Shown here in pieces: positions 1 through 34,183 of a stretch of DNA of 34,183 nt (the first letter of the stretch is position 1; every line of letters begins with the position of its first letter). The notes under the pieces are model-generated. The model was not told the origin of the DNA. It saw nothing but the letters and a program-made list of their open reading frames with translations, and did no database searches. Location: assembly GCA_944324055.1 (NCBI GenBank), contig CALUUV010000009.1, positions 1 through 34,183 of the forward strand, given 5' to 3'. The position numbers and the translations under genes were made by a program. Origin of the DNA: Candidatus Gastranaerophilales bacterium (lineage in GTDB: Bacteria > Cyanobacteriota > Vampirovibrionia > Gastranaerophilales > Gastranaerophilaceae).

Positions 1-3000
1 GATTCAATCACTTCAAATGTTGGTGGTAAATTAAATGGTGGTTTAGGTGATGATGTTATAAAAGTAACAGGTGGCACAGCGACTGTAACAGGTGGTGACG
101 GCAATGATAATATTAATTTATCAGGTGGCAGTGGTCATGTTGTTAATGCTGAAAATGGTGCTGATACAATTACCTCAAGCGTTGGTGGAACTTTAAATGG
201 TGAAGCTGGTAATGATGTTATTAATGTAACAAATGGTACAGCAACAGTAAGTGGTGGTGATGATAATGACAACATTACATTAACTGGAGGAAGTAATCAT
301 ACAGTTAATGCTGGAGATGGTGCTGATACAATTACTTCAAATGTTGGCGGAAAATTAAATGGTGAAGCAGGTAATGATGTTATTAAAGTTACAGGTGGAA
401 CTTCGATAGTAACAGGTGGTGACGGTAACGATAAAATAGATTTAACCGGTGGAACAAATCACAATGTTAATGCTGGTCTTGGTGATGATACTATAACATC
501 TGTAGTTGGTGGAACTATTAATGGTGGCGGTGGAAATGATTCAATTTCTGCTACTGGAGGCCCTGTAAATATTACTATTGCAGGTCGTGGAACTCAAATA
601 ATTGATATTGGTGGATTCTTATATGAGGTTACTAATAATAATGCCTCTAGTACTACTTTCTCATATTCAATAGCTCCTGATAATAAAATAACTTTCACAT
701 CTAGTAATTTTACAATTACAGCAAAAAGCAATGTGACAAATAACGTTGAACTTTCTGGATCAAATATAACCTATAATGGTAGTAATGCTGGAGATAAAAT
801 TACTGTATCAGGTGGAAATAATAATATTATAAATGGTGGAACATCTGCGGATAATATAACTTTAACAGGTGGCAGTGGTCATATTGTAAATGCAGGTGCA
901 GGAAATGATACAATCAATTCAAATGTTTCATCAAAAATAAATGGTGAAGAAGGAAATGATGTAATTAATGTAACAGGTGGAACATCAACAGTAAATGGAG
1001 GAAGTGGAACAGATAGTATTACATTAACAGGTGGTAGTAATCATATCGTAAATGCAGGTGCAGATAATGATACAATTACTTCAAGTGTTGGTGGCACCTT
1101 AAATGGTGATGATGGAGATGACAGAATTGAAATTACTGGCGGTGTAGCTGAAGTTGATGGCGGTGCTGGTCATAACACAATTATCATTAATGGTGGAACT
1201 GTAAGTATATTATTTAAAGCTTATGCTACACAAACAATTAATATAGGTGGCATAAACTATGAAGTTACAAACAAAAATGATAGAGATACTGATTTCAAAT
1301 ATTCTCTAGATGCAACAGGTAAAATAACATTTAGTTCAAATAATTTTGATATAGTAGGTCAATCAGATGTTGCTCATAATGTAGTAATAGCCGCATCAGA
1401 TATAACATTTACTGGTGGTAATCAAGGAGATACAATTTCGATAACTAACGGTTTAAATAATGTTATTAATGGTGGTGACGGTTCAGATGTTATAACAGTA
1501 TCAAGTGGTCGTGGCCATGTAATTAATGCAGGTGCAGGAAATGATACAATCACCTCAAGTGTAAGTGGTACTTATAATGGTGATTTAGGTGATGATGTTA
1601 TAAATATTACCGGTGGTACTGCGATAGTAAATGGCGGAGATGGGGCTGATAATATAAATTTAAGTGGCGGTACTAATCATGAAGTTAATGCAGGTATAGG
1701 TAATGACACAATAACTTCAAACGTTGGCGGAACATTAAACGGTGAAGCTGGTAATGATATAATCAAAGTTACTGGAGGAACTGCAACTGTAACAGGTGGA
1801 GACGGTAATGATGATATTAGTTTAACTGGTGGTTCTCGTCATGAAGTTGATGCAGGTATAGGTAATGATACTATATCTACAAGTGTTGGTGGAACTTTAA
1901 ATGGTAATGTCGGTGATGATACTTATAAAGTAACTGGCGGAACTGCTACAATAGATGTTAATGCTGGTAGTGATGTTATGGATGTTACAGGTGGAACTGT
2001 AAATATTTCATTTAATGCTGGCGAAACAAAAACTTTAAATATTAATGGTGTTACTTATAGGGTAACTAATAATAATACTAGAACTACTAATTTTATTTAT
2101 TCAAGAAATAATGCTGGTAAAATAACATTTCGTTCAAATAATTTTACTATCGTAGGTCAAAATGATGTTGCTCATAATGTTGCAATAAATGGTTCAAAGA
2201 TTAATTTTACAGGAAGTAGTTTGAATGATACTATTTCAATTATTTCTGGTAATAATAATGTGATAAATAGTGGTGATGGTGCTGATAACATTACAATATC
2301 AGGAGGAGCTGACCATACAGTAGATACAGGATCAGGTAATGACACCATTACTTCAAGTGTAGATGCAAACATCAATGCAGGTGAAGGTAATAATGTAATT
2401 ACTGTTACAGGTGGTGCTGCTAATATCGAAACAGGTAGTGGAGCCGATTCAATAACATTGTCAGGTGGCGGAAATCATATTGTACAAGCTGGAGCAGGAA
2501 ATGATACAATTAATTCTTCAGTAAAAAGTACTATATATGGTGAAGATGGTAATGATGTAATAAATATAAGCGGAAGTTCATCAGTAATTAATGGTGGGAA
2601 TGGTAATGATTCAATTACATTGACAGGTGGTAGTAATCATACAGTAAATGGTAATGAAGGAAATGATACAATTACATCAAGTGTTGGCGGAATATTGAAT
2701 GGTAATGGTGGCGATGATGAAATTAATTTATCAGGCGGTTCTGCGACAATTGATGGTGGTGGTCAAAATGATGTAATTAATATAACTGGCGGTACAGTAA
2801 CTGTTAAGTTCGCAGCAAATGCAACTCAAACAATTAATATTAATGGCGTAAGTTATATTGTTACAAATAAATTAAATACTAATAGTTCATTTACTTATAC
2901 ATTAGAACCAAACGGAAGATTGACATTCGGTTCAAGTAACTATGAAATAACTGCACAAAATGGTGTTGATCATAATATTATTTTAAGTGGCTCAAATATA

Positions 3001-6000
3001 ACATATAATGGTGGCGACAGAGGAGACACTGTTTCAGTTGTCGGCGGCTCTAACAATGTAATCAATTCAGGAGACGGTAATGATAGTATTACATTATCAG
3101 CAGGAAAGAATCACACAGTAAATGCAGGTGAAGGTAATGATACAATTACTTCTAGTGTAAATTCATTGATTAATGGTGATGGCGGTGATGATGTAATTAA
3201 AATAACTTCAGGTACTTCAACAATTAATGGTGGCGATGGTGCTGATAATATAACATTATCAGGTGGTACAAATCATACAGTAAATGCCGGTAATGGTAAT
3301 GATACAATTACCTCAAGTGTTGGTGGTACATTAAACGGTGATGCGGGTAATGATAATATAAAAGTTACTGGTGGTATTGGAACTGTTCACGGTGGTTTAG
3401 ATGATGATACTATAACAATATCTGCATCTGGAGTTGGTCATAAAGTATATGGTGATGATGGCAACGATAGCATAACATTAGAAGCTAATTCTAGAGGAGA
3501 TGTGTATGGTAATGCAGGTAATGATACTATTACAATCAAATCTGGTTATAATGAAAATATTTATGGCGGTGACGGTAATGATGTATTTAATATTTCAAAT
3601 ACAAAAAATACCGTTTATGGCGAATTAGGTAATGATACGTTTAATATAACTAATTCTTCTTATGCTCATGTATATGGTGGTGATGATGATGATAGATTTA
3701 CAATTACAGGTGGTCACCATAACAGAGTATTTGGAGGTAATGGTAACGATGATTTCTCAACAGGCGGTGGTGCTTATACAAACTTATTATTTGGTGAAGA
3801 TGGAAAAGATAATTTCTTCTTTGAAACAAGTGCATATGATAATAGTGTAGATGCTGGTCGTGGCGATGCATATGATGATACTGCAAGTGGCGATTTAAAA
3901 GATAACTATGTATTCCATGTTGGTCCAAATAGTAGGCCGGGAGCATTTTTACACGCAAATGAAACTCAAGTAATTACAGTTAATGGAATTGAATACACTG
4001 TTACTAATAAAACAAATGATTATAATGTTTTAGTATGTGATACTGATGCTTCAGGAGTTACTCGTTTCTGGCATGCAGACGATTTAATAATCAAAATGAA
4101 TGACAGAAATCAAGGAAGTAATAATGTTTTATTAGACTTTTCAAATTCTTCATTTACAGGCGGAAATATGGGTGATACCATTACTATTTCTGGTATGAAA
4201 AATAATGTTAAAACCTTTAATGGAGATGACGTTATAACTATTGAAAAAGGTCAAGATAACAGAGGTAATGAGGTATTTACAGGCGCCGGTAATGATTTAG
4301 CTACAATAGGAGGATATACAAACTCTGTATATACAGAAGATGGAGATGACACTTTACATATAGTTGAAACAGCAAACCCTAACTTTGGCCAATATGTAGA
4401 TGGCGGAGACGGTGATAATACATTTATCGTTGACGAAGATGTATATAATGCATTTTTAGTTGGTGGTCCAGGGCTAAACATTGTTGACGATAGAGGTGTT
4501 AATACTGTATTAAGCGGATTCCCTCCAGGGGTAGAAAATGCTATTTATTATGATTTACAACCTGGCGAAACAATTGTTGTTGAAATTAATGGTTTACGTT
4601 ATCAATTAACAAATAATGACGGTATCGAACGTAACGTACAAGCATATTATAACTATAAAACAGGTGAAGTAGTATTTACCGCAAAACGAACAACGATCGT
4701 TGCTTTGGATAAGGACAAGCAACATAATGTCCGTATATATGGTGATGAACTTAAATTTTATGGCGGCGATATGGCCGACAAAATAACTGACGCAAGTTCA
4801 GATAGCTTTATTTATGGCGGTTCAGGAAATGATACTATAACATTAATGGGTGAAGGCAGTTCTGCATTTGGTGAAGCCGGAGATGATGTAATTAATCTTA
4901 ATTTTGGTATGTCAAAAGCAAACGGCGGTGATGGAAATGATACTATAAATATTAATAGTGATAATAACAGTGAAATATTTGGCGGTAATGGTAATGATGT
5001 AATTAACGTTAATGGAAACCATAATACAATAAATCATACAAATGAAGGCAACGATTCAGTAATCATTAATGGTAATAATAATACTGCATTAGCCGGTAAT
5101 GGTAATAATACAATTGTTGTTAATGGTAAAGACAATAAAGTTACATCTGGCAGTGGTGATACTAAGGTTAATATAAAAGGTGGTTCAGATAATGAAATAA
5201 CTATAGGTGGTGGTAAAAATAATATTACTATAGGTTCAAATGGATCACATAATACTATTACATCAGGAAATGGTAAGAACGATGTTACAATAAAAGGTTC
5301 AGAAAATACTGTAACAACCGGAAGTGGTGATGACCATTACTATATCACAGGTGGTGGAGCAAATAATATTGATGCCGGTGGTGGAAATAATATTATTGAA
5401 ATTATTGGTAGTGATAAAAATAATATAACAAGTGGTAATGGTGATGATGAATATACAATAAAAGGTGATGGCAACAATATTACAACATCAGGCGGTGATA
5501 ATGAATCATTTATCCAAGGTGATGGCAACATATATAATGGTGGCTCTGGAGAAGATGAAGTAAAAATAAGTGGAGACAATAACTACATATATGGTAATGA
5601 TGGTGACGACACATTTAAACTAACTGATGGTAAAAATAACCATATAGATGGCGGTGCAGGAAATAATATTTTCATAGAAGCCGGTGATGATACAGAAGCA
5701 GGTGATGTTGAAGATAAAACTCCAAATCCGGTAGATGTTAATTTAAAAGTTGATATAGGTTCAGGTGCAAGTAGTTATATATCAACAACAATAAGTTTAA
5801 GAATGTTTGATTTTTCTGTCGATTTTTCAACACAAGAAACATCTTTAAATGCGATGAAGAGAATTGATGATTTGATGGATAAAGTAAATTCTCAATTAAC
5901 AAATTTAGGTGCAACAATAAATCGATTGGAATCAGTAATGGATGCACAAAATGTAAAAATGAATAACTTGATATCTTCATTATCAACAATAAAAGATGTT

Positions 6001-6138
6001 GATATAGCAGAAGAATCATCAACATTTATACGTTATCAAATCCTACAGAATGCAACTGTATCTTTACTAGCAGCATCAAGAAATTTAAAAACAGAATCAA
6101 TACTTGGAATCTTAAATAATGCAACTATAAATAGATAA
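1..6138 (+). CDS. Giant flagellin with RTX-like repeat insert (5' end outside window)
   Basis: Frame 1 is open from base 1 to the TAA at 6136-6138, giving 2045 codons with no start needed inside the window; the GTG at 733 is an internal valine. Residues 1 to about 1900 are Gly/Asn/Asp-rich repeats carrying GGDGNDxI and NAGxGNDTI motifs, like the calcium-binding beta-roll of RTX proteins, interrupted by six modules containing INGxxYxVTN. The last ~130 residues (5737-6135) are not RTX. They match the C-terminal half of the flagellin at 23100, including SSLSTIKD, a following ESS, QILQ and SLLA; 35 of 60 residues are identical over 5902-6081. Flagellin C-termini form the D1/D0 helices of the filament and carry the export and FliS-binding region. 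I infer a flagellin with a huge surface insert, probably exported by the flagellar type III system. The N-terminal flagellin half is not visible, so a secreted beta-roll protein with only a flagellin tail remains possible. It is convergent with the gene at 6146, with 7 bp between stops. Confidence 0.85.
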   Translation, partial: DSITSNVGGKLNGGLGDDVIKVTGGTATVTGGDGNDNINLSGGSGHVVNAENGADTITSSVGGTLNGEAGNDVINVTNGTATVSGGDDNDNITLTGGSNHTVNAGDGADTITSNVGGKLNGEAGNDVIKVTGGTSIVTGGDGNDKIDLTGGTNHNVNAGLGDDTITSVVGGTINGGGGNDSISATGGPVNITIAGRGTQIIDIGGFLYEVTNNNASSTTFSYSIAPDNKITFTSSNFTITAKSNVTNNVELSGSNITYNGSNAGDKITVSGGNNNIINGGTSADNITLTGGSGHIVNAGAGNDTINSNVSSKINGEEGNDVINVTGGTSTVNGGSGTDSITLTGGSNHIVNAGADNDTITSSVGGTLNGDDGDDRIEITGGVAEVDGGAGHNTIIINGGTVSILFKAYATQTINIGGINYEVTNKNDRDTDFKYSLDATGKITFSSNNFDIVGQSDVAHNVVIAASDITFTGGNQGDTISITNGLNNVINGGDGSDVITVSSGRGHVINAGAGNDTITSSVSGTYNGDLGDDVINITGGTAIVNGGDGADNINLSGGTNHEVNAGIGNDTITSNVGGTLNGEAGNDIIKVTGGTATVTGGDGNDDISLTGGSRHEVDAGIGNDTISTSVGGTLNGNVGDDTYKVTGGTATIDVNAGSDVMDVTGGTVNISFNAGETKTLNINGVTYRVTNNNTRTTNFIYSRNNAGKITFRSNNFTIVGQNDVAHNVAINGSKINFTGSSLNDTISIISGNNNVINSGDGADNITISGGADHTVDTGSGNDTITSSVDANINAGEGNNVITVTGGAANIETGSGADSITLSGGGNHIVQAGAGNDTINSSVKSTIYGEDGNDVINISGSSSVINGGNGNDSITLTGGSNHTVNGNEGNDTITSSVGGILNGNGGDDEINLSGGSATIDGGGQNDVINITGGTVTVKFAANATQTININGVSYIVTNKLNTNSSFTYTLEPNGRLTFGSSNYEITAQNGVDHNIILSGSNITYNGGDRGDTVSVVGGSNNVINSGDGNDSITLSAGKNHTVNAGEGNDTITSSVNSLINGDGGDDVIKITSGTSTINGGDGADNITLSGGTNHTVNAGNGNDTITSSVGGTLNGDAGNDNIKVTGGIGTVHGGLDDDTITISASGVGHKVYGDDGNDSITLEANSRGDVYGNAGNDTITIKSGYNENIYGGDGNDVFNISNTKNTVYGELGNDTFNITNSSYAHVYGGDDDDRFTITGGHHNRVFGGNGNDDFSTGGGAYTNLLFGEDGKDNFFFETSAYDNSVDAGRGDAYDDTASGDLKDNYVFHVGPNSRPGAFLHANETQVITVNGIEYTVTNKTNDYNVLVCDTDASGVTRFWHADDLIIKMNDRNQGSNNVLLDFSNSSFTGGNMGDTITISGMKNNVKTFNGDDVITIEKGQDNRGNEVFTGAGNDLATIGGYTNSVYTEDGDDTLHIVETANPNFGQYVDGGDGDNTFIVDEDVYNAFLVGGPGLNIVDDRGVNTVLSGFPPGVENAIYYDLQPGETIVVEINGLRYQLTNNDGIERNVQAYYNYKTGEVVFTAKRTTIVALDKDKQHNVRIYGDELKFYGGDMADKITDASSDSFIYGGSGNDTITLMGEGSSAFGEAGDDVINLNFGMSKANGGDGNDTININSDNNSEIFGGNGNDVINVNGNHNTINHTNEGNDSVIINGNNNTALAGNGNNTIVVNGKDNKVTSGSGDTKVNIKGGSDNEITIGGGKNNITIGSNGSHNTITSGNGKNDVTIKGSENTVTTGSGDDHYYITGGGANNIDAGGGNNIIEIIGSDKNNITSGNGDDEYTIKGDGNNITTSGGDNESFIQGDGNIYNGGSGEDEVKISGDNNYIYGNDGDDTFKLTDGKNNHIDGGAGNNIFIEAGDDTEAGDVEDKTPNPVDVNLKVDIGSGASSYISTTISLRMFDFSVDFSTQETSLNAMKRIDDLMDKVNSQLTNLGATINRLESVMDAQNVKMNNLISSLSTIKDVDIAEESSTFIRYQILQNATVSLLAASRNLKTESILGILNNATINR
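562..780 (+). repeat. Inter-array module 1 (GG-x-LYEVTN type)
   Basis: This is the first of six ~73-residue modules that break the beta-roll array. It has a short strand ending in IDIGG, then a YEVTNN strand, a KITFTSSNF strand and an NVELSGSNITYNG exit. It carries no GNDxI turns. The internal GTG at 733, which could be mistaken for a start, lies inside it. Confidence 0.8.
1198..1416 (+). repeat. Inter-array module 2
   Basis: It has the same 73-residue layout as module 1: a TVSILF entry strand, INIGGINYEVTN, GKITFSSNNF, then NVVIAASDITFTG. Module 1 ends 417 nt upstream. Confidence 0.8.
1996..2214 (+). repeat. Inter-array module 3
   Basis: A 73-residue module with TVNISF, LNINGVTYRVTN, GKITFRSNNF and NVAINGSKINFTG. 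It begins 798 nt after the start of module 2 and is separated from it by 579 nt of array. Confidence 0.8.
2794..3012 (+). repeat. Inter-array module 4
   Basis: A 73-residue module with TVTVKF, ININGVSYIVTN, GRLTFGSSNYEI and NIILSGSNITYNG. It begins exactly 798 nt after module 3, so modules 2-3-4 form a regular 266-residue super-repeat. Confidence 0.8.
3934..4161 (+). repeat. Inter-array module 5 (diverged)
   Basis: A diverged 76-residue copy that keeps ETQVITVNGIEYTVTNKT and the closing SSFTG. The middle strand is replaced by a Trp/His-containing segment (TRFWHADD). It follows a longer array segment of 921 nt. Confidence 0.7.
4540..4764 (+). repeat. Inter-array module 6 (diverged)
   Basis: A diverged 75-residue copy with GETIVVEINGLRYQLTNN, GEVVFTAKRTTIV, then HNVRIYGDELKFYGG. 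It is the last module before the Asn-rich array that leads into the flagellin C-terminus. Confidence 0.7.
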
Positions 6139-6145
6139 GATGAAA

Positions 6146-6892
6146 TTAGAAATGACGTTCTGTTGGTGTTATTAAAACTTTAGCCAGTTTATCAGCACCT
6201 TCAAAAGAACGTTTTGCTAAAACTTCAGAAGATTTTAGGTTGTCATATCTTACAAATTTGTGCTCAATAGTAAATTTCCCATTTTCAATATTTAAAATTA
6301 AATAACAAGATTTAGGTTGTTCAGTAAATGGTCTGCCAACACTTCCTACATTAATAACAGTTTTTCTTGTAGTTGTTTGGAATCCGCAAGGGATATGTGT
6401 ATGCCCACACAAGATAATATTTGCATCTGTTTCGCTTACCATTTCTTCAACTTCTTTAGGAGGAGTATCAGGTAAGATATCTTCATTGTTTCTTCTAGGA
6501 GAACCGTGAACAAGTAAAATCTTTACACCTTCTATTTCAATTAATTTTTGAGCTGGCAAATTTTTTAAAAATTCTTTTTGTTCTTCATTAAGAATATGAG
6601 CATCTTCTTTAAGAGCATTTGCCATAATAGGTGCGCCAGCATCTTTTAAAGAATTGAATAAGTCTTCAGAGTATTCAACTAACATTTTATCTGTATTACC
6701 TTGAATCATTTCAATATTGTTGTATGTGCTAAGGTGCATACAATAATCAATAGTTGGTAATGGCTCAGGTCCAGCTAAAACATAGTCTCCAAGAAATAAT
6801 GTTTTCTCACAATTATTTTTAGAAATGTCGTCCATTACCGCATTAAGTGCAATTAAGTTTGCATGAATATCAGATAAAATTGCTATTTTCAT
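6146..6892 (-). CDS. Calcineurin-like metallophosphoesterase (YfcE/MJ0936-like)
   Basis: A 248-residue single-domain phosphoesterase with the full two-metal signature: SDIHAN (D8, H10), GDYVLAGPEP (D36), QGNTD (N66), LVHGSPR (H129) and CGHTHIP (H164, H166). The family hydrolyses phosphodiesters or phosphomonoesters with Mn or similar metals; the substrate here is unknown. I chose the start at 6892 because it gives the usual MKIAILSDIHAN beginning and is preceded by GAAGAGG about 5 bases upstream. An upstream ATG at 6988 would add 32 hydrophobic residues and run into ispG. It is divergent from ispG with only 29 bp between start codons. Confidence 0.9.
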   Translation of the reverse strand: MKIAILSDIHANLIALNAVMDDISKNNCEKTLFLGDYVLAGPEPLPTIDYCMHLSTYNNIEMIQGNTDKMLVEYSEDLFNSLKDAGAPIMANALKEDAHILNEEQKEFLKNLPAQKLIEIEGVKILLVHGSPRRNNEDILPDTPPKEVEEMVSETDANIILCGHTHIPCGFQTTTRKTVINVGSVGRPFTEQPKSCYLILNIENGKFTIEHKFVRYDNLKSSEVLAKRSFEGADKLAKVLITPTERHF

Positions 6893-6921
6893 TTTTAACC
6901 TCTTCGTTGTACAATTATTAT

Positions 6922-7992
6922 ATGATAAAAAGAAGAAACTCAAAACAAATATTAATAGGTGATGTAAAAATAGGCGGCGGGGCTCCAATATCAGTACAAT
7001 CTATGTGTAATACTGATACTAGAGATGTAGAATCAACAGTTCGCCAAATAAAAGAATTTTCAGAAGCTGGCTGTGATATTGCAAGACTTGCAGTATTGAA
7101 TAAAGATGCAGCTGACGCAATAAAAGAAATTGTTAAAAAAACAGATATTCCATTAGTTGCAGATATTCATTTTGATTATCGTTTAGCAATTCAATGTATA
7201 GAAAATGGAATCCACGCATTAAGAATAAACCCTGGTAATATAGGGAAAAGAGAACATACAGAAAAAGTTGTTAGTTTAGCAAAAACAAACAATGTTCCAA
7301 TAAGAATAGGCATAAATGCCGGATCATTAGAAAAAGAATTAAAAAATAGAGAAGATTTAACACTTGCGCAAAAAATGGTTGAAAGCGCAATGAATCATAT
7401 AAGAATTTTAGAAGATTTGAATTACGATACAATGAAAATTTCGTTAAAATCATCTGATGTAATGACAACAATTGAAGCTTATCGTTTGATGGCAGAGAAA
7501 GTTGAATATCCGCTTCATGTTGGAGTAACAGAGGCAGGTACATTAAAAGGTGGTTTAATAAAATCTTCAGTCGGAATAGGTACTTTATTAGCTGAAGGAA
7601 TCGGTGATACAATTCGAGTATCTTTGACAGAAAATCCGGTAGAAGAAGTTTATGCGGGTTGGGGTATATTAAAATCTTTAGGTCTAAGAGAACGAGGAGT
7701 AAATTTTGTTTCTTGTCCAACTTGTGGAAGAACTCAAATAGATTTAATAGGATTAGCTAAAAAAGTAGAAGAAAAATTTAAAAATGTAGATTTACCAATA
7801 ACTATTGCAACAATGGGATGCCCTGTAAATGGACCTGGAGAAGCATCTCATGCGGATTATGGCATTGCAGGAGCAATAGGAGAAGGTTACATTTTCAAAA
7901 AAGGTGAAATAATAAAAAGAGTTCCAGAAGCTGAATTGTTAAATGAATTAGAAAAAATCATTAAAATAGACTACCCTCAATTAATGAAATAA
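6922..7992 (+). CDS. ispG: 4-hydroxy-3-methylbut-2-enyl-diphosphate synthase IspG
   Basis: The 356-residue bacterial-type IspG (GcpE) carries out the penultimate step of the MEP isoprenoid pathway. It reductively converts MEcPP to HMBPP with a 4Fe-4S cluster. The N-terminus MIKRRNSKQILIGDVKIGGG and the following GAPISVQSM are typical. The C-terminal cluster domain shows CPTCGRTQ (C265, C268), MGCPVNGPGEA (C300) and E307, the expected three cysteines plus glutamate. The domain arrangement is the short form (TIM barrel plus cluster domain) without the plant-type insert. The start at 6922 fits family length. There is no convincing ribosome binding site, and the ATG follows directly on an AT-rich stretch shared with the divergent gene. 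A longer in-frame start at 6847 would overlap the neighbour and adds unrelated residues. Confidence 0.95.
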   Translation: MIKRRNSKQILIGDVKIGGGAPISVQSMCNTDTRDVESTVRQIKEFSEAGCDIARLAVLNKDAADAIKEIVKKTDIPLVADIHFDYRLAIQCIENGIHALRINPGNIGKREHTEKVVSLAKTNNVPIRIGINAGSLEKELKNREDLTLAQKMVESAMNHIRILEDLNYDTMKISLKSSDVMTTIEAYRLMAEKVEYPLHVGVTEAGTLKGGLIKSSVGIGTLLAEGIGDTIRVSLTENPVEEVYAGWGILKSLGLRERGVNFVSCPTCGRTQIDLIGLAKKVEEKFKNVDLPITIATMGCPVNGPGEASHADYGIAGAIGEGYIFKKGEIIKRVPEAELLNELEKIIKIDYPQLMK

Positions 7993-8053
7993 CTTGCTAA
8001 TTTTGAAAATGTATTATAAAATTAAGAAATAGATAGAGGATTATTAAAGGTAA

Positions 8054-9406
8054 ATGGACCAGAGTATTTTATTTAATATATTAGTAGTTGCAGCGTTAAT
8101 ATTTGCAAATGCTTTTTTTGTAGCCTCAGAGTTTGCCTTGGTTAAAGTTAGAAAAACAAAGTTAGAACAACTTTCTAATGAAGGTAGTTCAACTGCAAAG
8201 GTTGCATTAAAAACAGTAGAAAATATGAATGATATGCTTGCAGCAATTCAATTAGGTATAACAATTGCAAGTATTGCATTAGGTTGGGTTGGTGAAGCAA
8301 CAGTTGTACAAATTATTGAAAAGATAATAGTATTATTCCCAAATATAAATGTATCAGTAACATCTCATGCGATAGCAGTTCCAATTTCATTCGCATTAGT
8401 AACATTTTTACATGTATTATTGGGTGAACAGTTGCCTAAATGTATGGCAATTCAATATCCAGAAAAATTTGCATTATTTTGTGCAAGAGCAATAAGCTTT
8501 TTTGAAGTATTATTCAAACCGTTTGTTTGGGTATTAGCAACTGCAAACAGTAAATTATTAAAAATGTGTTGTATAGATGCACCTCAATCACCATTAGTTC
8601 ATTCAACAGAAGAATTAGATATGATTGTAGATGCAAGTTATAACGAAGGTGTTTTAAATCAAACAGAAGCAGAAATGCTTCATAATATGTTTAAGTTTTC
8701 TGATTTAACAGCAAAACAAATTATGGTTCCAAGAACAGATATGACTTGTATTGATAAAGAAGATATTACATACGAAGAACTTAATAAAATTACTTTGGAA
8801 AACCAATATACAAGATATCCTGTATATGAAGAAAATATTGATAAAATTTTAGGGTTCATCCACGTAAAAGATTTGTACGCATCAAAATTAAGAGGAGAAG
8901 AGTTTAATATTGATAAATTGATTCGTCCTTTAATGTTAATTCCGGAAACAATAACATTAGATAATTTGATGAAAGAATTTAAAAAACGCCACGGACAAAT
9001 GGCAATTGTTGTAGATGAATTTGGTGGAACTTCTGGTTTAATCACTTTGGAAGATGTATTAGAAGAAATCATTGGTGAAGTTCAAGATGAATTTGATACA
9101 GAAGAAGAAGTTGATATCAAAGAAGTTGCTGAAAATACATATGTTGCAAACGCAATGATGAGAATAGACGAAGTTGCTGAGTTCTTTGATATCAAAGAAG
9201 AAGATTTTGATTTTGAAGATATAGAAACAATTGGCGGTCTTGTTGTAAAAATTCTTGGAAGAATTGCGCAAGTTGGCGATGTAGTTGAAATAAAAGAGCA
9301 AGGTTTAAAATTTACAGTTCAAAAGGTTGAAGGTGCGAGAGTAACAAGATTAGTTATTGCTAAAACAGCTGTGAATACAGAAACTTCACCTGAAGAAGCA
9401 AAGTAA
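8054..9406 (+). CDS. CNNM/CorC (HlyC, TlyC-like) family membrane protein
   Basis: 450 residues with three domains in the classic order: an N-terminal DUF21/CNNM membrane domain (about 1-190, several hydrophobic helices beginning at ILVVAALIFANAFFVASEFALV), a CBS pair (about 215-340, entering with MVPRTDMTCID and ending IVVDEFGGTSGLITLEDVL), and a C-terminal CorC/HlyC PCMH-like domain (about 350-435). Family members are linked to Mg2+ or Co2+ efflux and were historically named hemolysins; transport is established only for some. The start is preceded by AAAGG four bases upstream. It sits 61 bp after ispG in the same direction, and could be its own unit because an AT-rich -10-like sequence lies in the gap. 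Confidence 0.93.
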   Translation: MDQSILFNILVVAALIFANAFFVASEFALVKVRKTKLEQLSNEGSSTAKVALKTVENMNDMLAAIQLGITIASIALGWVGEATVVQIIEKIIVLFPNINVSVTSHAIAVPISFALVTFLHVLLGEQLPKCMAIQYPEKFALFCARAISFFEVLFKPFVWVLATANSKLLKMCCIDAPQSPLVHSTEELDMIVDASYNEGVLNQTEAEMLHNMFKFSDLTAKQIMVPRTDMTCIDKEDITYEELNKITLENQYTRYPVYEENIDKILGFIHVKDLYASKLRGEEFNIDKLIRPLMLIPETITLDNLMKEFKKRHGQMAIVVDEFGGTSGLITLEDVLEEIIGEVQDEFDTEEEVDIKEVAENTYVANAMMRIDEVAEFFDIKEEDFDFEDIETIGGLVVKILGRIAQVGDVVEIKEQGLKFTVQKVEGARVTRLVIAKTAVNTETSPEEAK

Positions 9407-9470
9407 ATTTTTTGTAATAAACTAGCAAAAAAATATCGTGACCATTTTTCTTACAGATGTAGGAGGTTTT

Positions 9471-10364
9471 ATGGTTACAAGTATCAATAATAATTCTCAA
9501 ACCCAACAAATTCCAACTTCAAGAAAAATTGCAGGTGCAGCAGTCGGAACCGCAATTGGTGCTACTCCATTAGCATATTTAGCATATGATGCAGTAAAAC
9601 CATTTAAACCAGAAGACATTGCTAAAACTCAAGACTTTATGAGAATGATAATGCCTCCTATCGATTCATTTGAAAATACAAAAGCAGTAGCAGAAACTAT
9701 TATTAAAAATGAAGGTTTAGCTGATAAAGGTGTAAAATTATTTATTTCAAATAAGACTCCAGAAAGTGTTGCTCATTTAGATGAATTATTCAAAAATGAA
9801 AAACCTAAAGGATATGTAAACAAAATTAAAGAAATGTTTAAAAACGGGCTAAATGCTTGTTTTTATCCAAAAGCTAAAACAGTAATTATAAATGATGAAA
9901 TTGCTCATTCTTCTGTATTCCACGAATTGGGTCACGCAAAAGATTTTACAAGTAAAAATATTTTTATGAAAGCCTTGACTAAAGGAAGATGTTTAACCCC
10001 AATGAATGTATCAGTTGTTGCGCCAATCGCATTAGCTGTTGCAATGTTCCATAATGTTGATAGGTCAAAACCTCAAGATAAAAAAGGAAAAGTTGAAAAA
10101 ACTTTAGATTTTATATCTAATAATGCCGGTAAATTAACTCTTGCAAGCTATGCTCCAATGTTAGCTGAGGAAGGCATTGCTTCTGCTAGAGGGATAAAGA
10201 TGGCTAAGAAGTATTTGAATCCGAAACAGATATCAATGTTAAAAGGTAATTACAAAAAAGCATTTAGCACATATGCAACAGTAGCTTTATTAGTTTCTGG
10301 TCTTGTTGGTTTTGGTGCAATGCTTAAAGAAGGTATTGTTAACAAAAAAAGAGAGAATGCTTAA
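9471..10364 (+). CDS. Membrane protein with HELGH (zincin-like) motif
   Basis: A 297-residue protein of no named family that I recognise. The start at 9471 is set by a perfect AGGAGG four bases upstream; an earlier GTG at 9438 has no such site. The N-terminus is Asn/Gln-rich (INNNSQTQQ), followed by a hydrophobic segment at about 20-42. HELGH lies at 151-155 and a downstream AEEGIASA at about 232-239 could supply a third zinc ligand (E233 or E234), the layout of HExxH metallopeptidases. Two more hydrophobic segments lie at about 178-195 and 266-286. A membrane-associated zinc peptidase is the natural guess, but the activity is unproven. The gene ends inside a strong terminator. Confidence 0.75.
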   Translation: MVTSINNNSQTQQIPTSRKIAGAAVGTAIGATPLAYLAYDAVKPFKPEDIAKTQDFMRMIMPPIDSFENTKAVAETIIKNEGLADKGVKLFISNKTPESVAHLDELFKNEKPKGYVNKIKEMFKNGLNACFYPKAKTVIINDEIAHSSVFHELGHAKDFTSKNIFMKALTKGRCLTPMNVSVVAPIALAVAMFHNVDRSKPQDKKGKVEKTLDFISNNAGKLTLASYAPMLAEEGIASARGIKMAKKYLNPKQISMLKGNYKKAFSTYATVALLVSGLVGFGAMLKEGIVNKKRENA

Positions 10365-10377
10365 TTCTCTCTTTTTT
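10345..10377. terminator. Bidirectional intrinsic terminator between convergent genes
   Basis: GAGAGAAT (10351-10358) pairs with ATTCTCTC (10364-10371) around a 5-base loop. It is flanked by A6 on the left and T6 on the right, so it reads as a terminator on both strands. The stop codon of the 9471 gene (10362-10364) lies inside the hairpin. The minus-strand gene ending at 10400 would use the same element. Confidence 0.88.
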
Positions 10378-10399
10378 GTTTTGTATATTTAATTAGAAC

Positions 10400-12181
10400 T
10401 TATTCCTTTTTAGTTTCTTGATTTGTATTTTGTTGACTATCTTTGTTATCTTTGTTTTCAACATTTACTTGTTCAGGGATATCTGAAATAAATGTAATGA
10501 AATATTGTTTACTATCAGGTGTTGTTGATATCCATTGAACATTTACAGGATCTGTTCCTGAGATTGTAAATATATTGCTTAATTCTCCTTTGATAACAGG
10601 AATATCAGAATTTATTGAATAGCCTTCAAAATTGCTGCCTGCGTGAGAAATTAGCATATAAGTTTGTTTTTCTGTTGTTTTGGTAACTTGTACAGGACTG
10701 TTTCCAATATTATCAACATTGATAATTAGAATATCAGGGAAGTAAGTTCTAATTTCTTTAGATGAAAGAATTTTAGTAGAGAAGTTACCATAAGAATATT
10801 CTATTTTAGAAATTTGTAAACATTGAGGATTGTATATAAGTAATTGACCTCTTTTTAAAATTACTTGTGTATTTGCATCAAGATTGATTGTTTGGTTAGT
10901 TTTTTTGAATTTATTATTATATACATCAAATCCACCTTGTCCATTGTCAGCAAGTAGAAGAGAATCTTTAGTTATTTTAGATGCATCATTAAATGGAGTC
11001 CACATTCCTTCGGTTTGAGAGTAAACATACTTATAACCAACATTTGATAATTCTTTTATTAAATCTTTTCTTAAATCGATGAATATATCATCAAGTTCTC
11101 CATTAACGGGTCTAATAGATTCTAACATTTTTTCATATTCATATGGATATAAATTATCAAATTGATTAGCAGATATACCATTTGCAGATGTTACCATTTT
11201 GCTGAATATAGGAACAAGTTTTGATGATTTATTTTGTTTAATAAATTTCTTATCCCATTTTCTGAAAGTATTATGTCTAATAGCTTTCATTTCTTGTCTA
11301 TCGTTTGCAAAAATATATCCGAATGTATAAACGTATAAATAATCTTTAACTTCATTTATATTGCTAAATTCGCTGTTATGAGTAAGGAATTTTTCATAAT
11401 CAGAAATTCTTTTATTCATTTCTTTAGGTGTAGTTGCAAGGTAACCACCATTTTCTAAGAATTCGTCTTTATGTTTTGCTCTTAAGTATAAATAAGACTT
11501 CATATCAGAAGGTACATATGAGCCGAATTTTTTATAAGTAAATCTGTAATCTTCTTTAAGATGATATTTTGCATAGGCAGTATCTGAAACTATTTTTAAC
11601 CCAACAGGTGCAAGTTCTCTATTATAGTGTTCTGCACATTTTTTGAATTCTTTTTTTGTTTGAGGAATTGAGTTTTTGATATCTTCTTTAAGAAGATTGT
11701 CATTAGAATAAGTTTCAATCTTCAATAATTGTTTTCTATAATTATCAAATACTTTTGCTTTTTCTTCAGTTGATTCATCAGAATATTTTAGATATAGAAC
11801 CAAAAAGTTTTGTACATCTTTTAGATTTTTTACTAAATCTTGTAAGCTTTCCGGTTGAGTTAACTCTGGGATGGAAGAAGGATCTTCCATATAAGCTTCA
11901 TATTTTCCTCTATCGTTATTAAAATTATGGTTAAAGGTATAATTTTCGAGAACTTTAAAACCAATAAAACCTATTAAAAGAACAAAAATAGCGATAAATG
12001 TTTTATTAAAAATATTGATGATATTAGTCCAATTAATAGATATTTCTTTTTTTATTGGTTGTTTGTAATAAGATTTTTTATAAATACTATTATCATCAAT
12101 ATCTTTAGCTATTTCATATCCACAATTAATACAAAATTTTTGATTATTTTTAATTTCGTGACCACATCTAGGACAAAACAT
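10400..12181 (-). CDS. Zinc-ribbon membrane protein of unknown function
   Basis: 593 residues. The start at 12181 is chosen because AAGGAG lies five bases upstream and the protein then begins MFCPRCGHE; longer starts at 12208 and 12196 lack a site. C3, C6, C17 and C20 form a CPRCG/CINCG zinc ribbon. A single transmembrane helix follows at about 58-78 (FIAIFVLLIGFIGF), leaving a ~500-residue extracytoplasmic or periplasmic part that is Lys/Tyr/Asn-rich with a charged, Gln/Asn-rich tail. This is the usual plan of bacterial zinc-ribbon single-pass proteins (cytoplasmic ribbon, external domain). I do not recognise the large domain. A perfect 11-bp inverted repeat lies just upstream of the start. 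Confidence 0.75.
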   Translation of the reverse strand: MFCPRCGHEIKNNQKFCINCGYEIAKDIDDNSIYKKSYYKQPIKKEISINWTNIINIFNKTFIAIFVLLIGFIGFKVLENYTFNHNFNNDRGKYEAYMEDPSSIPELTQPESLQDLVKNLKDVQNFLVLYLKYSDESTEEKAKVFDNYRKQLLKIETYSNDNLLKEDIKNSIPQTKKEFKKCAEHYNRELAPVGLKIVSDTAYAKYHLKEDYRFTYKKFGSYVPSDMKSYLYLRAKHKDEFLENGGYLATTPKEMNKRISDYEKFLTHNSEFSNINEVKDYLYVYTFGYIFANDRQEMKAIRHNTFRKWDKKFIKQNKSSKLVPIFSKMVTSANGISANQFDNLYPYEYEKMLESIRPVNGELDDIFIDLRKDLIKELSNVGYKYVYSQTEGMWTPFNDASKITKDSLLLADNGQGGFDVYNNKFKKTNQTINLDANTQVILKRGQLLIYNPQCLQISKIEYSYGNFSTKILSSKEIRTYFPDILIINVDNIGNSPVQVTKTTEKQTYMLISHAGSNFEGYSINSDIPVIKGELSNIFTISGTDPVNVQWISTTPDSKQYFITFISDIPEQVNVENKDNKDSQQNTNQETKKE

Positions 12182-12191
12182 ATTATTCTCC

Positions 12192-12227
12192 TTCATATAG
12201 TAATTCAACGTTATTATACTATATGAA
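12192..12227. promoter_or_regulatory. 11-bp perfect inverted repeat over promoter/RBS of zinc-ribbon gene
   Basis: TTCATATAGTA (12192-12202) and TACTATATGAA (12217-12227) are exact reverse complements, 14 bp apart. On the minus strand, a TATAAT (12213-12218) overlaps the inner end of the upstream arm, and the other arm runs directly into the AAGGAG of the gene that starts at 12181. I read this as an operator, because transcription from that -10 would include only one arm. A hairpin that hides the ribosome site in a read-through transcript is the alternative. Confidence 0.45.
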
Positions 12228-12246
12228 ATTAGAAAATAAATCCTAT

Positions 12247-13608
12247 TTATGCTGCAGTTCTATTATTAAGGTCTTTTATGTTGTATCTCCAAGTATCTGT
12301 TTGTTCCATTGTTTTCATTGCAACATCTTCAGGAAGCCCAGCATGGTGTATTTTAGGGATTAGATAAGTTGCAGGATATTCAATTGGTTCAGATACATCA
12401 TCATCTGTATCATTACAAATGAAATACAATTCGCCTTTATCGTCTTTTCTATAATCAGTTATTGTAATTTCGTGTGCTCCGATGATTTTTTTAGAATCAT
12501 CAGTTAATGTATAACCAATAATAATATTTTTACCTTTGTCTAAAGTTTCTAATAGTTGAGATTTTGCGGTGTCGTAATCTGTTGCGTAGCCTATTAAGGT
12601 TTGATTATCATCTACATTTTGATATGTTACTGACATAATATTTTTATCTTCAACAACAGATTCAAGGAAAGTTTTTTCATAATCAATTAGTCCGCTATCT
12701 TCATTACTAAATTTTCCACCACGTTTATCGTTAAGTGAATTGTAGCTTTGTTGAGATGCAACATTCATAAATGTAGATTGCATAAGAACATCAATAGATG
12801 AACGTTCTAAATTGTCTCTGTAATTTTGTTGGATTTTTGCTCTTAGATAAGCATTTTCATCAGGTGCTAATTTGATTTTAGCGGTTTTAAAATCTTTTGC
12901 TTCATATGGAATTTCAAAAGAATTTAATAACCAAATAGCATCAAGAGTATTTTCTGATAAGCTATCTAGTTTAATGTTTTTAGATACTGATTTTTCAGGA
13001 GATGTAAGCCCTTCTGCAAATCTTACATATTCAGCAGGTTGTTTTTTTGCAAGATTAAATTGTTCACTTGCAGCAACACAACATCCGGAAAATAATTCTT
13101 GTAACTCAATTTCAGTAGATTTTCTTTTAATAAGATTAGGTGAATTATTTGTAAGTTTATTAATTACTTCAGTTTTATATTCATCTGGGATATCTCCAAA
13201 TTTTTGTGTAATAGTATATGGATCAGTAACTGAAATTAATGTGTCTTTTAATAATTTTTTATTTTCAAGCCCATTTGCTCTAGGTGTTGTTGCCATTTTG
13301 TATAAGTTATCTAGAACAGATGTGTTGTCATTAGAATCGTTATTAAGTAATATTCCGCTTTTAAGAGCGTAATCTAAATATTTTCTATCTGGTTTATCGA
13401 GTTCTTGGGACAAAGTTTTATATTTTTCTTTTTCTTCTTTTGTTGTAAGAGAAGTTCTAAACCCAGTATTTACAGGTGTTGCTGTGAAATTCAAATTTGT
13501 TGAATTAGTATTTATATTGGTATTATTTTTATGTTCATTACAAGACTTACTTCTTATTGGGGAAGCATTGTAACAAGACATAATACTATTTGAATTCACA
13601 CTAATCAT
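12247..13608 (-). CDS. Possible papain-fold (cysteine peptidase-like) protein
   Basis: 453 residues from the ATG at 13608. A longer start at 13686 would overlap the divergent gene at 13676. There is no strong ribosome site at either. The N-terminal ~60 residues are Ser/Asn-rich and low in complexity. GCCVAAS at about 175-181 (C176/C177), then GAHEITITDY with H379 and FICND with N399/D400, give the Cys-His-Asn/Asp order and local contexts of papain-like peptidases and C39-like domains. There is no signal peptide or membrane helix, so cytoplasmic or non-classically exported. The assignment rests on motif order only. The Asn/Ser-rich N-terminus resembles that of the gene at 9471. Confidence 0.6.
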   Translation of the reverse strand: MISVNSNSIMSCYNASPIRSKSCNEHKNNTNINTNSTNLNFTATPVNTGFRTSLTTKEEKEKYKTLSQELDKPDRKYLDYALKSGILLNNDSNDNTSVLDNLYKMATTPRANGLENKKLLKDTLISVTDPYTITQKFGDIPDEYKTEVINKLTNNSPNLIKRKSTEIELQELFSGCCVAASEQFNLAKKQPAEYVRFAEGLTSPEKSVSKNIKLDSLSENTLDAIWLLNSFEIPYEAKDFKTAKIKLAPDENAYLRAKIQQNYRDNLERSSIDVLMQSTFMNVASQQSYNSLNDKRGGKFSNEDSGLIDYEKTFLESVVEDKNIMSVTYQNVDDNQTLIGYATDYDTAKSQLLETLDKGKNIIIGYTLTDDSKKIIGAHEITITDYRKDDKGELYFICNDTDDDVSEPIEYPATYLIPKIHHAGLPEDVAMKTMEQTDTWRYNIKDLNNRTAA

Positions 13609-13675
13609 ACTAAAATAAAAACTTCTTACTTTAAAAATTTGCTTATTTAAGATATAAATATTAAAAAAGGTTAAG

Positions 13676-14668
13676 ATGAAGTTCAAGAAATTAACAGATA
13701 AACAGATAATAATTTCATTAGATAGATTAACACGCTTTAAGCCTACAGAAGAAAAGTATCTAAGGGTTTTTAAAGATATTATTGTCTCAAATTTAATAGA
13801 GCCAAAATATAAAAAAACAGAATTAGATAATTTTGATTATTCTGAACTTAGGGATATTGCAACAGAAATATTTAATAATTCTTTAAAGGAAAATAATACT
13901 CAAGATTTATCTTTAAATTGTCTTTTGAAGGATTACGAAAATTCAATTTTCAAAAATAATACAGAGGTTAATAAACTTCTAGAAAATAGATTGGATTATA
14001 AATCAGCACTAAATTTATTAGGAGAAGAATTACCCTTAAATTTGAAATGGTTTAAACAATTAGAGTTTACAAATAACACTATCGAATCAAGAATAAAAGA
14101 TGGTTTATTATTCCCGCTAAGTTGTGTTGTAATTGTTGAGGGTATAACAGAAGAAATATTATTGCCAGAATTCTCTAAAATTTTAGATTTTGATTTTACT
14201 AAATATGGAATAAAGATTTTACCTGCAGGTGGTAAGAATCAAGTAGTAAAATTATATTATTCATTGTCGGAGGTATTAAAATTACCGATATTTGTATTAT
14301 TAGATAAAGATGCGGTAGAAAATGTTCAATTAATAAATTCAAAACTTAGAGATATGGATAAGGTTTATTTGTTGAATAGTGGTGAATTTGAGGATTTATT
14401 ACCTGAAAAACTCATAATTAATACAATAAATTCTGACTTACAAAATTTCGCATCTGTAAATGAATCAGATATAGAAAAACCAGAGCCAATGGTTAAAATT
14501 TTAGAAGAGATATTTAAGGATAAAGGTTTGCACGAATTTAAAAAGGCTGAATTTGCAACATTAGTAAAGAATCAGATAAAAACAGACCAAGATGTATCAG
14601 ATGAGATAAGGTTAATAGTTCAAGAAATTAAATCTCTTTCAGAACAAATGAATAAATCATTGATATAG
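13676..14668 (+). CDS. Stand-alone OLD-type TOPRIM domain protein
   Basis: 330 residues. The C-terminal half is a TOPRIM fold of the OLD nuclease type: VVIVEGITEE (E155), an ILPAGGKNQVV strand-turn, FVLLDKD (D210, D212), then NSGEFEDLLPE. OLD-family proteins usually carry an ABC ATPase in front of this domain. Here the first ~140 residues show no Walker A (GxxGxGKS) and I cannot assign them. TOPRIM domains of this class bind metal and cut DNA or RNA, so nuclease activity is plausible but not shown. The start ATG follows AAAAAGGTTAAG. It is divergent from the gene at 12247 with a 67-bp gap. No REase, helicase or ATPase partner sits beside it. Confidence 0.72.
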   Translation: MKFKKLTDKQIIISLDRLTRFKPTEEKYLRVFKDIIVSNLIEPKYKKTELDNFDYSELRDIATEIFNNSLKENNTQDLSLNCLLKDYENSIFKNNTEVNKLLENRLDYKSALNLLGEELPLNLKWFKQLEFTNNTIESRIKDGLLFPLSCVVIVEGITEEILLPEFSKILDFDFTKYGIKILPAGGKNQVVKLYYSLSEVLKLPIFVLLDKDAVENVQLINSKLRDMDKVYLLNSGEFEDLLPEKLIINTINSDLQNFASVNESDIEKPEPMVKILEEIFKDKGLHEFKKAEFATLVKNQIKTDQDVSDEIRLIVQEIKSLSEQMNKSLI

Positions 14669-14740
14669 TTGATACTACAATAAAAATGATTTGCTAATAT
14701 TAAAAAGGTTACAAAGCATTAAGAATCTATAAAAATAGGG

Positions 14741-14769
14741 TTGAAAACTTGTAATACATGATATATAAT
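14741..14769 (+). promoter_or_regulatory. Sigma-70-type promoter of fliD
   Basis: TTGAAA (14741-14746), a 17-bp spacer, then TATAAT (14764-14769), about 41 bp before the fliD start. The match is close to the housekeeping consensus. I see no sigma-28 box (TAAA ... GCCGATAA) here. Confidence 0.65.
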
Positions 14770-14809
14770 TAGTATAGCGCTATAGGTAGTATAAAGAAAG
14801 GATTTTTAT

Positions 14810-16570
14810 ATGCCTACAATCACATTCAGCGGCTTGGCATCAGGCTTGGATACTTCTGCATGGGTAGAAGCATTCGTTTCTGTTAAGCAGACAACACTTA
14901 CGGGATATCAACAATCATTAGAGGCAATTGAAAAGAAACAGGCAACAGTTTCTGAACTTCAAGCATCTTTTAATACATTAAGAACATCATTAGAAAAACT
15001 AACAGATGCTAAGTTTGGTACATCAATGGATTTGTTTGCCAATAATATGGTTACATCTTCTAATGACAAAATATTTACAGCAACAGTAAATAAAAATGCT
15101 GCTCGTTTAACATATGATATAAAAGTAGAGCAATTAGCAACAAAGACATCTGTAAGCTCAGACAAGTCAGTTAGTGCTGTTGCAAATGATGAAACAAAAC
15201 TTTCAGATATAGGTATTACAGAAGGAAGTATGACAGTATATGTTGATGGTGCAAAGAAAACAATCAACATAGAAAAAGATGATACTGTTCAAGATTTAAA
15301 AACTCGTTTCGCTGAAGCAGGAGTAAAAGCTGAAATTGATTCTAATGGTCAATTAAATTTATCTGCTCAAAATGGAACATCTGAAGTATTAGTTGGTGCA
15401 ACAACAGATACTTCAAATATGAAGTCTATTTTGGGATTATCAAAACAAGAAGATGGTACATATAAATCATCATCAGCTTTATATCAAGTAACCGGAACAT
15501 CAAAAATAACAACTCCTGGTATATTTTCAGATGGAAACGGTGGTACAACTTCAATTAAGGAAGGTACTTTCAAGATTGGAGATGCAGAATTTACAATAGA
15601 TGAGAATACAACTATTAATAGTTTAATTTCTCAAATAAACAGTAACAAAGATGCTGGAGCAACTGCATATTGGGATTCAGCAAATTCAAAATTAGTATTA
15701 ACTTCAACAATTGAAGGTGAATCTTATGTAAATGTTGAAGCTGGAACAAGTAATTTTACAGATGTAATGGGCTTTACAACATCTGAATGGGGTTCAGATG
15801 GAAGTCTAGTATCAACTGCATTAAATACTGATAACCAAACACTTGGAGAAAATGCAATATTATATATTAATGGTACTCAAGTTATTTCGCCTACAAATAC
15901 AGTAACAAGTGATGTTTCTCGTTTGGATGGTGTAACTATCAATTTGAAAGGCGTAAGTACAGAAGAAGAACCAAGTACAAAATTAGAAGTTACTCAAGAT
16001 ACAACAGAAGTTGTTACAGCAGTAAAAGATTTTGTTGATCAGTATAATGAATTGATGACAAAATTAGATGAGGTAATGGCTTCAGATGGTAATCTTCATG
16101 GTGATACAACATTGAATTCAATAAAACGTTCAATGAGACAAATGGTAACATCATCAAGCGGATATGGAAATGATACATATACAATGTTGTCTCAAATTGG
16201 TATTTCAACAGCAGACGCTGGTGCAGATATAAACGCTGATACAACATCATTAAAACTTGATGAAGATAAATTAAAAGAGGCATTGTCAAAAGATGCTGAT
16301 GCGGTTAAAAAAGTAATGATTGGAACAACAAAAGAAGAAGGCCTTTTAACCAAGTTTGAAGGTATATTAGATGATGCATTAGCAAGTAATGGTTGGTTCT
16401 CAACAACAACTGAATCAATTCAGAGTGATATGACAAAGTATAATAATAAAATTACAAAGGAAAAACAAAACCTTGCTAATTATAAATCTAGATTAGAAGC
16501 ACAGTTCCAAGCAATGGAAAATACTATTTCAAAAATGCAATCTTCATATAGTAATTTCTTATCAAAATAA
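14810..16570 (+). CDS. fliD: Flagellar filament cap protein FliD
   Basis: The 586-residue flagellar hook-associated protein 2 forms the cap that folds flagellin at the filament tip. The N-terminus MPTITFSGLASGLDTSAWVE is the FliD signature, followed by a helical D0/D1 segment to about 80. The middle is Thr/Ser/Asp-rich beta domain, and the C-terminal FliD_C region ends in coiled coil (about 540-586, KITKEKQNLANYKSRLE onward). The length is in the upper normal range. AAAGGA lies eight bases before the ATG and a sigma-70-type promoter lies upstream. FliD works with flagellin, and this window has two candidates, 23100 and the giant one. fliS, the usual downstream partner, is not here; a terminator follows at once. 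Confidence 0.95.
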   Translation: MPTITFSGLASGLDTSAWVEAFVSVKQTTLTGYQQSLEAIEKKQATVSELQASFNTLRTSLEKLTDAKFGTSMDLFANNMVTSSNDKIFTATVNKNAARLTYDIKVEQLATKTSVSSDKSVSAVANDETKLSDIGITEGSMTVYVDGAKKTINIEKDDTVQDLKTRFAEAGVKAEIDSNGQLNLSAQNGTSEVLVGATTDTSNMKSILGLSKQEDGTYKSSSALYQVTGTSKITTPGIFSDGNGGTTSIKEGTFKIGDAEFTIDENTTINSLISQINSNKDAGATAYWDSANSKLVLTSTIEGESYVNVEAGTSNFTDVMGFTTSEWGSDGSLVSTALNTDNQTLGENAILYINGTQVISPTNTVTSDVSRLDGVTINLKGVSTEEEPSTKLEVTQDTTEVVTAVKDFVDQYNELMTKLDEVMASDGNLHGDTTLNSIKRSMRQMVTSSSGYGNDTYTMLSQIGISTADAGADINADTTSLKLDEDKLKEALSKDADAVKKVMIGTTKEEGLLTKFEGILDDALASNGWFSTTTESIQSDMTKYNNKITKEKQNLANYKSRLEAQFQAMENTISKMQSSYSNFLSK

Positions 16571-16590
16571 GATATATATAGCTAAAAATT

Positions 16591-16624
16591 AAAAGGGGAA
16601 ATTGAAAAATTTCCCCTTTTTTTA
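16591..16624 (+). terminator. Intrinsic terminator after fliD
   Basis: A perfect 13-bp stem (16591-16603 with 16608-16620, core AAAGGGGAAATT) closed by a GAAA tetraloop and followed by a T run that continues to 16623. Confidence 0.92.
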
Positions 16625-16757
16625 TGCAGCATGAATTCATAATTTTTTATTAATATATTTCCGGTTTCTGATTTTTGTCGAGATAAAAAGTGTACTTGTT
16701 ACATTTCTTAATATGCTTATCTGGCGCGGGTTTTGGGGGTGCCCCTAGTAGGGGGTA

Positions 16758-16800
16758 TTGACATAAAACTTGAAATGTAATCTTTTTGTAATATTATAAT
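16758..16800 (+). promoter_or_regulatory. Promoter of the lytic transglycosylase gene
   Basis: TATAAT ends at 16800, with TATTAT overlapping at 16792-16797. Upstream, TTGAAA (16770-16775) lies 16 bp from TATTAT or 19 bp from TATAAT. A consensus TTGACA at 16758-16763 is too far from either. Exact pairing of the boxes is uncertain, but a start near 16807 would give a ~90-nt leader. Confidence 0.5.
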
Positions 16801-16806
16801 AGTATA

Positions 16807-16896
16807 AATTTTTCCGTTAGATTCAAATTTGATAGCTGTTAACTAAAGAAGGCGAATCTTTTTCGGAGTCGCAATTTACAATTAAAGAGGATTTAG
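16807..16896 (+). promoter_or_regulatory. Structured 5' leader of the lytic transglycosylase gene
   Basis: AGATTC (16819-16824) can pair with GAATCT (16854-16859), extended outward by CCG (16814-16816) with CGG (16864-16866). The same GAATC segment can instead fold into a local hairpin: GCGA (16852-16855) with TCGC (16869-16872), plus an inner TC/GA. The two folds exclude each other, as in switching leaders. It does not match any riboswitch class that I can recall with confidence. Confidence 0.35.
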
Positions 16897-17577
16897 ATGA
16901 TTAGAAAACTAGTACTGTTCACTACATTGATAGTGATACTACTGTCTACGAAAGTCAATGCTTCTGAAGTACCCGTAAACCATGTAAAAAGCACAATAGT
17001 TCAACATTCAGTTGCACTAGGCGTTGACCCTGCAATAGCTTTATCAATAGCTAAAGTTGAGTCAGGTTATAGACATTCAAGTAGAAGTGCTTATGGTGCT
17101 GTTGGGGTATTTCAACTTATGCCGTCAACTGCGGCAAAATTGGGTGTAAACCCATACCATTTAAGTGATAACATCAAGGGTGGTATTATGTACTACAAGA
17201 TGTTATACAAAATGTTTGGCTCAACAGAGTTGGCATTAGCAGCATATAATGCTGGACCTGCATATGTTTTAAAACACCACTGTGCACCACCTTGCACAAG
17301 AGGTTATGTAGCAAAAACAATGGCAGAGTATTACAGATTAAAGGCAAATCCTGATGAAGCATTAAAAAATAAGGGTAATGTTGTAGGTGCTTCATATCAT
17401 GTAACTAACCCAACTCCAATTACAATCACTTCTCATGGTTCAGTAAAACCAATGACAGCAAGTGTACCAAGAGTAATCAATGATGGTACAAACAGATTAA
17501 TAATAAAATCAGTACCTCAAAATACTCATTCAAATAAGCTACAGGTTAGTATGAATACTCAAGAATCTTATTTGTAA
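16897..17577 (+). CDS. Secreted soluble lytic transglycosylase (SLT domain)
   Basis: 226 residues. A signal peptide (KLVLFTTLIVILLSTKVNA, likely cut after A22) is followed by a Slt-type lysozyme-like domain at about 30-150: AKVESGYR with catalytic E55, GAVGVFQLMPSTA (67-79) and ALAAYNAGP (113-121). The enzyme cleaves peptidoglycan between MurNAc and GlcNAc to 1,6-anhydro products in the periplasm. A CAPPCTRGYV segment with two cysteines (C129, C133) follows the active site. The C-terminal ~75 residues are Thr/Ser/Asn-rich and look unstructured. AGAGGA lies five bases before the ATG. Small single-domain SLTs of this kind often help insert secretion or flagellar machines through the wall. That role is a guess here, supported only by fliD next door. 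Confidence 0.9.
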   Translation: MIRKLVLFTTLIVILLSTKVNASEVPVNHVKSTIVQHSVALGVDPAIALSIAKVESGYRHSSRSAYGAVGVFQLMPSTAAKLGVNPYHLSDNIKGGIMYYKMLYKMFGSTELALAAYNAGPAYVLKHHCAPPCTRGYVAKTMAEYYRLKANPDEALKNKGNVVGASYHVTNPTPITITSHGSVKPMTASVPRVINDGTNRLIIKSVPQNTHSNKLQVSMNTQESYL

Positions 17578-17593
17578 TTTAATTTAAAAAAAT

Positions 17594-17625
17594 AAAAAAG
17601 CCTGCCCGATTGGACAGGCTTTTTT
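17594..17625 (+). terminator. Intrinsic terminator after the transglycosylase gene
   Basis: AAAAAAGCCTG pairs with CAGGCTTTTTT. One C/A mismatch and two more G-C pairs close a GATT loop, and T-rich sequence follows. Confidence 0.9.
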
Positions 17626-17683
17626 ATTTATCTTTTTGGGGTAAAATTATAATTGAAATTATTAATGAAAAGAGGGGTAAGTT

Positions 17684-19057
17684 TTGAAAGTTTTTAATTC
17701 ATACACAAATAAATTAGAAGAATTTGTACCAATAGAAGATAATAAAGTAAAAATGTATGTTTGTGGGCCGACTGTATATGATAATGCCCATTTAGGTCAT
17801 GCAAGATGTTATATTACTTGGGATGTACTATACAGATACTTAAAGTTTAAAGGTTATGATGTAACTTATTGCCGAAATGTTACTGACGTTGATGACAAAA
17901 TATTAAAGAAGGCTGAAACAGAAAATAAGACTCCAGAAGAAGTTTCAAAATATTGGTATAATAAATTTACTGAAAGTATGAAATCATTGAATAATTTGAA
18001 ACCAGATATTGAACCTTTTGCAACAAAGACATTAGGTGAAATGATTTCAATAGTAAAAGATTTAATTAATAAAGATTTTGCATATGAAGTTGATGGAGAT
18101 GTATATTTTAGAGTTTCAAAATTCCCTCAATATGGTATGCTTTCTAAACAGCCTATTGATTCATTAGTAAGTGGAGCAAGGGTTGAAGTTGGTGATAGAA
18201 AAGAAAATCCGTTAGACTTTACTTTATGGAAACGTGATGAAAAATTCGGTTATAATTCTCCTTGGGGTAAAGGTCGTCCAGGCTGGCATATTGAGTGTTC
18301 TGCAATGAATAGAAAATATTTAGGCAAAACAATTGATATCCATGCTGGTGGAGCAGATTTAATATTCCCACACCATGAGAATGAAATTGCTCAGTCAGAG
18401 TGTGCAAATGGTTGTAAGTTTGTAAATTATTGGATGCATAATGGTTTCGTTACTATAAATAAAGAGAAGATGTCAAAATCTTTAGGTAACTTTTTAACCA
18501 TAGATGATTTATTAAAAACTTATGACGCAAACACAATAAGATTCTTCATTCTAACAAATCATTATAGAATGCCAGTTGAATTTTCAGATGAAGCATTACA
18601 ATCTGCAGCAGCAGGTGTAAAGAGAATGTTGAATGCTAAACAAACTAAAATAAATGAAGATTTTGATATAACAACAACAGAGGAATATAAACAGTTTGTA
18701 GATGCAATGGATGATGATTTAAATACATCTAAGGCTTTAGCAGTATTATTTGATTTAACAAATAAAGCAAATAAAGATGTAGAAAATGCATTTACTGTTT
18801 TATATAAATTAGCAACTTCATTAGGTTTTAGTTTTGAAAAAGCTAAATTATCAGATGAAGAGTTAAAAGAAAAGTTAGCTTTAGTAAGTAAAGAGTTAGA
18901 TAAAAATTACCAATCAATGGATGAAATAATCGAAGATAGAAAACAAGCTAGGGCAGAAAAGAATTGGGAAATAGCAGACAAAATAAGAATTGCCTTAGAC
19001 AATGTTGGTATAGTCTTAAAAGATTCAAAAGAGGGAACGGTTTGGGAAACAAAATAA
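17684..19057 (+). CDS. cysS: Cysteinyl-tRNA synthetase
   Basis: The 457-residue class I synthetase charges tRNA-Cys with cysteine. It carries [15 protein letters not shown] (HIGH-type motif HLGH at 36-39, zinc ligand C27), [10 protein letters not shown] (zinc ligand Cys), [11 protein letters not shown], and KMSKS at 262-266. The length is normal for bacterial CysS. The start is TTG at 17684: it places [14 protein letters not shown] at the N-terminus as expected and is preceded by AGAGGGG. It opens a closely packed co-directional run (cysS, spoIID-like, murJ, tsaC-like). The next gene starts inside its last codons. Confidence 0.96.
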
Positions 19058-20727
19058 CAAAATTATTTTTAATATGTATTTCATTAATGCTTTTATTTTT
19101 CGGCATAACATCAGTAAATGCGAAGTCTGATGCTGATAATAAGCAGTCAATTATCCGTGTTGGAATAATGGATAATAATTTTAAGACATTGGAAAAACAG
19201 TCAGTTACTTTGTTCGGAACATCAACTTGTTATGTTTGTGATCCTGATACAAGAAAGGTTATAACAAAAGTTGATTCTGATGTTGAAATTCCATTTGTTA
19301 TTAATCAAGGATTAATCGAGTTAAAAATGGATGATTGTGATGAAATATATAAATCAACGAAAGGTTTTGTAGTTTGTTGTCCTGATGGGTATATTGGAGT
19401 AAAAAATTTAAAACGCAGAGGAAAGCAAGCATTATATAGAGGTGCATTTAGTATTCAAAAAAATACAAAGCCAAATGTAATGTATCTAATAAATATAATT
19501 GATTTAGAAGATTACTTAAAAGGTGTAGTCTCTAATGAGATGCCAGAGTTTTTTGGTTTAGAAGCATTAAAAGCTCAAGCAATTGCCGCAAGAAATTATG
19601 CAATAATGCCAAGAACAAGGGTGTCAAAAGCATATGATGTTGTAGATAGTGTAGCAAGCCAAGTTTATTTTGGATATAACACAGAAACTCCAACAGGAAA
19701 TAAGGCCGTAGAAGAAACAGAAAATATAATAGCTATGTATAATCATAATCCAATACTAGCATTATATAGTTCTTGTGCTGGCGGATATACAGAAAATTAT
19801 TCATATGCGTTTTCTGATCCAGATACAAAACAATTCCCAGCCCCATTAAAACCATATTTATTAGCTAAACCTGATATTCAAAATACAAAAGCATTAAATC
19901 GAGAAGAAGTAGCTTATGAGTATTATTCAACAACACCAAACTCATATGATATGAAATCAAGATATTATCGTTGGACAAGAGAATGGACAAGAGAAGAATT
20001 AGAAAAGAATTTAAAACAAAATCTTGCAAAACAGTCTAAAACAGGATTTGTTAAACCAGAATTCTATGATAATTCTAATTTTGGAACATTAAAAGGAATA
20101 AAAGTTGTAAGACGTGGCAATTCAGGTAAAATAATTTATTTGGATATTGTAACAAGTGAAGGAAAGTATAGAGTTGCGAAAGAACTTGTAATCAGAAGAT
20201 TATTTACTAAAGATGGTAAAGCATTACCAAGTGCTAATGTTGTTTTTAAATGCGATACAGATAGTTTCGAAAATATAACAACAATAAAAGCATACGGTGG
20301 TGGTTTCGGACACGGTGTAGGTATGAGCCAATATGGTGCAAGCTATATGGCAAAAGAACTTAAAAAGAACTTTGTAGAGATATTAGAACATTATTATACT
20401 GGTATTTATTTAGGAACAATTCCAGTAGAAGTGGATAAATCAGTTGTTGAACAGAAATTTTATCCACCATCTGATAAAGCTATTATTTATATAGAAGATA
20501 GAAAAGGTTTAAATGCCTTACAGGTTGTAATTAATGGTAAAGTTTGTAATTTTGATTTAAGCAAATTTATGAATATACAGCGTTGTGAATTGGATATTTC
20601 TTCTTATCTTAGAAAAGGTAAAGAGAATAAAATTGTTTATATTCCAGCTTGCCAAAATAGATTGGTTACAACCGATTTAAGTAAGGGAGATATGAAAATA
20701 AAATTATACATAAAATTTTTACACTAA
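19042..20727 (+). CDS. SpoIID/LytB-domain protein (amidase enhancer or lytic transglycosylase-like)
   Basis: 561 residues from a TTG at 19042, which overlaps the end of cysS by 16 nt. That start has AGAGGG seven bases upstream and gives a clean signal peptide (KLFLICISLMLLFFGITSVNA, cut near A27); longer starts inside cysS add unrelated residues. The SpoIID domain shows IDLEDYLKGVVSNEMPEFF (E166 equals the catalytic Glu of SpoIID), LEALKAQAIAARNYAI, SSCAGGY and GFGHGVGMSQYGA (422-434). SpoIID degrades denuded glycan strands during spore engulfment; LytB enhances an amidase. In a diderm non-sporulating lineage the role is likely wall remodelling at division. About 130 residues follow the domain and look beta-rich. 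The overlap suggests translational coupling with cysS. Confidence 0.9.
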   Translation: MGNKITKLFLICISLMLLFFGITSVNAKSDADNKQSIIRVGIMDNNFKTLEKQSVTLFGTSTCYVCDPDTRKVITKVDSDVEIPFVINQGLIELKMDDCDEIYKSTKGFVVCCPDGYIGVKNLKRRGKQALYRGAFSIQKNTKPNVMYLINIIDLEDYLKGVVSNEMPEFFGLEALKAQAIAARNYAIMPRTRVSKAYDVVDSVASQVYFGYNTETPTGNKAVEETENIIAMYNHNPILALYSSCAGGYTENYSYAFSDPDTKQFPAPLKPYLLAKPDIQNTKALNREEVAYEYYSTTPNSYDMKSRYYRWTREWTREELEKNLKQNLAKQSKTGFVKPEFYDNSNFGTLKGIKVVRRGNSGKIIYLDIVTSEGKYRVAKELVIRRLFTKDGKALPSANVVFKCDTDSFENITTIKAYGGGFGHGVGMSQYGASYMAKELKKNFVEILEHYYTGIYLGTIPVEVDKSVVEQKFYPPSDKAIIYIEDRKGLNALQVVINGKVCNFDLSKFMNIQRCELDISSYLRKGKENKIVYIPACQNRLVTTDLSKGDMKIKLYIKFLH

Positions 20728-20736
20728 AGGGAAAAA

Positions 20737-22338
20737 ATGGAAGAAGTTGAAGGTAGAAAAGGTAGTAGTTCAGGAATATTAAAAGCTGCGTGGTTAATAG
20801 CATTAGTTACGATATTAAGTAAGATAGTAGGTTTTTTGCGAGATGTTGTGACAGCAAAGTATTATGGTGCGTCAATAGTTTCAGATGCTTATTTTTATGC
20901 ATATCAGATTCCATCATTTGCAATAATATTATTAGGTGGCATTGGCGGCCCATTCCATAGTGCGACTGTTGCAGTATTTTCAAAATTAATTCCTGATTTA
21001 GATGCAAAACCTTCAGAGTTTGTTAATAAACTATATAATACATTTTTAGTATTAAGTGTATTTTTCTTTTCAATGTTAGGTTTGGTGTGTTATTTATTTT
21101 CTCCACAGATAATGGGGATAATAATATCAAACGGAACTCCAGAATTAATTTCATTGGCAGCATTGCATTTGAGAATAATGACACCCGTATTTATAGTAGG
21201 TGGGATTGTTGGTATTTATTATGGATTATTAATTACTTATAAAAAATTTATGTTACCAAATTTTTCACCAATGGTAATGAGTATAGTAATTATTATCGCA
21301 GTTTGTTTAGCTAAGGAGGATAATTTAGGTTTAGTATTAGCTTGGGCAACAACTGTTGGTGCAATATGTCAGTTTTTATTACAATTCCCTCAAATTAGAA
21401 AAATAGGATTCAGATTTAAACCAAATTTTAATTTTAGAAATAATGCGGAATTGAAATCAATATGCGAATTATTAATTCCTGCAGTATTTAGTTCTACAAT
21501 AGGTCAGTTACATATATATGTTGATATGTTTTTTACCTCATCTTTAAGAGAAGGAGCTTGGACTGCTTTAGGGTATGCAAATAGAATTTTTCAATTCCCA
21601 GTAGGAATTTTGGTTACAGCATTCTTAGTTCCATTATTCCCTTTATTTACAAGGTTAGTTGCGCAAAAAGATTATGAAGGTATAAAAACATATTTTAATA
21701 AAGGTGTTGGTTTATTATTTTTCGTTGCAATTCCAATAATTATTGGAATTTTAACTCTAGGTTTAGATTGTGTAAGGTTAGTGTTTGAAAGAGGAGCATT
21801 CACTTATGGTGATTCCTTAATGGTTTTTGATGCTTTATTATATCTATCATTTTCAATAATACCTTACGTATTTAGAGATTCAATAACTCGTGTTTATTAT
21901 GCTTTTGATGATTCAAAAACACCATTCTTAATAGCAGCATCTTCAATTATTTTGAAATTTTTATTTAACTATATATTTATTTCAAAATTAGGTTGGCAAA
22001 TAGGTGGTATTACATTATCAACTTCACTTGTAACTTTATATAATGCTGTTGCATTAGGTTTATTAATGTCTAAAAAAGTAAAAATGGCATACAAAGACTT
22101 ATTTATAAACTTATTAAAAATGATATTAGTAGGTTTAGTAACTTTAATTGTAACTTATATATCAGTAAAATTAATAGGAGTTTATGTTCATTTACCAAGA
22201 ACAATATTTGAAATAATAAGAATATCCCTTGGTTCTATTGAAATATTAGTTTTATATGTAGCACTAAGTTGGATTTTTAAAGTAAATTATATTGGTGATA
22301 TGATAAATAGAATTCTATCAAAGTTGAAAAGAGCGTAA
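20737..22338 (+). CDS. murJ: Lipid II flippase MurJ
   Basis: A 533-residue polytopic membrane protein of the MVF family with about 14 hydrophobic segments. It begins GILKAAWLIALVTILSKIVGF and continues with LRDVVTAKYYGASIVSDAYF, which carries the conserved arginine of MurJ's first helix region. GGIGGPFHSATVAVFSKL follows, and later FPVGILVTAFLVPLFPLFTRL, also highly typical. MurJ moves lipid-linked peptidoglycan precursor across the inner membrane. The start follows AAAGGG five bases upstream and sits nine bases after the spoIID-like stop, so the two are probably co-transcribed. Confidence 0.94.
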   Translation: MEEVEGRKGSSSGILKAAWLIALVTILSKIVGFLRDVVTAKYYGASIVSDAYFYAYQIPSFAIILLGGIGGPFHSATVAVFSKLIPDLDAKPSEFVNKLYNTFLVLSVFFFSMLGLVCYLFSPQIMGIIISNGTPELISLAALHLRIMTPVFIVGGIVGIYYGLLITYKKFMLPNFSPMVMSIVIIIAVCLAKEDNLGLVLAWATTVGAICQFLLQFPQIRKIGFRFKPNFNFRNNAELKSICELLIPAVFSSTIGQLHIYVDMFFTSSLREGAWTALGYANRIFQFPVGILVTAFLVPLFPLFTRLVAQKDYEGIKTYFNKGVGLLFFVAIPIIIGILTLGLDCVRLVFERGAFTYGDSLMVFDALLYLSFSIIPYVFRDSITRVYYAFDDSKTPFLIAASSIILKFLFNYIFISKLGWQIGGITLSTSLVTLYNAVALGLLMSKKVKMAYKDLFINLLKMILVGLVTLIVTYISVKLIGVYVHLPRTIFEIIRISLGSIEILVLYVALSWIFKVNYIGDMINRILSKLKRA

Positions 22339-22339
22339 A

Positions 22340-22927
22340 ATGATTTTAAGTGATGAATTAAAAAATAAAATAAAAGAAGTATTAGAAAATGATGGTGTAA
22401 TAGCTTTTGTAACAGATACAGTTTGGGGGCTTGGTTGTCTTCCTGAAAGTGAAAAGGCAGTAAAAAAAATATATGAAATAAAAGGCAGAGAAAAAGAGAA
22501 ACCTTTAATATTGATGTCAGATGATGTATATCCATTATTTGACTATATTACTAATGTTCCAAAATCTGCTCAAAAACTTATAAAACAATATTTTCCAGGC
22601 GCATTAACAGTTGTTGTTCCAAAGAGCGATAAAACCGGAGGATATTTAACATCTAACTTTGATACTGTAGGTATTCGAGTTCCTAATAATCCTGTATTTG
22701 CTGAAATATGTCAAAGTTTTCCAACAAGAGTTTTAGCGACAACAAGTGCAAACTTATCCCACGAACCAGCTGCATTAACATATGAAGAGGCATTAAATTA
22801 TATTGGTGATAAAGTTGATTTAATAATTGAAGATTATGGTTATTCTGCAAAAGGTTTAGCTTCTACTGTTGTCGGCTTTAAAGATGAAGAAGTTATAATT
22901 TATAGACAGGGTGAAATCCTTTTATAA
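22340..22927 (+). CDS. Threonylcarbamoyl-AMP synthase (Sua5/YciO/YrdC family)
   Basis: A 195-residue YrdC-fold protein: IAFVTDTVWGLGCLPES, IKGREKEKPLILM (the Lys-rich binding motif), PGALTVVVPKSDK, GIRVPNNPVFAEI and ATTSANLSHEPA. The family makes threonylcarbamoyl-adenylate for the t6A37 modification of ANN-decoding tRNAs. The length is that of TsaC, with no C-terminal Sua5 domain. It starts one base after the murJ stop (TAAAATG), implying coupling. It could be the YciO paralogue rather than TsaC; without a genome-wide search I leave the symbol blank. Confidence 0.88.
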   Translation: MILSDELKNKIKEVLENDGVIAFVTDTVWGLGCLPESEKAVKKIYEIKGREKEKPLILMSDDVYPLFDYITNVPKSAQKLIKQYFPGALTVVVPKSDKTGGYLTSNFDTVGIRVPNNPVFAEICQSFPTRVLATTSANLSHEPAALTYEEALNYIGDKVDLIIEDYGYSAKGLASTVVGFKDEEVIIYRQGEILL

Positions 22928-22964
22928 TAAGAAAATTATTAAATAATGTAACAAAAATAACTTT

Positions 22965-22993
22965 TAACACTTCATGAGAATATAGTTATAAGT
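22965..22993 (+). promoter_or_regulatory. Candidate promoter of the short flagellin gene
   Basis: TTAACA (22965-22970), 17 bp, TATAAG (22988-22993). Alternative -10 boxes TATAAT occur at 22995-23000 and 23006-23011, so the true one is unclear. No sigma-28 consensus is seen. Any of these gives a leader of about 80-100 nt. Confidence 0.3.
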
Positions 22994-23021
22994 TATAATA
23001 AGTATATAATAGTAATTTAAG

Positions 23022-23092
23022 GATTGTATCGTCACAAATTTTTTAACGGAATATTCAAATCATTGAGGATAAATATTTCCAACTTGAAAGGA
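23022..23092 (+). promoter_or_regulatory. Flagellin leader with four GGA triplets (possible CsrA sites)
   Basis: GGA occurs at 23022-23024, 23048-23050, 23067-23069 and 23090-23092, the last inside the AAAGGAG ribosome site. CsrA binds such triplets in flagellin leaders of some bacteria. No CsrA or FliW gene is in this window, so this is only a suggestion. Confidence 0.3.
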
Positions 23093-23099
23093 GTTAATA

Positions 23100-23951
23100 A
23101 TGGCTCTAACTATCAATACGAATCTAGGTTCATTAATTGTACAAAAAAACTTAGATGATGCCACAAAAGCGTTGAACAAATCAATTGAGAGAATGACAAC
23201 AGGCTATAAGATTAATAGTGCTGCTGATGATGCTGCAGGATATGCAGTAGCAACAAAAATGCAGACTCAGTTGAGTTCAATAAGTGTAGCTCAAGATAAC
23301 GTAGCGATAGGTTCAAGTTTACTTTCAACAACAGAAAGTAATTATGATTTGATAACAACACACTTACAACGTATAAGAGATTTAACCGAACAAGCTGCAA
23401 ACGGAACTTATGGAGAAGATTCTATTGAAGCAATTAAAGCTGAAGTAGAAGCAAGAATGCAAGAAATTGATAGAATCGCTCAAAGTACTGAATACAATGG
23501 TATTAAACTTATGGATGGTTCTCAAGCAGGCGGTATTACTCTTCAAGTAGGTATTGATTCAAGTGCAAATAGCCAAATCCAGTTAGATGCAGCATTATTT
23601 GCTGATGCTCATGTATCAGTTTTAACAGGAACTGCATGGGGTACATTTACAGGTTATTATACTCCAGGTGGAACAAATTATGGTGATGCTCTTGATGCAA
23701 TCGATGAAGCATTAAATAACATAACAAGCATTCAAACAAATTTAGGTGCAATCCAAAACAGATTGGATTCTGCTGCTGATGCTTTAGATGTACAATATTC
23801 AAACGTAACATCTTCATTATCAACTATTAAAGATGCTGATGTTGCTGCTGAATCATCAAATTACATTAAAGCTCAAATATTACAACAAGCGTCAGCATCA
23901 TTGTTAGCTACTGCTAACCAAACACCATCTATTGCTCTTAATTTAATTTAG
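23100..23951 (+). CDS. Flagellin (short, D0/D1-type)
   Basis: A 283-residue flagellin. The N-terminal D0/D1 has MALTINTNLGSLIVQKNLD, RMTTGYKINSAADDAAGYAVA (31-51) and LQRIRDLTEQAANGT (89-103). YNGIKLMDGS (132-141) and LQVGI (148-152) follow. A short variable region lies at about 153-200, then the C-terminal D1/D0 with NLGAIQNRLDSA, SSLSTIKDAD and QILQQASASLLA. It forms the filament and is exported unfolded through the flagellar type III system. At this length it has little or no D2/D3. AAAGGAG lies six bases before the ATG. A strong terminator follows, so it is transcribed alone. Its C-terminal half closely matches the tail of the giant protein at the window start. Confidence 0.97.
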   Translation: MALTINTNLGSLIVQKNLDDATKALNKSIERMTTGYKINSAADDAAGYAVATKMQTQLSSISVAQDNVAIGSSLLSTTESNYDLITTHLQRIRDLTEQAANGTYGEDSIEAIKAEVEARMQEIDRIAQSTEYNGIKLMDGSQAGGITLQVGIDSSANSQIQLDAALFADAHVSVLTGTAWGTFTGYYTPGGTNYGDALDAIDEALNNITSIQTNLGAIQNRLDSAADALDVQYSNVTSSLSTIKDADVAAESSNYIKAQILQQASASLLATANQTPSIALNLI

Positions 23952-23995
23952 ACAAATTAAGACATAGTTAAGCAAGAAGTTGTTGATTGAATTCT

Positions 23996-24027
23996 GTGCA
24001 GCATTTTGTGCTGCACTTTTTATTTTT
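23996..24027 (+). terminator. Intrinsic terminator after flagellin
   Basis: GTGCAGCA (23996-24003) pairs with TGCTGCAC (24009-24016) around TTTTG, followed by TTTTTATTTTT. Confidence 0.92.
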
Positions 24028-24079
24028 AAATAGCAAATTTTATTTTTAGAGGGTTTAATTAATTTGTAAGGAGTCTCTT

Positions 24080-25351
24080 ATGAAAATTTTACCCTCATTA
24101 TTCCCAACAATAAATCCAGTTGCAAATAAAAAAGTGCAAACAGTATTGCCAAATAAATCTCAAGGAATTGATTCTGTTACAAAAACAGCAATGGCTTCAA
24201 ACCCTGATTATATCCCATCAAAAATGTTTTTATCATTATTAAAAACAGGTTTAAATGGTGGTAAGGCTGATGTTTCTTTGTTTAAGGGTAGAACAACAGA
24301 GGATTGGGTAAGAATGTATAATTTGGGGCATCAAAATGCAGTGACTCCGATATTATTAGAAGGCTTAAGAAAGACTCCAAATATAAAAGTACCTAAAGAC
24401 GTATTGGAAAATATGGAGATAAATGAACAGTATGTTAAAAAATACCATATGGCCCAAGAACGTGCATTAGGAGATTTAATTAAAATTTCATCTGCAGAAG
24501 GTATAGATACAGTTCCAATTAAGGGGATAGGTTTTTCACTAAATTATCCAGATCCACAGAAACGTTTTGGTGGCGATATAGATATATTTAACTTTAAGCA
24601 TGGTTCTGATTGTTCAAAACCAGAAAATAATATGTCATATATTTTTGATGAAATATGTGCAAAAAAAGGTGCTAAAATAGATTCAAGCCATCCTAAACAT
24701 AGTGAATTTAAATATCGTGGAATTCCAATTGAAAATCACCGTCATTTTGTAGATGTTGATAGTAAGTTTGTCAAAGTTCCAATGGCAAAAGAAGTTGATA
24801 AATATTTGATGAAGGTATTAAATCCAACAGAAAAAGTTTTACCAATGGGCACAAAAGTTTTAGTTCCTTCAAAAGAGTTTGATAATGTATTTTTAGCATT
24901 TCATTCAATGACACATTTTTTACTTGGAGGAATAAATTTCCATCATTTGGCAGATTGGTCTGTTCAAATTAAGAAAAATTCATTAGAGATTCCAAAAGAA
25001 TTTAAAAAGACTCCTGTTGAAACTTTTATGTATGCAATGACAAATTTATCTAATAAGTATTTAGGAACAAACGTTAAAGTTCCGGAAAATAAAGTTTTAG
25101 AAGATGCTATATTTAATAAAATTTTAGATCCTGAAAATAAATACTCTACAAATAAAATCAAAAAACCAACTACAAATAATCCATTAAAGGTTTTGCAATA
25201 TAAATATAATGTAATAAAATCAGAAGAAATGGTTAAAAAGACTTTATTAGGAAATGAAGCAGGTTCAGTAACCGGCGCATTATTTAGATCTTTAAAAAGC
25301 CATATTTTAAATCCAAAATCATTTAAACATGTTATGAGATTATATAACTAA
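24080..25351 (+). CDS. Nucleotidyltransferase-family protein (NTP_transf_5-like)
   Basis: 423 residues. VPIKGIGFSLNYPDP (K148, G149) is followed by KRFGGDIDIF (R162, D166, D168). This is the KG...Y...R..DxD pattern of the uncharacterised nucleotidyltransferase group NTP_transf_5. Further on, LAFHSMTHFLLGG and FHHLADW match the His-rich second half of that family. Members are often found in polysaccharide or surface loci, but their reaction is unknown. The N-terminal ~60 residues are a low-complexity Asn/Lys/Pro extension. AAGGAG lies seven bases before the ATG. It is flanked by flagellin and, convergently, dacB, with 3 bp between stops and no terminator visible. Confidence 0.75.
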   Translation: MKILPSLFPTINPVANKKVQTVLPNKSQGIDSVTKTAMASNPDYIPSKMFLSLLKTGLNGGKADVSLFKGRTTEDWVRMYNLGHQNAVTPILLEGLRKTPNIKVPKDVLENMEINEQYVKKYHMAQERALGDLIKISSAEGIDTVPIKGIGFSLNYPDPQKRFGGDIDIFNFKHGSDCSKPENNMSYIFDEICAKKGAKIDSSHPKHSEFKYRGIPIENHRHFVDVDSKFVKVPMAKEVDKYLMKVLNPTEKVLPMGTKVLVPSKEFDNVFLAFHSMTHFLLGGINFHHLADWSVQIKKNSLEIPKEFKKTPVETFMYAMTNLSNKYLGTNVKVPENKVLEDAIFNKILDPENKYSTNKIKKPTTNNPLKVLQYKYNVIKSEEMVKKTLLGNEAGSVTGALFRSLKSHILNPKSFKHVMRLYN

Positions 25352-25354
25352 GCA

Positions 25355-26689
25355 TTAGCCTTTTAAATATAATGTTTTAATTAAATTATCTTCTAATAAT
25401 TTCTTATCTTTGTTATCAGATTTTGCATCATTAATCATAATGCAGAATGCGTACTTATGACCATTTTGTGTAGAAATAAAACCTGTTATATTACTAACAT
25501 TAGCTAATGTACCTGTTTTAGCTTTAATATTACCTTTTAAATAAAGTAATCTATCTGCCATTGTTCCTTCGCCAGATGTTGCCATTATTGGTTCTAATTC
25601 TTCTCTATTTAATAAAAGGAAATTAGTCATAAAATCAGAGTCCATAAGATTATTTTTTGATACTCCACTTGCATCCATTATATTTATGTGAGAGTTATCT
25701 AGGTTCATCTTTTTACAGTAATCATTGAACATTTCTTTTCCTGATTCAAATGATCCTGTTGTATTTTTATACTTTCCGCCTGCTAATTTAAATAGAGTTT
25801 CTGACACATAGTTATCGCTATTTTTTAATATATCAATTTTAGCTTGTGAAACATTATGTGAAATTTTATCTACAAGATAGTAATCATTAGTAAGTTTTTT
25901 ATTATAATAAATTCCACTGTTGCTTTTTTGATTATCTAACAGAGCATCAGTTAGTCTTAATTTGAAATATTTTTTAGGGCTGTTTACAGGAATTTTAACT
26001 GTAACAGTTTTATTTACAACTCCAGATGCTGTAATAATATCAGGGGCTTCATAGCTTTTTTTCTCAATTTTATATTCTGTTTTGTTTCCAGTAATAACAT
26101 TATTTATGAAAGATGTAGGATAATCCTTTTCAAAAACAATATTGGCAGGAGCATTTTCCATTGTTGGTTCAATAAATATGTTCATTGTGTTTCTGTCAAT
26201 ATTATAAGCACTAAATTTTGGCATCAATGGGTTTATATCATCATCCCATTGCCAGCCTTCTCCCCATTCTTGATTATCAATAATAGAATCATCAATATAT
26301 ATAGCCTTAACTTCTGCAGGCATTTTTTGAGTTAGAGTTTTTAAGTCATTACTTTTTAAATAAGGATCTGCACCTAGGACTATAATATAGTTTCCTGTTT
26401 TATTTTTATATAATTTTGTATTAAATTTATAGTCTTCTCCTAATACTTTAATCGCAGGTAGCGTTGTGATTAATTTTTGAGTAGAAGCAGGTGGTCTAGG
26501 GACTGTTGAGTTAAGTTCATAAACAGATTTTGAATCATCTATTGATTTTATTGATATAGATATTGCTCCTTTATGAATATTTGAATTTGAAATTGTATAA
26601 TTTATGTCTTTAGATAAATCTTTAGAAAAACATAAATTAGCATTTATAAATAATGCTAAAATAGTAAATAAACATATTTTTTTAATCAT
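25355..26689 (-). CDS. dacB: D-alanyl-D-alanine carboxypeptidase/endopeptidase (PBP4, S13)
   Basis: 444 residues from the ATG at 26689, after GAGG nine bases upstream; an ATG at 26704 is possible. A signal peptide (KKICLFTILALFINANLCFS) leads into a class C penicillin-binding fold: S69-T70-Q71-K72 (SxxK, nucleophile S69), S291-D292-N293 (SxN), DASGVS, and KTG at 391-393. PBP4-type enzymes trim or cut D-Ala cross-links in periplasmic peptidoglycan. The usual PBP4 insert between SxxK and SxN is present judging by the 220-residue spacing. It is the last gene of the minus-strand trio and overlaps the end of the carbon-nitrogen hydrolase gene by 8 nt. Confidence 0.93.
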   Translation of the reverse strand: MIKKICLFTILALFINANLCFSKDLSKDINYTISNSNIHKGAISISIKSIDDSKSVYELNSTVPRPPASTQKLITTLPAIKVLGEDYKFNTKLYKNKTGNYIIVLGADPYLKSNDLKTLTQKMPAEVKAIYIDDSIIDNQEWGEGWQWDDDINPLMPKFSAYNIDRNTMNIFIEPTMENAPANIVFEKDYPTSFINNVITGNKTEYKIEKKSYEAPDIITASGVVNKTVTVKIPVNSPKKYFKLRLTDALLDNQKSNSGIYYNKKLTNDYYLVDKISHNVSQAKIDILKNSDNYVSETLFKLAGGKYKNTTGSFESGKEMFNDYCKKMNLDNSHINIMDASGVSKNNLMDSDFMTNFLLLNREELEPIMATSGEGTMADRLLYLKGNIKAKTGTLANVSNITGFISTQNGHKYAFCIMINDAKSDNKDKKLLEDNLIKTLYLKG

Positions 26690-27500
26690 TATATAAAACC
26701 TCATAACTATCTTGAATATCTTTCAAAACAGTACATTTATTTCTAAAATCATACATTTCACTCAATGATATTTGAGCAGAGATAATTCCTTCTTTTTCTG
26801 ATATTTCGTCAAGGATATTTCCACTGTAATCATAAATTAGTGAATGTCCTAAGTTTTTTGCCCCAGTAGGTAATGTTCCTGTTTGTGTTAGAGCAACCAT
26901 ATAAGTTTGGTTTTCAACAGCTCTAGCTTGAGTTAGCGAGTTCCAATGGATAGCTCTTGATAAAGGCCAAGCTGCCATGTTAACAAGAATATCAGCTCCT
27001 GCTTTTCTGTACGCACGGTATATTTCTGGGAATCTTATATCATAACAGATAGTTAATCCTATTTTAACTCCTTCAATATTTACCATAACAGGGTTATCAC
27101 CTTTTGTTATGTATGTTCCTTCAGAGTCATCATAATAAGAATATAAATGATTTTTATTATAAGTAGCTATAAGTTCTCCGTCTCTATTAATAACAGGACA
27201 TGTATTGTAGTATTTGTCTCCAACTTTATTAACAAAGCTTCCGCCAAGAATATTGGTTTTATATTTTTTTGCAAAATGAGCTAAAAAATTAATAGTTTCA
27301 CTATTTTCTAATACTTCTGCCGCATCAATAAACTTATCACAAGCCCAACCAACATTCCATAATTCTGGTAGAATTAAAATGTCTGTATTAGGTTTGATAT
27401 TATTATTAATTAAGCTCTCTACTTTTTCAAAATTAGCCTTTTTATTGGCAATAATCGATTCCATTTGAATCGCAGAAATATTTATTTTTTCTTTTTCCAT
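26682..27500 (-). CDS. Carbon-nitrogen hydrolase (nitrilase superfamily, omega-amidase-like)
   Basis: 272 residues with the catalytic triad Glu-Lys-Cys: ILPELWNVG (E46), TYNKNHLYSY (K116) and LTICYDIRFPE (C152). The IRFPE context and length are those of the omega-amidase/YafV/Nit2 group, which hydrolyses alpha-ketoglutaramate and similar amides. Other amidases of the superfamily cannot be excluded. It is cytoplasmic. It starts 19 nt inside the upstream DUF374 gene and its end overlaps dacB, so translation is probably coupled. The pairing with wall and lipid genes looks like operon convenience rather than a shared pathway. Confidence 0.9.
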   Translation of the reverse strand: MEKEKINISAIQMESIIANKKANFEKVESLINNNIKPNTDILILPELWNVGWACDKFIDAAEVLENSETINFLAHFAKKYKTNILGGSFVNKVGDKYYNTCPVINRDGELIATYNKNHLYSYYDDSEGTYITKGDNPVMVNIEGVKIGLTICYDIRFPEIYRAYRKAGADILVNMAAWPLSRAIHWNSLTQARAVENQTYMVALTQTGTLPTGAKNLGHSLIYDYSGNILDEISEKEGIISAQISLSEMYDFRNKCTVLKDIQDSYEVLYND

Positions 27501-28162
27501 ATACCGAATCTGAATACCTCTTTAAACTTTTTAGGAGCTTGTTTTTCTAGTTCTTCTAAAGATTTTTCTACTTTTAATCTAACTTGTTCATCTTGTTCAT
27601 CTGTATTATTAGGGTCAACGTAAATAGGTTCTCCATAAAGATTAATAAGATGAGTAGAGAAAAATGGTAATCTAAATTTATCCCAAGTAGGGAATTTAAG
27701 GAATGTGAAATTAGATGAATACCAATATACAGGAACAATAGGAGCACCAGATAGTTTTGCAATTTTTACAACTCCATCTTTTACTACTTTAGCTGGTCCG
27801 CTAGGTCCATCAACCATAATAGCTCCACAGTTACCATTTTTTAATTCTGAAATCATTTGTAAAGTTGCTTCAGTGCTGCCTTTTTTGCCTTTAGAGCCTC
27901 TAACAACTTTAAAACCCCAATTTTCACAAACTTTTGCAATAATTTCGCCATCTCTAGAACGGCTTATCATAACATTAACTTTTTCTCTATTTGGAAAACC
28001 GTGAACACAACATTGGTGCGCGTGCCACATCGCATAAACACAATTTTCAACATCAGGATGATTTACATTCTGAATATCTGTAAAAAATTCTTGAATTTTG
28101 AATATAGAATATATTGCTTTGGAAATTTTTTCTCTGTCTAAATTTTGAAATACTCTAACCAT
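27482..28162 (-). CDS. DUF374 lysophospholipid acyltransferase-like protein
   Basis: 226 residues. SRSRDGEIIAKVCENWGF (67-84) with VVRGSKGKKGS, then GAIMVDGPSGPAKVVKDG (113-130) and SGAPIVPVYWYSS, match DUF374, a branch of the LPLAT acyltransferase superfamily found in diderm bacteria. It is probably membrane-associated and acts on a lipid, perhaps lipid A or phospholipid; the substrate is not known. HAHQ at 47-50 may correspond to the acyltransferase His motif, though the usual HxxxxD is not clean. The start at 28162 has no strong ribosome site. It heads the minus-strand trio and is divergent from fliJ across 156 bp. Confidence 0.85.
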   Translation of the reverse strand: MVRVFQNLDREKISKAIYSIFKIQEFFTDIQNVNHPDVENCVYAMWHAHQCCVHGFPNREKVNVMISRSRDGEIIAKVCENWGFKVVRGSKGKKGSTEATLQMISELKNGNCGAIMVDGPSGPAKVVKDGVVKIAKLSGAPIVPVYWYSSNFTFLKFPTWDKFRLPFFSTHLINLYGEPIYVDPNNTDEQDEQVRLKVEKSLEELEKQAPKKFKEVFRFGIWKKKK

Positions 28163-28318
28163 AAGTCGATTTTACTACAATTAAGCAAAGTTCGCAAACA
28201 TAAAAAACTAACTTTAATTTTTTTTATAAATATCCACCGTGCGTATGATGTAGCAACTAGCAGAAATGATGTAAATTAACTATGGTGATGCATAATATTA
28301 CCGGAGAGAGGTTAAAAT

Positions 28319-28762
28319 TTGAAGAAGTTTAATTTCCGTTTGCAAGCTGTTTTAGATATGAGACAGAAGGAATTGGAAAAAAAACAACAAGAGATGGCAA
28401 GTATTGTTAAAATGCTAAACAAACAAATTGAAGAGCTAGAATGGATTGATGCTCAGAAATTGCAGGTTTTGACTTCTTTAGAGAATATATGTAGTTCCGC
28501 TGTATTAGATTTGACAACAATATCAAGTAGTAACGGTTACTTACAAAAATTAGGTCATCAGGCTATAAACCAAAATAGGGTAATCGAAAATACAAAAAAT
28601 ATTATGAAAATGAAGCAGTTGGAAATTAATGAAGCATATAAAAAAGTAAAAGTTTTAGAAAAATTAAAGGAAAAACAAGAAGAAGAATATTATCGAATTT
28701 ATGAAGAAAAAATGTCAAAAGAAATCGATGATATAGCGACATCAAGATATAAGGCAGGATAG
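28319..28762 (+). CDS. fliJ: Flagellar export protein FliJ
   Basis: 147 residues, almost entirely coiled coil. The opening MKKFNFRLQAVLDMRQKELE is the FliJ signature. FliJ is the soluble stalk-like component of the flagellar type III export ATPase complex, working with FliI and FliH. The start is TTG at 28319, preceded by GGAGAGAGG. It heads a four-gene run: fliK begins at the very next base after the stop, followed by flgD and flgE. FliI and FliH, common upstream neighbours, are not here; the DUF374 gene is divergent instead. Confidence 0.88.
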   Translation: MKKFNFRLQAVLDMRQKELEKKQQEMASIVKMLNKQIEELEWIDAQKLQVLTSLENICSSAVLDLTTISSSNGYLQKLGHQAINQNRVIENTKNIMKMKQLEINEAYKKVKVLEKLKEKQEEEYYRIYEEKMSKEIDDIATSRYKAG

Positions 28763-30469
28763 ATGGCACAGCAAATAACAAATATGAATAATTCCATATT
28801 AGATGTATTATCAGATACAAAGCTTGATTATACTGATAATTCAAGTAATGCATTTGATTCTGCTTTAGAAAGTGCTGTTAATAAAACAATTTCTTCAAAT
28901 AATTCTGAATATACTTTTGGTAAAAGAGATTTAAATAAAACATTATCAGATAAAAAAACATTTGCTAAAGATTCAGTTAAAGATACTACTTCTGATAAAA
29001 ATATAAATGTGTCACAAGAAGTTGGATCTTCTCGTGATGATAAAAATGTAATTGATAATAAAAATGAAGATATTAAAGATTCTTCTAAGGTTTCTGAAGA
29101 TACAGAAGATGTAAAAGATACAAAGCCAAAGAACACTAATATTATTGATTTAGTATCTAAATATACATATTTTGAAGACGAATCAACATTGTCAGATTCT
29201 TTAGTTGATGCAACAGAAGATTTAGATACATTATCAGAACTTACAAGTGAAACATTGGTATCTGATATAGATGTAGATAGCAGTGTTTTAAATGCAGAAG
29301 CTGCAGGTTTAGCAGCTCAAGCTCCATTATTAGGAGAAGTTTCTGAAGTTGGTAGCAATGATGTTAATTCTGCTCAGATAGAAGTGTCAGAAAATATTCA
29401 AATAGAAAATCTTGATTTAGAAGAATTAGGAGAAGGACAATCTAAAGATTCAATTTCTCAAGATATATTAGATGAATTGAATGTAACTTTAGAAGATATA
29501 ACAACACTAGAAGATTCTTCTGATAGTAATTTGATGACAACAGCAGAACAAGCTGTAAAATATGTTATAGATAAAAATTCAACAGAAGAAACTGATTTAG
29601 CAGTAGATTCTGTATTAGAAGATGAAGGATTGGTTGATACAACAATTACAGCAGAAGATTTATCAGAGGCTAATGAAACTTTAATAGCAAATAATGATGA
29701 GAACTTATCAGTTTCTCAAGATGGTTTAGAGAAAAATGAAGTTACAGAAACATCAAGCGAACAAATTGAGGTTAATGACGGTGCTGATAGTTCTTCAACT
29801 GATGAAAATAGTTATTTAAATAATCATGATAAATCTGATAGAAAAGAAAATTTGAAAAAAGAATCAATGAAATCAGATAATATTGATGATATTCCTGATA
29901 TTGAACAATCTACATCAAAAGATTTGAAATATTCAAATCTTCAAGGTGATATATCTGTAGGTAAGGCTAATTCAGTATCTGGTATAAACCAATCAAATTT
30001 GGCACCTACATCTTCTGCTCAAAATATGCAGCCAGTAAATATTTCAAAAGAAGATGTAATAGCTCAAATACATAATAAATTACAAGCATTAAATAGTACA
30101 ACAAATACTAAATTAACAATGGTATTGAATCCAGAATCATTAGGAAAAGTACAAATACAATTAGCAAATAGTAGAGAAGGGGTAACAGCAGAATTTTTAG
30201 TATCGTCACAAGGTGTAAAAGATATTTTGGATTCAAGTTTAACACAATTAAAGGAAACATTATCAGCACAGGGTGTCCACGTTAATGATGTTTCTGTAAA
30301 AGTTTCAACACCTCAAAATCCTTCTCAAATGGATTATACAGAACAAGAAGGTTCAAACTCAAATAAACAAAATCAAGAAGGACATCAACAAAGAGAAAAA
30401 GATGAGCAAGGAGCATTTGATGATATGTTCTCAAGTTCATTAGAAGAAGGAATTGAAGAAAATAATTAG
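28763..30469 (+). CDS. fliK: Flagellar hook-length control protein FliK
   Basis: 568 residues. The first ~430 are low complexity and very rich in Ser, Asp, Glu and Asn, as expected for the unfolded ruler part that is threaded through the growing hook. The C-terminal Flg_hook domain (about 445-535) shows MVLNPESLGKVQIQLA starting at 453, then GVTAEFLVSSQGVKDILDSSLTQL, the part that switches FlhB specificity. The tail is Gln/Glu-rich. It abuts the fliJ stop with zero spacing, so ribosomes probably pass from one to the other. It is longer than many FliK proteins; in the ruler model that could mean a long hook. Confidence 0.9.
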   Translation: MAQQITNMNNSILDVLSDTKLDYTDNSSNAFDSALESAVNKTISSNNSEYTFGKRDLNKTLSDKKTFAKDSVKDTTSDKNINVSQEVGSSRDDKNVIDNKNEDIKDSSKVSEDTEDVKDTKPKNTNIIDLVSKYTYFEDESTLSDSLVDATEDLDTLSELTSETLVSDIDVDSSVLNAEAAGLAAQAPLLGEVSEVGSNDVNSAQIEVSENIQIENLDLEELGEGQSKDSISQDILDELNVTLEDITTLEDSSDSNLMTTAEQAVKYVIDKNSTEETDLAVDSVLEDEGLVDTTITAEDLSEANETLIANNDENLSVSQDGLEKNEVTETSSEQIEVNDGADSSSTDENSYLNNHDKSDRKENLKKESMKSDNIDDIPDIEQSTSKDLKYSNLQGDISVGKANSVSGINQSNLAPTSSAQNMQPVNISKEDVIAQIHNKLQALNSTTNTKLTMVLNPESLGKVQIQLANSREGVTAEFLVSSQGVKDILDSSLTQLKETLSAQGVHVNDVSVKVSTPQNPSQMDYTEQEGSNSNKQNQEGHQQREKDEQGAFDDMFSSSLEEGIEENN

Positions 30470-30484
30470 AAGTAGAGGTAAATA

Positions 30485-31027
30485 ATGACAGTATCTAATG
30501 TAATGAATGAATTAAATTCAATGCAAAACCAAACAACTTGGAGCAAGGCAAATTCAAATCAAGCAACTCAGCAATCTACAACAGATAAAGATATGTTTTT
30601 GAGCTTGATGTTACAACAAATGCAGAACCAAGATCCAACACAACCGATGGATAATAATGAATGGTTAGCGCAATTAGCGCAATTCTCATCATTAGAACAA
30701 ATGACTGCCGTAAATGAAGGTTTAGCGGAATTAACAGGAACAATGCAAGCATTAGCTGCTGGTATTGCGCAAAATGGTAATATTACTCAGACATTATCAT
30801 TAATTGGAAAAGAGGTTGATATTGTTCCTGATCCTGAAAAACCAGATGAAGTTATAACAGGAACAGTAACAGAAGCAACTTTTGAAGATGGAGAAGGTAA
30901 GATTAAAGTTAATGGTAAATATTATTCAATCGCTTATGTTCAAAATATCCGTGAAGCGGGTTCCAGCTCAGGCGAAACACCAGTAACTCCAATAATTCCC
31001 CCAGAAACAGATGAAAATAAACAATAA
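30485..31027 (+). CDS. flgD: Flagellar hook assembly (scaffold) protein FlgD
   Basis: 180 residues. The conserved N-terminal block DKDMFLSLMLQQMQNQDPTQPMDNNEWLAQ (written in pieces: DKDMFLSLML, QQMQNQDPTQPM, DNNEWLAQ) and FSSLEQMTAVNEGL identify FlgD. FlgD caps the growing hook and is later discarded. The C-terminal part (ITGTVTEATFEDGEGKIKVN) is a short beta domain, smaller than in E. coli FlgD. AGAGG lies seven bases before the ATG. It sits between fliK and flgE, the standard order. Confidence 0.94.
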   Translation: MTVSNVMNELNSMQNQTTWSKANSNQATQQSTTDKDMFLSLMLQQMQNQDPTQPMDNNEWLAQLAQFSSLEQMTAVNEGLAELTGTMQALAAGIAQNGNITQTLSLIGKEVDIVPDPEKPDEVITGTVTEATFEDGEGKIKVNGKYYSIAYVQNIREAGSSSGETPVTPIIPPETDENKQ

Positions 31028-31090
31028 TAATTAGCAAATTAAAGATTAAAACTACGAAATATACTAGACTTTGGAACAGAGGAGAGAGAA

Positions 31091-32737
31091 ATGAGTCAGG
31101 CATTATACACATCAAAATCCGGAATAGCTGCAGGGCAAACGCAAATCGATGTAATTGCAAACAACGTTGCAAACATCAATACTACAGCGTATAAAACAGC
31201 TAATGTAACTTTTTCAACATTATTTTCAAAAACATTATCAAGTGGATCTGCAGCAACTCAAGATGGTGGTGGAACAAACCCACGTCAAATTGGGTTAGGA
31301 ACTCAAGTTTCTTCAATTTCAAGAGATTTTTCAACTGGTTCATTTCAACAAACAGGTTTAAGCTCAGATGCAATGATTACTGCTAATGGTTATTTTGTAG
31401 TTCAAGATTCTGCTGGAAACCAATTTTTAACTCGTGATGGTCATTTTAGTTTAGATTCTGATGGCAATTTAGTAACTGCAGCAGGTTATAAAGTAGTTGG
31501 AACAGCAGATGATTATACAAATAGATCATCAAGTATGACAATAAAAATACCTTCACAGTTAGGTATCGATGTGTATGGTTCTCCACGAGCAGAAATGTCT
31601 GATAAAATAGTTTCAGATTTAAATGCAGTCTCAATAAGTGAGGGTACCTTTACTTTTAATATTGGGCCAAATTCACATGATTTAGATGCTGCTGATTTTG
31701 TACAAGATGTTCCAGGTGATGATAGTAAATATACATATAATGGAACTGTTCACTATTCAAAATTAGATTATAATACCTTGAGTGATGCTGATTATAACTC
31801 ATTACGATCAATATATGGTGAAGTTGATCCTGCACAAGTTTATTATAAAGGTGATGACGGAACATTTATCAAAGGTGAAATTCCAACTGCAGGTACAGTA
31901 ATTGCAAAGAATGTTCAAAAGACATTATCATATAATATTACATCAGCAGACTTAAATGGAACATTAGAAGATTTAATAACAAGTATTAATGCAGAATTAA
32001 ATCAACAATTAGCTGCTCAATTCCCAGGATTGCCTGGTGGGCAAAATATTGAGTTTTCAATAATTGATGGTGGTATTCAGATGGTTAATAATACTGGAAT
32101 GTCTTTAAAGGCAGCTGATGCGCAAGGCTCTAGTTTTTTAAAAGAAACAGGATTAGACATTGCGTTAGAAAATGCTGTTAATGGGCAAACTGCATTTATT
32201 TCTGAAGATATGAATAAATCTGCAGATATTACTCAATCAGGCTCATTTACAGGCTCTGCAAAGAGAACAGATTGGGCAATAAGTGAAAACGGTACATTAT
32301 CAGCTACTTATGATGATGGTTCAACATTAACAGTTCAAATGACAGAAAGTGGCAGGTTAGAATGGAAACTTGTTACTCAAGATAATACAATAATTACTGG
32401 TAATGGTGGAGCTAACTCTGATATTGATATGACAGAAGCTGGTTTAGATCCTGCAAACATGGTTCTAGAAATGGCAACTGTTGTAAATGATGGCGGTTTA
32501 GTTGCTCAACAAGATAATATGTGGTCAATAGGACCAAATGCTGGTGAGGCTTATTATGGTATGTCAGGTTCTCACGGATTTTCTTCACTAAAAACTGGTG
32601 GTTTGGAAGGTTCTAACGTAGATATGACAACTGAATTATCAAATATGATTACAGCTCAACGTGCAATCCAAATTAATTCAAGAGTATTTACAACTGCAAG
32701 TTCAGTATTAGAATCGTTATCATATTTAGGTCAATAA
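31091..32737 (+). CDS. flgE: Flagellar hook protein FlgE
   Basis: 548 residues. The N-terminal rod/hook signature is present as SGIAAGQTQIDVIANNVANI followed by NTTAYKTANVTF. The C-terminal helix NVDMTTELSNMITAQRAIQI followed by NSRVF ends at SYLGQ. Between them lies a large beta-rich region with FlgE-type segments (SISRDFSTGSFQQTG, ANGYFVVQD, FLTRDGHFSLDSDGNLV). The length suits hook FlgE better than FlgF or FlgG (about 260). GAGGAGAGAG lies just upstream. The 63-bp gap after flgD may hold its own promoter, but no clear -35 is visible. Confidence 0.93.
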   Translation: MSQALYTSKSGIAAGQTQIDVIANNVANINTTAYKTANVTFSTLFSKTLSSGSAATQDGGGTNPRQIGLGTQVSSISRDFSTGSFQQTGLSSDAMITANGYFVVQDSAGNQFLTRDGHFSLDSDGNLVTAAGYKVVGTADDYTNRSSSMTIKIPSQLGIDVYGSPRAEMSDKIVSDLNAVSISEGTFTFNIGPNSHDLDAADFVQDVPGDDSKYTYNGTVHYSKLDYNTLSDADYNSLRSIYGEVDPAQVYYKGDDGTFIKGEIPTAGTVIAKNVQKTLSYNITSADLNGTLEDLITSINAELNQQLAAQFPGLPGGQNIEFSIIDGGIQMVNNTGMSLKAADAQGSSFLKETGLDIALENAVNGQTAFISEDMNKSADITQSGSFTGSAKRTDWAISENGTLSATYDDGSTLTVQMTESGRLEWKLVTQDNTIITGNGGANSDIDMTEAGLDPANMVLEMATVVNDGGLVAQQDNMWSIGPNAGEAYYGMSGSHGFSSLKTGGLEGSNVDMTTELSNMITAQRAIQINSRVFTTASSVLESLSYLGQ

Positions 32738-32753
32738 TTTAAATAAATAATGG

Positions 32754-32870
32754 CATGGTATTTAAAAATAAACTAATTGAACCTGTGTCAAGAATTTAAC
32801 AAAAGGAACTAACTTAACAAAACTTAATAATTAAAAACATGCTGAATACCATGTAAAACATGGGTTTCAG
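32754..32870. promoter_or_regulatory. Three-armed inverted-repeat region between flgE and yggS
   Basis: CATGGTATT (32754-32762) is an exact reverse complement of AATACCATG (32845-32853). The second arm also pairs with a nearer partner, CCATGT (32849-32854) with ACATGG (32858-32863), extended by CTGAA/TTCAG. The pairings exclude each other. No T run follows, so a simple terminator is unlikely. Confidence 0.35.
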
Positions 32871-32909
32871 GAATCCGAGAAAGGAGGAAAAACTTTTACA
32901 ATTGAATAT

Positions 32910-32938
32910 TTGTCTTATCATGAGCGATAAGATATAAT
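32910..32938 (+). promoter_or_regulatory. Sigma-70-type promoter of yggS-sepF
   Basis: TTGTCT (32910-32915), 17-bp spacer, TATAAT (32933-32938), 23 bp before the yggS ATG. Confidence 0.6.
32913..32932. promoter_or_regulatory. Dyad operator candidate inside the yggS promoter
   Basis: TCTTATC (32913-32919), ATGAGC, GATAAGA (32926-32932): perfect 7-bp arms, 6-bp centre. The dyad fills the space between the -35 and -10 boxes, a typical place for a repressor. Confidence 0.4.
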
Positions 32939-32961
32939 TATAATGTAGAGGAGATTTTATA

Positions 32962-33627
32962 ATGACAGTTGGTAGTGTAAAAGATAATCTTCTACGTGTA
33001 AAACAAACAATCGTACCTTATAAACCAAATATAATTGCTGTAACAAAATATTATGGCTTGGATGCAATATTAGAAGCATATGATGCAGGTCTAAGAGATT
33101 TTGGAGAATCAAGAGCAAATGATGCAATAAAAAAAATTGAAGAATTGCCAGAAGAGATTCGTAACAACTCCAAATTCCATTTTATCGGTCATTTGCAGAC
33201 AAATAAAGTAGATAAAGTTGTAAAATATTTTGATTATATTCAATCAGTTGATTCATTAAAGCTTGCAAAATGTATATCAGAGTCAGCGAATAGATTGAAT
33301 AAGGTTCAAAAAGTCTTGTTACAAATAAACATATCAGAAGAGGTCCAGAAGTTTGGATTTAGTAAGAGAGAGCTTTATGAAAATTTCGACGAAATCAAAA
33401 AACTTCCAAGCCTAGAAATCTGTGGGTTTATGTGTATGGCGCCTTTAGGGGCAACAGATGAAGAACTAGATAAAGTATTTAGTGAGGCTTTGCAAATCAA
33501 AACAGAATTAAACAAGCAATATACCTTAAATTTACAGGAATTATCAATGGGTATGAGTGATGACTATTTGAGAGCAGTAGCAAATGGCGCTACAATGATA
33601 CGTTTAGGAAGAATATTATTTAAATAA
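32962..33627 (+). CDS. PLP homeostasis protein YggS/YlmE (PLPBP)
   Basis: A 221-residue single-domain TIM-barrel PLP-binding protein with no known catalysis. IIAVTKYYG carries the PLP lysine K29. GESRANDA, HFIGHLQTNK, ICGFMCMAP, LSMGMSDDY and GATMIRLGR are family hallmarks. It balances pyridoxal phosphate and amino-acid pools. AGAGGAG lies eight bases before the ATG. The gene immediately upstream of sepF is the standard arrangement in Gram-positives and Cyanobacteria (ylmE-sepF), with 11 bp between them, which supports co-transcription from the promoter at 32910. Confidence 0.94.
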   Translation: MTVGSVKDNLLRVKQTIVPYKPNIIAVTKYYGLDAILEAYDAGLRDFGESRANDAIKKIEELPEEIRNNSKFHFIGHLQTNKVDKVVKYFDYIQSVDSLKLAKCISESANRLNKVQKVLLQINISEEVQKFGFSKRELYENFDEIKKLPSLEICGFMCMAPLGATDEELDKVFSEALQIKTELNKQYTLNLQELSMGMSDDYLRAVANGATMIRLGRILFK

Positions 33628-33638
33628 TCGGAGGAAAG

Positions 33639-34127
33639 ATGACAATAACAGAAAAATTGAGCGGAATAGTTGATTTTTTAACTCAAGGCTTAACAAGAGA
33701 TGAAGAAGAAGATGCATTTGATTTCGGATCAGAAGAAGAATATGTAGAAGAAGGAAGTGCATTAAGAGTAACAAAACCTGAATATTCAACAAGAACAGAA
33801 AGTTCTCGTGAAATGAAAGTTGTAAATCATCCAAATTACAGAGGCTATGAAGTTATGATAGTTGAACCTCGTTCATTTGGTGAAGCAGGTCAAATGGTAA
33901 AACATTTAAAAGATAAAAAAACAGTTGTTTTAAATTTACACTTATTAGATAAAGACCAATCACAAAGAACTATTGATTTTGTTTGTGGTGCAGCTCATGC
34001 ATTAAACGGAACAGCTCAAAAAGTTGGTGAAATGGTATTCATCTTTACTCCAAACAATGTTGCTTTGTCAGTAGACGCTCAAGCACAAAGCAAATTTGCA
34101 GAATCATTATGGAATAAACCATTATAA
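33639..34127 (+). CDS. sepF: Cell division protein SepF
   Basis: 162 residues. The N-terminal 14 residues (MTITEKLSGIVDFL) are an amphipathic membrane-targeting helix. An acidic linker rich in Glu and Asp (about 20-45) follows. The SepF core (about 65-150) then shows YEVMIVEPRSFGEAGQMVKHL, KKTVVLNLHLLDKDQSQRTIDFV and FIFTPNNVALS; these are quoted as separate short conserved blocks. SepF anchors FtsZ to the membrane and organises the Z ring. It is characteristic of Firmicutes, Actinobacteria and Cyanobacteria, and absent from most Proteobacteria, so it argues for a cyanobacterial-side lineage here. CGGAGGAAAG precedes the ATG. Confidence 0.95.
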   Translation: MTITEKLSGIVDFLTQGLTRDEEEDAFDFGSEEEYVEEGSALRVTKPEYSTRTESSREMKVVNHPNYRGYEVMIVEPRSFGEAGQMVKHLKDKKTVVLNLHLLDKDQSQRTIDFVCGAAHALNGTAQKVGEMVFIFTPNNVALSVDAQAQSKFAESLWNKPL

Positions 34128-34159
34128 TATATAAATTGATTTGTGATAGTTGGATTTTT

Positions 34160-34183
34160 AGGATGCTTGTGCATCCTTTTTTT
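34160..34183 (+). terminator. Intrinsic terminator after sepF
   Basis: GGATGC (34161-34166), loop TTGT, GCATCC (34171-34176), then a T run to the window edge. Confidence 0.88.

Follow-up and report, generated by a model that had tools for sequence, protein, structure and literature searches.

Does the leader of a cell wall hydrolase gene in a Candidatus Gastranaerophilales bacterium act as a regulatory RNA, and if so, does it switch between two exclusive folds? The stretch of DNA analyzed here (the window; 34,183 nucleotides) is one contig of a 2.07-Mb draft genome, and the leader in question lies at 16807-16896, directly before an open reading frame (ORF) at 16897-17577 (+ strand). A sequence-only reading took the product of this ORF for a wall hydrolase, and it was right: the predicted 226-aa protein is a lytic transglycosylase with an SLT domain (PF01464, E 3.2e-17), and its hydrophobic N terminus reads as a putative signal peptide. 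The upstream neighbor is fliD (14810-16570), and the downstream ORF at 17684-19057 is read as a putative cysteinyl-tRNA synthetase. The transglycosylase gene is present in 8/8 genomes of the window's genus and, at E 1e-30 or better, in 144/146 sampled genomes of the family, a gut-associated group of cyanobacterial relatives without photosynthesis. At the far end of the window, positions 1-6138 hold an ORF of at least 2,045 aa with glycine- and aspartate-rich repeats, a start beyond the contig edge, and a C-terminal flagellin domain (PF00700, E 5e-11); it reads like a giant flagellin whose middle is filled by repeats.

Where would the transcript begin, and what surrounds the leader? A probable sigma-70-type promoter (TTGAAA, 16 nt, TATTAT) lies at 16770-16797 on the + strand, assigned by a consensus scan that is weak alone (it found four such sites where 5.6 would be expected in the region covered) together with conservation in the genus: mean pairwise identity across 16762-16806 is 0.82-0.96 among eight congeneric leaders. 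Judging from the promoter position, transcription would start near 16803-16806. At the other end of the leader, the motif CAAUUUACAA (16872-16881, + strand) stands between the first helix described below and the ribosome-binding site, and most orthologue leaders carry it in exact or loose form. The Shine-Dalgarno sequence GAGGA (16887-16891, + strand), recognized by its position before the ATG, is invariant in an alignment of 14 leaders. The region scanned contains four terminator-like sites, none of them inside the leader. We rejected the idea that the motif is a general ribosome-site context: the pattern AATTTACA-N2-12-GAGGATT occurs once on the forward strand of the genome, at the transglycosylase gene, as often as its backwards control (also one). 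A codon comparison aimed at regulatory sequence extending into the coding region gave identities, at equal amino acid, of 0.99 for codon 2, 0.46-0.73 for codons 3-11, and a mean of 0.47 for codons 31-150. Just 5' of the promoter sits a perfect palindrome, CCCCTAGTAGGGG (16742-16754), which occurs once in the genome and was not seen in 12 other aligned leaders. Blocks of 15 nt upstream have identities of 0.13-0.75 in the eight congeneric leaders with one exception, CATTTCTTAATATGC at 16702-16716 (0.90), which lies some 55 nt 5' of the first promoter hexamer between less-conserved flanks and is a possible candidate for a regulator site.

Within the leader, the sequence-only reading had singled out GAATC (16854-16858) and an upstream partner, AGATTC (16819-16824), and both are located as claimed. 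The segment GCGAATCT (16852-16859) is also able to pair with its 3' neighbor GGAGTCGC (16865-16872). Modeled occupancies in the window put GAATC in the upstream pairing at about 0.92, in the local hairpin at 0.01-0.07, and with the ribosome-binding site at 0.0. Folded alone, 16807-16896 reaches -12.9 kcal/mol (z 0.03), and 99/200 shuffles do equally well. Since a single fold at this level could owe its pairs to chance, only comparison can decide.

What does comparison say? Across the leader, 15-nt blocks have mean identities of 0.83-0.97 in the eight congeneric leaders, and a recognizable copy exists in the sister genus g35. We aligned 14 leaders (12 distinct) from the two genera, in one version with a hand-placed gap in a loop, and three helices emerged, all on the + strand. 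P1 pairs UUCCG (16812-16816) with CGGAG (16864-16868). P2 is the pairing already named, of AGAUUC (16819-16824) with GAAUCU (16854-16859), and its 3' strand is found both by the alignments and by energy folding. P3 joins 16828-16835 to 16843-16850 (the latter strand as placed in the hand-adjusted alignment), with six of its eight pairs forming in the window, and it carries a terminal loop (16836-16842) in which GUUAA is invariant in all 14 aligned leaders. The sequence-only reading had named covariation as the check on its folds, and P1, P2, and P3 all show two-sided changes that keep the pair: on the hand-adjusted alignment, 8/20 pairs have them among the 12 distinct leaders, distributed as 1/6 in P1 (67/72 cells paired), 2/6 in P2 (66/72 cells), and 5/8 in P3 (71/96 cells). 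Five of the six aligned P1 pairs are invariant, and the sixth, mismatched in the window, is the one that changes on both sides in relatives. P2 offers compensating examples: a G-C pair has become A-U in g35, and a U-A pair is C-G in the leader L132. P3 is imperfect, with middle pairs mismatched in many sequences. On the unadjusted alignment, 18 pairs are 83.3% paired (91.7% for P2) and 7/18 show two-sided changes, a result reached by 1/500 shuffles, although these counts are of sequences rather than independent events and related sequences can exceed shuffles. When the structure is slid by one to three columns on that alignment, 45-52% of cells pair and zero or one pair has a two-sided change; the weakest measure, further pair types, was matched by 54/500 shuffles. 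Energy folding places GAAUC in P2 with a probability of at least 0.9 in 7/14 leaders, the window's among them, and P2 at 0.3 or less in the other seven (L008 and six leaders of g35), and such confidence in only half of the leaders counts against a very stable fold.

Does this arrangement extend beyond the two genera? From 196 loci (genus, family, and sister-genus genomes plus 80 named loci) we obtained 153 distinct leaders after dropping 18 duplicates, six that were too short, and 19 without a recognized gene start. In 91/153, exact CAATTTACAA stands no more than 45 nt from the start codon; looser patterns fit 109/153 or 112/153, a few of these doubtful, and the loose pattern was not found in 41/153. 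Orthologues that begin with ATGGCTCG (L044, L051, L063, L087, and similar) have a different leader without CAAUUUACAA, and thus the arrangement is not universal. Leaders of a further type, from four genomes (L170, L176, L180, and L183), carry GCAAACTCCAA followed by ACAA and, ahead of the start, GGAGAGAGGATT.

For P1, we used a swap test on 57 representatives sharing less than 80% identity. The 15 nt 5' of the motif pair with their own upstream region at -7.9 kcal/mol, compared with -6.1 kcal/mol with those of others, and 0/2000 permutations were as good. The signal lies in the average: a leader's true partner has a median rank of 13/57 and comes first in 6/57, and the P1 of the window does not stand out (rank 28/57). 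It holds in 50 short forms and in 27 leaders below 62% identity, and the controls (two shifted windows, a window before the promoter, and the ribosome site) gave nothing, with 312-1451/2000 permutations as good; the motif itself against the leader was borderline (70/2000). RNAalifold, run on eight subgroups chosen by eye (47 leaders), predicted a stem of the P1 type ahead of the motif in 7/8, all but group B; two-sided changes were lacking in groups B and F and sparse in group A, and those in C and G lay in the interior rather than P1. The interior of the leader differs between genera, and P1 and the motif stay. A covariance model of the short form, which contains the motif and the start codon, was searched against 60 family genomes and gave strong matches only at the transglycosylase gene. 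The matches at E 1.4e-22, 3.2e-21, and 8e-19 fall in genomes whose leaders built the model, and that at E 1.6e-6 in G035 (genus g29) falls on a leader outside it. With E up to 1, 13 of the 40 places listed are at a transglycosylase start, and the best of the others have E 4.7e-4 and 0.006; weak matches of this kind may reflect the motif and start codon in the model.

A far longer interior is found in genus g25, where 28 distinct leaders (for example, L085:2792-3003) have 176-224 nt between P1 and the motif, with long invariant runs. Their consensus of 42 pairs is paired in 97.4% of cells, with two-sided changes at 15 pairs and 0/500 shuffles as high, although prediction and scoring drew on one alignment, which favors the structure; slid structures are 32-51% paired with two to seven two-sided pairs. 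An AUCC/GGAU helix over the ribosome site is paired in 99.1% of cells, hardly varies, and has no two-sided change. A model built from 19/28 leaders, searched with strict filters and few candidates scored per genome, matches 5/146 family genomes and, at E 0.01, 14/289 genomes across the class, each of the 14 belonging to g25; some matches are the model's own sequences. The match is single in 13/14 genomes; G293 has two partial matches, which lie on separate contigs and may be one copy that was split. The transglycosylase gene lies directly downstream in 9/9 fetched loci, and for both forms, strong matches in the genomes searched occur only at this gene. Riboswitches usually, though not necessarily, precede several genes of one pathway, whereas the strong matches found here stand before the transglycosylase gene only. 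The interior of the large form is not recognizably related to the short form of the window. A seeming resemblance of the large form to RNase P RNA suggested a derivation from that RNA, which was rejected: the low-threshold scan of L085 gave no match to RNase P up to E 10.

Could the leader belong to a known family? At gathering thresholds, Rfam 15 (4227 families) has no match in the window or in 20 related loci, and at low thresholds it has no same-strand match at the leaders of the window, the 20 loci, or L085. The low-threshold matches that do appear are 15 weak ones in the window, all outside 16807-16896; a tRNA 5' of the L190 leader and two weak matches outside the L144 and L184 leaders; and, for the large leader, two weak matches on the opposite strand (E 1.8 and 7.1). 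The c-di-AMP (ydaO-yuaA) riboswitch precedes wall hydrolase genes in other bacteria, and the sequence-only reading had invoked it as a likeness. As a statement of membership, that likeness fails: RF00379 matches neither the window nor its leader and is absent in 8/8 genomes of the genus (2/14 control genomes match), although 7/8, the window's included, encode a diadenylate cyclase (DAC) domain (PF02457). The family model also has 134 positions, compared with about 90 nt for the window's leader. In the open-access papers searched, we found no riboswitch paper on the Gastranaerophilales and no description of this leader. The nearest published idea that we found, set here against the window's leader by description only, is the YjbJ motif (WRC-39-1), a candidate RNA that one report places upstream of a presumed lytic transglycosylase gene in Streptococcus (PMC11109978). 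It is described there as a pair of hairpins with a run of U ahead of the second one, all its representatives are from Streptococcus, and it ranks among the weak riboswitch candidates (PMC11109978).

Comparison shows that the leader is conserved, that P1, P2, and P3 covary, and that P1, motif, and ribosome site follow one another in this order at many orthologues. We favor, at a probability of roughly 0.55, a reading in which the ~90-nt leader serves the transglycosylase gene specifically as a conserved, structured RNA, with control exerted by its folding or by a bound partner. In this model, P1 closes the leader a few bases after the predicted transcription start and encloses P2 and P3 with the conserved GUUAA loop, and the leader ends just before CAAUUUACAA and the ribosome site. 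P1 would fix the 5' end and keep the motif and ribosome site open, and the folding of the leader, or the binding of something to it, would set how well the mRNA of the wall enzyme is translated and how long it lasts. We infer that the leader most likely acts after transcription, on translation or mRNA stability. A partner, whether a protein, a small RNA, or a metabolite, seems likely in the case of the large form, whereas for the short form of the window it is no more than possible. The earlier suggestion of a small, unrecognized cis-regulatory RNA thus stands as regards conservation, covariation, and the missing Rfam match, and the regulation itself is what we posit. Both forms have the covariation-supported conserved structure asked of a riboswitch, but that no aptamer is common to the genera speaks against a single riboswitch of the classical type. 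Also counting against the favored reading, the short leader has no terminator-like site and shows no clear expression platform. Might this be a new class of regulatory RNA, serving one transglycosylase gene across the family, in which a constant frame (P1, CAAUUUACAA, and ribosome site) surrounds an interior that each genus has swapped or remodeled, the window having a ~55-nt hairpin and g25 a riboswitch-like domain of 176-224 nt, perhaps to sense a wall-derived signal? We offer this as a tentative idea.

The strongest competitor, which we regard as possible but less probable than folding or partner control, is a constitutive 5' stabilizer or spacer, in which a hairpin shields the mRNA from nucleases and leaves the ribosome site open, with no sensing at all. 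The stem-loops of the ompA type stabilize mRNA in this way, with a stem near the 5' end and an open ribosome site, and the leader would resemble them, with an open ribosome site and, if transcription starts where the promoter predicts, a stem near its 5' end. The closeness of P1 to the probable transcription start fits such a role, as do the variation of the interior between genera around a constant P1 and motif and the short form's want of a clear expression platform, with ribosome-site pairing at chance. Unlike ompA-type stabilizers, however, the leader has a conserved loop and, in one genus, a large conserved interior, and the GUUAA loop and the invariant stretches of the large form exceed what a plain hairpin needs. 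It is because of these invariant features, and as a matter of judgment, that we prefer control by folding or a partner over a protective hairpin.

Readings in which the leader switches fare far worse. Does GAATC trade P2 for the local hairpin (16852-16872, + strand) upon ligand binding? Each of the two is possible in most sequences, and 96.2% of cells in the hairpin are pairable; but 0/7 of its pairs show a two-sided change, the same as in its own shuffles, the sister genus lacks one of its columns, its modeled occupancy in the window is the low one given above, and neither fold covers the ribosome site. The two exclusive folds of the sequence-only reading are therefore reduced to one that covaries, the upstream AGATTC/GAATC pairing, and we judge the swap improbable. 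Slightly less credible still is a translational switch in which GAAUCUUUUU (16854-16863) quits P2 and pairs with the ribosome site. A 10-pair duplex of this kind can be drawn in the window, and it is partially occupied in the sister genus (about 0.6 in L031, 0.3-0.5 in L106), but in the window it is no stronger than in shuffles (z -0.56) and has a modeled occupancy of 0.0, and ribosome-site pairing falls below z -1.65 in only 3/56 leaders. We likewise rejected a ribosome site hidden family-wide: pairing to it averages z -0.07 across 56 diverged leaders, and its swap test shows no signal (1451/2000 permutations as low). Least credible of all is the view that conservation reflects only the promoter and ribosome site and the RNA structure is accidental. 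The chance-level single-sequence fold and the conserved promoter speak for it; the two-sided changes in P1, P2, and P3 and the controlled swap test of P1 speak against it.

What would this mean for these bacteria? The leader is apparently an undescribed structured leader of a known kind, a modest but real discovery. The large form is conserved in the manner of RNAs that bind a ligand or a protein, and it is the best start for a ligand search, testable in vitro. A structured leader unmatched in Rfam 15 where scanned precedes an enzyme gene found in 144/146 family genomes and, if it is regulatory, would provide a handle on cell wall control in mostly uncultured bacteria.
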